A program made the position numbers and the translations under genes. From the NCBI RefSeq assembly GCF_000184345.1, contig NC_017583.1:558001-622000 (forward strand): DNA of 64,000 nt, written 5' to 3'. Shown one piece after another: positions 1-64,000 of this stretch. Within the stretch, counting starts at the first letter, position 1. Every line of letters starts with the position of its first letter. The notes beneath the pieces were generated by a model that saw nothing but the letters and a program-made list of their open reading frames with translations, was not told the origin of the DNA and searched no databases. This stretch comes from Spirochaeta thermophila DSM 6578 (GTDB taxonomy: Bacteria > Spirochaetota > Spirochaetia > Winmispirales > Winmispiraceae).

Positions 1-1
1 T

Positions 2-982
2 GGGCGCGTGGTGGGTGAGGGTTTCCACGAGCGGGCCGGGCTCCCTCATGCCGAGGTGACGGCCCTCTCCGAGGCGGGGGGGGAGGCGCGGGGTGCGGAG
101 ATGTACGTGACCCTCGAGCCGTGCTGTCACTGGGGGAGGACCCCGCCGTGTACGGATGCGATCCTCAAGGCCGGGGTGCGGAGGGTGGTGGTGGCGTGCA
201 GGGACCCGAATCCGCAGGTGGCGGGCAAGGGGCTTTCGATCCTCGCCGAAGCGGGGGTGGAGGTGGAGGTGGGGGTGCTCTCCCGGGAGGCGCGGTGGCT
301 CAACAGGGGGTTCATCTCGAGGATGGAGCGGGGGAGGCCGTGGGTGGTGGCCAAGGTGGCCGCCTCTCTCGATGGGAGGATCGCCCTGCCGGATGGACGT
401 TCGAAGTGGATCACGGGTGAGGCGTCCCGACGCGAGGTGCACCGGTTGCGCGCGGGGAGCGATGTGCTCGTCACGGGGATCGGCACGGTGCTGGCCGACG
501 ATCCGGCCTTCACGGTGCGGGTTCCGGTGGGGGAAGGGCGGGATCCCGGGGTGGTGGTGTTGGATACACGGGGAAGGCTCCCGGTGGGGGCCCGGGTCGT
601 ACGGGAGGGTACGGTGGTGATGGTGGGGCCGGGGGTGGATGAGGGTTGGCGCGGGGAGATGGAGAGGCGAGGGGTGCGGGTGGTGGAGATGGGGGTCAGG
701 GGGGAGAGGGTGGATGTGGAGGCGGTGTGTGCGTGGCTTGGGCAGGAGGGGGTGAATGTCGTGATGGTGGAGGCGGGGGCCGGGGTGACGGGGGCGTTCC
801 TCGAGGCGGGGGTGGTGGATGAGCTGGTGGTGTTCGTGGCGCCGAGGGTCCTGGGTGAGGGAAGGGGATGGGTGGAGGGGCGTGTGCTGGAGGGGTTGGG
901 GGAACGGGAGTGGGAGGTGCGTGAGGTGCGGGGGGTGGGGGAGGATGCGGTGGTGCGGTGCGTGCGGCGGGGGTGGGTGTAG
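2..982 (+). CDS. ribD: RibD, riboflavin deaminase/reductase (5' end cut by window)
   Basis: Bifunctional enzyme of riboflavin synthesis: it deaminates the pyrimidine formed by GTP cyclohydrolase II and then reduces the ribosyl side chain. The reading frame is already open at base 2 with no start codon, so the N-terminus lies left of the window. The N-terminal cytidine-deaminase-like domain shows the zinc signature HAE followed by PCCHWGRTPPCTDAI. The reductase domain begins near KVAASLDGRIA and contains VTGIGTVLADDP. It is the first visible gene of a ribD-ribE-ribBA-ribH operon; any FMN riboswitch would be outside the window. The sense strand is extremely G-rich. Family assignment is secure. 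Confidence 0.95.
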   Translation, partial: GRVVGEGFHERAGLPHAEVTALSEAGGEARGAEMYVTLEPCCHWGRTPPCTDAILKAGVRRVVVACRDPNPQVAGKGLSILAEAGVEVEVGVLSREARWLNRGFISRMERGRPWVVAKVAASLDGRIALPDGRSKWITGEASRREVHRLRAGSDVLVTGIGTVLADDPAFTVRVPVGEGRDPGVVVLDTRGRLPVGARVVREGTVVMVGPGVDEGWRGEMERRGVRVVEMGVRGERVDVEAVCAWLGQEGVNVVMVEAGAGVTGAFLEAGVVDELVVFVAPRVLGEGRGWVEGRVLEGLGEREWEVREVRGVGEDAVVRCVRRGWV

Positions 983-1006
983 GAGTCTTGTACGAGGAGG
1001 GGTACG

Positions 1007-1648
1007 GTGTTCACAGGTATCGTTCGTGAGATCGGTGTGGTGCGGGAGGTGAGGAGGGAGGGGGGAGGGCTGGTGGTGCGGGTGGAGGGGCCGGGGGTGG
1101 TGGGGGTGTTGGAGGTAGGGGCGAGTGTGGCGGTGGACGGGGTGTGCCTCACGGTCACGGCCCTGGATGAGCGTACGTTCCGTGCGGACGTGAGCTACGA
1201 GACGGCGGCGCGGAGTACGCTGGGGGGGGTGCGCGTGGGGAGGAGGGTGAACCTGGAGCCGGCGTTGGCGGTGGGCGAGCGGTTGGGGGGGCATCTGGTG
1301 TCGGGGCACGTGGATGGTGTGGGGCGGGTGATGGTGCGGGAGCGACGGAGCGGGGGGGAGTACTTCGCCGTCTGGGTACCGCCGGAGCTGAGGAAATACA
1401 TCGCTCCCAAGGCCTCGGTGGCGGTCGACGGTGTCAGCCTCACCGTTGCCGAGAAACTCCCCGAAGGGTTCAGTGTGGTCGTCATTCCCCATACCCTTGC
1501 GGTCACCACCCTCTCGGATCGACGCCAGGGAGAGCCGGTGAACCTCGAGTGCGACATCCTCGCCAAGTACGTGGAGAGCCTCCTCCTCGAGGGAGGCTCG
1601 GGCACGGGCGGCCTCACCATCGAACGGCTCCGCGACCTCGGGTTCTAG
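1007..1648 (+). CDS. ribE: Riboflavin synthase alpha chain
   Basis: Dismutates two 6,7-dimethyl-8-ribityllumazine molecules to riboflavin, the last step of the pathway. The 213-residue protein has the two tandem lumazine-binding barrels of the family: MFTGIV at the N-terminus, VDGVCLTV in repeat 1, GHLVSGHVDG at the junction and VDGVSLTV in repeat 2. I chose the GTG start because MFTGIV is the near-universal N-terminus and GAGGAGG lies at 994-1000. It follows ribD by 24 bases and is co-directional with ribBA, so it is part of the riboflavin operon. Confidence 0.95.
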   Translation: MFTGIVREIGVVREVRREGGGLVVRVEGPGVVGVLEVGASVAVDGVCLTVTALDERTFRADVSYETAARSTLGGVRVGRRVNLEPALAVGERLGGHLVSGHVDGVGRVMVRERRSGGEYFAVWVPPELRKYIAPKASVAVDGVSLTVAEKLPEGFSVVVIPHTLAVTTLSDRRQGEPVNLECDILAKYVESLLLEGGSGTGGLTIERLRDLGF

Positions 1649-1718
1649 ACGTACCTCCCTTTTCGATACAAAAGGATTGGAGTATTATAGACCACAGAAC
1701 GAGGAGTGAGGGACGAAC

Positions 1719-3017
1719 ATGGCGAGTGAAGAGACGCATGACATATTCGCCTCGATCGAGGAGGCCATAGAGGAATTCCGGGCGGGCCGCCCTCTCGTGG
1801 TGGTCGACGATGAGGAGCGGGAGAACGAGGGTGACGTGATCGTGGCGGCCGAAAAGATCACCCCCGAGCTCGTGAACTTCATGGCCAAGGAGGCCCGGGG
1901 CCTCATCTGTGTGGCCATCACCGAGGAGCGGGCCAAGGAGCTCGATCTCGAGCCCATGACGCCGGAGAACGAGGACACCCTGGAGACGGCCTTCACCGTG
2001 TCTGTCGATGCAGTGGGCACAGGCACGGGGATCTCCGCCCATGACAGGGCCCTCACCACGCGGAAGCTCGTGGATCCCGAGGCGAGACCGGAGGACTTCC
2101 GCCGCCCCGGACACGTCTTCCCGCTCCGGGCCAAACCCGGCGGGGTGCTGCGGCGCGCCGGGCACACCGAGGCGGCCGTGGATCTCGCCCGGCTCGCGGG
2201 GCTCTATCCTGCCGGTGTCATCTGCGAGATTATGAAGGACGACGGCTCCATGGCCCGGCTTCCCGACCTCGTGGAGTACTGCAGGAGACACGGTCTCAAG
2301 CTCATAAGCATCGCCCAGCTCATCGACTACCGGAGGAGGCAGGAGAAACTGGTCCGAAGAGAGGCCGAGGCCTTCCTCCCCACGAAGTGGGGCGAGTTCC
2401 GTGCCATCGCCTACACCGAAGTGCTCACGGGGGAGACGCACCTGGCCCTGGTGAAAGGGGACGTCGCAGGCAAGAAGGATGTCCTCGTGCGGGTCCACTC
2501 CGAATGCCTCACGGGAGATACGCTCGGTTCTCTCCGGTGCGACTGCGGGCAACAGCTCGCGGCCGCACTCGAGCGCATAGAGAAGGAAGGCCTGGGTGTG
2601 CTCCTCTACATGCGTCAGGAGGGGAGGGGCATAGGCCTCGCCAACAAAATCAAGGCCTACGCCCTCCAGGACCAGGGTCATGACACCGTGCAGGCGAACA
2701 TCGCCCTCGGGTTCCCGCCCGATCTGCGGGACTACGGGATCGGAGCGCAGATCCTCGTCGATCTGGGCCTCTCTTCGATCCGCCTCATGACCAACAATCC
2801 CAAGAAGATCGCGGGCCTTTCGGGATACGGCCTCACGGTGACGAAAAGGGAACCCATCGAGGTGCCGCCGAATCCGCGCAACGAATACTATCTCGAGACG
2901 AAAAAAATAAAGATGGGTCACCTCCTGGCTGTGGTGCAGGAAAAGGGCGGTTCGTCCGAATCGCTTCATCAGGGGAACGTACGGAGCGGAGGAGACCCAC
3001 ACGAGGAGGAACGATGA
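1719..3017 (+). CDS. ribBA: RibBA, DHBP synthase / GTP cyclohydrolase II
   Basis: Fused enzyme supplying both riboflavin precursors: 3,4-dihydroxy-2-butanone 4-phosphate from ribulose 5-phosphate, and the pyrimidine from GTP. The N-terminal RibB domain (about residues 10-210) has [10 protein letters not shown] and RRPGHVFPL. The C-terminal RibA domain has the zinc motif [14 protein letters not shown] and [11 protein letters not shown]. Length of 432 residues fits the fused family. The ATG is preceded by GAGGAG. A weak TATTAT at about 1685-1690 hints at an internal promoter. The last bases ATGA are shared with ribH, implying translational coupling. Confidence 0.96.
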
Positions 3018-3484
3018 ATCCAGGGAAGATCGTGGAAGGGAGACTCATAGGAAAGGGACTCTCGTTCGCCATCGTGGCGAGCAGGTTCAACGAGTTCATC
3101 ACCACCAAGCTCATCGAAGGGGCGATGGACGCCCTGGTTCGACATGATGTGGACCCTGCACAGGTGGATCTCGTGTGGGTGCCGGGCTCGTTCGAGATCC
3201 CACTCACCGCCAAGCGGCTCGCCGCCTCGGGGAAGTATCATGCCGTGATCTGCCTCGGTGCGGTGATCAGGGGCGCCACCCCCCACTTCGACTACGTGGC
3301 GGCCGAGGTCGCCAAAGGCGTGGCCCTCGCAGGCCTCGAGACCGGGCTGCCCGTGATCTTCGGAGTCCTCACCACCGACACGATCGAGCAGGCCGTCGAG
3401 CGTGCGGGCACCAAGTCGGGAAACAAGGGATGGGACGCCGCCGTGAGCGCCATAGAAATGGCCAACCTCTTCTCCCAGCTGTGA
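3014..3484 (+). CDS. ribH: 6,7-dimethyl-8-ribityllumazine synthase
   Basis: Condenses the RibA/RibD pyrimidine with the RibB butanone phosphate to give lumazine; family members usually form pentameric or icosahedral shells. The 156-residue product has the family signatures [32 protein letters not shown] and the terminal region GNKGWDAA. It starts inside the stop of ribBA (4-base overlap) and ends the riboflavin operon. The next gene is on the opposite strand, 62 bases on. Confidence 0.96.
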
Positions 3485-3546
3485 TCCCCCGGGTGTGTCG
3501 GGTGGTCTCGTAGTGGCGACCGTCCGGTGGAGCAAAGGCGAGGCGG

Positions 3547-4539
3547 CTAGGAGGGACGCCGCTTCGCCGCCTTCCTGAGCCGGTCCATCACCGCCCGTCC
3601 CAACCCCACCTCCGGCACCGCTTCCGCATAGATCCGCGCCACCCCCGCCTCTTCCAGCCGGTGCAGCCCCTCGAACAGACCCGCCGCCGCTTCCTGCAGA
3701 TCCCCTCGCGGCGAGAGCACCTCCACCGCCCGGAACGCAGGCTCCTCCGGCGCGCCCCTGAACGCCAGCAGTCCCGCCTCGCGCGCCTCCTCGGCCCCCG
3801 GCATCGCTCCCCCCTCCAGCACCACCACCGGCACCGAAGGCGCATAGTGCCAGGGCAGCATCCCCGGCGCCTCCTGCGCCCCTTCCCGCTCCGGTCCCCC
3901 CACCACCACCGCACCCCGGCCCACCGCCTCCTCCAGCGCCTCCACCGGCACCCCGCCCGGCCGGAGCACCCGCACCTGCCCGCCCTCCACCCGCACCACC
4001 GTCGACTCCACCCCCACCTCGCACGCCCCCCCGTCCAGCACCAACGCCACCCTCCCCCCGAGCTGACCCGCCACGTGCCCCGCCCTCGTGGGACTCAGCG
4101 ACCCGAAACGATTCGCGCTCGGCGCGGCGATCGGGACCTCCGCCTTCTCTATGAGCCTCCGCGCCACAGGATGCGCCGGCATCCGCACCCCCACCGTGGG
4201 GAGCCCTGCGGTCACGATCCCCGGCACCCGCTCCCCCTTCGGCAACACCAGCGTGAGCGGGCCCGGCCAGAACCGCGCCATGAGCGTCCTGGCAAGATCG
4301 GGCACCTCCCTCACCACCTCTCCCACCATCTCCTCACCCGAGATGTGGACGATGAGCGGATCGAAGAGCGGCCGCTCCTTTATCTCGAAGATCCTCGCCA
4401 CCGCAACCGCATCCAGGGCATTCGCCCCGAGCCCGTAGACCGTCTCGGTGGGAAAGGCCACCGCCTCGCCCTCGCGCAGGAGGCGCGCCGCCTCCTCTAT
4501 CGTTTCATCCGTGGCGGGCACCACCCTCGTCTCTTTCAC
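3547..4539 (-). CDS. sua5: Sua5-type L-threonylcarbamoyladenylate synthase
   Basis: Makes threonylcarbamoyl-AMP from threonine, bicarbonate and ATP for the t6A37 modification of ANN-decoding tRNAs. The YrdC domain is at the N-terminus (PTETVYGLGANA, KERP, HPVARRLI, APSANRFG) and is followed by a C-terminal Sua5 domain of about 110 residues, so this is the long Sua5 form. The frame stays open upstream for 92 more codons, but that part lies inside purC in another frame. I place the start at the GTG at 4539, which overlaps the purC stop as GTGA and gives 330 residues beginning VKETRVVPATDE. Confidence 0.9.
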   Translation of the reverse strand: MKETRVVPATDETIEEAARLLREGEAVAFPTETVYGLGANALDAVAVARIFEIKERPLFDPLIVHISGEEMVGEVVREVPDLARTLMARFWPGPLTLVLPKGERVPGIVTAGLPTVGVRMPAHPVARRLIEKAEVPIAAPSANRFGSLSPTRAGHVAGQLGGRVALVLDGGACEVGVESTVVRVEGGQVRVLRPGGVPVEALEEAVGRGAVVVGGPEREGAQEAPGMLPWHYAPSVPVVVLEGGAMPGAEEAREAGLLAFRGAPEEPAFRAVEVLSPRGDLQEAAAGLFEGLHRLEEAGVARIYAEAVPEVGLGRAVMDRLRKAAKRRPS

Positions 4540-5558
4540 CCTACGAACTCCCTTATCACGCGGAGCACCTCGGAAAGCGGCCTCACCTTGAACCACTCCC
4601 TCCCCGTCAGCTCGTTCGCATAGGCCATGTACATCTCCGAGATCGCCTGGGCGAACTCCCGAGGGAGCGGCGGCGGCTCCATACCCACCCGCTCCTTCCA
4701 GTGGACCCTGTCCTCCTTCTTCGCCTCCTCCACCCGCCGGTACCACTCCGTCCTGCGATAGAAAATCCGCGCCACCTCCTTGCTCACCGGGATCCCCCGG
4801 TAGGTGAAGCGACACTCGTCCAGGGTCCCCAGGGCATCCACCAGGACGAGCCGCCTCCCCTCGTCGAAGGCGTACTCGACCTTGCCATCCTCGTGATCGA
4901 GCCCCAGCCTTCTCGTCTCCTCTGTGATGAGCCTATCCAGGAAGCGCGTGCGTTCCTTGAGCGCTGCCACCTCCTCCTCCGAGAGCCCTGCGATCCGCTG
5001 CGCCTCCTCCCACGAGAGGTAGCGGTCGGTCTCCTCGAGCTTGGTCGACACATCAAGCATGGGAGGATCGAGCCGCATCCCCGGCTCAGGCGGGCCGGCG
5101 AGCCCCAGATCCTCGTGCGTGAGCGCCCCCGAGGCGAGCCGCCTGAACAGCGAAGATCCCGGCGGGAGGCTGTTCCGGTAGATCACCTCGAGCGGGATGA
5201 GGAAGTTGCCGGAAAGCCCGGCGAAGATCCCGTAGTCGTACTCGCCGTTCCTGCGGGACGGCCGCACCACCCGAAAGAGTCGGCAGGCGAGCTCCCTCAC
5301 CGGCCCCCTCGCCTCGGAGAGACGCACCACCCTCCCGTCCTCCACCACACCCAGATAGTGGGAGGGGATCCCCTCTTCGGCGAGACGCTCGAAGAAGTAG
5401 GCCGTGGCGATACAGATCGCAGCCCCCTTGTGGGCGATGTCGTCCGGCATCTTGCCCCAATCGAAGACCGAGTACCTGTCCGAGAACCTGAACCGGCCTT
5501 CTCCCGGCTCCCGGTCGCTCGGCGCTTTCACCACCTCGAGATCCTTCACGCTCCCCAT
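4536..5558 (-). CDS. purC: SAICAR synthetase
   Basis: Phosphoribosylaminoimidazole-succinocarboxamide synthase of purine biosynthesis, joining aspartate to CAIR with ATP. Recognisable motifs are FSDRYSVFDWGKMPDD near residue 25, a central VEYAFDEG and LVDALGTLDECRF. At 340 residues it is about 100 longer than the E. coli enzyme and resembles the long PurC form. Starting at MGSVKDLEVV (5558) is supported by AAAGGAG just upstream; the frame extends upstream through a tandem repeat that is unlikely to be coding. It overlaps sua5 at its 3' end. Confidence 0.88.
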   Translation of the reverse strand: MGSVKDLEVVKAPSDREPGEGRFRFSDRYSVFDWGKMPDDIAHKGAAICIATAYFFERLAEEGIPSHYLGVVEDGRVVRLSEARGPVRELACRLFRVVRPSRRNGEYDYGIFAGLSGNFLIPLEVIYRNSLPPGSSLFRRLASGALTHEDLGLAGPPEPGMRLDPPMLDVSTKLEETDRYLSWEEAQRIAGLSEEEVAALKERTRFLDRLITEETRRLGLDHEDGKVEYAFDEGRRLVLVDALGTLDECRFTYRGIPVSKEVARIFYRRTEWYRRVEEAKKEDRVHWKERVGMEPPPLPREFAQAISEMYMAYANELTGREWFKVRPLSEVLRVIREFVG

Positions 5559-5579
5559 GACGTCTCCTTTCGATGAGGT

Positions 5580-5624
5580 ACGGAGTGTATAGCATAAATA
5601 TACGGAGATGTACAGCATAAGTAT
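5580..5624 (-). repeat. Imperfect 22-23 bp tandem repeat upstream of purC
   Basis: Two head-to-tail units, 5580-5601 and 5602-5624, read on the plus strand as ACGGAG(A)TGTA(T/C)AGCATAA(A/G)TAT, differing by one indel and two substitutions. They begin 22 bases upstream of the purC start on the minus strand and are AT-rich in a GC-rich surrounding. They could be paired operator half-sites or overlap the purC promoter; function is inferred only from position. Confidence 0.75.
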
Positions 5625-5777
5625 GCACAGGAGGGGAGCAGGCGGCTCTCGATCTTATGATGCGTCTTCTGACGTGCCGATCGTGCGGACTCTCCCCCTG
5701 ACGGATGGCCCCTCACTCCAAGGCACCGGGTATGAGCCAGAGGGGACGCTTCGCCCCATGAAATCCCTCCTCACAGA

Positions 5778-6605
5778 TCATGTCGACGGGAAGAGAGAGC
5801 CTCCCCCGGAGCCCATGCCGGAACGTGAGGAAGGATCGTCGGATTCTGCGATGATCACCTTGATTCCCAGTTTTTCGAATTCGGATCGATCTTTTTCCGA
5901 AATTCCCTCGTCCGTGATGAGGTAATCTATCTGATCGAGTACATTGATGGCGGCGAAGGCATGTTTATGTATCTTTGTGGAATCCACCAGGAGAAACACC
6001 TCGTCCGATGATTCTATCATCGCCCGTTTCACAGGAAGATCACTGATTCCGGGATAGGTGAGTCCCTCCCTCAGAGAAACCCCCGCGGCCGCAAGAAAGA
6101 GCCTGTCGGCATGCATGTTGTCGAAGAAGGAAGCAGCCTTCTCTCCCGTGAGGGAGAGGGTCGGGCGCTTGAACTCTCCACCCGTCATATGGATCTCGAT
6201 AGTGGGCTCCACTCCGAGAAGAAGTGCAATATTCAAGGCATTGGTGATCACACGGAGCCCTTGGATATGTATGATATTCTTCGCCAGCTCTGTCACCGTC
6301 GTCCCGGAGTCCAGGATGATGGTGGAATTCGGTTCCACGAATTCGGCGGCCTTCCTCCCGATGCGGGCCTTGAGTTCCATATTCTCTTTGTGTTCGAGGG
6401 AAAGCGTCTGCACACTCTCAGGGAGGGTTTTCAGGTAGGCACCCCCGTGACAGCGGACCACTGCGCCTGACTTCTCCAGTTTGTATAGATCCTGCCGGAT
6501 CGTTGGTTCACTCACTCGGAAGAGCTTGCCCAGTTCGCTTACCTTGACACTTCCGTTTTCCCTTATGAGTTCCAATATCTTCCGACGCCGCTCCTCTGCC
6601 AGCAT
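5778..6605 (-). CDS. DeoR-family transcriptional regulator
   Basis: A 275-residue DNA-binding regulator. The N-terminal winged helix (residues about 4-58, with VKVSELGKLFRVSEPTIRQDLYKLEKSG) is the DeoR signature. The C-terminal DeoR sensor domain (about 75-250) has ILDSGTTVTELAK, LLVDSTKIHKHAF and YLITDEGISEKD, which in this family bind phosphorylated sugars. No sugar operon lies beside it: downstream is purC-sua5 and upstream an IS pile, so its target may have been separated by the insertions. The own promoter is at 6681-6709. Confidence 0.92.
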   Translation of the reverse strand: MLAEERRRKILELIRENGSVKVSELGKLFRVSEPTIRQDLYKLEKSGAVVRCHGGAYLKTLPESVQTLSLEHKENMELKARIGRKAAEFVEPNSTIILDSGTTVTELAKNIIHIQGLRVITNALNIALLLGVEPTIEIHMTGGEFKRPTLSLTGEKAASFFDNMHADRLFLAAAGVSLREGLTYPGISDLPVKRAMIESSDEVFLLVDSTKIHKHAFAAINVLDQIDYLITDEGISEKDRSEFEKLGIKVIIAESDDPSSRSGMGSGGGSLFPST

Positions 6606-6680
6606 AGACTTTCACTCCCTTACGTTAGTTAGTGGAAGAGAGGTCAAACGATCTTTCGATTCGTATCCCTCTGTTGTGTT

Positions 6681-6709
6681 ATTCTACGAGGTGCTTGTTG
6701 TTACGTCAA
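6681..6709 (-). promoter_or_regulatory. Promoter of the DeoR-type regulator
   Basis: On the minus strand TTGACG (6709-6704), a 17-base spacer and TAGAAT (6686-6681), about 76 bases before the start codon at 6605. The -35 box lies 15 bases from the end of the IS256-type remnant at 6725. Confidence 0.7.
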
Positions 6710-6724
6710 CGATCACCGGCAGGC

Positions 6725-7901
6725 GGGACTGTCAATGGGGAGTGTTGAAATTGAGCTGGAGTTGATAAGGGGTGCGTCTCCCCACCTCTTGTATCACCTG
6801 CATGCCCACCACGTAGAGGCCTACCACCTCATCCGCATGGGCACGGCTCATATACCCAGGATACCTCCGCAGAAAGCTCCTCATGTGTCGAAACATGTTC
6901 TCCGCAAGGTTGCTCGTCCTCACCTTCTCCTTCCACTCATAGGGTAACTCCAGATAGGAGAAGACTCGTTCCCTCCGCCACAGGAGAGCAGCCGTCATCC
7001 GGGGGGCCTTCGTCGCCCACTTCTTCACGAATGCCTCGAACGCTTCCTCTGCCTCCTCCTTCCCTCCTGCCTCAAAGAGCCTCCAGTACTCAGTCCGAAA
7101 GGCTCGCCTCTCCTCCTGGAGGTGAGCCTTCTTCCCCTTCTGGTCCCCCATATCCTGCAGAAGCTTCTGCTCAAGGGTGCATTGCAGGTGCCAGAGGCAT
7201 ACCTGCTTCTTCGCCTCAGGATACACGGTCTCCACCGCCTGCCAGATCCCCTCTGCCTCGTCGGCCACCACCAGTTCCACCTCCTCAAGCCCTCGCTCAT
7301 AGAGCCTGGTAAGGAGTCGCTCGTAGCTCGCCCGGTCCTCCTGCTCCGCAACGACCCAGTCGAGGAGCTCATGAGACCCGTCCTCCTTCACCCCCACGGC
7401 ACTCAAGATCACCAGCCCCCTCCTCCCTTTTCCCCTCAGCCTTCCCCACACCCCATCCAGCACGAGCGCCTTCACCCCGCTGAGGGGCCTCCTCCGCCAC
7501 CGCTCCTTCTCCTCGCGAAGACCTTTGATGAGCCTAAGGAGTGTCTGTGGATGTGCCTCTCCTATCCCCAGCTCTCGCAGGAGCATGGTCCACCTTCGGG
7601 CACTCATCCCTCCTACATACCCGAGGAGAAGCTCTTCGGTGAGGGCCTTGAGCCTGTGCTCATAGGTCACCAGCCTCACCTCTTTCCCGCAGCTGGTGCG
7701 GATGCGCGGCACTCGTGCCTCAGTAAGGGTTCCCCATGGGATCTGGACTGTCTTCCACTTCCTGTAGCCGTACCGGTAGGAGGCTCCCTCCTCCCGTCCT
7801 CCGCGGGCATATCGCTTTCTTCCCACTATTTCGTCTCTCAGTGCCTCAAGGAGGTGCTCCAGGTAACTCTTGTACGTCTGGAGCACGTTCTCGCGTACCT
7901 C
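6725..7901 (-). mobile_element. IS256-type element, 5' end missing
   Basis: Second copy of the element that is intact at 44676-46019. Its 3' terminal repeat is present at 6725 (GGGACTGTCAATGGGGAG...), followed by the transposase read leftward. At 7902 the sequence switches abruptly to the 1777 bp IS, so about the first 170-180 bases, including the left inverted repeat and the first ~25 transposase codons, are missing and are not found on the other side of that IS. The element is therefore immobile unless served in trans. Confidence 0.88.
6732..7901 (-). pseudogene. IS256-type transposase, N-terminally truncated
   Basis: Mutator/IS256 transposase missing about the first 25 residues of the intact copy at 44768-46012. 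The reading frame runs open from the IS junction (VRENVLQTYKSYLEHLL) to the stop at 6732. DDE-type landmarks survive: LVLDGVWG, VADEAEGIW followed by CLWHLQ, and SNLAENMFRHMRS. It ends NFNTPH where the other copy ends NFNTPP. Many substitutions separate the two copies in their 5' halves while the 3' halves are nearly identical. Confidence 0.87.
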
Positions 7902-8060
7902 GAGCCTTTTGCGCTGTTTTCACGCAACGATAGGTAAAGACATTACAAGCGGGTGGGGATTTATTTTACCCCAAAAAAGCGGTCCAACGGTGCGATAGTA
8001 AGGGGAAAACGAGGTCGGAGTTGAAAAATTGACCCCAAAAAAGAGGGCCCCCGGGTTTTT

Positions 8061-8077
8061 CCATGATAGAATCATGG
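8061..8077 (+). promoter_or_regulatory. Perfect inverted repeat in the IS leader
   Basis: CCATGAT-AGA-ATCATGG, 7-base arms around 3 bases, 26 bases before the transposase start. It is preserved in copy 2. It may be a transposase autoregulatory operator or an RNA hairpin limiting translation. Upstream, two similar blocks (ACCCCAAAAAAG near 7968 and 8032) repeat directly. Confidence 0.6.
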
Positions 8078-8102
8078 TAGCAGAAAACCGACGGAGGGGC
8101 CC

Positions 8103-9425
8103 ATGGCAAGTATAGCACAGAAATCACTTTTTTGCTGGCACGATGTAGAAGCATTGGGGGATTTACATCGGCTTCGGCTGGTGTTGGAGAACCTGCCGGA
8201 TGAGGAACTGATGCAGCAGCTGGAACAGAGGCGAGGGAGAGGCCGGAATGAATATCCGGTACGGGCGATGTGGAACTCGCTCGTTGCGGGGATAGTGTTT
8301 CAGCACCCGAGCATCGAGCAGCTACGCCGGGAGCTCTTGCGGAACGGGCAACTGAGGGACCTGTGTGGATTTGATCCTACCCGGGGAAGCGATGCGGTAC
8401 CCAGTGCCAGCGCGTACAGCCGGTTTCTTTCCACCTTGAGGAAGCGGAGTATCCGGGAAGCACTGGTAAGGGTGTTTACCAGCCTGGTGGATCAGTGCTA
8501 CCGGGAGCTGCCTGGATTTGGGCGGCGGCTGGGAGCCGATGGGAAGGGGATAGCAAGCGTTGCCCGTCGAAGGGGGAAGGGTGCCGGAGACCGGCGAGGG
8601 GAGCACGATGCGGACTGGGGGTGTCATGAGTATGTGTATCAGAATGAACGGGGGGAGGTGCAGAAGTCGGTAAAGAAATGGTTCGGGTTTACGGTGCACC
8701 TCCTTGCGGATACAGCGTATGAACTGCCGGTGGCCTTTACGGTGAGTCGGGCCTCAAAGCACGAGGTGCCGGTGATGCGAAAGCTGATTCGGTCCCTGGA
8801 TCGCCATAGGCCGCATATACTCAAGGCGGCGGAAGTGTTCACGGCCGACCGGGGCTATGATGATGGCACGTTGATAGATCTGTTGTGGCACGAGCACCGG
8901 ATCAAACCGGTCATCGATATTCGCAACCTGTGGAAAGATGGAGAACAGACCAGGCTGGTCCCGGGGACAAGAAATGTGGTGTATGACTACCAAGGGACGG
9001 TGAGTTGTGTCTGTATGGCCACGGGGACGCAGCGGGAGATGGCCTACCGGGGATTTGAAGAGAAGCGGGGCACGTTGAAGTACGGCTGTCCTGCGGTGCA
9101 CTATGGGTATGAGTGTGCAGGCAAAGCCTCCTGTCCCTTGGCCTCCTGTATTCGGATCCCCCTCTCCACGGACCGCAGAGTCTTCACGCCTCTCGCCCGG
9201 TCTTCGTATCGGTGGAAGCGGGAGTATGCCAAGCGAACGGCCTTGGAGCGGATCCACAGCCGGCTGGATCGAAGCTTTAGCCTGGAACTCCACACGATCC
9301 GGGGGCAGGAGAAACTGTCGGTTCACCTCACGCTGGTGTTTTCTGTCATGAGTGCCCTTGCCCTGGGACGAGTGCGAGAGAACCAGCCAAACCAGATGCG
9401 CTCCCTGATCAGGCCTGCGGCCTAA
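8103..9425 (+). CDS. Transposase, DUF772/DDE_Tnp_1 type (copy 1)
   Basis: 440-residue transposase. The N-terminal third (PVRAMWNSLVAGIVFQHPSI, LRRELLRNGQLRDLCG) is the DUF772 region of IS5/IS1182-type enzymes. The catalytic part includes GADGKGI, FTADRGYDD, and a late KRTALERIHSRLDRSF block that carries the catalytic Glu in this group. GGAGGGG precedes the ATG. It is almost identical to the minus-strand copy at 34140-35462; visible differences include Phe/Cys in GFDPTRG and Ile/Val near the C-terminus, which indicates recent transposition. Confidence 0.93.
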   Translation: MASIAQKSLFCWHDVEALGDLHRLRLVLENLPDEELMQQLEQRRGRGRNEYPVRAMWNSLVAGIVFQHPSIEQLRRELLRNGQLRDLCGFDPTRGSDAVPSASAYSRFLSTLRKRSIREALVRVFTSLVDQCYRELPGFGRRLGADGKGIASVARRRGKGAGDRRGEHDADWGCHEYVYQNERGEVQKSVKKWFGFTVHLLADTAYELPVAFTVSRASKHEVPVMRKLIRSLDRHRPHILKAAEVFTADRGYDDGTLIDLLWHEHRIKPVIDIRNLWKDGEQTRLVPGTRNVVYDYQGTVSCVCMATGTQREMAYRGFEEKRGTLKYGCPAVHYGYECAGKASCPLASCIRIPLSTDRRVFTPLARSSYRWKREYAKRTALERIHSRLDRSFSLELHTIRGQEKLSVHLTLVFSVMSALALGRVRENQPNQMRSLIRPAA

Positions 9426-9678
9426 CGAGCGGTCTTACCGAAACCGATCCCCCGTATCCACGTTCCCTTGAGGAATCCTGAGGGAAGGTGTGTCCGGTTC
9501 GGATACAGAACCGCCGTGCTGGAGAGAACGCGAGTGAACCATCGTGCATAGTGTACCGTTCTGAGTACTATTCCGGATGAGAATACGGTAACGTTGACAC
9601 CCTAAGCAGACATTACAGAGCGTTGTTGCCCAGGATTCCCGTTGGGTTACTAAAAAAGCAGTACAGCGCAAAAGCCTC

Positions 9679-10410
9679 CCATAGTATTCGGATTGACAGG
9701 AGTGCTCCTCTCCTTGTTCCACGGTCTTCTGGAAAAGGTGTTCAATGATTTCAGGTCTCAGATTCCCGCAACTGAAAGAGCTCGTACAAGAGTAAATGGA
9801 TTACTTGCCGAATCGGTTGCTCAGTTGCGGAGTCTGGAGGTATTGGAAAGGCATGTAGCCGGGATTTCAGGATCTCTTACAGAGATCGAGGGAAAAATCG
9901 AGAAAGTTGATGGGAAGACGGTAAATCTGAATGAGCAATATTCGGTGACAATAGATTCATTGGGATACATTGAGGAAAATGTAGAGAAACTCAATGAGCT
10001 GGCAGGTATTCAAACTGATGCACTGGTGGAGAGCTCTTCTATCTTGGAAGAGGTGGTTGGGGGCATAAAAGAAGTCTCTTCTGTGATCGATAAAGGCTAT
10101 CAGAAAGTGGGGGCTCTCATGGTACGGGCACATGAAGGGGAAGTGGTTGTCGATAAGGCGAGAAAAACATTTGAGTTGCTTTCTAGGCAAATAGAAAGCA
10201 TAAAAGTCATGATGGAGCTTATTTCAGAGATCAGTGAACAGACCAATTTACTGGCCATGAATGCAGCCATCGAGGCTGCTCATGCCGGTGATTATGGAAG
10301 GGGCTTTGCTGTAGTGGCAGGGGAGATCAGGAAATTGTCGGTTTCCAGTAGTGATAAGGTGAAACAAATAGTAGCAGCTCTAGAGCACCTTGTTAGTGCT
10401 ATAAACGAAA
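9679..10410 (+). pseudogene. Methyl-accepting chemotaxis protein fragment
   Basis: Internal piece of a chemoreceptor, truncated by insertion elements on both sides. It opens at the IS end with a hydrophobic stretch ([16 protein letters not shown]) that looks like the last transmembrane helix, continues through a coiled-coil region, and reaches the conserved signalling tip [39 protein letters not shown]. It then runs into the IS1595-type end at 10411 and stops within three codons, so the returning C-terminal methylation helix and the sensory domain are absent. A TTG at 9693 could start translation but the product would not be a normal receptor. Confidence 0.88.
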
Positions 10411-11153
10411 GGTGATTACCATTTTTGAGCCACCTGTGGTATAATGTGGTATAATACCGAAGAGAGAGGTGGCACGGATATGGACGTCGTAAGCCTTTCA
10501 ACACTTGCAAGCGATAGAGAGAAAACGGTCTCCTATCTAAGAGAGAAAAGACTCCTCGTCACGTACACCCGGTGTTCCTTCTGTGGAAGTGAGCATATAG
10601 GCGAGGTGAGACGAGAGAAGTACAAGTGCTACCAGTGCAGGAAAGAGTGGAGCATACGACGAGGGAGCATCTTCGAGGGGATGAAGCTCTCCTGGGAGAA
10701 GATCCTCTGGGCGATGAAACTCTTTGAGATGGAGCTTACCGCCCATCAGGCAGCCTTGCAGCTAGGGATGTGATATGAGGTGACATTGCGGCTCTACACG
10801 TTGTTCAGGGAAGCGATCTGGGTGAGGGCACAGAAGGAGGGGAAAAGGCTTTTAGGAGGAGAAGTGGAAATGGATGAGAGTTATTTCGGTGGAAGGAGAA
10901 GAGGGAAGCGTGGGAGGGGAGCAGAGGGGAAGGTGCCGGTGTTTGGGATTCTTGAGAGGGGAGGGAAGGTCCAGGTGGAAGTGGTGGAAGGAGTGAGGGC
11001 GGAGGATCTTCTTCGCCTGGCAGTGAAGAAGGTGAAGCGAGGCTCCCTGGTGTATACGGATAGATACAAGAGCTATGATGGTATACTGCGTCCCGTAGGA
11101 GTGGACACGGAGAAATGGTAGAGGTAAGACTGGAATAAGGGAGGAGGACGCAG

Positions 11154-11489
11154 ATGAAGAAGCGGACATGGACCACTGAAGAGAAACTTGCGATCGTCCT
11201 GGAAGGACTCCGAGGCGAACGGCAGATCGCCGAGATCTGCCGGGAACACCAGATCAGCCAGACGATGTACTACCGATGGCGGGACAGGTTTCTGGAAGGG
11301 GGCACGAGAGCCCTTGCAGACGGCAGGAAGGAGAAGGACACCTATCGAGCGAAGATAGAGCAGCTTGAGAAGATCATAGCGAAGCAGGCGATCCAGATCG
11401 AGATACTAAAAAAACGAAGGAGCTGTTGGGGAGATAGAGGCGGTGGAGCGGCTGGTGGGGGAAGGGTACCGGGTGAAGGATGCGTGTGA
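11154..11489 (+). pseudogene. IS3-type OrfA, frameshifted at an A7 tract
   Basis: Helix-turn-helix DNA-binding protein of the IS3 transposase (RTWTTEEKLAIVLEGLRGER, ICREHQISQTMYYRWRDRF, then a leucine-zipper-like helix IEQLEKIIAKQAIQIEILKK). At 11408-11414 there are seven A residues. With eight, orfA would end ILKKTKELLGR followed by a stop and orfB would be in the canonical -1 frame; with seven, orfA reads on as RRSCWGDRGG to 11489 and orfB is in the +1 frame. I infer a one-base loss at the slippery site, or a sequencing error there. Confidence 0.8.
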
Positions 11490-12309
11490 GGCGTTTGGCG
11501 TGAGTCGGAGCCGGTACTATGCGAGGAGGAAAAGGGGGCAGAAGGTGGGGAAGAAGCGGGAGGAGAAGGAGAGGGACGATGGGCGGCTTATGGAGAAGAT
11601 CAGGGATCTTGTGGGGGAGCATCCGTACTGGGGGTACAGGCGGGTGGCGTGGTGGTTGAGGAGGCGGGAGGGGGAGGAGGTGAGCGAGAAGCGGGTGAGA
11701 GGACTTATGAAGGGTGCGGGGCTTATGTGTAGACGGGAGAAGAAGAAAGCGAGACGTGGGAGTGGGCGAGGGAAGCCGGTGGCGAGGAGACCGAGGGAGT
11801 GGTGGGGGATCGACATGACGAAGGTGCTGGTGAAAGGGATAGGATGGGTCTATCTCGTGATCGTACTTGACTGGTACACGAAGAAGCTGGTGGGGTGGAA
11901 GGTGTCGGTGAGGGGGAGGAGTGAGGAGTGGTGTGCGGCGATGGAGATGGCGGTGGAGCGGGAGTTTCCCGAGGGGGTGAGGGGGAGAGGGCTTCGGCTG
12001 GTGAGTGACAACGGGAGCCAACCGTTGAGCCGGTCGTTCATGAAGGCGATGGAGGTATTGGGGATCGAACAGGTGTTCACGAGCTACAACAATCCGAAGG
12101 GGAATGCGGACACGGAGCGGATGATACGGACGATGAAGGAGGAGCTGTTGTGGCTGCGGGAGTGGGAGCACGTGGGGGAGCTGGAGGAGGCGGTGAGGGG
12201 ATGGGCGGAGGAGTACAACCGGCACTATGTCCACAGTGCGCTAGGGTACAGGAGCCCCGAGGAATATGAGGCCCTTTGGGCGCAGATGCAAGGAGAGGAG
12301 GTCGCATGA
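11443..12309 (+). CDS. IS3-type OrfB, DDE integrase-like transposase
   Basis: Catalytic subunit normally made as an OrfAB fusion by ribosomal frameshifting. It has an HTH_21-like N-terminus (GYRRVAWWLRRREG, RVRGLMKGAGLMCRR) and an rve integrase core with DDE landmarks GIDMTKV, SDNGSQPLS and GNADTERMIRTMKEEL. The annotated GTG (11443) only marks the independently openable start; the open frame extends back to 11410. Because of the A7 tract upstream, production of the fusion in this copy is doubtful. The sense strand is very G-rich. Confidence 0.9.
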   Translation: MERLVGEGYRVKDACEAFGVSRSRYYARRKRGQKVGKKREEKERDDGRLMEKIRDLVGEHPYWGYRRVAWWLRRREGEEVSEKRVRGLMKGAGLMCRREKKKARRGSGRGKPVARRPREWWGIDMTKVLVKGIGWVYLVIVLDWYTKKLVGWKVSVRGRSEEWCAAMEMAVEREFPEGVRGRGLRLVSDNGSQPLSRSFMKAMEVLGIEQVFTSYNNPKGNADTERMIRTMKEELLWLREWEHVGELEEAVRGWAEEYNRHYVHSALGYRSPEEYEALWAQMQGEEVA

Positions 12310-12710
12310 CCCCTTTAGGTACTACCATTTCTCCCTACCCTTTTTGTCTTGACTTAATGGGCGCAGTACAATGGGCTTGTGAGCTATGGATTCACACACA
12401 AACGGATTGATCATGGGAGGAGGTTTGCGAATGGGAAGGTGTACATTAACGGGATAGAGGGGTTTTGGAGTTATGCGAAAGGGCGGCTGCTCCAGCATCA
12501 CGGGGTGAGTGTAGAACGTTTTCCGCTCTACTTGAAAGAATTGGAGTGGCGGTATAATCATAGGGAGGAGGATCTATTCGAGCTTCTGCTGGATGTGCTT
12601 AGAGAATACTCTCAGGTGGCAGATAATAGATAATCACCTTAATATTTGTAGTGATGAGTCTGGTTGTTGACTAGTCGGTGTTTGTTTATTGATCTCGGCT
12701 ACTCTTACAA

Positions 12711-12742
12711 ATATAAGGGGGCGGGAGGAGCCCCGCCCCCTT
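12711..12742 (-). terminator. Rho-independent terminator after the GH94 gene
   Basis: An 11-bp GC-rich stem AAGGGGGCGGG (12715-12725) / CCCGCCCCCTT (12732-12742) with a 6-base loop, 14 bases beyond the stop codon at 12757 on the minus strand and followed there by TATATTTG. Strong hairpin, weak U-tract. Confidence 0.8.
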
Positions 12743-12756
12743 ACATGAGGAGGTTG

Positions 12757-15225
12757 CTATGAGCCGAGTACGGCTCTCACCTTCACTGTGGTACCCTCTG
12801 GCGCGAGTGGAAGGATGACCCCTGTCTCGGTGGGGCCTCGGTGCTCGTTCACGGGGACTTCCCTGCCGTCGATGAAGAGGCGGGCCACGCCCTTCTCTAC
12901 GTGTGAGGGGTTCTCCACGGTGATCTCGTAGGTCGCCCCGCGGTAGATCCGCTTCACGGTGTAGCCCTCCCACTCCGCGGGGATGCAGGGGTCGATCACC
13001 AGGCCGTCGAACTCAGGCCTAATGCCGAGGATCCACTGGCTTATGGCCACGAAGTTCCAGGCTGCGGTGCCCGTGAGCCATGAGTTTTTCGCCTCGCCGT
13101 GTCTCCGGGCATCCTTGCCTGCGATCATCTGGGCGTACACATAGGGCTCGGTTCGGTGGATCTCGCTGATGTCTTCCAGGTACGCAGGTGCGATCTTGCG
13201 GTAGTACTCCCAGGCACGGGACCCTCGTCCGGCCTTTGCCTCGGCGATCATCACCCAGGGGTTGTTGTGGCAGAAGATGCCCGCGTTCTCCTTGTAGCCG
13301 GGAGGATAGCTCGAGATCTCGCCGAGCTCCACGTAGTACCTGCTGTACGCAGGCTGCTGGAGCACGATGCCGTACTTCGTGTCGAGGTGCTTCTTCACCG
13401 AGTCGAGGGCCTTGATGGGATACCCTTTGTCCTTACCGATTTCGGCCATGCCGCACATGCCCTGAGGCTCGATGAAGATCTTGCCTTCCTCACAGTCCTT
13501 ACTTCCCACCTTTCTTCCATAGTAGTCGTAGGCCCTGAGGTACCACTCGCCGTCCCATCCGTGCTCTTCGACGGTCCTGATCATGTTCTGGATGTGCTGT
13601 TCTGCCTGGTTCGCCTCCTCCTCGAGCCCTTGTCTCCGACAGATCTCCACGTAGTCCCTTCCGGCGTACACGAAGAGGCCGGCGATGAAGACAGACTCGG
13701 CGGTGCGACCCTTCTTGTTGTCAGCGGTCTGGAAGGATTCGTCGGGGTTGGTGGAGAAGCAGTTGAGGTTGAGACAGTCGTTCCAGTCAGCGCGGCCTAT
13801 GAGGGGGAGGCCATGGGGGCCGAGGTTGTTGACCACGTGGTAGAAGGACCGGCGCAGGTGTTCGAGGAGCGGGGCGGCCATGGCCGGGTCGTGGTCAAAG
13901 GGCACCTGTTCGTCGAGGATGGACCAATCGCCTGTCTCCTTGATGTAGGCGGCGGTGGAGAGGATGAGCCAGAGCGGGTCGTCGTTGAAGTCGCCGCCTA
14001 TGTCGTTGTTGCCGCGTTTGGTGAGGGGCTGGTACTGATGGTAGCACCCTCCGTCTTCCATCTGGGTGGCTGCCACGTCCAGGATGCGTTGGCGGGCGAG
14101 GGCCGGTATCTGGTGCATGGAGCCGAGGATGTCCTGGTTGGTGTCCCTGAAGCCGATGCCCCGGCCGATACCCGACTCGAAGTACGAGGCGCTCCGGGCC
14201 ATGTGGTAGGTGACGATACACTGGTACTGGTTCCAGATGTTGACCTGTCGCATGAGCTTTTCCTCTTTGTGGGTGAGGACAAAGCGGCCGAGCAGGTCGT
14301 CCCAATAGGCCTTGAGGTCGGCAAAGGCCCGGTCCACCTCTTCCTTCTTCGAGAAGCGGTCGATGATGGCGCGGGCAGGCTTCTTGTTGATGATGCCGGG
14401 CGCCTCCCACTTCTCGTCATCGGGATTCTCCACGTAGCCGAGGATGAGGGTGAGGGAGCGCGATTCTCCCGGTTCGAGATGGAGGTCGAAGCGGTGTACC
14501 GCAATGGGTGCCCACCCGTCGGCCACGGACTGGTAGGTGGTTCCTTCGAGCACGGCCCTGGAGTCCTGAAACCCGTTGTAGAGGCCGAAGAAGGTCTCCC
14601 TGTCGGAGTCGAAGCCGCTGTGGGGTGTGGTGCTCGCGTAGAAGGCGTAGTGGTTGCGCCGTTCCCGGTACTCGGTCTTGTGATAGATGACCGAGTCGGC
14701 GATCTCCACCTCGCCGGTGGAGAAGTTGCGCTGGAAATTGGTGAAATCGTCGAGGGCGTTCCAGAGGCACCACTCGAGACCCGCGTAGAAGGTGAGGTCT
14801 TTGGGCCGGTGTCCTTTGTTGGTGATGACCACATCCTGGAGCTCTGCGTGCACGCCTCGAGGCACGAAGAACCTGATGCGGACCTCTACCCCCTCCTTCT
14901 CGCCGGTGATGATGGTGTAGCCCATGCCGTGACGGCACTCGTACCGATCGAGGGGGGTGCGGGCCGGTTTCCAGGCGGGCGACCAGATGGTGGTGCCGTC
15001 CTTTATATAGAAGAAACGGGATCCCTCATCGGTGGGTACGTTGTTGTATCGATACCGGGTGATCCTCCGAAAGCGGGCGTCTCGGTAGAACGAGTAGCCG
15101 CCTGCAAAGTTGGAGACAAGGGAAAAGAAGGCCTCCTGGCCGAGGTAGTTGATCCAGGGATAGGGGGTCCGGGGAGTGGTGATGACGTACTCTTTCCGTG
15201 CGTCGTCGAAGTCTCCGAATTTCAT
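12757..15225 (-). CDS. Cellobiose phosphorylase (GH94)
   Basis: Cytoplasmic inverting phosphorylase that converts cellobiose and phosphate to glucose and glucose 1-phosphate, saving ATP during cellulose use. The 822-residue length, absence of a signal peptide and N-terminus [15 protein letters not shown] fit the cellobiose phosphorylase subgroup. The catalytic acid sits in RADWNDCLN; counting from the start it is Asp483. Other family blocks are [10 protein letters not shown]-like C-terminal sandwich and [10 protein letters not shown] in the (alpha/alpha)6 barrel. A close alternative is another GH94 specificity such as cellodextrin or chitobiose phosphorylase. It has its own promoter and terminator. 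Confidence 0.9.
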
Positions 15226-15249
15226 GTGCGCCTCGCTCTATTGAGTTTA

Positions 15250-15304
15250 TTTCACACGTCAACCAACACGATAGAGGAAAATCCTCGTGCTGTCAAGTGT
15301 GAAA
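15250..15304 (-). promoter_or_regulatory. GH94 promoter enclosed by an 8-base dyad
   Basis: Minus-strand TTGACA (15296-15291), 17 bases, TATCGT (15273-15268) upstream of the GH94 gene; a second weaker TTGACG/TAGAGC pair with a 16-base spacer lies at 15262-15235. The arms TTTCACAC (15250-15257) and GTGTGAAA (15297-15304) flank the first promoter symmetrically and could be paired repressor half-sites. Confidence 0.6.
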
Positions 15305-15395
15305 AGAGGTTTATAAACGTGCGTGCAAAAAATCGACGAGCAGAGAAGGCTGGAGCGTGTGGGGAGGTGTGCCGATAGGGGAAGAGGAGGTGTGT

Positions 15396-17162
15396 ATGGA
15401 GGTGAGAGAGCGGCTTGCCCGGTTGCGTGAGGTGATGCGGGAGGAGGGCCTTGCGGGGTATGTGGTCCACGATGCCGATCCGCACCTGAGCGAGTATCCG
15501 CCCGAGCATTGGAAGGTGCGGTCGTACTTCTCGGGGTTCGAGGGATCGGCGGGGGTGCTGGTGGTGACGCAGGATCGGGTGGGGCTCTGGACCGACAGCC
15601 GGTACTTCCTCGAGGCCGAGGCGGTGCTCGAGGGCACGGGGATCGAGTTGTTTCGCGAGGGGACTGCAGGGGTACCGTGGTGGGGGGAGTGGGTGGCGCA
15701 GGAGGTGGGTGAGGGGGGTGTGGTGGGGTTCGACGGGAGGGTGTGGGCAAAGGGGGTGGTGGACCGGCTGCGGTGGGTGTGTGGGGAGGCGGGGGTGAGG
15801 GTGAGGAGTGTGGACCTCGCAGGGAGGGTGTGGAAGGGAAGGCCGCCTCTCCCTGCTGAGCCTGTGTGGCTGGTGCCCGAGGCGAGGGTGGGGATGAGCA
15901 GGAGGGAGAAGCTGCGGAGGGTGAGGGAGGAGCTTGAACGGATGGAGGCGGATTGGGTGTTCCTCGCAGGGCTCGATGAGGTGTGCTGGCTGTGCAACAT
16001 ACGGGGTGGGGATGTGGCGTACAACCCGGTGGCGCTGGGGTATGCGCTGGTGGGGAAGGAGGAGGGGTGGGTGTTCCTGCAGGAGGGGGCGGTGGGGCCT
16101 GAGGTGAGGGCGGCGCTGGAGCGGGATGGGTGGGGGGTGAGGGGGTACGGGGAGGTGGAGGAGGCGGTCAGGGGGGTGTGGCGGCGGGTGTGGCTGGATC
16201 CGGAGCGGGTGCCTGCGGTGGTGTGGGACTGGGTGCAGGGGGAGGTGGTGGAGGCAGGCTCGCCGGTTGCGGGGATGAAGGTGCGGAAGACGAGGGCGGA
16301 GCGGGAGGGGTTCGAGGGGGCGATGGTGTGGGATGGGAGGGCACTGGTGCGGTTCGTGCGGTGGCTTGAGGGGGAGTGGGAGCAGGGGAGGGTGTACACG
16401 GAGCGGGAGCTGGCGGGAAGGCTCGCGGAGGAACGGAAGGCGGAGGAGGGGTTCATCTGCGAGAGCTTCGCCCCTATCGTGGGGTTTGGGCCGAACGGCG
16501 CGGTGGTGCACTACAATCCGGCGAGGGGTGTGCCGGCGCGGGTGGAGGGGGATGGGCTGCTTCTTGTGGACAGCGGCGCGCACTACCGGTGGGGCTCTAC
16601 CGACATCACACGGGTCTTCTGCAAGGGCACGCCCACCGAGGAGCAGCGGCGTGACTACACCCTCGTGCTCAAGGCCCACATCGCCCTTGCCTCCACGGCC
16701 TTTCCCGCAGGGCTCTCGGGGTTCCACCTGGATGTGCTCGCCAGAGGAGTCCTCGCCCGCCATGGATTGGGCTATGGGCATGGGACCGGGCACGGGGTAG
16801 GCCACGTGCTGTGCGTGCATGAAGGCCCCATATCCTTCAGGCCGGATGGAAAGGCCTTCCCCCTGGATGAGGGTATGGTGCTCTCGATAGAGCCCGGGGT
16901 GTACCGCCCCGGTAAGTGGGGGGTCAGGCTGGAAAACCTCGTGTGGGTGGAGGGGCGCGAGCAGAACGAGTTCGGCAGGTTCCTTGGCTTCAGGCCGCTG
17001 ACCCTCTTCCCGTTCGAACGTTCGCTCATCGTGAGGGAGCTCCTCACCCATGAGGAGCTCGCCTGGCTCGACGACTACCACCGGATGGTGTGGGAGGTCC
17101 TTGGATCGGCGCTCGATGGGGAGGATGCACGGTGGCTCGAGGCCCGGTGCCGGTCTCTCTGA
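15396..17162 (+). CDS. Xaa-Pro aminopeptidase (M24B, long form)
   Basis: Metallopeptidase removing an N-terminal residue before proline. The 588-residue protein has two creatinase-type N-terminal domains and a C-terminal pita-bread domain, as in cytosolic aminopeptidase P. The metal ligands are visible: Asp in LLVDSGAHY, Asp in STDITRVF, His in GTGHGVGH, Glu in LSIEPGVY and Glu in VRLENLVWV. Start at 15396 (MEVRERLARL) is set by GAGGAGG just upstream; 13 further in-frame codons exist. The middle of the gene (15700-16500) is exceptionally G-rich in the sense strand. Confidence 0.92.
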   Translation: MEVRERLARLREVMREEGLAGYVVHDADPHLSEYPPEHWKVRSYFSGFEGSAGVLVVTQDRVGLWTDSRYFLEAEAVLEGTGIELFREGTAGVPWWGEWVAQEVGEGGVVGFDGRVWAKGVVDRLRWVCGEAGVRVRSVDLAGRVWKGRPPLPAEPVWLVPEARVGMSRREKLRRVREELERMEADWVFLAGLDEVCWLCNIRGGDVAYNPVALGYALVGKEEGWVFLQEGAVGPEVRAALERDGWGVRGYGEVEEAVRGVWRRVWLDPERVPAVVWDWVQGEVVEAGSPVAGMKVRKTRAEREGFEGAMVWDGRALVRFVRWLEGEWEQGRVYTERELAGRLAEERKAEEGFICESFAPIVGFGPNGAVVHYNPARGVPARVEGDGLLLVDSGAHYRWGSTDITRVFCKGTPTEEQRRDYTLVLKAHIALASTAFPAGLSGFHLDVLARGVLARHGLGYGHGTGHGVGHVLCVHEGPISFRPDGKAFPLDEGMVLSIEPGVYRPGKWGVRLENLVWVEGREQNEFGRFLGFRPLTLFPFERSLIVRELLTHEELAWLDDYHRMVWEVLGSALDGEDARWLEARCRSL

Positions 17163-17242
17163 GGGATGGTGGATCGCGGCCGTTCCTGCTATGATCACGA
17201 CTGAGACAGGAGTCCTGCGTGCTCGAAGGAGGTGTATGATCC

Positions 17243-18145
17243 ATGCTCGGCGGCATTGAGGCCGGGGGGACGAAGTGGGTGTGTGCGCTGGGACCTTCGC
17301 CCGATCGGATTGCTGAGGAGGCGAGGTTTCCCACCACCACGCCGAAGGAGACGATCGCCCGCGCCCTCTCGTTCTTCAGGGAGATGGAGGCCCGGCACGG
17401 CCGGCTTGCGGCCCTGGGTATAGGGAGCTTCGGACCGGTGGACGTGAGGGAGGATTCCCCCACGTGGGGATACATCACCACCACGCCCAAGCCAGGCTGG
17501 CGGGATACACGGGTGGCGGGGGTCTTCCAGGAGGAGTTGGGAGTGCCGGTGGGGTTTGACACCGATGTGAATGCCGCAGCCCTGGGCGAACTCTCCTATG
17601 GAGCAGCTCGGGGGCTGTCCAGTGTGGTCTACATCACTGTGGGGACAGGGATCGGCGCAGGGGTAGTGGTGGACGGCAGGCCGGTACACGGCCTGGTCCA
17701 TCCCGAGGCGGGCCACATCCTCGTGCGCCGCCACCCAGATGATACGTACGGAGGGCGGTGTCCGTTCCACCGCGACTGTCTCGAGGGGATGGCCTCCGGT
17801 CCTGCCCTCGCCGAGCGGTGGAGTATGCGGGGGGAGGATCTACCACAGGATCATCAGGCCTGGCGCATGGAGGCCTTCTACCTGGCGCAGGGGGTGATGA
17901 ACCTGGTCCTCGCGGTCTCTCCCGAGCGGGTCATCCTCGGGGGCGGGGTGATGCAGCAGGGGCATCTCTTCCCTCTGGTTCGCTCCGAGCTCCTGCGTCT
18001 CCTGGCCGGGTACGTGGGGCATCCTGCGATCACCGAGCAGGTGGACGACTACGTGGTTCCGCCCGGCCTGGGACAGCGGGCGGGCATCGTCGGGGCGCTC
18101 GTGCTGGCAGCACGGGCAGGAGACCGGGGGGCCCACACGCGGTGA
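17243..18145 (+). CDS. ROK-family sugar kinase, probable fructokinase
   Basis: Cytosolic ATP-dependent hexose kinase. The N-terminal phosphate-binding loop is GIEAGGTKWVCA; the sugar site and zinc region is PEAGHILVRRHPDDTYGG, CPFHRDCLEGMASGPALAERW, a pattern typical of the fructokinase (ScrK/GmuE-like) branch of ROK proteins. Length 300 is normal. AAGGAGG precedes the ATG. It sits between aminopeptidase P and yjbQ on the same strand and may feed sugar released by the neighbouring importer and GH94 enzyme into glycolysis; exact substrate is not provable from sequence. Confidence 0.88.
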   Translation: MLGGIEAGGTKWVCALGPSPDRIAEEARFPTTTPKETIARALSFFREMEARHGRLAALGIGSFGPVDVREDSPTWGYITTTPKPGWRDTRVAGVFQEELGVPVGFDTDVNAAALGELSYGAARGLSSVVYITVGTGIGAGVVVDGRPVHGLVHPEAGHILVRRHPDDTYGGRCPFHRDCLEGMASGPALAERWSMRGEDLPQDHQAWRMEAFYLAQGVMNLVLAVSPERVILGGGVMQQGHLFPLVRSELLRLLAGYVGHPAITEQVDDYVVPPGLGQRAGIVGALVLAARAGDRGAHTR

Positions 18146-18166
18146 GATAGTGACGGGAGGAATGGT

Positions 18167-18616
18167 ATGGCAGAGAGGGATGCACAGGGCATCCAGTCAG
18201 TGATCACGCTTTCGACGCACAGACGGGAAGAGCTCATCGATATCACCCGGGAGGTGGAGGCCGTGGTGGCACGGAGTGGGGTGCAGAGTGGGCTCTGCAA
18301 TGTGTACGTACAGGGGGCCACGGCCGGGATCATGATACAGGAGAACTGGGACGACTCGGTGCAGGAGGATGCCCTCGACCTGCTCAGGAGGCTCATCCCC
18401 CGGGGTGTGTGGCGCCACGACAGGCAGGACGGCAACGGCGATGCGCACCTCAAGTCGGGCCTGGTGGGTCCTTCGGAGACTATCCCCATAATTGGGGGAA
18501 AGCTCGGTCTTTCCACCTGGCAGAACATCTTTCTCTGCGAGTTCGACGGGCCGCGGGCCGAGCGGCGGGTGGTCGTGACCGTGCTTCCTCTGGGGGATGG
18601 GCATGGCAGCCGATGA
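18167..18616 (+). CDS. yjbQ: YjbQ/UPF0047 family protein
   Basis: A 149-residue member of the widespread YjbQ family, for which a weak thiamine-phosphate-synthase-like side activity is reported but the main role is unknown. Family blocks seen: VVARSGVQSGLCNVYVQGAT, ENWDDSVQEDALDLLRRL, GNGDAHLKSGLVG and SETIPIIGGKLGLSTWQNI. The 3' end overlaps the next gene by 14 bases, suggesting coupled translation. Confidence 0.93.
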   Translation: MAERDAQGIQSVITLSTHRREELIDITREVEAVVARSGVQSGLCNVYVQGATAGIMIQENWDDSVQEDALDLLRRLIPRGVWRHDRQDGNGDAHLKSGLVGPSETIPIIGGKLGLSTWQNIFLCEFDGPRAERRVVVTVLPLGDGHGSR

Positions 18617-19613
18617 GGCCCTCATCTTCCGTCCTGCCGTGGAGGTCTCGTTCGAGGAGTTCGGCATCCTCATCCCCATAGATGATGATCGCACAGCGCA
18701 GGTGCTCGCCTCTCTCGCTCATGCCGGGGTGGATACGGGGAGGCTCGTGCGTGTGGTGGAAGAGCCTCTCATCGGCCGGGAGGACCTCCTCAGGGTACAC
18801 ACGCCCTCCTACGTGGAGGACCTCTTCTCTTCCGGACTCGAGCGTCGCCTTCTCGAGGCCTACGAGCTGGTCGATGAGAGGGGAGGATACGTCCGGTATG
18901 ACCCTGCGCGTGCGAGAAGGCCCCTTTCTGAGCTCCTCGACCGGGTGCTCCTGGGCGCCTCCTGCACATACCTCGCCTGTCTCCGGGCCCTCGAGGCAGG
19001 GTATGCCTTCTCGTGTGCGGGAGGGTACCACCACGCCCATGCTTCCTTTGGCCATGGGTTTTGCGTGATCAACGACGTGGTGATCGCACTCAGACGACTG
19101 GTGGCCGAGGGCCGTATCGAGCGCGCATGGGTGGTGGACGTGGATGCACACAAGGGGGACGGTACCGCCGCCCTCACGCAGGACGATCCCTCGATCGCCA
19201 CCTTGAGCATCCACATGGCAGGTGGCTGGCCGCTCTCGCTTCCCCCGACCCTCCCCGATGGAAGCCCTCATCCCTCCCACATCCCCAGTACGGTCGATAT
19301 CCCTGTGCACGCCGGGAAAGAAGATCGCTACACCTCCCTGCTCGAAGAGGGCCTTGCCGGGCTTGCCGACCTCCTCCCGGAGCCCGACCTGGTAGTGGTG
19401 GTCTGGGGGGCCGATCCCTACGAAAAGGACACCCTTCCCTCTGCTTCGGAGCTTTCCCTCTCCCTCGACCAGATGTTCGCCCGCGACCTGCTCGTGTGGC
19501 GCTTTTTACAGGATCGCGGGGTGCCCGCCTCCTTCCTCATGGCAGGAGGATACGGCCCTCATGCCTGGGAACCTTTCTCCCGGTTCCTCAGGTGGGTCTT
19601 CCTGGAGGGCTGA
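18603..19613 (+). CDS. HDAC/AcuC-like deacetylase-family protein
   Basis: Arginase-deacetylase fold enzyme related to histone deacetylases, acetylpolyamine amidohydrolases and AcuC. The active-site layout is recognisable: His143-His144 in GGYHHAHASFGHGF, Asp179/Asp181/His183 in VDVDAHKGDG, an Asp in WGADPYEKD and the late MAGGYG. The late Asp segment departs from the usual GFDxHxxDP pattern, so substrate specificity is uncertain. ATG 18603 or 18597 may start the protein, both inside yjbQ. It ends the 15396-19613 gene run. Confidence 0.85.
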   Translation: MAADEALIFRPAVEVSFEEFGILIPIDDDRTAQVLASLAHAGVDTGRLVRVVEEPLIGREDLLRVHTPSYVEDLFSSGLERRLLEAYELVDERGGYVRYDPARARRPLSELLDRVLLGASCTYLACLRALEAGYAFSCAGGYHHAHASFGHGFCVINDVVIALRRLVAEGRIERAWVVDVDAHKGDGTAALTQDDPSIATLSIHMAGGWPLSLPPTLPDGSPHPSHIPSTVDIPVHAGKEDRYTSLLEEGLAGLADLLPEPDLVVVVWGADPYEKDTLPSASELSLSLDQMFARDLLVWRFLQDRGVPASFLMAGGYGPHAWEPFSRFLRWVFLEG

Positions 19614-19712
19614 TCCGGCCTCCTCGTAAACCATAGAGTATCACAACTGTTGCTCAATATCATTCATTTAAAACAACAGCCGTCATGATAGAACATCCTG
19701 TCCACAAAAAAC

Positions 19713-19741
19713 TTGACAGGATGGAAAACCTGCCCTATAAT
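19713..19741 (+). promoter_or_regulatory. Consensus promoter of the sugar ABC operon
   Basis: TTGACA (19713-19718), 17 bases, TATAAT (19736-19741): a perfect sigma70-type match. It leaves a leader of about 130 bases before the binding-protein gene. The 266-base gap from 19614 otherwise contains AT-rich ATATAT/TGATAT runs around 19761-19782 and the hairpin at 19830-19848. Confidence 0.85.
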
Positions 19742-19829
19742 TTCGTTAATTCTGAAAAATATGATATATATTGATATATTTGTTGGTATGGGCATACATG
19801 GTGGAGGGCGAATCAATGGTGCGACACGG

Positions 19830-19848
19830 CCACACTGTACGAGTGTGG
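19830..19848 (+). promoter_or_regulatory. Leader hairpin of the sugar ABC operon
   Basis: CCACACT-GTACG-AGTGTGG, a perfect 7-bp stem with a 5-base loop between the promoter and the binding-protein gene. It is followed by TTCTTAAAAA rather than a U-tract, so an operator or a 5'-mRNA stabilising hairpin is likelier than a terminator. Confidence 0.55.
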
Positions 19849-19879
19849 TTCTTAAAAACATTTTTCGAGGAGGTAGGGT

Positions 19880-21157
19880 ATGAACTCCCTCAGAACAGTC
19901 CTGGCGGCATGCGTGGTGTTCATCGTCTCGATGGGACTCGCCGCCCAGGGACAGAAGCCGGCCGAAGGCGGAGCGGCGGCTGGTGGTAAGACGCAGATCG
20001 TATTCATGACGCCGCTTTCCGGAGCGGACGGCTCGTACATGGACAAGATCATCCAGGCGTTCAACGAACAGAACCCGGATGTGGAAGTGACACACCTGGT
20101 GGTGGGCGCCTCTTCCGAATACAAGCAGAAGCTGTCCACCAGCATCGCCACCAAGACCGCTCCCGAGGTCCTCTTCATCAGGAAATTCGATATGCCTCTC
20201 TATCTTGATTACTTCACGGGCTTCACCAGGGAGGAACTCGAGGCGGCGGGGATAGATCCCGACGACATCTATCCGAATCTCCTCTCCGGACTCGAACGCG
20301 ACGGGAAGATCGTCGGTATACCCCTGGATGTGTGGATCTTCTACATGGCCTACAATAAGGAAAATTTCAGGAAGGCAGGCCTGGATCCGGAGAAGCCCCC
20401 CTACACCAGGGAGGAGTTCGTGAAGGCGCTTGAGGCCCTGCGTAAGGTCACCCCAGAGGGCGTGACTCCGTACTATGAGAACTTCAACTGGGCGTGGATA
20501 TGGTGCCATCTCCTCTGGCAGTTCGGGGGAGAGCTGCTCACCCCGGATTTCAAGGCCCCCGCGTTCCAGAAGGCCGGGGCCGAGGTGCTCCACTTCCTCC
20601 TCGACCTCCAGGCGAAAGGGCTCATCCCCTCGGGGACCATCGATCCCGGTCCGGCCTTCGAGTCCGGTGAGTCTTCGGTTCTCATCACCGGCATCTGGAC
20701 CATCAATCCCTGGAAGGACCTTCTGGGAGAGAACTTCGGCTATGCAGTTGCTCCCCAGCTCGGGAACACGAAGGCCGTGTTCGGAGGGTCCCATGTCATC
20801 GCCCTCGTCGACGTGATGCTCCAGGATCCCAAGAAGAAAGATGCCGCCATGCGATGGGTGAAATTCCTCTGGGATCATGCCCTCGACTGGTATGCAGCCG
20901 GTCAGACACCGGCGAGGATCTCCATCGCCGAAGGAAAGGAACTCAAGGAGCGTCTCCCCCACATCTGGACCGTGGCGCAGCAGGTGAAATACGTGAGGAC
21001 TTTCCAGATGTTCCCCTATGTGTCCGAGATGCTCGACGACATCGCCATGTATCTGGAGGCCGCGCTCTTCACCAAGGAGCTCACGCCTGAAGAGGCCATG
21101 GCCGAGGCGGCCGAGGCCGCGCAGACCCGTATAGACGACTACTGGGCAACCAAGTGA
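19880..21157 (+). CDS. Sugar ABC transporter substrate-binding protein
   Basis: Family 1 extracellular solute-binding protein, 425 residues. A signal peptide is clear (MNSLRTVLAACVVFIVSMGLAAQ); no lipobox cysteine is seen, so the mature protein is likely periplasmic. The fold is indicated by IIQAFNEQNPDVEV, a hinge segment VGIPLDVWIFYMAYNKENF, and the aromatic-rich PYYENFNWAWIWCHLLWQFGGELLT. GGAGG precedes the ATG. It leads an operon with two permeases. Tryptophan-rich binding segments and nearby GH94/ROK genes suggest an oligosaccharide ligand, but that is inference. Confidence 0.93.
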   Translation: MNSLRTVLAACVVFIVSMGLAAQGQKPAEGGAAAGGKTQIVFMTPLSGADGSYMDKIIQAFNEQNPDVEVTHLVVGASSEYKQKLSTSIATKTAPEVLFIRKFDMPLYLDYFTGFTREELEAAGIDPDDIYPNLLSGLERDGKIVGIPLDVWIFYMAYNKENFRKAGLDPEKPPYTREEFVKALEALRKVTPEGVTPYYENFNWAWIWCHLLWQFGGELLTPDFKAPAFQKAGAEVLHFLLDLQAKGLIPSGTIDPGPAFESGESSVLITGIWTINPWKDLLGENFGYAVAPQLGNTKAVFGGSHVIALVDVMLQDPKKKDAAMRWVKFLWDHALDWYAAGQTPARISIAEGKELKERLPHIWTVAQQVKYVRTFQMFPYVSEMLDDIAMYLEAALFTKELTPEEAMAEAAEAAQTRIDDYWATK

Positions 21158-21220
21158 TCCCGGCAGGTGCTGCAGGGGGGCTCTCCCCCCTGCTTTTCAA
21201 AACCGTAGGCGAGGTGTTTC

Positions 21221-22126
21221 ATGACCACAAAGACGCGATACGCACTGCAACGGGAGTTGAGCGCGTGGGGGTTCATGCTTCCTCATCTCGTGCTGTTTCT
21301 GGTCTTCATGCTGGTTCCTCTGGTGATCAATGCAGGGATAAGCTTCTACAACTGGAGCCTTCTCGGAAAGAAAGCCTATATCGGCCTGGGGAACTTCGAG
21401 AGGATCATAAAGGACGACAAGTTCTGGCTCGCGGTGAAGAACACGGTGGTATTCGCCCTGATAAGCGTTCCCTTGGTGATGATCGTGGGGCTCCTGTTCG
21501 CCAGCCTCCTCAATCAACGGATATACGGAAAACTCTGGATCCTGGTGGCCCTCGTCTCGCCCACCTTTTTCGGGTCCGTGGGGATACTCACGACCTGGAG
21601 GTGGATATTCGCCTCACATTCCGGGGGGCTCGCGAACTACTACTTGCAGAAGCTTGGACTCATCGACAGACCCCTCTCCTGGTTCGAGGACCCGGTGAGG
21701 GCGTGGGCGATCATCATCTTCGTGACCGTCTGGTGGATAGTGGGATTCAGCGTCCTCCTCTACCTGGGTGCCCTCCGCAGGATACCGAAGGAACAGTACG
21801 AGGCGGCCGAGCTCGACGGGGCAGGGCCGCTCCTCAGGTTCTTTCATGTCACACTCCCCTGGATGAGAAACGTGCTCTTTTTCGACGTGGTGAGACAGGT
21901 GCTCCTCGCCTTCGGCCTCTTCGATCAGGTGTACTTCTTCACCGGTGGAGGACCTGCAGGGTCCACCAGGACGATGGTCTACTACCTCTACTCCACGGCG
22001 ATCAATGTGCAGGCCCTGGGACGGGCGGCCGCCATATCGTGGTATATCTTCGCGGTGGTATTGGCGTTCGCACTGATCCATCTCTACATTCTCACGAGAT
22101 CCATAAAGAGTGCGGAGGAGGGATGA
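21221..22126 (+). CDS. Sugar ABC transporter permease (MalF/UgpA type)
   Basis: Inner-membrane subunit of 301 residues with about six hydrophobic helices (first at residues 13-35, FMLPHLVLFLVFMLVPLVI). The cytoplasmic EAA loop that contacts the ATPase is EQYEAAELDGAGPLLRFFHV. It follows the binding protein by 63 bases and its stop overlaps the start of the second permease (ATGA). No ATPase gene is present in the operon, so a shared MsmX/MalK-type ATPase encoded elsewhere is presumably used. Confidence 0.93.
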   Translation: MTTKTRYALQRELSAWGFMLPHLVLFLVFMLVPLVINAGISFYNWSLLGKKAYIGLGNFERIIKDDKFWLAVKNTVVFALISVPLVMIVGLLFASLLNQRIYGKLWILVALVSPTFFGSVGILTTWRWIFASHSGGLANYYLQKLGLIDRPLSWFEDPVRAWAIIIFVTVWWIVGFSVLLYLGALRRIPKEQYEAAELDGAGPLLRFFHVTLPWMRNVLFFDVVRQVLLAFGLFDQVYFFTGGGPAGSTRTMVYYLYSTAINVQALGRAAAISWYIFAVVLAFALIHLYILTRSIKSAEEG

Positions 22127-23043
22127 TGAGATACGAGATACGATCTGTGGAGGGGGTGCAGGAGTCGGGGCGTCTACCTGTGAAGAGCTACAGAAGAGGT
22201 CTCAAGAAGAAGGGGTGGATATGGCTCAAGTCCATACTGGTATGGATCTTTTGTCTCGTGTGGTTCTCTCCGGTGATATGGATGTTCGTGACCTCGGTGA
22301 AGGATTCCCTGGCGGCTGTGGCCGAGAAGGCCCCGACCTGGATTCCGGAGCAGGCCACCCTGAACAACTACCGGATGCTCTTCGCTCCCGCGAGTGGCAT
22401 CAGTGTGCTCGAGGGGATAAGGAACTCCATCGTCGTGGCGGTGCTCTCCATCGTGGCGACCCTGGTGATCTCCGTACCTGCGGCGTATGCGCTCTCCCGC
22501 CTCGAGTTCCGGGGGAAGAAGACGATCTTCTGGGCCTATGTGGCGGTTCTGGCCTTTCCCGGTATTCTCTTCCTGGTGCCCCACTACTTCATGGTGCACA
22601 TCCTGGGTATGATGGACTCCTTCTCGGCGCTGATAGTCCCGGGTCTCGGAGGTACCTTCGGGGTCTTCATGCTCCGCCAGTACATGCTGGGGCTTTCCAG
22701 GGACCTGGAGGATGCGGCATGGATCGATGGGTGTTCCAGGCTCAGGTTCATGGTCTATGTGGTGGTCCCCTTCGTCCGGCCTGCGCTCCTCGTGCTCTCC
22801 TTGATGACCTTCATCGGTTCATGGAACAGCTTCCTGTGGCCCCTCCTGGTCCTCAATTCCCCGGAGAAGCTCACCCTTCCCATCGCCTTGATACGGTTCG
22901 CGGCGGGATGGGGTGACCCCTACCGGGGCATAGGGGTGCTCATGGCCGGTGCCTTCGTGGCTACCCTGCCCACGATCGTCCTGTTCGTCGCATTCTACCG
23001 CTATCTCATGGAAGGGATAAGCATGGGGTCGGTGGGAAAGTGA
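22123..23043 (+). CDS. Sugar ABC transporter permease (MalG/UgpE type)
   Basis: Second inner-membrane subunit, 306 residues. After a 25-residue basic N-terminus come six hydrophobic helices, with the EAA loop LEDAAWIDGCSRLRFMVYVV. It starts at ATG 22123, overlapping the previous stop by four bases (a second in-frame ATG follows immediately). The frame is open much farther upstream, but that stretch lies inside the first permease. A terminator follows at 23053. Confidence 0.93.
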   Translation: MMRYEIRSVEGVQESGRLPVKSYRRGLKKKGWIWLKSILVWIFCLVWFSPVIWMFVTSVKDSLAAVAEKAPTWIPEQATLNNYRMLFAPASGISVLEGIRNSIVVAVLSIVATLVISVPAAYALSRLEFRGKKTIFWAYVAVLAFPGILFLVPHYFMVHILGMMDSFSALIVPGLGGTFGVFMLRQYMLGLSRDLEDAAWIDGCSRLRFMVYVVVPFVRPALLVLSLMTFIGSWNSFLWPLLVLNSPEKLTLPIALIRFAAGWGDPYRGIGVLMAGAFVATLPTIVLFVAFYRYLMEGISMGSVGK

Positions 23044-23052
23044 AGAGAGCCG

Positions 23053-23082
23053 CCCTCATCCTGTCCGAAGGTGGGATGAGGG
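23053..23082 (+). terminator. Terminator of the sugar ABC operon
   Basis: Perfect 9-bp stem CCCTCATCC (23053-23061) / GGATGAGGG (23074-23082), starting 10 bases after the stop codon. The following sequence is only modestly T-rich (CATATCGTGATTTCATTT). Confidence 0.65.
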
Positions 23083-23112
23083 CATATCGTGATTTCATTT
23101 GGTAAAAAAATA

Positions 23113-23141
23113 TTGACATTTTGTTATTCATTTGTTAGAGT
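23113..23141 (+). promoter_or_regulatory. Promoter of the hydrogenase maturation operon
   Basis: TTGACA (23113-23118), 17 bases, TAGAGT (23136-23141). It leaves a leader of about 85 bases in which GAGAAG (23162-23167) and CTTCTC (23192-23197) can pair around a GC-rich centre. Confidence 0.75.
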
Positions 23142-23234
23142 CGTGTATACCTGTTCTCTGGGAGAAGGCCCCGGCCGGTACGGTGCGGCGTCTTCTCGAG
23201 GAGTCTGTGAGGTACTGATCCAGAGGGGTTCCTG

Positions 23235-23486
23235 ATGGAGAGGCGTCTCGGTGTCGTGTCCTTGCTCATCCACGATCGCTCCCACATCCAACGGGTGAAC
23301 ACCCTCCTCTCGGAGTACGCCTCCCTCATTCTCGGGCGGATGGGGCTCCCGTTGCGCGAGAAGGGGGTGCACGTCATCGCCCTCATCGTGGAGGGAAGCA
23401 CCGATGAGCTGGGGGCGTTCACCGGAAAGCTCGGGAGGATTCCAGGTCTCAAGGTGAAGTCCCACCTCACAGACTTCCGGGAATAG
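23235..23486 (+). CDS. TM1266-type iron-only hydrogenase system regulator
   Basis: An 83-residue ACT/NikR-C-like protein of the family named after Thermotoga TM1266, which is commonly encoded with [FeFe]-hydrogenase maturation genes and is presumed regulatory. Visible family pattern: GVVSLLIHDRSH, VNTLLSEYASLILGRMGLP, VHVIALIVEGSTDELGAFTGKLGRIPGLKVKS. It has no recognisable DNA-binding domain. It is the first gene after the 23113 promoter and precedes hydG by 19 bases. Confidence 0.88.
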   Translation: MERRLGVVSLLIHDRSHIQRVNTLLSEYASLILGRMGLPLREKGVHVIALIVEGSTDELGAFTGKLGRIPGLKVKSHLTDFRE

Positions 23487-23505
23487 GAGCGTCCCGGAGG
23501 TGCGT

Positions 23506-24918
23506 ATGAACCCGGTTAAATCCCCATCCCTGGTGGAAAAGGTCTTTATAGACAGGGACAAGCTCTACTCCATGCTTCAGGAAAAGCCGCCCACCAGATC
23601 GCGGCTCCAGGAGATCCTCAACAAGGCCTTGCTCCTCAAAGGGCTCTCACAGAGGGAGGCGGCGGAGCTCCTCCTGGTGGAGGACCACGAGGGCATACGG
23701 ATGATGATGGAGGCCGCCCGTATCGTGAAACAGGAGATCTACGGCAGGAGGCTCGTGCTCTTCGCCCCGCTCTACATCGCCAATGCGTGCGACAACAACT
23801 GCGTCTACTGCGGGTTCAGGAAGGCCAACACGCGCCTCAAACGGGTGGTGCTCTCCATTCCCGAGGTGGAACACGAGGTGACTGCGCTCCTCAGACAGGG
23901 CCATAAGCGCCTCCTCATGCTCACCGGTGAGTCCGAGGAGAGCCCGCTCGACTACTTCATCGAGGGTCTCAGGGCCGCCTACCGGGTGAGGGTGGGGGCA
24001 CACAACATCCGTCGCATCAACGTGGAGATCGCGCCGCTCGACGTGGAAGGGTTCAGGCGCCTCAAGGCCGAGCACATCGGGACCTACACCTGTTTCCAGG
24101 AGACTTACGATCCTGTCCTCTACCGGAAGTACCACCCTTCGGGACCAAAGTCAGACTACGAGTGGCGGCTCCTGGTGATGGACAGGGCCATGGAGGCGGG
24201 GATCGACGACGTGGGGATAGGCGCGCTCTTCGGCCTCGCCGACTACCGCTTCGAGGTGCTCGCCCTGCTCGAGCACGCCCGGCACCTGGAGGAGACCTTC
24301 GGCTGTGGTCCGCACACCGTGAGCGTTCCGCGCATCGAACCAGCAGAGGGGGCCCCGCTGTCCACCAGTCCGCCCCACCCCGTGAGCGACGAGGACTTCA
24401 AGAAGCTCGTGGCGGTCATCCGGCTCTCGCTCCCCTATACGGGCATCATCCTTACCACCAGGGAGCGGGAGGAGTTGCGCAACGAACTCTTCCACTACGG
24501 GGTGAGCCAGATATCCGCCGGTTCCCGCACGAATCCGGGTGCGTACGACGACCATGATCATCCCGACTCTGGTGCCCAGTTCTCCCTGGGCGATCACCGT
24601 TCGCTGGAGGAGGTGATCTCGTGTCTCATCGATCAGGGCTACATCCCTTCGTTCTGTACGGGCTGCTACCGCAAGGGGCGTGTGGGCGTGGATTTCATGG
24701 ACCTCGCGAAGCCCGGCCTCATCAAGGCCTTCTGTCTGCCGAACGCCCTCTTTACCTTCAAGGAGTACCTGGAGGACTTCGCTTCCGAGGATGTGCGAAG
24801 GCGGGGGGACGCCCTCATAGAGCGGCTCGTGAGGGAAGAGGTCCCTGAGCATCGGAAGGAGCACACCTGGGAGGGGCTCGCGAGGGTGGCGCAGGGCGAG
24901 CGCGACGTGTACCTGTGA
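23506..24918 (+). CDS. hydG: [FeFe]-hydrogenase maturase HydG
   Basis: Radical-SAM tyrosine lyase that makes the CO and CN ligands of the hydrogenase H-cluster. The N-terminal SAM cluster motif is Cys95-x3-Cys99-x2-Cys102 (ANACDNNCVYCGF). The C-terminal auxiliary cluster ligands are Cys384 and Cys387 in FCTGCYRKGR and Cys410 in IKAFC. Length 470 matches the family. I start at ATG 23506, six bases downstream of CGGAGG; an in-frame GTG at 23500 overlaps that site. Gene order is TM1266-hydG-hydE-lyase-hydF. Confidence 0.96.
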   Translation: MNPVKSPSLVEKVFIDRDKLYSMLQEKPPTRSRLQEILNKALLLKGLSQREAAELLLVEDHEGIRMMMEAARIVKQEIYGRRLVLFAPLYIANACDNNCVYCGFRKANTRLKRVVLSIPEVEHEVTALLRQGHKRLLMLTGESEESPLDYFIEGLRAAYRVRVGAHNIRRINVEIAPLDVEGFRRLKAEHIGTYTCFQETYDPVLYRKYHPSGPKSDYEWRLLVMDRAMEAGIDDVGIGALFGLADYRFEVLALLEHARHLEETFGCGPHTVSVPRIEPAEGAPLSTSPPHPVSDEDFKKLVAVIRLSLPYTGIILTTREREELRNELFHYGVSQISAGSRTNPGAYDDHDHPDSGAQFSLGDHRSLEEVISCLIDQGYIPSFCTGCYRKGRVGVDFMDLAKPGLIKAFCLPNALFTFKEYLEDFASEDVRRRGDALIERLVREEVPEHRKEHTWEGLARVAQGERDVYL

Positions 24919-24927
24919 GGAGGGAAG

Positions 24928-26019
24928 ATGAGGAAGGTGGAGGCTCCGGCGGTTGCAGAGGCTCGGCTCTTTGCTCCTGAGGACGAGGCCCACTGTCGCC
25001 GCACGATAGAGGAGTGGTGGCGCATGCCGCTCGAGGACCTCGTGTCCAGGGCCGATCGGGTCTGCCGCACCGTGTACGGAGATGGTGTGTACCTGCGGGG
25101 ATTGCTCGAGTTTTCGAACTACTGTCGTATGGACTGCCTCTACTGCGGGATCCGCAGGAGCAACCGGAACGTCCACCGGTACCGGCTCGATGAAGAGGTG
25201 ATCCTCCAGGTGGTGAGGACGGCCTTTGCCCGCGGGTTTCGGACTTTCGTGCTCCAGAGCGGTGAGGATCCTGCCTGGCCTGCCGGGAGGCTCGCACGCC
25301 TGGTGGAGCGGATAAAAGAACAGACGCGTGGTGAGGCTGCGGTGACCCTGAGCTGCGGGCTCATGACCAGGGAGGAGTACCGACTTCTCCGTGAGGCCGG
25401 GGCCGACCGGTACCTCATGCGGTTCGAGACCGCAGACCCTGATCTCCACCTGAGGCTCAGAGGAGTGGCGCTCGAGCGGCGGATCGAGGGACTCGTGTAC
25501 CTGAGGGAACTGGGATACGAGGTGGGCTCCGGGTTTATGGTGGGGCTTCCTGGCGAGACCGACGAGACCATGGTGGAGAACCTCCTACTCTGCCGGCGTC
25601 TCGACCTCGACATGGTGGGCATAGGGCCTTTCATCCCCCATCCGGAGACCCCGCTCGCAGATGCACCCCAGATCCCGCTCGATCGCACCATCAGGGCGGT
25701 CGCCATCCTGCGCCTCCTCCTTCCAGGTGCGAACCTCCCCGGCACCACGGCGGCCGGCAGTCTCGAACCAGATGGGAGGGAGCGGATGCTCGCTTCAGGC
25801 GGGAACGTCCTCATGCCCAACATCACCCCTGTGCAGCACAAGAAGGACTACCTCCTCTATCCGGGGAAGATCTGCCTCGATGAGGATGGATTTCACTGCG
25901 TGGGGTGCCTCACCATGCGGGTGGCCACGGTGGGGAAGAGAATCGACTGGGAGAAGGGGACGTCACGTCAGTACCTCTGGAGGCAACATGGAGCAGAAGA
26001 GACGGTACACAGGGCCTGA
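24928..26019 (+). CDS. hydE: [FeFe]-hydrogenase maturase HydE
   Basis: Radical-SAM enzyme acting after HydG in assembly of the diiron subcluster. The SAM cluster is Cys66-x3-Cys70-x2-Cys73 (CRMDCLYCGIRRSN). The accessory C-terminal cluster motif known from Thermotoga HydE is also present: Cys316-x7-Cys324-x2-Cys327 (CLDEDGFHCVGC). GEDP and GSGFMVGLPGETDE are further family blocks. The 363-residue gene follows hydG by nine bases and its last 32 bases overlap the next gene. Confidence 0.96.
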   Translation: MRKVEAPAVAEARLFAPEDEAHCRRTIEEWWRMPLEDLVSRADRVCRTVYGDGVYLRGLLEFSNYCRMDCLYCGIRRSNRNVHRYRLDEEVILQVVRTAFARGFRTFVLQSGEDPAWPAGRLARLVERIKEQTRGEAAVTLSCGLMTREEYRLLREAGADRYLMRFETADPDLHLRLRGVALERRIEGLVYLRELGYEVGSGFMVGLPGETDETMVENLLLCRRLDLDMVGIGPFIPHPETPLADAPQIPLDRTIRAVAILRLLLPGANLPGTTAAGSLEPDGRERMLASGGNVLMPNITPVQHKKDYLLYPGKICLDEDGFHCVGCLTMRVATVGKRIDWEKGTSRQYLWRQHGAEETVHRA

Positions 26020-27340
26020 GACCGAAAAGGCGGTGAGGAACTTCGGAGAGGGACGCCTCCCCCGGGAGCTCATCCTCGCCTGCGCAGAGGTAAAGCAGGC
26101 GGTCCTCTCTGCCATCCAGGAGGTGGAACGGCGCTGGTACCCTCTGGTGTGGAAGGCCCTCTCCCGTGCGGTGGAGGAGGTGAAGTCCGGAGGCCTCGAC
26201 GACCAGTTCCCCCTTCCCCTGTTTCAGGGCGGGGCGGGTACGAGCATCAACATGAACGTGAACGAGGTGATCGCGAACCTGACCAATGAGATCCTCGAGG
26301 AAGAGAGGTGCCCTGAGCGGGTTGACCCTCTGGATGACGTGAACCGCTACCAGTCCACCAACGACACCTTCCCCACTGCGGTCACCATCGTGCTCTACCG
26401 GAGGCTCCTCGGCCTGGAGCAGCAGGTGATCCGGCTTCAGGCGGCCCTCGCCGAGCGGGAAGGCCGGTACGCCCAGATCCTCATGGTGGGGCGGACCGAG
26501 CTCCAGGACGCCCTCCCCATCACCCTGGGCCAGGTCTTTGGCTCGTGGGCTGGGATGTTCGAACGCGACAGGTGGCGGCTCCACAAGATAAAGGAGCGCA
26601 TACGGACCGTCCCTCTCGGCGGCACGGCGGTGGGTACCGGATTCCCCGCCCCGGCCATGGTGGTGTTTGCCGCAGAGGAGGCCCTCAGGCGGATCACCGG
26701 CCTTCCCCTGGCCCGGAGCCAGAACCTGCCGGACGAGGTGGCCCACCAGGACAAGTGGTCGGAGCTCGCCCACGGGATACGCCAGGTGGCGGAGAACCTC
26801 TCAAAGCTCACCGGCGACCTCCTCCTCTACACCTCCTCGTTCCTGGGGGAGCTCGGGCATCCCGAGGTCCAGGCAGGGAGTACCATCATGGCGGCCAAGA
26901 CCAATCCCGTGTTCCTGGAGTATTCCCGGGGCCTCGCCTTCAGCGCCCAGCACGCCTGCGATGCGGTGAGCACCCTCTGTCAGGCCGGACAGCTCCAGCT
27001 CAACCCCTACCTCCCCTTCATCCTCCACCACCTCCTCCAGGCCTTCAGCATGGTGGGGACGGCGCTTGAGACCCTCACCGAGAAGCTCCTCCCTGCCCTC
27101 GAGGTGCGGGAGGAGCGGATCCATGCCCACCTCCTCGCCTCGCACACCCTGCTCAACGCCCTTCTCCCCCTCCTCGGGTACCATGGGGTGAAAGAGCTCT
27201 ATCGTCTCCACCCCGAGCCGTTCTCGAGCGTGGATGAGCTCGTGGCGTGTGTGGTGCGCCACACCGGTCTCCAGGAGGCCGAGGTGCGGGCGGCCCTCGA
27301 TCCCGGCCGGGCCACCTCGTTCGTGAGGAGGGTGCGGTGA
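25988..27340 (+). CDS. Aspartase/fumarase-superfamily lyase of the hydrogenase cluster
   Basis: A 450-residue protein of the aspartate ammonia-lyase branch. The first conserved region is NMNVNEVIANL, the second NRYQSTNDTFPTA, the third GTAVGTGFPAP. The mobile catalytic loop at residues 297-307 reads GSTIMAAKTNP where aspartases have GSSIMPAKVNP: the catalytic Ser, Lys and Asn remain, but the second Ser, Pro and Val are changed. An aspartase-like gene is a recurrent companion of hydE/F/G; a role in supplying ammonium or acting on a pathway intermediate is a hypothesis. Start ATG 25988 lies inside the hydE 3' end. Confidence 0.88.
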   Translation: MEQKRRYTGPETEKAVRNFGEGRLPRELILACAEVKQAVLSAIQEVERRWYPLVWKALSRAVEEVKSGGLDDQFPLPLFQGGAGTSINMNVNEVIANLTNEILEEERCPERVDPLDDVNRYQSTNDTFPTAVTIVLYRRLLGLEQQVIRLQAALAEREGRYAQILMVGRTELQDALPITLGQVFGSWAGMFERDRWRLHKIKERIRTVPLGGTAVGTGFPAPAMVVFAAEEALRRITGLPLARSQNLPDEVAHQDKWSELAHGIRQVAENLSKLTGDLLLYTSSFLGELGHPEVQAGSTIMAAKTNPVFLEYSRGLAFSAQHACDAVSTLCQAGQLQLNPYLPFILHHLLQAFSMVGTALETLTEKLLPALEVREERIHAHLLASHTLLNALLPLLGYHGVKELYRLHPEPFSSVDELVACVVRHTGLQEAEVRAALDPGRATSFVRRVR

Positions 27341-27386
27341 GGGGACGGGGATCCACCTCGCACGAACTTCCCTTAAGGAGGGACTT

Positions 27387-28622
27387 GTGATCACCACCCC
27401 CCTTGCCGAGCGCACACGAATCGTACTATTTGGTTTGAGGAATGCGGGCAAGTCGAGCCTCATGAACGCCATCTTCGAGAAGGAGGTGGCCATCGTCTCG
27501 GATCAGCCCGGTACCACCACTGACCCTGTCACCCGGGCCTATGAGCTCATCGGTGCAGGCCCTGTGGCCTTCACCGACACCGCAGGCCTCGATGACGAAG
27601 GGCCCCTCGGTTCGCTTCGTATAGAGAGGGCGAAGAAGGCCCTCGCCCAGGCGGACATCGCCCTCCTGGTGACCCCCCTCACCCGCCCCCCGCACCCGCT
27701 CGAGGACCGGCTCCTGGAGGAGGTGCGACGGCGGGGGATCCCCTACCTGGTGGCGGCGAGCTTTGCGGACCAGGCCCCCGATCCCCGCAAGGAGGCCTGG
27801 CTCGCCTCCCTTCCCCACGTGCGGGTGGCGAGCCCCTCCCGTGAGGGCATCCGCACCCTCACCTCCAGGCTCGTGCACCTGGTGGCCTCCCTCGCCCCCG
27901 AGCCCACCCCGCTCGAGGGCCTCGTCCGGGAGGGCGACCTCCTCGTCCTGGTGGTGCCCATCGACCTCGCAGCACCCAAGGGCCGCCTCATCCTCCCCCA
28001 GGTGGAGACCCTCCGCGACGCCCTCGATCGGGACTGCGCCGCCCTGGTGGTGAAGGAGCGGGAACTCTCGCTCTTCTTCCCCCGGCTCCCCCGCCGCCCC
28101 CGCTTCGTCGTCACCGACAGCCAGGCCTTCCACAAGGTGGCCGCCGACATCCCAGCCGACCAGCCCCTCACCTCGTTCTCCATCCTCTTTGCGCGAAAGA
28201 AGGGGGACCTCGCCCGGTACGTGAGAGGCCTTGCCGCCCTCACCGCCTTCCCCGAGGGGAAGCGCGTCCTGGTGGTGGAGGCCTGCTCCCACCACCGGCA
28301 ACCTGACGACATCGCCACCGTGAAGATACCCCGCCTCTTCCACCAGCTCGTGGACCCCGCCGTACCCTTCGACCACGCCCGCGAGCTCCCCGAGGACCTC
28401 TCGCCCTACGGCCTCGTGATCCACTGTGGGGGATGCATGGTCACCCGCCGCGCCGTGCTCGCCCGGCTCGACCGCCTCGCCGAGGCCGGGGTGCCGGTGA
28501 CCAACTACGGGCTCTTCCTCGCCTGGGCCCACGGCCTCCTCCCCCGGGCACTCGAGCCCTTCCCCTACGAGTACGAGCTCTACTGCACCGAGGTGGGAGG
28601 CGGGGTGGAAACGAGGATCTAG
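27387..28622 (+). CDS. hydF: [FeFe]-hydrogenase maturation GTPase HydF
   Basis: Scaffold that carries the diiron precursor and delivers it to apo-hydrogenase. The N-terminal GTPase domain has the P-loop GLRNAGKSS (residues 16-24), switch QPGTTTDP and DTAGLDD. The C-terminal iron-sulfur motif is Cys300-x-His302 and His346-Cys347-x2-Cys350 (EACSHH, HCGGC). Length 411 is normal. Translation starts at GTG 27387 after AAGGAGGG. No hydrogenase structural gene follows; the next genes converge from the other strand. Confidence 0.96.
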   Translation: MITTPLAERTRIVLFGLRNAGKSSLMNAIFEKEVAIVSDQPGTTTDPVTRAYELIGAGPVAFTDTAGLDDEGPLGSLRIERAKKALAQADIALLVTPLTRPPHPLEDRLLEEVRRRGIPYLVAASFADQAPDPRKEAWLASLPHVRVASPSREGIRTLTSRLVHLVASLAPEPTPLEGLVREGDLLVLVVPIDLAAPKGRLILPQVETLRDALDRDCAALVVKERELSLFFPRLPRRPRFVVTDSQAFHKVAADIPADQPLTSFSILFARKKGDLARYVRGLAALTAFPEGKRVLVVEACSHHRQPDDIATVKIPRLFHQLVDPAVPFDHARELPEDLSPYGLVIHCGGCMVTRRAVLARLDRLAEAGVPVTNYGLFLAWAHGLLPRALEPFPYEYELYCTEVGGGVETRI

Positions 28623-28738
28623 AAGGGATCCTCACGCCGCCGTCCGAGTCCCTCTTCCGGATCGGGCCCGGAAAAGAAGACGGAGTGGGGCGCCCTCCCG
28701 TGGTGACCGGTGCACGAGGGTGCGATCCGGTCCCGGGC

Positions 28739-29458
28739 CTATGCCTCTTCCCACAGGCTGAAGATCCCATCCGCTGCAAAGGCGAGGAGGGCCGAGAGGA
28801 GGGCCCCCGAGAGGATGAGGGCCGGGTTGTCCCTGACCAGTCCTGCGATGATCACCACGCCCAGCCCGCCTGCCCCCACCACGGCTCCCAGCGTGGCTGT
28901 TCCCACGTTGATCACCACACTCGTGCGGAGCCCTGCGAGGATCACCGGCCAGGCGAGCGGCAGCTCCACCTCCCTGAGGATGCCTCCGGGCTCCATGCCC
29001 ATGCCCCGCGCCGCTTCCTTTACCGAGGGGTCCACCGCACGCATGCCTGCGATGGTGTTGTTGAGCGGAGGGAGCATCCCGTAGAGGAAGAGGGCCGCCA
29101 CTGCGGGGGCGAATCCAAACCCAAGGGCAGGTACCGCAAAGGTGATGACCGCCACCGGAGGGATGGTCTGTATCCCCGCCACCACCGACTGCACCCCCTC
29201 GAGCAGGTAGGAGAACCGGGGTCTCGTCACGAGGATCCCCACCCCCAGGCCGAAGGCCGCCGCGACCGCGCTCGAGACGAGCACCATCACCACGTGCTGA
29301 AGGAGGAGCACCCCCATGGACTCGCGTTCGTAGACGAGGATTTCCCCTTGGAATCCCAGCAGACGCAAGACCCCTTCGAGGATGTCCTCCCGGGTGAGCA
29401 GGACGAGGAGCATGAGGATCACTCCTGTCCTTATCGTCCTCGCGAGACGTCCCCTCAT
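28739..29458 (-). CDS. yehW: Glycine-betaine-type ABC permease, short (YehW-like)
   Basis: Inner-membrane subunit, 239 residues, last gene of an SBP-permease-ATPase-permease operon with the same order as E. coli yehZYXW. Hydrophobic helices and the OpuA/ProW-type loop KEAARGMGMEPGGILREVEL are clear. The start at 29458 (MRGRLARTIRTGV) overlaps the ATPase stop as ATGA. An uninterrupted frame upstream through the ATPase gene is not part of it. The 116 bases to hydF show no clear terminator. Confidence 0.88.
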   Translation of the reverse strand: MRGRLARTIRTGVILMLLVLLTREDILEGVLRLLGFQGEILVYERESMGVLLLQHVVMVLVSSAVAAAFGLGVGILVTRPRFSYLLEGVQSVVAGIQTIPPVAVITFAVPALGFGFAPAVAALFLYGMLPPLNNTIAGMRAVDPSVKEAARGMGMEPGGILREVELPLAWPVILAGLRTSVVINVGTATLGAVVGAGGLGVVIIAGLVRDNPALILSGALLSALLAFAADGIFSLWEEA

Positions 29459-30396
29459 CTGCCCCTCCGGACGAGCGCCTGGATCTCCTTGAGTCCTGCG
29501 ATACCCAGGATCCCGCCTTGCTCCTCCACCGCGAGCATCGGAGCCCCGCTCTCCAGGAGAAGGGAAAGCCCATCCCTCACCGTGGCAGCACCGGGAACAC
29601 GGGGCAGTTCTTCCGGGATCGTGGGGGGTGCAGGGCGTGCGATTTCCTCCATCGTATGGCACTCGAGGAGGAGGAGCACGCTCTCCGAGCCCAGGAAGGT
29701 CTTCACGAACCCGTCGCCCGAGCGCACGAGATCCTCGGTGGCCGCTTCCCTCACCACGCGGCCTTCCCGCATGAGGATGATCCTGTCTCCCAGACGGATG
29801 GCCTCTCCCATGTCGTGGGTCACGAAGACCACGGTCTTCCTGAGGCGCCGTTGGATCGCGAGGAACTCCTCCTGGAGTCGGGAGCGGGTGAGGGGATCGG
29901 CCGCACCGAAGGGTTCGTCCATGAGGATCACCGGTGGATCGGCCGCAAGAGCCCGGGCCACCCCCACCCGCTGGGCCTCTCCCCCTGAGAGCTGGTGTGG
30001 CATCTTCCGGGCGTACTCGTCGGGAGGGAGTCCGACCAGCTCGAGGAGCTCGAGGGCCCGGGCCCTCTGCCGCTCGGGGGGCCACCCCAGGAGCCGGGGT
30101 ACCGTGCAGATGTTCCGTTCCACGGTCCAGTGCGGGAAGAGGCCGATGTGCTGGATCACGTATCCCATGGAACGTCTGAGCTCCACCGGATCGTATGAGG
30201 AGAGGGGGCGTCCCCGGTAGAGGACTTCTCCTCCGTCCGGCTCTATGAGGCGGTTGAGGATGCGGAGCGTGGTGGACTTGCCGCACCCCGAGGGGCCTAT
30301 GAGCACGGTGAGCCGGCCTTCCGGTATGCTGAAGGAAGTGCCATCGAGGGCCACCGTTTCTCCGAATCGTTTCACGAGGTTCCGACACTCAAACAC
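29455..30396 (-). CDS. yehX: Glycine-betaine-type ABC ATPase (YehX/OpuCA-like)
   Basis: Energises betaine/choline/proline-type import. ABC motifs: Walker A GPSGCGKST (residues 34-42), Q-loop QHIGLFP, signature LSGGEAQRVG, Walker B VILMDEPFGAADP and the switch His in FVTHDMGEA. A C-terminal region of about 75 residues resembles a single degenerate CBS-type domain, in line with ionic or osmotic control in this group. It overlaps both neighbours (8 bases with the upstream permease, 4 with the downstream one). Confidence 0.93.
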   Translation of the reverse strand: MFECRNLVKRFGETVALDGTSFSIPEGRLTVLIGPSGCGKSTTLRILNRLIEPDGGEVLYRGRPLSSYDPVELRRSMGYVIQHIGLFPHWTVERNICTVPRLLGWPPERQRARALELLELVGLPPDEYARKMPHQLSGGEAQRVGVARALAADPPVILMDEPFGAADPLTRSRLQEEFLAIQRRLRKTVVFVTHDMGEAIRLGDRIILMREGRVVREAATEDLVRSGDGFVKTFLGSESVLLLLECHTMEEIARPAPPTIPEELPRVPGAATVRDGLSLLLESGAPMLAVEEQGGILGIAGLKEIQALVRRGR

Positions 30397-31516
30397 GGCT
30401 CGTCCTTTCCTTTACACATGTGATGAGCAAGGCCCACGCACGGTCGACCCCCAGGGAGAGGAGGACGGTGGGGAGCACCCCTAGGGCGATGAGGTCGTAG
30501 GCCGACTGCCCCAGCCCCTGGAAGATGAATCGTCCGAACCCCCCGGCCCCTATGAGTGCGGCCACCGTGGTGGTTCCTACCACCTGTACCGAGGCGGTAC
30601 GGAGGCCGGTGAGGATCACGGGGAGGGAGACGGGGATCTCCACCCAGAAGAGACGCTGGAGGGGGGAAAGTCCCATGCCTCGGGCCGCCTCGAGCAAGCC
30701 TTTCTCGAGGAGCGAGAGCCCGGCCGCGGTGGTACGCACGATGGGGAGGAGGGCGTAGAGGGAGAGGGCGATGAGTGCAGGGGTGTTCCCCAGAGCGCTG
30801 ATCCCCACGTCCTTCAGGACCGGGACGGTCTCGGAGAGGGCCGCAAGTGGGGCGATGAGGAGCCCGAAGAGGGCGAGGCTGGGGATGGTCTGGATCCCCC
30901 CGGTGAGGGAGAACACGACTCCACCCGCCTTCTTGTTCCTGTGCGCGAGGATCCCGAGAGGGATGCCTGCAAGGGTGGCGATGAGGATGCCCGCGCCCGA
31001 GAGGCTGAGGTGTGCAGCGGTCTCCTGCAGGAACACACCCCGCCTGGTGGCGAGCTCACGCATCACTCCCAGGCCGTCGAGGGTCCGTGAGAGGAGGAGG
31101 ACCACCGTGCCGACGATGGCGAGGCTCTTTCCCCACTTCCGGGCCTGGAGGGTACCGCTGTACCGGGCCCTCGCAAGGAGGGCGATGCCGGCTGTCTCAT
31201 AGGCGAGGAAGCCCGTACCGGGGTTGATGCGGGCGGGTGGGGAAGGGGCGTGGAGGCGGGCAAGGACGGCGAGGATGATCCAGGGGACGAGGATGGAGAG
31301 ACCTGCGAGTAAAGGGCGGAGGCGGGGAGCCCGCTCCTTCCATTCCAGAAGGAGTACCACACCGAGCGACCCGAGGATCACGAGGGTGGAAAGGATGTCG
31401 AGTCGTACCGGCACACCGGGGGCCACCCTGTTCGGGACGGCCCACGCAAAGGGGAGGAGGAGACCGAGACATGCCGCAGCCCCTCCTCCCGCAAGGAGTA
31501 TGCGTTCCCTTTCCAT
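30389..31516 (-). CDS. yehY: Glycine-betaine-type ABC permease, long (YehY-like)
   Basis: 375-residue permease. About 145 N-terminal residues form additional hydrophobic segments (for example AAACLGLLLPFAWAV and LSILVPWIILAVLARL), followed by a standard permease core with the loop LEAARGMGLSPLQRLFWVEI. An extended permease of this size is characteristic of YehY. ATG 31516 lies two bases after the binding-protein stop. The frame appears open far upstream because the sense strand lacks stops, but that portion is inside other genes. Confidence 0.88.
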   Translation of the reverse strand: MERERILLAGGGAAACLGLLLPFAWAVPNRVAPGVPVRLDILSTLVILGSLGVVLLLEWKERAPRLRPLLAGLSILVPWIILAVLARLHAPSPPARINPGTGFLAYETAGIALLARARYSGTLQARKWGKSLAIVGTVVLLLSRTLDGLGVMRELATRRGVFLQETAAHLSLSGAGILIATLAGIPLGILAHRNKKAGGVVFSLTGGIQTIPSLALFGLLIAPLAALSETVPVLKDVGISALGNTPALIALSLYALLPIVRTTAAGLSLLEKGLLEAARGMGLSPLQRLFWVEIPVSLPVILTGLRTASVQVVGTTTVAALIGAGGFGRFIFQGLGQSAYDLIALGVLPTVLLSLGVDRAWALLITCVKERTSRV

Positions 31517-31518
31517 AC

Positions 31519-32451
31519 TCAGTCGGAGATGAATCCCTTCCGAATGAGGTGCTCCCGTGCCACCACGGCCGGATCCTCTCCCTCCACGGCGATCCGTGCG
31601 TTGAGCGACTGGAGCGTGGTGAGGGTGAGGCTCTTGAACACAGGTTCGAGGATCTCCTCGATCTCGGGATATGTCTTGAGCACCTCTTCCCTCACCACCG
31701 GGGCCGGTTCGTAGACCGGTTGCACCCCGAGGTTGTCCTCGAGGACCACGAGCCCGAGCGCGGCGAGCTGCCCATCGGTTCCGTAGGCCATGGCTGCGTT
31801 CACCCCATCGGTCCCCTCTGCGGCTGCACGTTCGGTGGTGGCGGTATTGCCTCCCGAGAGCACGAGCATCTGCGATTTCTCGAGGATGAATCCGTAGGCC
31901 TCTTCGAAGGCAGGAAGGGCGTCCGGGCGGGAGACGAACTCCTCCGAGACCGCGATCTTGAACTCGCCACCCTGCTCGATGTAGCGGGCGAGATCCTCCA
32001 GGGTGGAGAGGGAACCCCCTGCGAGGTCCTTCCGCACCGCGATCGCCCAGGTGTTGTTGGCAGGCGCGGGCTCGAGCCAGACGAGGTGGTGGGTCTCGTA
32101 GTCCAGATCCCGCACGGTCCGGTAGGCCTCCACCCTGTCCTTCCACACGTCCCGCGGGGCTTCGGGATAGAAGAACCCGCCGTTGCCCGTGTACTCGGGA
32201 TAGATGTCGATCTGGCCGTTTATGATGGCCTTGCGTACGATGTCCGTGGGGCCGAGCTGAACCTTGTCTTCCACCGCGAAGCCGTGTTCTTCGAGGAGGA
32301 TGACGATCATGGTGCCCAGGAGGGCCCCTTCGGTGTCTATCTTGGATGCCACGGTGATCGGACCTCCGGTCTCCTCCTGCTTTTTTGTGCAGGAGATGAC
32401 GAGTGAAAAGATAAGAAATACGGAGAGAAACAGGAGAACAAATTTCCTCAA
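31519..32451 (-). CDS. yehZ: Glycine-betaine-type substrate-binding lipoprotein (YehZ/OsmF-like)
   Basis: OpuAC-type binding protein. From the TTG start the N-terminus is MRKFVLLFLSVFLIFSLVISCTKK, a lipoprotein signal with lipobox LVIS-C, so the mature protein is membrane anchored. Family blocks: ASKIDTEGALLG, DIYPEYTGNGGFFY, NNTWAIAVRKD, and NAAMAYGTDGQL. I prefer TTG 32451 over ATG 32484 because AGGGGG is properly spaced to TTG and the predicted transcription start (promoter at 32489-32517) falls at about 32482. The ligand, probably betaine or a related compatible solute, is inferred. Confidence 0.87.
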   Translation of the reverse strand: MRKFVLLFLSVFLIFSLVISCTKKQEETGGPITVASKIDTEGALLGTMIVILLEEHGFAVEDKVQLGPTDIVRKAIINGQIDIYPEYTGNGGFFYPEAPRDVWKDRVEAYRTVRDLDYETHHLVWLEPAPANNTWAIAVRKDLAGGSLSTLEDLARYIEQGGEFKIAVSEEFVSRPDALPAFEEAYGFILEKSQMLVLSGGNTATTERAAAEGTDGVNAAMAYGTDGQLAALGLVVLEDNLGVQPVYEPAPVVREEVLKTYPEIEEILEPVFKSLTLTTLQSLNARIAVEGEDPAVVAREHLIRKGFISD

Positions 32452-32488
32452 AACAACCCCCTGAATAGTGTGTCGTGCGTACATACAT

Positions 32489-32517
32489 AGTGTAGTCACG
32501 ATGGGGGGAAAAGGCAA
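32489..32517 (-). promoter_or_regulatory. Promoter of the yehZYXW-like operon
   Basis: Minus-strand TTGCCT (32517-32512), 17 bases, TACACT (32494-32489). Predicted start near 32482, giving a leader of about 30 bases to the TTG start of the lipoprotein gene. Confidence 0.6.
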
Positions 32518-32563
32518 GGAAACCGTTGCGGGGGAGGATGATGTGCGGTATGCTGGTAGAGGT

Positions 32564-32968
32564 ATGCTGAGGGAGATACGACACGTGCGCCAGGAGCCGG
32601 GGGTCTTCAGGCGCTGGTTCCAGGACGAGTACTTCGATCTCATCGTGTGGTACCGCGATGACGGACCGCCCACGGTGGACAGGGTCGTGGGCTTCCAGCT
32701 CTGTTACGACAGGCAGGGCGATGAGCGGGCCTTCACGTGGCAGGCCTCGGGGGGCTGGAGCCACATGCGCGTCGATGGAGGGGACGTGCCGTTCAGCATA
32801 AAGCAGAGTCCTGTGCTCATGCCCGACGGCGAGTTCCGGACCGACGAGGTGGTCGCCCGCTTCCTCGAGGCGAGCACCCAGCTCGAGCCCCGGCTCGTGC
32901 GGTTCATCGTGGAGCGGATGGAGTCTTCGAGAGGGGGGCGGAGGACTCAGGCCGAGAAGAGGATGTAG
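32564..32968 (+). CDS. Small protein of unknown function
   Basis: I do not recognise a named family. From ATG 32564 (GTAGAGG upstream) the product has 134 residues: REIRHVRQEPGVFRRWFQDE, YFDLIVWYRDDG, VVGFQLCYDR, AFTWQASGGWSHMRVDGG, then a helical C-terminus LEPRLVRFIVERMES. It is acidic and basic mixed, without signal peptide or membrane segment. The pattern is compatible with a small cytosolic beta-sheet protein. It converges with the nitrilase gene, overlapping it by 22 bases tail to tail. Confidence 0.75.
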   Translation: MLREIRHVRQEPGVFRRWFQDEYFDLIVWYRDDGPPTVDRVVGFQLCYDRQGDERAFTWQASGGWSHMRVDGGDVPFSIKQSPVLMPDGEFRTDEVVARFLEASTQLEPRLVRFIVERMESSRGGRRTQAEKRM

Positions 32969-33765
32969 TAGTCGAGCCGTCTCTCGTGGAAGAGGTGGTT
33001 GTGGGGGGTCACGTGCTTGTCCTCGGCCTCCTTGGGGTCTATCTCCACCACGTGGAGGGCTGCTTCCTCTTCGGGCGCCTGGGCGAGGATGGTCCCTTTG
33101 GGGGAGATGACGTGGCTCCTTCCGGTATACCTGAGGCGTTTCCCGCCTCGCTCCTCCACGCCGATCCGGTTGGCGAGTATCCAGAAGATGCGGTTCTCGA
33201 TGGCGCGGACCCGTGTGGTGAGCTGGCCGTACTCGGGGAGCACGAGGTTGGAGGGATGGCACACCACGTGTGCTCCTTGAAGGGCCACGGTGCGGGCTGC
33301 CTCGGGGAACATGTGGTCGAAGCACACGAGGAGGGCCACGCGTACCCCCTGTATGGTGAAGACCGGAAAACCGAGGTCCCCGGGAGAGAAGAAGTATTTC
33401 TCCTCGGCGAAGAGGTGCATCTTACGGTAGAGGAAACGTCTGCCTTCGGGGGTGAGGAGGACCGCGCTGTTGTAGTACCTTCCCATCTCCTCTTCGGCGA
33501 AGCCCGTGACAAGATGGATGCCCGTCTCCTGTGCGAGCCGGGAGAGGGCCTCGATGCAGGGGCCGGTGTCCACGGGTTCGGCCATCCGTGCCACTTCCTC
33601 CTGTGAGAGGAAGAGGTAGCCGGAGAGGGCGAGCTCGGGGAGGACGAGGAGGTCGGGTTTCGTTCCGCCGCCCTGGAGATGGGCGAGTATATGTTCACGG
33701 ATGGCTTCCAGGTTCTTCTCCGACTCGCCGAAGAGGGGGGCGAACTGGAGGTAGCCTACGTTCAT
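32947..33765 (-). CDS. Nitrilase-superfamily carbon-nitrogen hydrolase
   Basis: Cytosolic amidohydrolase of 272 residues. The catalytic triad is complete: Glu44 in LPELALSGY, Lys115 in YRKMHLF and Cys148 in LLVCFDHMFPE. Branch and substrate cannot be assigned; omega-amidase, N-carbamoylputrescine and other amidases share this framework. The C-terminus (HLFHERRLDYY) resembles members ending their core in a terminal helix. ATG 33765 has AGGAGG upstream. A TATAAT at 33848-33843 with a weak -35 lies upstream, close to the inserted IS. Confidence 0.9.
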   Translation of the reverse strand: MNVGYLQFAPLFGESEKNLEAIREHILAHLQGGGTKPDLLVLPELALSGYLFLSQEEVARMAEPVDTGPCIEALSRLAQETGIHLVTGFAEEEMGRYYNSAVLLTPEGRRFLYRKMHLFAEEKYFFSPGDLGFPVFTIQGVRVALLVCFDHMFPEAARTVALQGAHVVCHPSNLVLPEYGQLTTRVRAIENRIFWILANRIGVEERGGKRLRYTGRSHVISPKGTILAQAPEEEAALHVVEIDPKEAEDKHVTPHNHLFHERRLDYYILFSA

Positions 33766-33885
33766 GTTCTCCTCCTTAAGAGAGATGTGTGCTGTATGGT
33801 CATCCCGGTGGCCCCATCGAGGCCCCGTGCCGACAATCGTTCATTATACGACGATCAGACCGGAAAGAAAAGTGCTATATAGTAG

Positions 33886-35662
33886 GAGCCTTTTGCGCTG
33901 TACTGCTTTTTTTAGTAACCCAACGGGAATCCTGGGCAACAACGCGCTGTAATGCCTGCTTAGGGTGTCAACGTTACCGTATTCTCATCCGGAATAGTAC
34001 TCAGAACGGTACACTATGCACGATGGTTTGCTCGCGTTCACTCCACCACGGCGGTTCTGTATCCGAACTGGACACACCTTCCCTCAGGATTCCTCAAGGG
34101 AACGTGGATACGGGGGATCGGTTTCGGTAAGACCGCTCGTTAGGCCGCAGGCCTGACCAGGGAGCGCATCTGGTTCGGCTGGTTCTCTCGCACTCGTCCC
34201 AGGGCAAGGGCACTCATGACAGAAAACACCAGCGTAAGGTGAACCGACAGTTTCTCCTGCCCCCGGATCGTGTGGAGTTCCAGGCTAAAGCTTCGATCCA
34301 GCCGGCTGTGGATCCGCTCCAAGGCCGTTCGCTTGGCATACTCCCGCTTCCACCGATACGAAGACCGGGCGAGAGGCGTGAAGACTCTGCGGTCCGTGGA
34401 GAGGGGGATCCGAATACAGGAGGCCAAGGGACAGGAGGCTTTGCCTGCACACTCATACCCATAGTGCACCGCAGGACAGCCGTACTTCAACGTGCCCCGC
34501 TTCTCTTCAAATCCCCGGTAGGCCATCTCCCGCTGCGTCCCCGTGGCCATACAGACACAACTCACCGTCCCTTGGTAGTCATACACCACATTTCTTGTCC
34601 CCGGGACCAGCCTGGTCTGTTCTCCATCTTTCCACAGGTTGCGAATATCGATGACCGGTTTGATCCGGTGCTCGTGCCACAACAGATCTATCAACGTGCC
34701 ATCATCATAGCCCCGGTCGGCCGTGAACACTTCCGCCGCCTTGAGTATATGCGGCCTATGGCGATCCAGGGACCGAATCAGCTTTCGCATCACCGGCACC
34801 TCGTGCTTTGAGGCCCGACTCACCGTAAAGGCCACCGGCAGTTCATACGCTGTATCCGCAAGGAGGTGCACCGTAAACCCGAACCATTTCTTTACCGACT
34901 TCTGCACCTCCCCCCGTTCATTCTGATACACATACTCATGACACCCCCAGTCCGCATCGTGCTCCCCTCGCCGGTCTCCGGCACCCTTCCCCCTTCGACG
35001 GGCAACGCTTGCTATCCCCTTCCCATCGGCTCCCAGCCGCCGCCCAAATCCAGGCAGCTCCCGGTAGCACTGATCCACCAGGCTGGTAAACACCCTTACC
35101 AGTGCTTCCCGGATACTCCGCTTCCTCAAGGTGGAAAGAAACCGGCTGTACGCGCTGGCACTGGGTACCGCATCGCTTCCCCGGGTAGGATCACATCCAC
35201 ACAGGTCCCTCAGTTGCCCGTTCCGCAAGAGCTCCCGGCGTAGCTGCTCGATGCTCGGGTGCTGAAACACTATCCCCGCAACGAGCGAGTTCCACATCGC
35301 CCGTACCGGATATTCATTCCGGCCTCTCCCCCGCCTCTGTTCCAGCTGCTGCATCAGTTCCTCATCCGGCAGGTTCTCCAACACCAGCCGAAGCCGATGT
35401 AAATCCCCCAATGCTTCTACATCGTGCCAGCAAAAAAGTGATTTCTGTGCTATACTTGCCATGGGCCCCTCCGTCGGTTTTCTGCTACCATGATTCTATC
35501 ATGGAAAAACCCGGGGGCCCTCTTTTTTGGGGTCAATTTTTCAACTCCGACCGCGTTTTCCCCTTCTATCGCACCTGTGGACCGCTTTTTTGGGGTAAAA
35601 TAAATCCCCACCCGCTTGTAATTTCTTTACCTATCGTTGCGTGAAAACAGCGCAAAAGGCTC
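33886..35662 (-). mobile_element. 1777 bp DUF772/IS1182-like insertion sequence, copy 2
   Basis: Inverted copy of 7902-9678, same length, bounded by GAGCCTTTTGCGCTGT (33886) and ACAGCGCAAAAGGCTC (35647-35662), a perfect 16-base inverted repeat here. It lies in the gap between the nitrilase gene and the divergent flavodiiron gene. No target duplication is visible (flanks TATAGTAG and AAGACGTT). The 253 bases at 33886-34139 contain no convincing gene. Confidence 0.9.
34140..35462 (-). CDS. Transposase, DUF772/DDE_Tnp_1 type (copy 2)
   Basis: Same 440-residue transposase as at 8103-9425, nearly identical, with intact reading frame. Seen differences are Cys for Phe in LCGCDPTRG, Val for Ile close to the C-terminus (MRSLVRPAA), and a few silent changes. 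The leader preserves the CCATGAT/ATCATGG dyad. Both copies therefore look functional and recently mobile. Confidence 0.93.
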   Translation of the reverse strand: MASIAQKSLFCWHDVEALGDLHRLRLVLENLPDEELMQQLEQRRGRGRNEYPVRAMWNSLVAGIVFQHPSIEQLRRELLRNGQLRDLCGCDPTRGSDAVPSASAYSRFLSTLRKRSIREALVRVFTSLVDQCYRELPGFGRRLGADGKGIASVARRRGKGAGDRRGEHDADWGCHEYVYQNERGEVQKSVKKWFGFTVHLLADTAYELPVAFTVSRASKHEVPVMRKLIRSLDRHRPHILKAAEVFTADRGYDDGTLIDLLWHEHRIKPVIDIRNLWKDGEQTRLVPGTRNVVYDYQGTVSCVCMATGTQREMAYRGFEEKRGTLKYGCPAVHYGYECAGKASCPLASCIRIPLSTDRRVFTPLARSSYRWKREYAKRTALERIHSRLDRSFSLELHTIRGQEKLSVHLTLVFSVMSALALGRVRENQPNQMRSLVRPAA

Positions 35663-35668
35663 AAGACG

Positions 35669-35697
35669 TTGACAGGTGTGGTGAATCGTACTATCTT
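35669..35697 (+). promoter_or_regulatory. Promoter of the flavodiiron gene
   Basis: TTGACA (35669-35674), 17 bases, TATCTT (35692-35697). The -35 box begins six bases after the end of the inserted IS, so the insertion just missed the promoter. Confidence 0.75.
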
Positions 35698-35728
35698 TAT
35701 CAAAAAGATAAAGAATAAGGAGCCTGTC

Positions 35729-36964
35729 ATGAATGCCACCGAACTCTTCCCGGGAATCTGGCACCTCGGTGCCAACATATCCAAGGACAACCTCTTCGAG
35801 GGTATGTGGCCCATACCCCATGGGGTCTCCCTCAACTCCTACCTCGTGGAGGGCAAGGACATCGCGCTCATCGATCTGGTGAGGGACTGGGAGGATGCCC
35901 CCGGTGAGATAGAGAAGCAGCTTGGCCAGCTGGGGGTGGATATCCAGAGGATCAGGTACCTGGTGCTCAACCACCTCGAGCCCGATCACACCGGATGGGT
36001 GCCCGGGTTCAAGCAACGGAACCCGGGTGTGGAGATCGTGACCACCAAGAAGGGGGCGGAACTCGTCGATACCTTCTACCATATCACCGACAACGTGCGG
36101 GTGGTGAAGACCGGCGACTCGATCGACCTCGGAGGCGGCAAGGTCCTCCGGTTCTACGAGATCCCCAACGTCCACTGGCCCGAGACCATGGCCACCTATG
36201 AGGTTTCGAGCAAGGCCCTCTTCCCCTGCGATGCCTTCGGCTCGTTCGGGAAGATAGGCGATCGGATCTTCGACGATCAGCTCTCCGAGGAGGAACACGC
36301 CTTCTACGAGTTCGAGAGCCTCAGGTACTACGCCAATATCGTGGCGAGCTTCTCACCCTTCGTGGAGCGGGCGATCAAGGCCCTGGAAGGCCTCGAGATC
36401 TCGGCGATCTGTCCCTCGCACGGGATCATCTGGCGGCGTCACCCGGAGCGGATCGTGGAGCGGTATGCCCGCTACGCCTCGTACTACAAGGGTCCCGCCG
36501 AGCCCGAGGTGACGCTCATTTGGGGCTCCATGTACGACAACACCGCGACGGCCACGGATGTGGTGCGTGAGGCCCTCCTCGAGAGCGGGATCACCTTCCA
36601 CGAGTACCGGGTGCCTGAGCAGGACTTCTCCCACATCCTCGCCCACGCGTGGAAGTCCCAGGGGTTCATCCTGGGGATGCCCACCTACGAGTACCACATG
36701 TTCCCGCCCATGGCCCACACCATCGACATCCTCGGCAGGAAGCACGTGCGGGGCAGGACGGTCTTCTGGTACGGGTCGTTCGGATGGTCGGGCGGGGCCG
36801 AGCGCGAGTTCAACGAGCTCACAGAGCGGCACAAGCTCGGCTGGGAGGTGGTGGGCAAGGCCGACTTCCGGGGCAACCCCACCGCCGAGGACCTCTCCCG
36901 CCTCAAGCGCGAGGTGACCGCCTTCGTGGAGAAGGTGCGCGAGCGGGCGCGCACGTCGGCCTAG
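35729..36964 (+). CDS. fprA: Flavodiiron protein (A-type flavoprotein)
   Basis: Reduces O2 to water (or NO to N2O) with electrons normally delivered by rubredoxin; a protective enzyme of anaerobes. The N-terminal metallo-beta-lactamase domain has all diiron ligands: His82-x-Glu84-x-Asp86-His87 (NHLEPDHTGW), His149, Asp168 and His231. The C-terminal flavodoxin domain has an FMN loop GSMYDNTATAT and a late FWYGSFGWSGG. At 411 residues it lacks fused rubredoxin or NADH domains. Start ATG 35729 follows AAGGAG. It has its own promoter and terminator. Confidence 0.94.
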   Translation: MNATELFPGIWHLGANISKDNLFEGMWPIPHGVSLNSYLVEGKDIALIDLVRDWEDAPGEIEKQLGQLGVDIQRIRYLVLNHLEPDHTGWVPGFKQRNPGVEIVTTKKGAELVDTFYHITDNVRVVKTGDSIDLGGGKVLRFYEIPNVHWPETMATYEVSSKALFPCDAFGSFGKIGDRIFDDQLSEEEHAFYEFESLRYYANIVASFSPFVERAIKALEGLEISAICPSHGIIWRRHPERIVERYARYASYYKGPAEPEVTLIWGSMYDNTATATDVVREALLESGITFHEYRVPEQDFSHILAHAWKSQGFILGMPTYEYHMFPPMAHTIDILGRKHVRGRTVFWYGSFGWSGGAEREFNELTERHKLGWEVVGKADFRGNPTAEDLSRLKREVTAFVEKVRERARTSA

Positions 36965-36976
36965 AGAAGGGATGAT

Positions 36977-37005
36977 GCGGCGGCCGTGGAGGCCGCCGCT
37001 TTTTT
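36977..37005 (+). terminator. Rho-independent terminator after fprA
   Basis: GCGGCGGCC (36977-36985), loop GTGGA, GGCCGCCGC (36991-36999), then six T. Classic strong terminator 12 bases after the stop codon. Confidence 0.93.
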
Positions 37006-37049
37006 ACCGGAAGAGGCCCGAAGAAGGGGGTGCGGCGGGGGATCGAGGC

Positions 37050-38423
37050 TCAGAAGGCCGCGTTTCCCGGCGTGCGGGGGAAGGGGATGACGTCGCGGAT
37101 GTTCTGCATACCGGTCACGTACTGTACCAGCCGGTCGAATCCGAGCCCGAAGCCCGCGTGGGGGGCTCCGCCGTACCGCCTGAGATCGAGGTACCACTGG
37201 TAGGCCTCGATGCGCATCCCGAGCTCCTGCATGCGCGCGAGGAGCCGCTCGTAGTCGTCCTCCCTCTGGCTTCCGCCGATGATCTCGCCCAGCCTGGGCA
37301 CGAGCACGTCCATGGCCCGCACCGTCCTGCCGTCGGGGTTCTGTTTCATGTAGAAGGCCTTGATCTCCTTCGGATAGTCGGTGACGATCACAGGCCCCTT
37401 CACCAGCTCCTCGGTGAGATAGCGCTCGTGTTCGGTCTGCAGGTCCATGCCCCATTCCGGCGGGAAGGTGAAGGAGGCCGGGGCCTTCTTCAGGTGCTCT
37501 ATGACTTCAGTATAGGTCATGTGGGTGAAGGGGGTGTTCACCACGGCCTCGAGCTGGTCCGTGAGACCCGGTGCGATCCACTGTTCGAAGAAGGCCATCT
37601 CTTCGGGGTGGCGTTCCAGTACGGCCTCGAGGAGGTGGGTGATGAACTCCTCTGCGAGGTGCATGTCTCCCTCGAGGTCGCAGAAGGCCATCTCGGGTTC
37701 CACCATCCAGAACTCGGCGAGGTGGCGGGGGGTGTGGGAGTTCTCCGCCCTGAAGGTGGGGCCGAAGGTGTAGACGTTCACGAAGGCGAGGGCGTAGGCC
37801 TCTGCCTCGAGCTGGCCGCTCACCGTGAGGAAGGCCGGGGCGCCGAAGAAGTCCTCGGTCGGGTCGTAAGGCGCATCCGGGGGGAGGGTGGTCACCCGGA
37901 AGAGGGCGCCCGCTCCCTCGGCGTCGCCGGTGGTGATGATGGGGGTGTGGACGTAGAGGAACCCACGTTCCTGGAAGAAGCGGTGGATCTCCCACGCGAG
38001 GGTGTTGCGTACGCGCATCACCGCCCCTATGGTGTTGGTGCGGGGGCGCAGGTGGGCGATCTCCCTGAGGAACTCGAAGCTGTGGCGCTTCTTCTGGAGG
38101 GGGTAGTCCTCGGGCGCAGGGCCGAGCACGGTGAGGGCCTCTGCGTGTATCTCGACCGGCTGCTTGGTCCCGGGCGAGGGCCGGAGCGTGCCCACGACCC
38201 TCACCGAGGCACCTGTGCGGAGCGTCTCCAGACAGGAGGCGAGCTCCTCCCGGGTCTTGTCCACCACCACCTGGAGGGGGGCGGTGGTGGATCCGTCCGA
38301 GAGGTGGAGGAAGGCCACCTGCTTCGATTCGCGCACCGATCGCACCCAGCCGAGTACTTCCACCTTCTGGCCTTCGGGAGGGGTAGAGAAGAAGTCCTGT
38401 ATCCTCTGTCGTATGATGTCCAT
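37050..38423 (-). CDS. asnS: Asparaginyl-tRNA synthetase
   Basis: Class IIb aminoacyl-tRNA synthetase charging tRNA-Asn, 457 residues. The N-terminal OB fold ([25 protein letters not shown]) binds the anticodon. Class II motifs are visible: motif 1 around [26 protein letters not shown], motif 2 [19 protein letters not shown], motif 3 [15 protein letters not shown]. Presence of AsnRS implies direct Asn-tRNA formation. The start is placed at ATG 38423; 25 more upstream codons are open but not family-like. Confidence 0.96.
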
Positions 38424-38515
38424 GGGTGAGTGATACCACAAACGGGCCGGGAAGGGGAGGGGGGGATGAGGGTGTCCTTTGATGAGCTTTTTTCTCATAA
38501 TTCCTTTTGTATCGA

Positions 38516-38544
38516 TTGACGTTTCCGTGCGTTACGGGTACGTT
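38516..38544 (+). promoter_or_regulatory. Promoter of the orphan binding-protein gene
   Basis: TTGACG (38516-38521), 17 bases, TACGTT (38539-38544), followed by GGGGAGG and the ATG at 38562. Confidence 0.6.
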
Positions 38545-38561
38545 TTCAGGGGAGGTGTGTG

Positions 38562-39515
38562 ATGTGGAGACGAGGTGCCCTGGTCGTACTCGTAGGTGTC
38601 CTCGCTGCAGGTCTGCTTCCTGCGGGTGGGGTCTCCGAAGATGAGGCGGTACCCGATGAGGTGCGCCTCACCCTTTTCCTGGGACCGACCGCCCTCGGAT
38701 TCATCCCCCTCCTCGAGGCGGGGGAGGTAGGCGGGGTGCCGCTCTCGTACGAGCTCGTGCCCCAGCCGGATGTGGCGGTCTCCCGCATACTCGCAGGCGA
38801 GACGGACGTGGCGGCGCTCCCGGTGAACCTCGCGGCGCGCCTCTACAACGGGGGAGCCGACTACCGCATGGCGGCGATGTACCTGTGGGGGCTCCTCTAC
38901 CTGGTGGCGCCTGAGCCGGTCACCCTCGAGGGGCTCGCCGGCAGGCGGGTCTACGTGCCGGGCAAAGGGGCCACGCCCGATCTCGTCTTCCGGTTTCTGC
39001 TCGAGAAGCGGGGCATAGAGGGGGTGGAGCTGGACTACAGCCTCCCGCCTGCAGGGCTCGCCCAGGCGGTGGCGGCCGGCAAGGTGGACTACGCCCTCCT
39101 GCCCGAGCCGTTCGTGAGCAGGGTGCTCGCCCTGCGGGAGGACCTCGTGGTGGCGCTCGACCTCCAGGCCGAGTGGGAGCGCGAGGTGGGAACCCCCCTC
39201 ACCCAGACGTGCATCGTGGTGAAGGGCGAGTTCCTCGAGCACCACCCGGCCTTCTGGAAGGAGGTGCGGCGCGCCATCGAGGAGTCGATCCACCAGGTGG
39301 TGGCCGATCCGGACGCGACGGCCTCCTCGCCGGTGGTGGAGAAGCTCGGACTCACGGCCGACCTTGCGAGGGCCGCGATCCCGCGGTGCAGGCTGAGCTA
39401 TGTGCCGGCACGGGAGGCCCGCCAGGCCGTGGAGGCCTACCTGGGGGTGCTCCTGGAGTACGCGCCAGGCTCGGTGGGTGGGGCGCTTCCCCCGGCGGAG
39501 TGGTACGTGGAGTGA
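38562..39515 (+). CDS. SsuA/THI5-like substrate-binding protein, orphan
   Basis: 317-residue periplasmic binding protein of the NMT1/TauA/SsuA type: signal peptide at residues 1-24 (ALVVLVGVLAAGLLPAGG), then LTLFLGPTALGFIPLLEAGE, GETDVAALPVNLAARLYNGG and a second lobe GKVDYALLPEPFVSRVL. Such proteins carry sulfonates, taurine, nitrate or pyrimidine/thiamine precursors. No permease or ATPase adjoins it, so the ligand is unknown. GTG 38559 directly before the ATG could also start. Confidence 0.85.
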   Translation: MWRRGALVVLVGVLAAGLLPAGGVSEDEAVPDEVRLTLFLGPTALGFIPLLEAGEVGGVPLSYELVPQPDVAVSRILAGETDVAALPVNLAARLYNGGADYRMAAMYLWGLLYLVAPEPVTLEGLAGRRVYVPGKGATPDLVFRFLLEKRGIEGVELDYSLPPAGLAQAVAAGKVDYALLPEPFVSRVLALREDLVVALDLQAEWEREVGTPLTQTCIVVKGEFLEHHPAFWKEVRRAIEESIHQVVADPDATASSPVVEKLGLTADLARAAIPRCRLSYVPAREARQAVEAYLGVLLEYAPGSVGGALPPAEWYVE

Positions 39516-39591
39516 ACCAGGGGCGCCCTGCGCGCCGCCTGCGATGACGATACGTATGTTGGATAGATCATGAGAGAGGAGTACACACGGT

Positions 39592-41253
<1,662 letters not shown>

Positions 41254-41284
41254 GCTCGGATCTTACTTGCCTCATCATGAGGGA

Positions 41285-41319
41285 AGTGCCTCCGGAAGGC
41301 CGGAGGCACTTTTTGTTTT
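41285..41319 (+). terminator. Rho-independent terminator after gpmI
   Basis: AGTGCCTCCGG (41285-41295), loop AAGG, CCGGAGGCACT (41300-41310), then TTTTGTTTT. Perfect 11-bp stem. Confidence 0.93.
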
Positions 41320-41345
41320 GAACCGATCTCGTTGTGTGATATAAT
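41318..41345 (+). promoter_or_regulatory. Promoter of the first outer-membrane-like protein gene
   Basis: TTGAAC (41318-41323), 16 bases, TATAAT (41340-41345), directly after the gpmI terminator. Leader of about 25 bases with AAGGGGG before the ATG. Confidence 0.7.
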
Positions 41346-41375
41346 TCCTATAGAGAATTCTTAAGGGGGTGCACT

Positions 41376-42587
41376 ATGAAAAAAGCTCATATGCTCTCTG
41401 CCATGATCCTTCTTGCTCCCATTCTCTCCGGGCTGGAGGTGCAGGTAGAGGCGCCTCAGGTTGATTTTTCCCGTCTTGAACAGGAGCTAAATGCGGCGTA
41501 TGGGGAAATCTTTGATCTCTCAAGCCTTGAAACCCAGATGAACGCCGATCTCGCCTCGCTTGCTGCTGCACTTGAGGCAGATCTCCGAGATCGGTTAGTG
41601 GAGGCGGATGTGGAAGCAGAGTTGCTCCTCAAGGGATTTTCCACTGCAGCGGTATTCGCCTCTCATGCAGGGGGTATGCGTTCTTCTCCGGATTACTCGT
41701 TCATCCAGGTAAGTGTGGGGGGTGCCTTCGGATTCCAGAATCCTTCATCGTTTCCTTTCAACGTAGGGAGTCTCTACGAGGCGGCGGAGGAGACCTTCAA
41801 TGTGCTCGCGGGAGGGAGTATCCAGCTGGGTGCAGAAGTAGGATTCAACCTTTCTTTTCTGGTGCCCGGCCTCCATGTGGGGGTGAGGTTCGGTAAATTC
41901 ATGCTCGATGACCTTGCTCTCACGAAAGAGGTGTTTCTCTCCTATGACCTCACCCTGGTGGGACTCAGTGCGTCGTATCCTCTTATCAATGGGGTGGGAG
42001 CAGGGGGAATAGGATGGTCAGGGATTCATGCAGGCACAGGAGTCCTCTACGAAGGGCTCAGCACCGTGTATTCCAGAAGTTTTTCCTCGTTCTATGAAGC
42101 GAGCTCACAGTCCTATTCTCCTGTGTACAGCGGGAATTACCATCTGGAGATACCAGCAGGTCCGACCCTGGAGCTTATCCCATGGGTAGATCTTAAGATG
42201 ACCAGTTCTCAGGTAGTGGTGCCTTTGGAGATACTCACAGGGTTTTCGACGCCTCTTTTTCGGATGATAGGAGGAGGTGGTGTGGATCTCGCCTTTGGAA
42301 GTTCTCGGCTGGAGGTGAGTTGCGGTTCTTCGGTGAAAATGGATGGCACAATAGAGGTGTGGGGCCCCAGCCAGGTGGAGGAGGTAAAATCGATCTCCTC
42401 GTACGCTTCTTCCTCTAGCGCGGAAGTGAATGGAGAGGTGGAAACGAGTCCTCTCGCTGTGAACCCCAAGCTCATCATGGGCGCGGGATGGTTTTTGGGA
42501 CCGGTGGTGATCGATACCGGATTGGTACTCTATTTCAACGGAGGAAGCGGCTTCTCTGGAACGCTCTCGGTAGGATGGGTATGGTGA
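41376..42587 (+). CDS. Putative outer-membrane beta-barrel protein, paralog 1
   Basis: 403 residues, no named family recognised. A signal peptide (MKKAHMLSAMILLAPILSG) is followed by a helical segment (about residues 28-80, acidic, Leu/Ala-rich) and then alternating hydrophobic strands rich in Gly, Ser and aromatics up to a terminal Trp (TLSVGWVW), the usual C-terminal mark of outer-membrane barrels. Shares with the next gene the blocks VxAPxVDF, FASHxGxMRSxPxY, GFQxPSxxPF, LAFGSSxL and VNPK with a late GSGF. Codons are less GC-rich than the neighbours. Function unknown; a spirochaete-specific porin-like or surface protein is possible. Confidence 0.75.
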   Translation: MKKAHMLSAMILLAPILSGLEVQVEAPQVDFSRLEQELNAAYGEIFDLSSLETQMNADLASLAAALEADLRDRLVEADVEAELLLKGFSTAAVFASHAGGMRSSPDYSFIQVSVGGAFGFQNPSSFPFNVGSLYEAAEETFNVLAGGSIQLGAEVGFNLSFLVPGLHVGVRFGKFMLDDLALTKEVFLSYDLTLVGLSASYPLINGVGAGGIGWSGIHAGTGVLYEGLSTVYSRSFSSFYEASSQSYSPVYSGNYHLEIPAGPTLELIPWVDLKMTSSQVVVPLEILTGFSTPLFRMIGGGGVDLAFGSSRLEVSCGSSVKMDGTIEVWGPSQVEEVKSISSYASSSSAEVNGEVETSPLAVNPKLIMGAGWFLGPVVIDTGLVLYFNGGSGFSGTLSVGWVW

Positions 42588-42727
42588 GGTGTTGACCTCC
42601 CCGGAACTAGTGTTTCCTCAAAGGTGTTTCGCATATATGTGCTCCAACGATGGAAAAACTCGTGTGCATGCACTATATTGTGAAAGGTGAGACACCAAAT
42701 CTTTTAAATTTTATTATGGAGGCATGC

Positions 42728-43900
42728 ATGCGAAGGATACTGGTAGTCCTTGTGACAGTGCTCCTCGTGGCGGGCATGGCCGCGGCAGCAGAGGTGAAGG
42801 TGACAGCTCCAACCGTGGATTTCGGCTCGGACACGCCATATGATGAGATCGATACCTTTGTGAACAATGTGCTCAAGACCCTTGCTCAGAAGGTGGAGTC
42901 GGATCTCAATGAACGGATCGGGGCATTCGAACAGCCCGCCTTTGTTGAGGGTATGGCGAATGCAGGGATCTTCGCCTCGCACGTGGGGGTGATGCGTTCC
43001 AGGCCCGAGTACGGCCTGCTCCAGGTGGGGGCGGGGATCGCGATAGGGTTCCAGTCGCCCTCCGCCAATCCGTTCGATGTCGAGGGGATAGGCCAGGCCA
43101 TGGGTGCAGGCGGCGATGTGTTCGCAGGTGTAGGGATTCAAGCGGGCGGACAGGTGGGCCTCAATGCCTCGTTCCTCAAGGAAGGCCTCTTCCTGGGGCT
43201 TCGCTTCGGCCGCATGGACCTCACTTTGCTCGCCGAGGGTATGGGGGACGCCCTCCCCGAAGGGCTTTCGGGTTCTCTGTCGGTGATAGGGCTTCTCGCC
43301 AACTATCAGCTGGTGAAGCCCATAGATCTCATGGTGGTGCGCTGGCGAGGGGTGATGGTGGGATCGGGTCTCATTTACCAGGGCCTCGAGGTGAAGTACC
43401 AGCCCGACGTGGGGCCTGTTTCGGCTGAACAGACGGTAGCCGAGGACATTGATGGCGGTGGAAAGGACGAGACGGGTACTGTGACCCTCACCGTTGTGCC
43501 CGAGATTGAAGTTGGTGTGAAGACTGGAACGGTGACCATCCCTCTTGAAGTCTCCACTGGTATGCGGGTGCTCGTGCTCAACGTGAGCGGAGGGCTTGGG
43601 GCGGATCTGGCCTTCGGCTCGAGCAATCTCATTTTCAATGCGAATGCAGACATAGAGGCCTCGGGGTCTATCACTCATGGTGAGACAGGGGCAAATCTCT
43701 CTATTGATTCCTCGTCCGTCACTCCCGGGTCCGCGACCTTGGACGCGGGGACGGACGGCGGGCCCTCTTTCGTCAACCCCAAGGTCTTCGCGAGCATCGG
43801 TCTGCTCCTGGGGCCCGTGTCCCTCGAGATACCCTTCACCTACTATATCAACAAAGGGTCCGGGTTCAACGCAGGGATCACGCTCGGGCTTACCTTCTAG
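42728..43900 (+). CDS. Putative outer-membrane beta-barrel protein, paralog 2
   Basis: 390 residues, paralog of the preceding protein. Signal peptide MRRILVVLVTVLLVAGMAAAA, then EVKVTAPTVDFGSD, a helical stretch to about residue 70, the conserved FASHVGVMRSRPEYGLLQVG and GFQSPSANPFDVEG, and a strand-rich C-terminus ending AGITLGLTF with terminal Phe. Start at ATG 42728 is favoured by GGAGG five bases upstream; an upstream in-frame ATG at 42716 overlaps that site. The 140-base gap before it shows no clear terminator or promoter, so cotranscription with paralog 1 is possible. Confidence 0.75.
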   Translation: MRRILVVLVTVLLVAGMAAAAEVKVTAPTVDFGSDTPYDEIDTFVNNVLKTLAQKVESDLNERIGAFEQPAFVEGMANAGIFASHVGVMRSRPEYGLLQVGAGIAIGFQSPSANPFDVEGIGQAMGAGGDVFAGVGIQAGGQVGLNASFLKEGLFLGLRFGRMDLTLLAEGMGDALPEGLSGSLSVIGLLANYQLVKPIDLMVVRWRGVMVGSGLIYQGLEVKYQPDVGPVSAEQTVAEDIDGGGKDETGTVTLTVVPEIEVGVKTGTVTIPLEVSTGMRVLVLNVSGGLGADLAFGSSNLIFNANADIEASGSITHGETGANLSIDSSSVTPGSATLDAGTDGGPSFVNPKVFASIGLLLGPVSLEIPFTYYINKGSGFNAGITLGLTF

Positions 43901-43925
43901 CGGGGTTTCTTAGGAAATGGCTACA

Positions 43926-43950
43926 GGGGCGCCCGAAAGGGCGTCCCTTT
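43926..43950. terminator. Terminator between convergent paralog 2 and pgl
   Basis: GGGGCGCCC, loop GAAA, GGGCGTCCC with one G-U pair, then TTTCTAT on the plus strand. It could serve both convergent genes; the minus-strand side has AGGGA rather than a U-tract, so plus-strand termination is better supported. Confidence 0.75.
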
Positions 43951-44637
43951 CTATCCCAGATCTGTTCCCACTGCGAGCCTGTCCACCTCGAAGGCGAGCT
44001 TCGCAGGGCAGTCGGCGAGGGGGAGCTCCGGGTCGAGAAACCGCCGGTAGGCCTCGCGCTTCCCCTCGCCCATGAAGAGGAGGAGGCAGGCCTCCGAGCT
44101 CTCGAGGAGGGTCTTGCTCGCACTCACCCTCCGGGGTGGGGGCTTGGGGGCCTCTTCCACCTGTATGTAGAAGGGGCTGTCGTCCCAGATCGAGGGATGC
44201 CGCGGAAAGAGTGATGCCACGTGTCCGTCCTCACCTGCTCCCAGCACCACCAGGTGGAAGCCCTCCCTGTAGCCTCTGAGGACGCGCTCGTAGGCCTCGA
44301 GCCCCCAGTCCGCCTCCTCCTCGTGGTACTCGTAGGGGTGCACCTGGTCTTCGGTGATCCACCCCTTCTCCATGAGTGGCCCGAAGAAGACCTGCTCGAG
44401 GAGGGTGTAGTTCCTCTCCGGACTTCCCGAGGGCACGCACCGCTCGTCCACCAGGAAGAAGACGCACCGCTCCCACGGGAGGTCTTCCCTCTGCCTCAAG
44501 GCCTCGAGCACGGGTACCACCGACCGCCCGCCGGGAAGCCCCACCACGAGGTGCGGTTCCGGCCTGTAAAGGGCGAGCACCTCGGCTATCCACTCCGCCG
44601 CCCGCGCCACCCCTGTGCGAAGGTCGAGACGTTCCAT
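43951..44637 (-). CDS. pgl: 6-phosphogluconolactonase
   Basis: Second step of the oxidative pentose phosphate pathway, DevB/SOL type, 228 residues. Seen blocks: LVVGLPGGRSVVPVLEAL, WERCVFFLVDERCVPSGSPERNY, FHLVVLGAGEDGHVASLFP and the C-terminal PPRRVSASKTLLESS. An upstream extension of 77 codons falls inside the IS256-type element and is not part of the gene. There is no clear ribosome-binding site before ATG 44637, and the predicted promoter places the transcript start right at the start codon, so a leaderless mRNA is possible. Confidence 0.92.
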   Translation of the reverse strand: MERLDLRTGVARAAEWIAEVLALYRPEPHLVVGLPGGRSVVPVLEALRQREDLPWERCVFFLVDERCVPSGSPERNYTLLEQVFFGPLMEKGWITEDQVHPYEYHEEEADWGLEAYERVLRGYREGFHLVVLGAGEDGHVASLFPRHPSIWDDSPFYIQVEEAPKPPPRRVSASKTLLESSEACLLLFMGEGKREAYRRFLDPELPLADCPAKLAFEVDRLAVGTDLG

Positions 44638-44644
44638 GGAGCAC

Positions 44645-44673
44645 AGTATATGCCGACGGCCTCGAAAAGTGAA
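44645..44673 (-). promoter_or_regulatory. Predicted pgl promoter abutting the IS
   Basis: Minus-strand TTCACT (44673-44668), 17 bases, TATACT (44650-44645). The -35 lies within the 8-base target duplicated by the IS256-type element, which starts at 44676. Predicted transcript start about 44638. Confidence 0.55.
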
Positions 44674-44675
44674 TA

Positions 44676-46019
44676 GGGACTGTAACATCGAGTGTTGAAA
44701 AAGGCGGGGAAAAAAGATAAGGGGTATCTCCCACCACCAAACCTCTGAAAGAAGGAGGAGATACCCCATGAAGCGTGGTAACACACGCACACTGATTGAT
44801 ACACAGTATACCCTCTCTGATCTGATGAAGCAAGTGGAGGCCCAACTCCGGGAGGAGGTGCGCCACACCTACAAGACGTACCTGGAGCACCTCCTTGAGA
44901 CGCTGAGAGAGGAGGCAGTGGGACGACCACGATATGCACGAGGGGAGGCTGAGAAGGCACCGTACTACCGGTACGGCTACAGAAAGTGGAAGAGCGTGCA
45001 GACCCCCTGGGGGCCGATCGAGGAGGTACGCGTGCCCCGCATTCGCACCGGCGGGGGGAAGGAGGTAAAGCTGGTCGCCTATGAGCAGAGGCTCGTGGCC
45101 CTCGCTGAGCAGCTCCTCCTTGGGTATGTGAGAGGGATGAGCGCGCGGACGTGGGCCATTCTGTTACGGGAGCTGGGGATAGGAGAGGCTCACCCGCAGA
45201 CACTCCTGCGGCTCATAAAGCGTCTTCGTGAGGAGAAGGAGCAGTGGCGGAGGAGGTCCCTTAGAGGAGTGAAGGCCCTTGTGCTGGATGGAGTGTGGGC
45301 AAAGAGGCGTGGGAGGGGTCAGAAGAAGCTGGTTGTCCTGAGTGCCGTGGGGGTGAAGGAGGACGGATCTCATGAGCTCCTCGACTGGGTGGTTGCGGAG
45401 CAGGAGGACCGGGCGAGCTACGAGCGACTCCTTACCAAACTCTATGAGCGAGGGCTTGAGGAGGTGGAGCTGGTGGTGGCCGATGAGGCAGAGGGGATCT
45501 GGCAGGCGGTGGAGACCGTGTATCCTGAGGCGAAGAAGCAGGTATGCCTCTGGCACCTGCAATGCACCCTTGAGCAGAAGCTTCTGCAGGATATGGGGGA
45601 CCAGAAGGGGAAGAAGGCTCACCTCCAGGAGGAGAGGCGAGCCTTTCGGACTGAGTACTGGAGGCTCTTTGAGGCAGGAGGGAAGGAGGAGGCAGAGGAA
45701 GCGTTCGAGGCATTCGTGAAGAAGTGGGCGACGAAGGCCCCCCGGATGACGGCTGCTCTCCTGTGGCGGAAGGAGCGGCTCTTCTCCTATCTGGAGTTAC
45801 CCTATGAGTGGAAGGAGAAGGTGAGGACGAGCAACCTTGCGGAGAACATGTTTCGGCACATGAGAAGCTTTCTACGGAGGTATCCTGGGTATATGAGCCG
45901 TGCCCATGCAGATGAGGTGGTAGGCCTCTACGTGGTGGGCATGCAGGTGATACAAGAGGTGGGGAGATGCACCCCTTATCAACTCCAGCTCAATTTCAAC
46001 ACTCCCCCTTGACAGTGCC
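44676..46019 (+). mobile_element. Intact IS256-type element, 1344 bp
   Basis: Ends GGGACTGTAACATCGAGTG (left) and the complement of GGCACTGTCAAGGGGGAGTG (right), imperfect inverted repeats sharing ACTGT, AA and GAGTGTTGAAA. An 8-base target duplication AGTGAATA is present at 44668-44675 and 46020-46027, the size expected for this family. It carries one transposase gene. It separates pgl from tRNA-Thr, both of which keep their promoters. Confidence 0.93.
44768..46012 (+). CDS. IS256-type transposase, intact
   Basis: 414-residue Mutator-superfamily transposase. GAAGGAGGAG precedes the ATG. Landmarks: LVLDGVWAKRRGRGQ (first catalytic Asp), VADEAEGIWQAVE with CLWHLQ (second), and TSNLAENMFRHMRSFL (Glu), plus a cysteine-poor, lysine-rich N-terminus. 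It is full length compared with the truncated copy at 6732-7901. Confidence 0.94.
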   Translation: MKRGNTRTLIDTQYTLSDLMKQVEAQLREEVRHTYKTYLEHLLETLREEAVGRPRYARGEAEKAPYYRYGYRKWKSVQTPWGPIEEVRVPRIRTGGGKEVKLVAYEQRLVALAEQLLLGYVRGMSARTWAILLRELGIGEAHPQTLLRLIKRLREEKEQWRRRSLRGVKALVLDGVWAKRRGRGQKKLVVLSAVGVKEDGSHELLDWVVAEQEDRASYERLLTKLYERGLEEVELVVADEAEGIWQAVETVYPEAKKQVCLWHLQCTLEQKLLQDMGDQKGKKAHLQEERRAFRTEYWRLFEAGGKEEAEEAFEAFVKKWATKAPRMTAALLWRKERLFSYLELPYEWKEKVRTSNLAENMFRHMRSFLRRYPGYMSRAHADEVVGLYVVGMQVIQEVGRCTPYQLQLNFNTPP

Positions 46020-46034
46020 AGTGAATAGGATGCG

Positions 46035-46063
46035 TTGACAAAGACGCGCAGTTTTGCTATCTT
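46035..46063 (+). promoter_or_regulatory. Promoter of the tRNA-Thr/rpmG/secE/nusG unit
   Basis: TTGACA (46035-46040), 17 bases, TATCTT (46058-46063), 16 bases before the tRNA 5' end. It begins eight bases after the IS256-type target repeat. Confidence 0.8.
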
Positions 46064-46079
46064 ATGTTCCACACTGGAT

Positions 46080-46152
46080 GCCTCTGTAGCTCAGTCGGTA
46101 GAGCACATCCATGGTAAGGATGGGGTCACCGGTTCAAGTCCGGTCGGAGGCT
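46080..46152 (+). tRNA. tRNA-Thr (anticodon GGT)
   Basis: Full cloverleaf: acceptor GCCTCTG/CGGAGGC with discriminator T, D arm GCTC/GAGC, anticodon stem CATCC/GGATG with loop ATGGTAA (anticodon GGT), T arm ACCGG-TTCAAGT-CCGGT. The CCA end is not encoded. Position ahead of rpmG is typical of bacterial secE-nusG neighbourhoods. Confidence 0.96.
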
Positions 46153-46183
46153 CTTTCGTTATTGGTGAAAGGAGCGCGTATAG

Positions 46184-46354
46184 ATGGCAAAGAAGGGAAA
46201 GGCAGTCGAGATCATCGCCCTCGCATGTTCCGAGTGCAACAGACGCAACTACACCACGAAGAAGAACCGGAAGCTCCAGGGCAAGCTCCAGCTGAGAAAG
46301 TACTGCCCGTTCGACAGGAAGCACACCCTTCATGTGGAGACAAGGGTCAAATAG
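46184..46354 (+). CDS. rpmG: 50S ribosomal protein L33
   Basis: 56-residue ribosomal protein too short for many gene callers: [20 protein letters not shown], then [10 protein letters not shown] and [23 protein letters not shown] and the later YCP are the zinc-type L33 cysteines. AAAGGAG precedes the ATG at suitable distance. Lies between the two tRNA genes. Confidence 0.95.
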
Positions 46355-46367
46355 CTGTCGTGTAGAT

Positions 46368-46441
46368 AGGCCAGTAGCTCCAATTGGTAGAGCGCCGGTC
46401 TCCAAAACCGGATGTTGCAGGTTCGAGTCCTGCCTGGCCTG
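46368..46441 (+). tRNA. tRNA-Trp (anticodon CCA)
   Basis: Acceptor AGGCCAG/CTGGCCT with discriminator G, D arm GCTC/GAGC, anticodon stem CCGGT/ACCGG with loop CTCCAAA (anticodon CCA), T arm with GTTCGAGTC. CCA is not fully encoded. It lies 13 bases after rpmG and 23 before secE. Confidence 0.96.
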
Positions 46442-46464
46442 CATATTTTTTTAGGAGTGCCGGG

Positions 46465-46644
46465 ATGCGAAAGATCATACAGTTCTTCAAAGATGTGTGG
46501 GCGGAGATGAAGCGGGTCACCTGGCCCTCGTGGGAGGATGTGCAGGGTTCCACTCAGGTGGTCATCGTCTCGGTGGCGATCTTCGCCCTGGTGCTCGGGG
46601 CGGTGGACCTCTTGCTCCTGTTTCTGCTCGACGTGATATTCTAG
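46465..46644 (+). CDS. secE: Protein translocase subunit SecE
   Basis: 59-residue single-span form of SecE, clamp of the SecY channel. Amphipathic helix FFKDVWAEMKRVTWPSWEDV is the family signature, followed by one membrane helix (VVIVSVAIFALVLGAVDLLLLFLL). TAGGAG precedes ATG 46465. Confidence 0.95.
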   Translation: MRKIIQFFKDVWAEMKRVTWPSWEDVQGSTQVVIVSVAIFALVLGAVDLLLLFLLDVIF

Positions 46645-46659
46645 GAAAAGGCGGGTTCG

Positions 46660-47214
46660 ATGGCACGGGGATGGTATGTCCTCCATACGTACACTGGGTA
46701 TGAGAACAGGGTCGAGAAGACGCTGCGGAAGTTCATGGAGGAAGAGCCATATTCCCGGTACATCCTCGACGTGAAGGTGCCGGAGGAAGAGGTCGTCGAG
46801 GTGAAGGACGGTAAACGGAAGGTGACCACCCGGAAGTTTCTCCCGGGTTATGTCCTCGTCGAGCTGGACCTTCCGGATATCGGCTGGCGGGATGTGTGTG
46901 CACAGATCCGTCGTATCAACGGGGTGACGGGGTTCGTGGGGACCACGGGGCAGAGCAAGCCGCACCCCATCTCCCAAGAGGAGCTCAGACAGATCCTCCA
47001 GAAGACCGGGGAACTCAAGGGTGAACGGCATCTCCGTTTCGGTGAGACCTTCTCCGTGGGTGAAACGGTCCGCATCGTGGAAGGGCCTTTCGAGTCCTTC
47101 ACCGGAACCATCGAGGAAGTGAACGAGGAGCGGAGAAAGCTCCGTGTCCTGGTGGGAATCTTCGGGCGGGCGACGCCCATCGAGGTGGATTTCCTCCAGG
47201 TGGAGAAGATATAG
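46660..47214 (+). CDS. nusG: Transcription termination/antitermination factor NusG
   Basis: 184 residues: NGN domain ([47 protein letters not shown]) that binds the RNA polymerase clamp, and a C-terminal KOW domain ([19 protein letters not shown]). Follows secE by 15 bases. Confidence 0.97.
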
Positions 47215-47237
47215 GGAGAGAGTCTCTCTCCGGACTA

Positions 47238-47269
47238 CTGGGAGCCCCTCGCCGGGGCGATCGTACCAG
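47238..47269 (+). promoter_or_regulatory. Probable ribosomal protein L1 autoregulatory site
   Basis: Between nusG and rplK the RNA can fold as CTGG-(GAG)-CCCC-TCGCC-GGGG-(CGATCGTA)-CCAG: two short helices around an asymmetric internal loop GAG/GAUCGUA, like the L1 site in 23S rRNA (GGGAG ... GAAAUACC). It ends directly at the rplK ribosome-binding site AAGGAG, so L1 binding would block translation of rplK-rplA. Another hairpin GGAGAGA/TCTCTCC lies just upstream at about 47215-47231. Confidence 0.65.
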
Positions 47270-47282
47270 AAGGAGCAGACTG

Positions 47283-47714
47283 ATGGCGAAGAAAGAGGTG
47301 ACCGCAGTCCTCAAGTTGCAGCTGCCGGCGCAGCAGGCCACTCCCGCGCCTCCCGTCGGGCCGGCCCTCGGTCCTCACGGGGTGAGTGCGCCGCAGTTCG
47401 TGCAGCAGTTCAACGACGCCACCAAGAACGTCGAGCCGGGGCTCATCGTTCCGGTGGTGATCACCATCTACAAGGATCGCACCTTCACGTTCGAGCTCAA
47501 GACTCCACCTGCCGCGGTGCTCATCAAGAAGGCCCTCGGTATCGAGAAGGGGTCGGCAGAACCTCACAAGGTGAAGGTGGGCAAGCTCACCAAGGAGCAG
47601 CTGCGCGCGATTGCGGAGCAGAAGATGCCGGATCTCAACGCCAACGATATCGAGGCGGCCATGAGGATCATCAAGGGGACCGCCCGCAGCATGGGTGTGG
47701 AAGTGGAGGGCTAG
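47283..47714 (+). CDS. rplK: 50S ribosomal protein L11
   Basis: 143 residues forming the GTPase-associated centre with 23S rRNA. Signature [20 protein letters not shown] and C-terminal RNA-binding domain ([32 protein letters not shown]). One base separates its stop from the L1 start, implying coupling. Confidence 0.98.
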
Positions 47715-47715
47715 T

Positions 47716-48396
47716 ATGGCGCGACACGGAAAGAAGTACCTGGAGGCGGTGAAGAAGTATGCCCGGCAGGAGCGGTATCCGCTCGAGCGGGCGGTGGAGC
47801 TCGTGAAGGAGCTCTCCTATGCGAACTTCGACGAGACCGTGGAGCTCTCGGTCAAGGTGAACCTCAAGAAGGGACAGACGGTGCGCGGCACCGTGACCCT
47901 GCCGCACAAATTCGGTCAGGAGAAGCGCATCCTCGTCTTCGCGAGGGGCGACAAGGCCGAAGAGGCCCGTGAGGCGGGTGCGACCTATGTGGGTGATACC
48001 GATCTCGTCGAGAAGATACAGCAGGGGTGGCTCGACTTCGATGTGGCGGTGGCCACTCCCGACATGATGAAGGAAGTGGGGAAGCTCGGGCCCATCCTCG
48101 GGCGCCGCGGGCTCATGCCCAATCCCAAGGTGGGAACCGTGACCATGGACATAAAGGGAGCGGTGGAGAACCTCAAGCAGGGCCAGGTGGAGTTTCGGGC
48201 CGACAAGACGGGGGTCGTCCACCTCGCGGTGGGGAAGGTCTCCATGGAGCCCGAGAAGATCGTGGAGAATGTGAACGTGGCCCTCGATGAGATGCGGCAC
48301 CGGCGCCCGGCCGATACGAAGGGGGCGTTCATCAAGTCCGTGACCCTCTCGTCCACCATGGGGCCGGGGGTCAAAGTCAAGTGGGACGAGCGATAA
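47716..48396 (+). CDS. rplA: 50S ribosomal protein L1
   Basis: 226 residues; L1-stalk protein and translational repressor of rplKA. Blocks: ARHGKKYLEA, FDETVELSVKVNLKKGQ, LMPNPKVGTVT and SVTLSSTMGPGVKV. Start ATG 47716 rather than the open codons inside rplK. Confidence 0.98.
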   Translation: MARHGKKYLEAVKKYARQERYPLERAVELVKELSYANFDETVELSVKVNLKKGQTVRGTVTLPHKFGQEKRILVFARGDKAEEAREAGATYVGDTDLVEKIQQGWLDFDVAVATPDMMKEVGKLGPILGRRGLMPNPKVGTVTMDIKGAVENLKQGQVEFRADKTGVVHLAVGKVSMEPEKIVENVNVALDEMRHRRPADTKGAFIKSVTLSSTMGPGVKVKWDER

Positions 48397-48406
48397 GGAG
48401 ACGGCC

Positions 48407-48937
48407 ATGTATACCACACGAGTGACCGAGAAGAAGCGCGCGCGCGTGGAAGAGATAAAGAAGATCCTCGAGGAAGGGAAGGGGTATATCTTTGCGGACT
48501 ACCGGGGCCTTACGGTGGAGCAGATCACCAGGCTCAGGAACGAGCTGCGCCAGCAGCAGGCCATCCTCAAGGTGGTGAAGAATCGCTTTGCGAAGCTCGC
48601 CTTCTCCGAGCTCGAGATAACGGGTCTGGACGAGGTCCTGCTGGGGCCCACGGTCGTGGCGGTGGCCAAGGAAGATCCCGCGGTGGTGGCGAAGACCATC
48701 TTCAAGTACGTGAACGAGACGCCCATCAAGGTGAAGGCGGGATACATCGACGGCCAGCTCTACGGTGCGCAGCAGGTGGAGGCCATCTCCAAGCTGCCGT
48801 CGAGGGCCGAGCTCCTGGCCACGCTCATGGGGACCATGAATGCGCCGCTCCAGAACCTGGTGTACGCGCTCAACGGGGTGACCACCAAGCTGGTGAGGAC
48901 CCTCAAGGCGCTCGCCGACAAGATGGAACAGGGGTGA
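48407..48937 (+). CDS. rplJ: 50S ribosomal protein L10
   Basis: 176 residues; base of the L7/L12 stalk. N-terminal KKARVEEIKKILEEGKG-like helix and FADYRGLTVEQITRLRNELR are family features; the C-terminal helix (MNAPLQNLVYALNGVTTKLVRTLKAL) docks L7/L12 dimers. Only 10 bases separate it from rplA, leaving no room for the usual L10 leader. Confidence 0.98.
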   Translation: MYTTRVTEKKRARVEEIKKILEEGKGYIFADYRGLTVEQITRLRNELRQQQAILKVVKNRFAKLAFSELEITGLDEVLLGPTVVAVAKEDPAVVAKTIFKYVNETPIKVKAGYIDGQLYGAQQVEAISKLPSRAELLATLMGTMNAPLQNLVYALNGVTTKLVRTLKALADKMEQG

Positions 48938-48941
48938 TATC

Positions 48942-48983
48942 CATCAGCGTTAGTCTTCATGACTTGCCATGCTATCGCTGATG
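48942..48983 (+). promoter_or_regulatory. Hairpin between rplJ and rplL
   Basis: CATCAGCG (48942-48949) pairs perfectly with CGCTGATG (48976-48983) across a 26-base loop in the 81-base rplJ-rplL spacer. Could be a processing or translational control element that raises L7/L12 output relative to L10; no promoter is obvious. Confidence 0.55.
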
Positions 48984-49018
48984 AATCAAACAATACTACA
49001 TTGAGAGGAGAAGATAAT

Positions 49019-49405
49019 ATGGCAAAGCTCAGTACCGAAGAGATCCTGGACGCGATTTCGCAGATGACCGTGCTCGAAGTGGCCGAGCTCGTCAAGGCCA
49101 TGGAGGAGAAGTTCGGTGTGACCGCGGCGGCCCCCGTGGCGGTGGCGGCGGCTCCCGCTGCCGGTGCAGCAGCTCCCCAGGAGGAGGAGAAGAGCGAGTT
49201 CGACGTGATCCTCAAGGGAGTGGCCGACGGGAAGAAGATCCCGGTCATCAAAGTGGTCCGGGAGGTCATGGGCCTCGGTCTCAAGGAGGCCAAGGACTTC
49301 GTGGAGGCTCCGGGTAAGGCCGTCAAGGAAGGGGTCTCCAAACAGGAAGCCGAAGAGCTCAAGAAAAAACTCGAAGAAGCAGGTGCCGTTGTCGAGATTA
49401 AATAA
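49019..49405 (+). CDS. rplL: 50S ribosomal protein L7/L12
   Basis: 128 residues: N-terminal dimerisation domain ([20 protein letters not shown]), Ala/Pro hinge ([18 protein letters not shown]) and C-terminal factor-binding domain ([20 protein letters not shown]). GAGAGGAG precedes the ATG. Present in multiple copies on the ribosome. Confidence 0.98.
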
Positions 49406-49437
49406 GGATGCACGATACAACCTGCAGTGCGATTCTC

Positions 49438-49470
49438 ACACCACCAGACCCGGGTCTGGTGGTGTATTTT
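49438..49470 (+). terminator. Terminator/attenuator between rplL and rpoB
   Basis: A perfect 14-base palindromic arm ACACCACCAGACCC / GGGTCTGGTGGTGT (49438-49465), followed by ATTTTCTC. No spacer loop is encoded, so the tip must open to CCGG. Similar attenuators between rplL and rpoB adjust polymerase to ribosomal protein ratio in other bacteria; partial read-through is expected because no promoter is evident before rpoB. Confidence 0.8.
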
Positions 49471-49529
49471 CTCATGATCATCCAGGTCTGCTTCTTGTGT
49501 AAACCCATTACTCTGTAGGGGGAAACCTG

Positions 49530-52500
49530 ATGTTTAGCAGAGACACCGAGGTAACACGCCAGCTCCTCACCACCGGAAGGCCGGAGGTGATGGATCTGCC
49601 GAATCTTCTCGAAGTCCAGTTTAGTTCATACGAGAAGTTTCTGCAAGCCGAAAAGATAAGGAAAGGGGAACCTCTCGCGGTTCAGGGCCTGGAGGAGGTC
49701 TTCCGGTCCTCCTTCCCCATAGAGAGTCCCAACGGCGACATGCGTCTCGAGTATGACTTCTACACCCTGGATTTCGAGGCCATCAAGTACTCCGAAGAGG
49801 AGTGCAAAAGGAAGGGGTTGACCTACGCGGTGCCGCTCAAGGCGCAGATCAACCTCATCTTTCTCGAAACCGGCGAGATTCGTCAGAAGATGATCTATCT
49901 CGGTGATATCCCCCTCATGACCGACAGGGGGACGTTCATCATCAACGGGGCTGAGCGCGTGGTGGTGAGCCAGATCCATCGATCGCCGGGCGTCATCTTC
50001 TCCCACGAGAAAGGTGTCTATGGAGCCCGTATCATCCCCTACAGAGGCTCGTGGCTGGAGTTCGAAGTCGACGCCAAGAAGGACCTCATCTATGCGAAAA
50101 TAGATAGAAAGAAACGGATACTCGGGACCCTCTTCCTCCGTGCTCTCGGGTTCGATACGAGGGAGAAGATCATCTCGGCCTTCTACGAGACGAAGGAGGT
50201 GACGGTTTCCTCGGAGACGAAGGATGAGGTGGTGGGAAGGGTGCTCGCCCGGGACGTGTACACGGGCGAAGGCTCCGATCAGAAGAAGCTCCTCCGTGCA
50301 GGAGCGAAGATCCACCCCCACGAGATGGACGAGCTCCTCCATGCCGGCGTGGAGCGCGTGTGGGTCATCGACGACGAACATCCGGATTCCCTCCACTCCG
50401 AGGTGATCCTCAACTGTTTCGACCGCGAGGAGGCCAAGTACACCCGGGAGGAGGAGGGGACCGACGAGCCCACCAAGGAGGATGCCATCATCGCCGTGTA
50501 TTCGGCCATCATGCCCGGGGATCCCATCACCATAGAGAACGCGGAGAAGGACCTCCAGGCCATGTTCTTCTCCGAGCGCCGCTACGACCTCGGCGACGTG
50601 GGGCGCTACAAGTTGAACAAGAAGTTCGACTACGATCCTCCCCTCTCGAGCACGGTGCTCACGCTCGACGACATCGTGAACACCATGCGCCACCTCATCA
50701 AGGTGTATATCGGCGAGGAACCGGTGGACGATATCGACCACCTCGGAAACCGGCGCGTGAGATCGGTGGGAGAGCTCCTCACCGCCGAGCTCAAGACTGC
50801 CTTCTCCCGGATGGAGCGTATCGCAAAGGAACGCATGTCGCTCAAGGAGAGCGATACGATAAAGCCTCAGGACCTCATCTCCATAAAGCCCATCGTGGCG
50901 GCCATCAAGGAGTTCTTCGGCTCGAGCCAGCTCTCTCAGTTCATGGATCAGGTGAACCCGCTCTCCGAGCTCACCCACAAGCGGCGGCTCAATGCCCTCG
51001 GGCCCGGAGGGCTTTCCCGTGAGCGGGCGGGATTCGAGGTGCGGGACGTACACTACACCCACTACGGGAGGATGTGTCCCATCGAGACACCGGAAGGGCC
51101 GAACATCGGGCTCATCCTCTCGCTCGCACTCTACGCGCGGGTGAACGAGTACGGATTCCTCGAGGCCCCCTACCGGAAGGTGAAGGACGGCCGCGTCACG
51201 AACGAGATCGAGTACCTCACGGCCATGGACGAGGAGAAGTATTTCATCGCCCAGGCGAATGCGCCCATCGACGAGGAGGGCCGGTTCCTCACAGATCAGG
51301 TCTCGGTGAGGAAGGGGGGCGACTATACCACCCGGCCGCCCGAGACGATCCAGTACATGGATGTCTCGCCGCGGCAGACCGTGTCCGCATCGGCCTCGCT
51401 CATCCCCTTCCTCGAGCATGACGACGCGAACCGGGCCCTCATGGGGTCGAACATGCAGCGCCAGGCCGTGCCCCTCATCTTTCCGGAGCCCCCCAGGGTG
51501 GGGACCGGCATGGAGCGACGGTGCGCCTACGACTCCGGTGTGGTGGTGAAGGCCAGGCGTGCCGGGGTGGTGGAATACGTCTCCTCCACCAAGGTGGTGA
51601 TCAAGCCGGACGGGGTCACCGACGAGAGGGAGCGGGACATCTACTTCCTCCAGAAGTACCAGCGGACCAACCAGGATACGTGCTTCAACCAACGGCCCAT
51701 CGTGAACAAGGGGCAGCGGGTGGAGAAGGGGGACGTGCTCGCGGACGGACCCTCCACGTTCAAGGGCGAGCTCGCCCTGGGACGGAACGTGCTCGTGGCC
51801 TTCGTCCCCTGGTACGGGTACAACTTCGAGGACGCCATTCTCATCTCGGAGCGACTCCTCAAGCAGGATGTGTTCACCTCCATACATATCAAGGAGTTCT
51901 CGATAGAGGTGCGGGAGACGAAGCTGGGGCCGGAGAAGATCACCCGTGACATCCCGAACGTGAGCGAGAAACACCTCGAGCACCTCGATGAAGAGGGAAT
52001 CGTGAGGATCGGGGCCAAGGTGAAGTCGGGTTCGATCCTGGTGGGAAAGATCACTCCGAAGTCAGACGCCGAGCTCACGCCCGAATTCAAGCTCCTCAAT
52101 TCGATTTTCGGAGAAAAGGCCAAGGATGTGCGGGACACCTCACTCAGGGTGCCGCACGGCGCCGAGGGGACCGTGATCGACGTGCAGCGCCTCCGCAGGT
52201 CCGAGGGTGACGAACTTCCTCCGGGAGTGGAGGAGGTGGTGAAGGTCCTCGTGGCCTCCAAGAGGAAGCTCCAGGAAGGCGACAAGATGGCGGGACGTCA
52301 CGGGAACAAGGGGGTCATCTCCCGGGTCCTCCCGGAGGAGGACATGCCCTTCCTCGCGGACGGCACCCCGGTGGACATCTGCCTCAATCCCCTGGGCGTG
52401 CCCTCCCGAATGAACCTGGGCCAGATACTCGAGACCGAGTTGGGATGGGCTGCCGTGGCCCTCGACGAGTGGTACGCCACGCCGGTCTTCGAATCGGCGA

Positions 52501-53024
52501 GTCCCGAGATGATCGAGGAGAAGCTGAGGGAGGCGGGTCTCCCCGAGACCTCCAAGACCACCCTGTACGACGGAAGAACGGGGGAGGCCTTCCATCAGCC
52601 GGTGATGGTGGGCTACATGTACATGCTCAAGCTCAACCACCTGGTGGACGACAAGATGCACGCCCGTTCCACCGGTCCTTACTCCCTCGTGACGCAGCAG
52701 CCGCTCGGAGGAAAGGCCCAGTTCGGCGGCCAGCGTCTCGGGGAGATGGAGGTATGGGCTCTGGAGGCCTACGGCGCGGCGAATACCCTCCAGGAGCTGC
52801 TCACCATAAAGTCCGACGACATGGAAGGACGCACCAAGATCTACGAGAGCATCGTCAAGGGCGAGCCCTCGACCTCTCCGGGGATCCCGGAGTCCTTCAA
52901 TGTGCTCGTCCAGGAGCTGAGAGGCCTTGCCCTCGATATCACGGTGCAGGACACGAAGGGCAAGCCCGTTCCGCTCACCGAGCGGGACGAAGAACTCCTC
53001 ACCCGTCAGGGTGAAAAATTCTAG
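49530..53024 (+). CDS. rpoB: RNA polymerase beta subunit
   Basis: 1164 residues, catalytic subunit of RNA polymerase. Conserved segments: [15 protein letters not shown], the rifampicin region [20 protein letters not shown] followed by [33 protein letters not shown], the catalytic [19 protein letters not shown] and [10 protein letters not shown]. Position 488 is Asn where E. coli has Ser531, and Val replaces Asn518 nearby; both are in the rifampicin pocket. AGGGGG is the ribosome-binding site. Confidence 0.98.
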
Positions 53025-53035
53025 GAGGCCCGGGC

Positions 53036-56000
53036 ATGAAGAACATGCAGGAGTTTGCTGCAATCAGGATAATGCTCGCTTCCCCCGAGCTCATCAGGGC
53101 TCGCAGTTACGGGGAGGTGAAGAAGCCGGAGACCATCAACTACCGCACCCTCAGGCCGGAGCGCGATGGCCTTTTCTGTGAGCGGATCTTCGGTACCACC
53201 AAGGAGTGGGAGTGTTACTGTGGGAAATTCAAGTCCATCCGATACAAGGGGGTGGTCTGTGACCGATGCGGCGTCGAGGTGACCCACTTCAAGGTGAGGA
53301 GGGAGCGGATGGGGCACATCGAGCTCGCCGCCCCTGTCTCCCATATCTGGTTCTACCGCTCCGTGCCCTCCCGCATGGGCCTCCTGCTCGACCTGAGTGT
53401 CTCGGCCCTCCGGTCGGTGCTCTACTACGAGCAGTACATCGTGATCGATCCGGGTGACACCGATCTCAAGAAGATGGAGCTCCTCACCGAGGAGGAGTAC
53501 CTGGAGGCCCGCGAGCGGTACGGCATGTCGTTCACCGCGGGGATAGGGGCCGAGGCGATCCGTACCCTGCTCAAGAACCTGGACCTGGATGCCCTCGCCG
53601 GCGAGCTGCGGGCCAAGATGCTGGAGAAGGGACCCAAGGCGGACAAGCGCCTCCTCAAGCGTCTCGAGCTCGTGGAGCAATTCAGGGACTCCGGCAACCG
53701 CCCGGAATGGATGATCCTCGACGTGATCCCGGTGATCCCACCCGAGCTCAGACCCATGGTGCAGCTCGACGGCGGAAGGTTCGCCACGTCGGATCTCAAC
53801 GACCTCTACCGAAGGGTCATCAACCGCAACAACAGACTCAAACGCCTCATGGCCCTCAATGCTCCGGATATCATCATCCGGAACGAGAAGCGCATGCTCC
53901 AGGAGGCGGTGGATGCCCTGTTCGACAACTCGAAGAAGCGGAGGGCGGTGAAAGGCGCTTCCAATCGGCCCCTCAAGTCGCTCTCGGACATCCTTCGGGG
54001 CAAGCAGGGCCGATTCCGCCAGAACCTCCTCGGAAAGCGGGTCGACTACTCCGGTCGTTCGGTCATCGTGGTGGGGCCCGAGCTCAAGATGCACCAGTGC
54101 GGACTGCCTGTGAAGATGGCCCTTGAGCTCTTCAAGCCCTTCATCATGCGCAAGCTCGTGGAACGCGAAGTGGTCTACAACATCAAACGGGCCAAGACCC
54201 TCGTGGAGCAGGAGGCCGACGAGGTCTGGGCCGTGCTCGACGAGGTGATCCAGGAGCACCCCGTGCTCCTCAACCGTGCACCCACACTCCATCGACTGGG
54301 GATTCAGGCCTTCGAGCCGGTGCTCGTGGAGGGGAAGGCGATCAAGCTCCATCCCCTCGTGTGCCACGCCTACAACGCGGACTTCGACGGGGACCAGATG
54401 GCGGTGCACGTGCCGCTCACCCAGGCCGCCCAGACCGAGTGCTGGACCCTCATGCTCTCCTCGCGGAACCTCCTCAATCCCGCGAACGGCAAACCCATCG
54501 TATTCCCCTCACAAGACATGGTTCTCGGTATCTACTATCTCACCCAGGTGAAGAAGGGGGCCAAGGGTGAGGGGCGCTACTTCGCCTCGGAGGACGAGCT
54601 CGTGTACGCGGCCGAGTGCGGGGCGGTGGACTACCACGCCCTGGTGAAGGTGCGCGTCTCCAAGGCCCCCCACAACGGGGCGTTCGTGGAGACCAGCGCG
54701 GGCCGGGTGATCTTCAACCAGGCCCTCCCGCCCGAGTTGGAGTTCGTGAACCAGGTGTTCACCGACAAGGAGCTCAGGCAGTTCGTGGGGCGCGTGTACC
54801 AGGAGAAGGGACGGGGGGTTGCCGTCCGCCTCCTCGACGCGATGAAGGAGGTGGGCTTCAAGTATGCGACCCTCTCCGGTACCACCTTCTCGCTGGCCGA
54901 TGTGGTGGTTCCCGAGGACAAGAAGGCGATGATAGAGGAGGCGAACCAGAAGGTCGCCGCCATCCAGGAGCAGTACCTCTCAGGGCACATCACGAACGAG
55001 GAACGATACAACCGCGTGATCGAGGTGTGGAGCAAGACGAACGAAGACCTCACCAACGTGATGATGAAGGTCCTCAGGGAGGATCGCGATGGGTTCAACC
55101 CGCTCTACATGATGGCCCACTCGGGGGCCCGTGGAAGCCGGAGCCAGATCAGGCAGCTTGCGGCGATGCGCGGTCTCATGGCGAAGCCGTCGGGAGAGAT
55201 CATCGAGCTGCCCATCAGGGCGAACTTCAAGGAAGGGCTCTCGGTGATCGAGTACTTCATCTCCACGAACGGTGCGCGTAAGGGACTCGCCGACACGGCC
55301 CTCAAGACCGCGGACGCCGGCTATCTCACGAGACGGCTCGTGGATATCGCCCAGGACGTGGTGGTGAACGAAGAGGACTGCGGTACCATCAACGGGATCG
55401 AGATGCGCGCCCTCAAGGACGGTGAGGAGATCGTGGAGAACCTGGCCGACAGGATCAAGGGACGGTTCACCATCGAACGGGTGAAGCATCCCATCACCGG
55501 CGAGATCATCGTGGACGTGGACCAGGAGATCACCGACGAGAAGGCGCGTGAGATCGAGGAGGCCGGTATAGAGGCGGTGCGGGTGCGGAGCGTGCTCACC
55601 TGTGAGGCACGGCACGGTGTGTGCCAGAAGTGTTACGGCCGTAACCTGGCGACCAACCGCCTCGTGGAGATCGGGGAAGCGGTGGGTATCGTCGCTGCGC
55701 AGTCGATCGGCCAGCCGGGTACCCAGCTCACCATGCGTACCTTCCACATCGGGGGTACTGCCACCAGGGTGGTGGAGGAGAACCGCGTGTATCTCAAGTA
55801 CCCGGTGCTCGTGGAATCACTGGAGGGCAATGTCGTGGAGCTGGAGACGGGTATACGCCTCTTCACCCGTCGCGGGAAAGTGAAGGCCCGGAGGATCCTC
55901 GAGACGCACGCCCTCGACGAGAAGGACGAGGTGCTCGTAGAGAATGATCAGAAGGTGATGACGGGGCAGCCCCTCCTCAGGCGTGCATCGGGTGAGGAGA

Positions 56001-57247
56001 TCTCCTCCGGCCACAACGCCATCGTCCGCCTGAAGGGGGACAAGCTCCTCCTCGTGGCCCAGGAACAGTCGGTGGAGATCAGAAACGGATCGGAGATCTT
56101 CGTCCATCCGGGCGACGTGCTCGATGTGGGAGAGACCATCGCGGTCTTCGACCCCTTCAGTGAGCCCATCATCGCGGAACAGAGCGGTGTGGTGAAGTAC
56201 CACGACATGGTACTGGGCACGACCCTCCGGGAGGAGGTGAACGAGGATACCGGGAAGATAGAGAAGAAGATCACCGAGCACCAGCTCGAACGTCTCCAGC
56301 CCAGGATCGTGATAGAGGACGACGAGGGCAACGAACTCGGCGTGTACTATCTCCCGGGCGGTGCCTATGTGAACGTGGAAGACGGGGAGCGCATCACCGC
56401 TGGTCGTACCCTCGCGCGGATGCTCAGGGAGAGCGTCCGAACCATGGACATCACCGGTGGTCTGCCCCGGGTGGGTGAGCTCTTCGAGGCCCGCAAACCC
56501 AAGAACGCCGCGGTCCTCGCTCAGGTGAGCGGCACGGTGCACTTCCATGGTATCGTGAAGGGCAAGCGGGTGATCGTGGTGGAGGACGAGTTCGGTCGGG
56601 AATACAAGCACCTCATCCCTATGGGACGCCACCTCCTCGTCCGGGAAGGCGACCACGTGGAGGCGGGCGAGAAACTCTGTGAGGGCCCCGTGAGCCCCCA
56701 CGAGGTCCTCCGGATTCTGGGGGAGAACGCACTTCAGGCCTTCCTCCTCAACGAGATACAGGAGGTGTACCGACTTCAGGGGGTGGAGATCAACGACAAG
56801 CACATCGCCATCATCATCAGGCAGATGATGAAGAAGGTGGAGATCGTCGAGGTGGGAGACACCAAGTTCATCTACGGCCAACAGGTCGACAGGCGGGAGT
56901 TCTTCGAGGAGAACGAGCGTGTGCGACGGCAGGGCGGACAACCCGCCGTGGCGCGGCCTCTGCTCCTCGGTATCACCAAGGCTTCCCTCAGCATCGATTC
57001 CTTCATCGCTGCGGCCTCCTTCCAGGAGACCACCAGGGTGCTCACCAATGCCGCGATCGCAGGATCGGTGGACTATCTGCGAGGGCTCAAGGAGAACGTG
57101 ATCATCGGGCACCTCATTCCCGCAGGTACGGGGGTCCAGCGGTATCGAGAGATCAAGCTCTACGACGAACACAAACAGGATCTCGACCTCAAGGTGAGGG
57201 AGTTGCTCGAGGCACGATCCCAGGAGGAGGAGACCCTCGAGATCTAG
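53036..57247 (+). CDS. rpoC: RNA polymerase beta' subunit
   Basis: 1403 residues. The active-site magnesium triad is Asp449/Asp451/Asp453 in [12 protein letters not shown]. The N-terminal zinc ribbon has [20 protein letters not shown], and the second zinc site [15 protein letters not shown]. The trigger-loop region includes [26 protein letters not shown] is upstream and only 11 bases separate it from rpoB. Confidence 0.98.
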
Positions 57248-57249
57248 AC

Positions 57250-57294
57250 TTGACATTTTGCCCCTGAGCTGGTAGAGTCCTGCTACCCTCAGGG
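57250..57294 (+). promoter_or_regulatory. rpsL-rpsG promoter with a dyad centred on the -10
   Basis: TTGACA (57250-57255), 17 bases, TAGAGT (57273-57278), starting at the rpoC stop. An interrupted inverted repeat CCCTGA-GCT-GGTAG ... CTACC-C-TCAGGG (57262-57294) is centred over the -10 box. The promoter makes the str genes independent of rpoBC; the dyad may be an operator or a leader hairpin. Confidence 0.75.
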
Positions 57295-57320
57295 AGTATG
57301 AGTAAGGAGAGAGAGCGGAT

Positions 57321-57695
57321 ATGCCTACGATAAATCAGCTTATCCGGTTCGGAAGGAAGAAGGCGAAGAACAAGAGCAAGTCTCCGGCGCTTCAGTCGTG
57401 CCCGCAGAAGCGGGGGGTATGCACCCGTGTGATGACGGTGACGCCGAAGAAGCCGAACTCGGCCCTCCGTAAGGTCGCTCGTGTCCGTCTCTCGAACGGG
57501 ATCGAGGTGACCGCGTACATCCCGGGGATAGGGCACAACCTTCAGGAGCACTCGGTGGTGCTCGTGAGGGGTGGACGTGTGAAGGACCTCCCCGGTGTCC
57601 GTTATCACATCATCCGTGGTGCCAAGGATGCCCTGGGGGTTGAGGATCGGCGACGGGGTCGGTCGAAGTACGGGGCCAAGCGGCCCAAGGCGTAA
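57321..57695 (+). CDS. rpsL: 30S ribosomal protein S12
   Basis: 124 residues, decoding-centre protein. Blocks [46 protein letters not shown] and [11 protein letters not shown]. The residues whose change gives streptomycin resistance (Lys in TPKKPNS and Lys/Arg near VKDLPG) look wild type. Confidence 0.98.
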
Positions 57696-57705
57696 GGAGA
57701 GCGCG

Positions 57706-58176
57706 ATGTCCAGGAGAAAGAAGGCGATCGCCCGGCACATCATGCCGGATCCCAAGTATAACAGTCGCGAGGTGATGAAGTTCATCAATCGCCTCATGTG
57801 GGATGGGAAGAAGTCCATCGCCATGAGTGTCGTGTACAAGGCGATTGGGATCCTGGAGGAGCGTACTGGAAAGCCGGGGCTCGAGGTGTTTCTCAGGGCG
57901 GTGGACAACGTGAAGCCGGTGGTCGAGGTTCGTTCCCGCCGTGTGGGTGGTGCGACCTACCAGGTTCCCGTGGAGGTCCGCGAGACCCGACGCGAAGCCC
58001 TCGCGATGCGCTGGATCATCGATGCCGCCAGGGGAAGAGAGGGCAAGCCGATGGAATACCGGCTTGCCGACGAACTCCTGGATGCGTACAATTCCACCGG
58101 TGTCGCTTTCAAGAAGCGAGAGGATACGCACAGGATGGCGGAGGCCAACAAGGCCTTTGCTCACTATAGATGGTAG
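57706..58176 (+). CDS. rpsG: 30S ribosomal protein S7
   Basis: 156 residues, primary binder of the 16S 3' domain. Blocks [51 protein letters not shown] and [15 protein letters not shown]. Start ATG 57706 follows AAGGAG; longer frames upstream lie in rpsL. fusA, which often follows, is absent here. Confidence 0.98.
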
Positions 58177-58308
58177 GGTGACGGCTCTTCTCTGGTAGGT
58201 TTATCGGAGATGGCCAAACCGACCGCCTGCCTTCGCGGCCGTCGGCCTTCGAGGAAGGCGAATGAGGGGCGGTGAGGTGGTTTTCTCTTGGTTCTTTGTC
58301 TATCCCGC

Positions 58309-58337
58309 TTGACAAAGGGGAAACCCCTCACTACAAT
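58309..58337 (+). promoter_or_regulatory. tuf promoter in the rpsG-tuf gap
   Basis: TTGACA (58309-58314), 17-base spacer containing AGGGG-AAA-CCCCT, TACAAT (58332-58337). The 240-base gap 58177-58416 also holds a GC-rich imperfect hairpin near 58220-58247 (CCGAC...GTCGG), possibly ending the rpsLG transcript, and a leader of about 70 bases before tuf. Confidence 0.85.
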
Positions 58338-58416
58338 ACACCCCTCGTAGCATGCGCCATCTGCAGGTGCAGATGAGATAGTGTGTATGTAATCAGATTT
58401 TTTCAGGAGGAACGGA

Positions 58417-59607
58417 ATGGCGAAGGAGAAGTTTGAAAGGACGAAGCCGCATATAAACGTCGGAACCATCGGCCACGTCGACCATGGTAAGACCACGCTC
58501 ACTGCGGCCATCTCTCAGTACTGTGCGCGTAACTACGGTACCAAGGCCTTCAGTTATGACGACATCGACAACGCGCCGGAGGAGAAGGCTCGAGGTATCA
58601 CCATCAATGCCCGGCACATCGAGTATCAGACCGACAAGCGCCACTATGCGCACGTGGACTGTCCGGGGCACGCCGACTATATCAAGAACATGATCACCGG
58701 TGCAGCCCAGATGGACGGTGCGATCCTCGTGGTGGCGGCCGACGACGGCGTGATGGCGCAGACCAGGGAGCACGTGCTCCTCGCCCGGCAGGTGGGCGTG
58801 CCTGCGATCGTGGTGTTCCTCAACAAGACCGACCTCGTCGACGATCCCGAGCTCATCGAGCTCGTGGAGATGGACATCAGGGAGCTCCTCAACAAGTACG
58901 AGTTCCCCGGTGACGATACGCCGATCATCAAGGGTTCCGCCTACAAGGCGATGACCAACCCAGACGATCCGGAGGCCACTGCCTGCATCAAGGAGCTCCT
59001 CGAGACGATGGACGAGTACATTCCGCTCCCGCAGAGGGCGGTGGACAAGCCCTTCCTCATGTCGATCGAGGATGTCTTCTCCATCCAGGGTCGTGGTACT
59101 GTGGTCACCGGCCGTATCGATCAGGGTGTGATCCGGCCCGGTGACGAGGTCGAGATCGTGGGCTTCGGCGAGACCAGGAAGACCGTCGTCACCAGTGTGG
59201 AGATGTTCAACAAGATCCTCGATGAGGGGCAGGCCGGCGACAACGTCGGGTGTCTCCTCAGGGGTATCGACAAGGACGAGGTGGAGCGTGGCCAGGTGCT
59301 CGCGAAGCCCGGTTCCATCACCCCGCACAAGAAGTTCAAGGCTGCGATCTACTGTCTCACCAAGGAGGAGGGTGGGCGTCATACTCCCTTCTTCTCCGGG
59401 TACAGGCCACAGTTCTATTTCAGGACCACCGATGTGACCGGTTCGGTCTACCTCCCGGACGACAAGCAGATGGTGATGCCCGGTGACAATGCCGAGATCA
59501 CCGTCGAGCTCATCACCCCCGTTGCCATGGACAAGGGGCTCAGGTTCGCCATTCGTGAGGGAGGGCGCACCGTTGCGAGCGGGCAGGTGATCGAGGTCCT
59601 TGAGTAA
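58417..59607 (+). CDS. tuf: Elongation factor Tu
   Basis: 396 residues, delivers aminoacyl-tRNA to the ribosome. G1 loop GHVDHGKT (residues 19-26), G2 [14 protein letters not shown]3 [13 protein letters not shown]4 NKTD, G5 SAYKA; domains 2 and 3 with [10 protein letters not shown] and [14 protein letters not shown]4 is NKTD instead of the commoner NKVD/NKCD. AGGAGG upstream, own strong promoter. Confidence 0.98.
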
Positions 59608-59622
59608 CGAGACGAAGAGGCA

Positions 59623-59661
59623 GCGGGCCTTACTGCCGGAAGGCGGTAAGGCTCGCATTTT
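59623..59661 (+). promoter_or_regulatory. Terminator-like hairpin between tuf and rpsJ
   Basis: GCGGGCCTTACTGCC / GGCGGTAAGGCTCGC with a GGAA loop and a few mismatches, followed by ATTTT and then the rpsJ ribosome-binding site GGAGG. It could partly terminate tuf transcripts or control entry into the S10 operon, for which I see no separate promoter. Confidence 0.7.
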
Positions 59662-59670
59662 GGAGGAACG

Positions 59671-59979
59671 ATGGCAGGCGAGAAGATTCGAGTCAGGTTG
59701 AAAGGGTTCGATACGGAACTCGTGGATCAGAGTGCCCAGGCGATCGTGCAGGCGGCTCAGAAGGCGGGGGCGAAGGTTTCCGGTCCGGTGCCCCTTCCTA
59801 CGCACATTCGTAAGTATACGGTTCTTCGTTCGCCTCATGTGAACAAGGAGTCGCGGGAGCAGTTCGAGATGAGGATCCATAAGCGGCTCGTCGATATCCT
59901 CAATCCCACCCCGGCGGTCATGGATGCGCTCATGAAGCTTGAGTTGCCGGCAGGGGTGGATGTCGAGATCAAGCAGTGA
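59671..59979 (+). CDS. rpsJ: 30S ribosomal protein S10
   Basis: 102 residues, also the NusE antitermination factor. Blocks [39 protein letters not shown] and [14 protein letters not shown]. First gene of the S10 operon, 63 bases after tuf. Confidence 0.98.
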
Positions 59980-59989
59980 GAGTGGAGCC

Positions 59990-60616
59990 ATGGTGGGAGT
60001 AATCGGTAGGAAGCTGGGGATGACCCAGGTGTTTGACGCCAATGGATACGTGGTCCCGGTGACGGTGATCAAGGTGGAGAAGAATACCGTGGTCGATGTG
60101 CGCACACCCGAGCGACACGGTTACCGGGCGCTCGTCCTTGGGGCCTTCCCCCTCAAGGCATCGAGGGCTGTGAAGCCCTATCTCGGTCAGTTCCAGAAGC
60201 GGGGGCTCGAGCCCAAGAAGGTGCTCCGCGAGATCAGGGATTTCGAGGGTGACTACAAGCCGGGCGACGAGATAGGGGTGGAGATCTTCGAGGGGGTGCG
60301 CTTCGTGGATGTCCGCGGGCTCTCGAAGGGTAAGGGCTATCAGGGGGTGATGAAGAGGCACGGGTTCAGCGGCGGTCCGGCGTCGCACGGTTCCAAGTTT
60401 CATAGGGCCCATGGTTCCACGGGTCAAGCCACCTATCCCGCCAAGGTGCTCAAGGGTACGAAGATGGCCGGAAGGATGGGCGGTGTGCAGGTCTGTGTGC
60501 AGAACCTGCGGATCGTGGAGGTCGACAAGGAGCGTGGGTGTCTCCTTGTCGAGGGGGCGGTGCCCGGTCCGAGGAAAGGGGTGGTGATCGTCACCCGGGC
60601 GAAAAAGAAGCGATAG
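59990..60616 (+). CDS. rplC: 50S ribosomal protein L3
   Basis: 208 residues. [19 protein letters not shown] at the N-terminus and the RNA-contacting loop [17 protein letters not shown] with GRMGGVQV are diagnostic. Start ATG 59990, ten bases after rpsJ. Confidence 0.98.
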
Positions 60617-60628
60617 CGAGGTTTGTCG

Positions 60629-61255
60629 ATGGAAACGCAGGTGTATTCGCTCAAGGGCGAGCCCATAAAGACGATAGAACTCAACGACAGGGTGTTCGCT
60701 TGTGAGGTGAGCCACGGGAGCATCTATCACGCGATCAGGAACGAGCTGGCGAATATGCGCGTGGGGACCGCCTCCACCAAGACGAGGGCCGAGGTGTCCG
60801 GCAGCGGTCGGAAGCCCTGGCGCCAGAAAGGGACGGGGCGGGCGAGGGCGGGAGAGCGGCGTTCCCCCCTTTGGGTCGGGGGTGGCGTGGTCTTCGGGCC
60901 CAAGCCGCGGGAGTACGGGTACAAGCTCCCGAGGAAGGTGAAGCGGCTCGCCTATAGGTCTGTTCTCAGTCTCAAGCTGAGGGAGAATGCGTTCAGGGTC
61001 GTCGAGGATTTCGTCGTGGAATCCGGGAAGACGAAGGACATGGTGAAGGCCCTTCAGGCCCTCAATCCGGAGGGGCGGCGGGTGTTGCTCGTCATCGGGG
61101 AAGAGAGTGCGCTCACGAAACGCGCCGGCAGGAACATCCCGTGGCTTCTCGTCCATACGTACGACAAGCTCAGGGTTCACGATGTGTTCTATGCGGATCA
61201 GGTGCTGGTCCAGGAATCCGCAGCCGTGAAACTCAATACCTTTTTGGATCGATAG
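60629..61255 (+). CDS. rplD: 50S ribosomal protein L4
   Basis: 208 residues; exit-tunnel protein and potential S10-operon regulator. The long loop [42 protein letters not shown] is diagnostic. ATG 60629 is preferred over TTG 60623 because GAGG at 60619-60622 is correctly spaced only for the ATG. Confidence 0.97.
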
Positions 61256-61265
61256 GAGACGAGGT

Positions 61266-61553
61266 ATGGATCCGCATGAGGTGATTATTGCGCCCGTGCT
61301 CACCGAGAAGGCCAATCTCCTCAGGGAGAAGGAGAACAAGTACGTGTTCAGGGTGGATGCGCGGGCCAATAAGCTCGAGATAAAGCAGGCCATCAGGGAG
61401 CTCTTTTCGGTGGAGCCTGTCGCGTGCAATGTGGTCAGGGTGAAGGGCAAGCCGAAGAGGATGCGCAGACAGCCGGGGAGGACCTCCTCCTGGAAGAAGG
61501 CGGTCATCACGCTTCCTCCCGGGCAGAGCATCGATATCTTTGAGTCCGCGTGA
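61266..61553 (+). CDS. rplW: 50S ribosomal protein L23
   Basis: 95 residues; docking site for trigger factor and SRP at the tunnel exit. Blocks [38 protein letters not shown]-like basic loop and a C-terminal beta strand [16 protein letters not shown]. Sits 10 bases after rplD. Confidence 0.97.
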
Positions 61554-61567
61554 GACAGGAGGGCGGT

Positions 61568-62392
61568 GTGGCACTCAAGCAGTACAAACCGATAACGCCG
61601 GGATTGAGATTCAAGACGAGCCTCGATTTCAGTGCCCTCGACAAGGTCGAGCCCGAGAAGTCGCTGGTCGAAGGGCTCCCGTTCAAGGCGGGACGTGGCG
61701 CCGGGGGGAGGGTGTCTGTCAGGCGGAGGGGTGGACGGCACAAGAGGCTCTATCGGATCATCGACTTCAAAAGGGACAAGCATGGTGTTCCGGGTGTGGT
61801 GAAGACCATCGAGTATGACCCCAACCGGAGTGCTGTCATCTGTCTGGTGGCGTATGCCGACGGAGAGAAGCGGTACATCCTCGCTCCAAAGGGTATCGAG
61901 CGGGGGGCGGTGGTCCAGAGCGGCGAGGATGCGCCGATAGCGGTGGGAAATGCCCTCCCTCTCGAGAGGATTCCGTTGGGTACCGCGGTCCACAACGTGG
62001 AGCTCTATCCGGGCAAGGGCGGACAGATGGTCCGTTCCGCCGGGACAGGGGCCGTGGTGATGGCGAAGGAGGGGGATTACGTGACCCTCAAGCTCCCCTC
62101 CGGTGAGATGCGGATGGTCTTCAAGAAGTGCTATGCCACGGTGGGGGAGGTCGGGAACGAGGACCACATGAACGTGGTGCTGGGGAAGGCCGGCCGGGCG
62201 AGGTGGCTCGGGCGCAGGCCGAAGGTGAGGGGCACCGCCATGAACCCCGTTGATCACCCCCATGGTGGAGGTGAGGGGCGGAGCAAGGGTGGGCGACATC
62301 CCGTGTCCCCCACCGGTGTCCCGACCAAGGGGTACAAGACCCGCAGGAGGCGGAAGCCTTCCGACAAGTTCATTGTAAAACGAAGGAAATAG
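61568..62392 (+). CDS. rplB: 50S ribosomal protein L2
   Basis: 274 residues, near the peptidyl transferase centre. Blocks [34 protein letters not shown] and the conserved [18 protein letters not shown] with its essential His. Starts at GTG 61568 after AGGAGGG. Confidence 0.98.
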
Positions 62393-62401
62393 GAGCGGGC
62401 T

Positions 62402-62680
62402 GTGGCACGATCAGTAAAGAAGGGACCCTACGTCGAAAAGAGCCTCTACAAGAAGGTGCTCGCCATGGCAAAGGGCGGCGAGAAGCGGATGATCAAGACC
62501 TTCTCGCGGGCGTCTACCATCATTCCTGAGATGGTGGGTTTGACGATCTCCGTGTACAACGGGAAGACCTGGGTTCCGGTGTACATCACCGAGGATCTCG
62601 TCGGTCACAAGCTGGGAGAGTTTGCCCCTACGCGGATCTTTCGGGGGCATGCGGGTTCCGATAAAAAGGCTTCGAAGTAA
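62402..62680 (+). CDS. rpsS: 30S ribosomal protein S19
   Basis: 92 residues. [38 protein letters not shown] and [12 protein letters not shown] are family hallmarks. GTG start at 62402 gives the normal N-terminus. Confidence 0.98.
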
Positions 62681-62692
62681 CGGGTGGAAGGT

Positions 62693-63052
62693 ATGAAAGA
62701 GATGTCAGGATACAGGGCTCGGGCGCGATACCTGCTCGTGTCTCCCAAGAAGGTGAGACCCGTGGCTGACCTCGTACGGGGGAAGCGTTATCCCGAGGCG
62801 GTTGCCATCCTGGAGCACATGCCCCAGAAAGGGGCCAGGTTGATCAAGAAGGTGATCGACTCGGCGGCGGCGAACGCGCTCTATCTCAACAAGAACCTCG
62901 ACGAAGACATGCTCTACGTGAAGGAGCTCAGGGTGGACGACGGACCTCGTCTCAAGCGGCTGTGGCCGCGGAGCCATGGGAGGGCCGACATCCTCCTCAA
63001 GCGGATGAGTCACATCACCGTCGTGGTGGATGAGCTACCACAAAAAGGATAA
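62693..63052 (+). CDS. rplV: 50S ribosomal protein L22
   Basis: About 119 residues. RARARYLLVSPKKVRPVADLV RGK and the tunnel-loop region DDGPRLKRLWPRSHGRAD identify L22. The exact start is open: GTG 62684, ATG 62693 and ATG 62702 are all in frame; GGAAGG at 62686-62691 is best spaced to 62702 but 62693 is a reasonable compromise. Confidence 0.93.
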   Translation: MKEMSGYRARARYLLVSPKKVRPVADLVRGKRYPEAVAILEHMPQKGARLIKKVIDSAAANALYLNKNLDEDMLYVKELRVDDGPRLKRLWPRSHGRADILLKRMSHITVVVDELPQKG

Positions 63053-63064
63053 TGGGGGCAGACC

Positions 63065-63769
63065 GTGGGCCAGAAAGTCAATCCTTACGGACTGAGACTG
63101 GGTATCAACAAGACGTGGAAATCGAAGTGGTTCGTGGATCTCAAGGATTATGCCAAAGTCCTCCATGAGGACCTTCTCCTCAGGAAGCGTCTTCTCGCTC
63201 TCCCCGAGGCGAAGGCGGCGAACGTGGGCGATGTGGAGATCATACGACATCCGCAGCGTGTCATGCTGGTGGTCCACACGCCGAGGCCCGGTGTCCTCAT
63301 AGGTGCGAAGGGGGCGACGATAGAGCGCATCGGGGCCGAGTTGCAGAAGATGGTCTCGAAGAAGCTCCAGATTAAGATAAAGGAGATAAAGCGCCCGGAG
63401 GCCCATGCGCAGGTGGTGGCTCAGAACATCGCCGGCCAACTCGAACATCGAGCCTCTTTCAGGCGGGTGATGAAGCTCGCCGTGGCCAATGCCATGAAGG
63501 CCGGGGTACAGGGCATCAAGGTGCGGGTGTCGGGGCGTCTGGGAGGAGCCGAGATCGCGCGCTCGGAGGTGCAGATGGCGGGGAGGGTCCCGCTTCATAC
63601 CCTGCGGGCCGACATCGACTACGGATTTGCCGAGGCACGAACCACCTACGGCGTGATAGGGGTCAAGGTGTGGATCTTCCATGGCGAGACCTTCGGTAAG
63701 GCGGTGAAACAGGATGCGGGGACCATCGTGACGCCCCGTCGTGAAAATCGCTCCAGGAGAAGGAGTTAG
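63065..63769 (+). CDS. rpsC: 30S ribosomal protein S3
   Basis: 234 residues at the mRNA entry site. [22 protein letters not shown] motif [13 protein letters not shown], and C-terminal [23 protein letters not shown] start at 63065. Two bases separate the stop from the rplP start. Confidence 0.98.
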
Positions 63770-63771
63770 CT

Positions 63772-64000
63772 ATGCTGAGTCCCAAGAGGGTCAAATATAG
63801 GAAGCAGCAGCGTCAGGTGAGGACGCTCAGGCGGAAGGCCTCCCGGGGGAATACCGTGGCCTTCGGTGAGTTCGGTCTCATGGCTCTTGAGCCCGAGTGG
63901 GTCACGAGCCGTCAGATCGAGGCCGCCCGTGTGGCGCTCACGAGGAAGATCCGCCGTGGAGGAAAGGTGTGGATCCGGATCTTCCCCGACAAGCCTTACA
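63772..64000 (+). CDS. rplP: 50S ribosomal protein L16 (3' end cut by window)
   Basis: First 76 codons only. [37 protein letters not shown] and [12 protein letters not shown] match L16, the protein near the A-site tRNA elbow. ATG 63772 follows AGGAG at 63761-63765. The gene and the S10 operon continue beyond the window. Confidence 0.97.

Follow-up and report, generated by a model that had tools for sequence, protein, structure and literature searches.

The proteins considered here belong to a family that NCBIfam records as NF047512 (LIC_11975_fam, 'Lsa36 family surface (lipo)protein') and that takes its name from a pathogen adhesin, Lsa36 or LIC11975 of Leptospira interrogans. Recombinant Lsa36 is reported to bind laminin, plasminogen and fibronectin (PMC4388678) and to partly inhibit fibrin clotting (PMC8657130), and the protein has been predicted to lie in the outer membrane (PMC2387172; PMC5348505). 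One comparison reports the gene from saprophytic and intermediate species of Leptospira as well as from pathogenic ones (PMC4758666); in an older table, LBH and LSS stand at 0% identity and another genome at 38% (PMC3757074). The parts of the literature reached by our search held no solved structure or mechanism for any member of the family, and PMC2698987 makes no mention of LIC11975; a search for papers naming NF047512 returned none, and the same literature yielded no ligand of a free-living member.

A tandem pair of Lsa36-family genes

In the window, a stretch of 64,000 nucleotides from the single-contig genome of Spirochaeta thermophila DSM 6578 (2,560,222 bases), two genes on the + strand lie between gpmI, coding for the 2,3-bisphosphoglycerate-independent phosphoglycerate mutase (39592-41253), and a 6-phosphogluconolactonase-like gene (pgl, from 43951) on the other strand. 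A gene for a secreted-looking NMT1/MqnA-like binding protein (38559-39515; PF02621, PF09084) stands upstream of gpmI. Copy 1 of the pair (41376..42587) codes for 403 residues and copy 2 (42728..43900) for 390; the products align at 34.5% identity over 383 positions and recover each other far beyond chance (E 5.8e-47 for copy 2 with a 375-aa query of copy 1, and E 3.1e-54 for copy 1 with copy 2 as the query), which bears out the tandem paralogy claimed in an earlier note made from the sequence of this DNA. The details given in that note are also present in both copies: signal peptides, assigned by eye (copy 1, 41376..41435; copy 2, 42728..42793, MRRILVVLVTVLLVAGMAAAAE; both + strand), a mature N-terminus of the form VxAPxVDF (VEAPQVDF and VTAPTVDF, respectively), two common blocks (FASHAGGMRSSPDY and GFQNPSSFPF in copy 1, FASHVGVMRSRPEY and GFQSPSANPF in copy 2), and an aromatic last residue (W in copy 1, F in copy 2). 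Residues F, W or Y also end 26 of the 41 rows of our family alignment, some of which stop at the end of the HMM match. Neither copy has a lipobox cysteine at the signal cleavage site, as a bacterial lipoprotein would; copy 2 is devoid of Cys and copy 1 has a single one, at residue 316. A weak match to the lipoprotein signal LPAM_1 (E 5, below the cut-off) arose from a query that included one extra codon upstream, for Cys.

The profile search proposed in the earlier note gave a named family, contrary to its statement that none could be recognised: both copies exceed the NF047512 cut-off of 90 bits, copy 1 with 157.1 bits (profile positions 28-369 of 369) and copy 2 with 283.1 bits over the full profile (1-369). 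They are hence diverged paralogues within the Lsa36 (LIC_11975) family, a known but poorly understood one; what is new is two further members. At E <= 0.001 the profile also matches all 29 members of our alignment A1, whose relatives are no independent test of family membership as they were found by searching with NF047512 itself, and all 13 members of A6, for which relatives were collected using an alignment that combined the window proteins with near relatives. Pfam gave nothing relevant for either copy or for 29 relatives (four families, each with one weak match), a PDB sequence search with the window proteins gave nothing, and a genome scan with copy 2 alone returned 71 stretches containing no relative.

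Though it is named after a pathogen adhesin, the family turns up in 104 of 392 genomes sampled from the phylum (E <= 0.001; 79 of them over the cut-off), representing 64 of 167 genera, and in none of 14 control genomes; in the window it is doubled. Same-strand neighbouring matches within about 1.5 kb also occur in genomes G006, G087, G131 and G174, those of G131 and G174 including partial ones. Two members come from metagenome-assembled contigs labelled Halobacteriovoraceae and Deltaproteobacteria (L047:7887-8912 and L048:3657-4658); if correctly binned, these are members from beyond the spirochaetes, but such genomes may be misbinned. In two Spirochaetota contigs of the same kind (L039:9627-10595 and L045:6840-7826) the Lsa36 gene is followed by the same two small genes on the opposite strand, 50% and 65% identical between the contigs, a conserved neighborhood.

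Gene starts, transcription signals and base composition

For copy 2 we take the ATG at 42728 as the start, rather than position 42650, where the longer mechanical ORF begins, because a Shine-Dalgarno sequence (GGAGG, 42718..42722, + strand) stands five bases upstream of it, the signal peptide begins there, and the same start is common to the sister genome (G006, same genus; 2,472,645 bases). The sequence TTTATTATGGAGGCATGC around this site is identical in the two genomes and most of the remaining spacer differs. A probable intrinsic terminator follows gpmI (41281..41325, + strand; −25.7 kcal/mol), with a stem of 15 pairs that includes some of the T run and with a T-rich tail, and it probably sets copy 1 apart from gpmI. 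A promoter-like site, TTGAAC-16-TATAAT (41318..41345, + strand), agrees with the consensus at 10 of 12 positions and ends 30 bases before the start of copy 1; the consensus scan by which it was assigned found four sites of this grade in the region against 1.2 expected, and GTATAATA also stands upstream of copy 1 in the sister genome. Another hairpin, a possible terminator, follows copy 2 (43911..43960, + strand; −23.9 kcal/mol). Both hairpins are visible by folding and absent from a consensus terminator scan; like the promoter-like site and the Shine-Dalgarno sequence, they are sequence patterns that suggest how the pair may be expressed.

Copy 1 is less GC-rich than its surroundings, as had been noticed earlier (53.5%, against 60% for copy 2 and 61.5% for the window); at third positions the values are 56% for copy 1, 72% for copy 2 and 88% for gpmI. 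The sister orthologues show the same trend more weakly (56.3% versus 60.9%), and with an orthologue of lower GC at the same place in that genome, we do not favor recent import of copy 1. Between pgl and secE/nusG lies a gene for a Mutator-family transposase (44768-46012; PF00872, 167 bits). In the sister genome, the 16 kb surrounding this locus contain nothing that matches its protein at E 1e-5, and the gene therefore looks like an insertion in this lineage.

Predicted fold

AlphaFold2 models built from 13 sequences (mean pLDDT 82.2 for copy 1 and 77.7 for copy 2; pTM 0.69 each) present both proteins as a helical N-terminal module followed by a β-barrel. The module of copy 1 (aa 21-109; 41436..41702, + strand) has predicted helices at 32-42, 49-75 and 81-97, and that of copy 2 (aa 23-97; 42794..43018, + strand) at 39-64 and 69-85. 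The predicted barrels (copy 1, aa 110-403, 41703..42584; copy 2, aa 98-390, 43019..43897; both + strand) have ten strands each, with count and boundaries read by hand from DSSP strings, and four long stretches of copy 2 (204-240, 247-281, 284-316 and 334-361) were taken as tall hairpins above the membrane. When the models were compared with known structures using VIA-align, the designed 10-stranded barrel TMB10 matched copy 2 with Z 15.5 (2.6 Å, 139 of 141 residues) and copy 1 with Z 14.1 (2.5 Å, 138 of 142 residues). Together with OpcA, the omptins and a Legionella porin it leads the matches (Z 12.5-15.5); autotransporter domains, which have 12 strands, rank just after them (up to Z 12.8 and 12.4). 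Foldseek likewise returned outer-membrane barrels (best E 5.7e-7 and 7.6e-7), with poor superpositions among the 50 matches listed per model (TM by query length 0.10-0.28, rmsd 15-32 Å).

The predicted strands alternate between hydrophobic and hydrophilic residues: the ten-strand mean is 2.95 in copy 2 against 1.26 in controls (reached in 0 of 5000 draws) and 2.04 in copy 1 against 1.23 (p=0.006), the controls being windows drawn from five neighboring ORFs. As the strands were taken from the model, this is no independent discovery of them; strand 4 departs from the pattern in both proteins, alternating little or not at all (1.3/1.3 and 1.1/0.4). Together with the signal peptides and the aromatic last residues, an even number of amphipathic strands supports a predicted outer-membrane barrel with an N-terminal helical module for each copy, in line with the interpretation of the earlier note, which had held that structure prediction giving a soluble fold would speak against it.

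Divergence between sister genomes and history of the pair

The pair is conserved as such at the same locus of the sister genome, and it diverges far more than its neighbors: copy 1 is 51.9% and copy 2 79.5% identical to its orthologue, as against 89.6-99.5% for the surrounding proteins (asnS 92.7, NMT1-like 95.0, gpmI 96.9, pgl 89.6 over 241 aligned residues, and nusG 99.5). The two common blocks are retained only partly in sister copy 1 (FASHAGSIRSVLDY and GFQNPTSVPF). With segment boundaries set by hand, the strands are better conserved than the predicted outer segments, both in copy 1 (92 of 152 versus 52 of 121 residues identical; Fisher p=0.005) and in copy 2 (132 of 146 versus 93 of 129; p=0.0001). 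Much of the divergence falls in two predicted extracellular hairpins, L3 and L4. For L3, 12 of 37 residues are identical in copy 1 (aa 236-272; 42081..42191) and 24 of 38 in copy 2 (aa 225-262; 43400..43513); for L4, 17 of 52 in copy 1 (aa 310-361; 42303..42458) and 34 of 50 in copy 2 (aa 299-348; 43622..43771), all on the + strand. Divergence is, however, not confined to the surface, given that the predicted loop L1 is conserved (19 of 23 and 20 of 23 residues) and that the helical module of copy 1, with 30 of 89 residues identical, varies as much as the outer hairpins. By dN/dS no positive selection is shown, the values being below 1 in both pairs (NG86, 0.42/2.55 for copy 1, where dS is near saturation, and 0.13/0.82 for copy 2; YN00, 0.12/1.09 for the copy 2 pair).

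Across the 41 family rows, the best conserved residues include the glycines G134, G188, G208, G214, G289 and G291 of strands 2, 4, 5 and 7, with those of strands 2, 5 and 7 (G134, G208, G214, G289 and G291) kept in 40 or 41 rows; N146, Y193 and T277 and, in helix 2, A79 and M76 also belong to this set. Judged from the strand alternation, most of these glycines would face inward. Conservation is higher in helix 2 than in helix 1 (2.06 versus 1.48 bits), and within the barrel it is lowest in L2 (0.92 bits) and L3 (1.03 bits).

Outside the genus, a genome from another genus of the same family (G138) has the order NMT1-like, gpmI, one Lsa36 gene, pgl, secE, nusG. The single copy at this locus shows 44.6% identity with copy 2 and 27.1% with copy 1, and a second member elsewhere on the contig is 30.4% and 28.0% identical to them, respectively. 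In a phylogenetic tree each copy joins its sister orthologue at 100/100. The two copies are not each other's sisters, and copy 1 groups with nine other rows at 93/96, in a node that is not starred and lacks strong support. The tree carries warnings for L048 as a long row and for L048 and G138_other as rows of odd composition. Consequently, the duplication may predate the genus, or copy 1 may have been misplaced through fast change. Copy 2 likely holds the ancestral place, with copy 1 as its faster-changing partner.

Possible functions of the pair

We propose that both copies would be exported by an ordinary, rather than lipoprotein, signal peptide, and that each would form an outer-membrane barrel of about ten strands, with the helical segment on the periplasmic side leading into strand 1 and the tall β-hairpins L3 and L4 on the cell surface. 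There the outer hairpins may contact the surroundings and change quickly, such that the proteins would serve in surface interaction or attachment rather than as wide diffusion pores. Outer-membrane location, a barrel formed by a single chain, its orientation and its function are all what we infer from the predicted fold and topology, and we give this reading about an even chance of being right.

A distinctly less probable alternative, albeit a real one, is that they are small solute channels, in which the conserved glycines leave a lumen that is gated by the N-terminal helix or by the conserved L1. In keeping with this, strands 2, 5 and 7 carry some of the best conserved residues, glycines on the hydrophilic side, which presumably points inward; in VIA-align, a Legionella porin ranks first for copy 1 (Z 14.6) and fourth for copy 2 (Z 14.2); and a model-based study classes LIC11975 as a putative porin (PMC9586249). 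The NMT1/MqnA-like gene, kept upstream of gpmI in the window, the sister genome and G138, could also hint at uptake, but gpmI and the probable terminator after it intervene between that gene and the pair. A 10-stranded barrel is, moreover, narrow for a diffusion pore; the known examples tend to be adhesins and enzymes (OpcA, OmpT) rather than general porins. Our preference for interaction barrels over diffusion pores comes from the apparently small size of the barrel and the fast change of its outer hairpins.

It appears improbable that the second helix (aa 69-85 of copy 2) occupies the interior of the barrel, as in the translocators of autotransporters or in FapF, to give a plugged or peptide-threading barrel. 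The higher conservation of helix 2 would suit such an arrangement, as would the VIA-align results for autotransporter domains: the aligned ranges of EspP, NalP, Hbp and AIDA-I, spanning 209-245 residues at Z 9.6-12.8, begin in the helix region (57-66 in copy 2, mostly 69-81 in copy 1). Such a range, however, tells no more than where an alignment begins and ends. There are exceptions, as the cleaved EspP domain 2qom aligns from 85 and 100 onward (194 and 199 residues) and NalP 1uyn, in copy 1, from residue 10; and the best-scoring matches cover the barrel only. Nor is there a passenger domain, as only 75-89 residues, the helical module, separate the signal peptide from the barrel.

Far less probable again are outer-membrane enzymes of the OmpT-like fold: OmpT, pOmpT and Pla are among the best VIA-align matches (Z 12.5-13.8), but at 7-10% identity in those alignments, and a shared fold shows no function. 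Equally remote are soluble or periplasmic proteins, for which the medium model confidence and the poor Foldseek superpositions might speak, against the barrel models, the VIA-align barrel matches and the strand alternation.

As members of an already named family, the two copies are mostly ordinary, with the fast-changing outer surface as their interesting part. The source organism is, we presume, a free-living thermophile; given this, the wide spread of the family in the phylum and its presence in saprophytic Leptospira, host-matrix binding is unlikely to be the core role of Lsa36 proteins, and a heat-stable member could serve to obtain a structure for the family. More speculatively, and with considerable doubt, Lsa36 might be an old spirochaete barrel type, perhaps present in a few other diderms, whose unusually small barrel takes up a conserved helix in its lumen to give a plugged or gated pore with a fast-changing crown, the adhesion reported in Leptospira being a by-product of this role.

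Comparison with known systems

FapF is a barrel with an N-terminal plug and a coiled coil. It and the translocator domains of autotransporters resemble the window proteins in having a helix beside a medium-size barrel (Z 8.4-12.8), but the window barrels have fewer strands by hand count and come without a passenger; FapF itself aligns at Z 8.4-9.6 from residue 89 or later, and none of the seven neighboring genes scanned with Pfam is fap-like. Closer in fold are the 10-stranded barrels of the Neisseria adhesin OpcA (Z 14.8 for copy 2 and 13.9 for copy 1) and of the omptins OmpT and Pla (together Z 12.5-14.8), at 7-12% identity in structural alignments and with no sequence relation found; to our knowledge, neither OpcA nor the omptins possess an N-terminal helical module.

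The nearest counterpart is Lsa36/LIC11975 itself, whose family profile, NF047512, is matched by both window proteins over nearly its full extent. LIC11975 has likewise been modelled as a β-barrel, on AIDA-I 4mee, in the study that classes it as a putative porin. The matrix binding and clotting inhibition are reported for the Leptospira protein and not for the window proteins. The latter also lack a Cys near the N-terminus, whereas 25 of the 41 Lsa36 rows, 24 from same-phylum genomes outside the window's class plus L047, have a CxGxxC motif just after the signal peptide, a feature of a branch seen in this analysis and not part of the NCBIfam cut-off.
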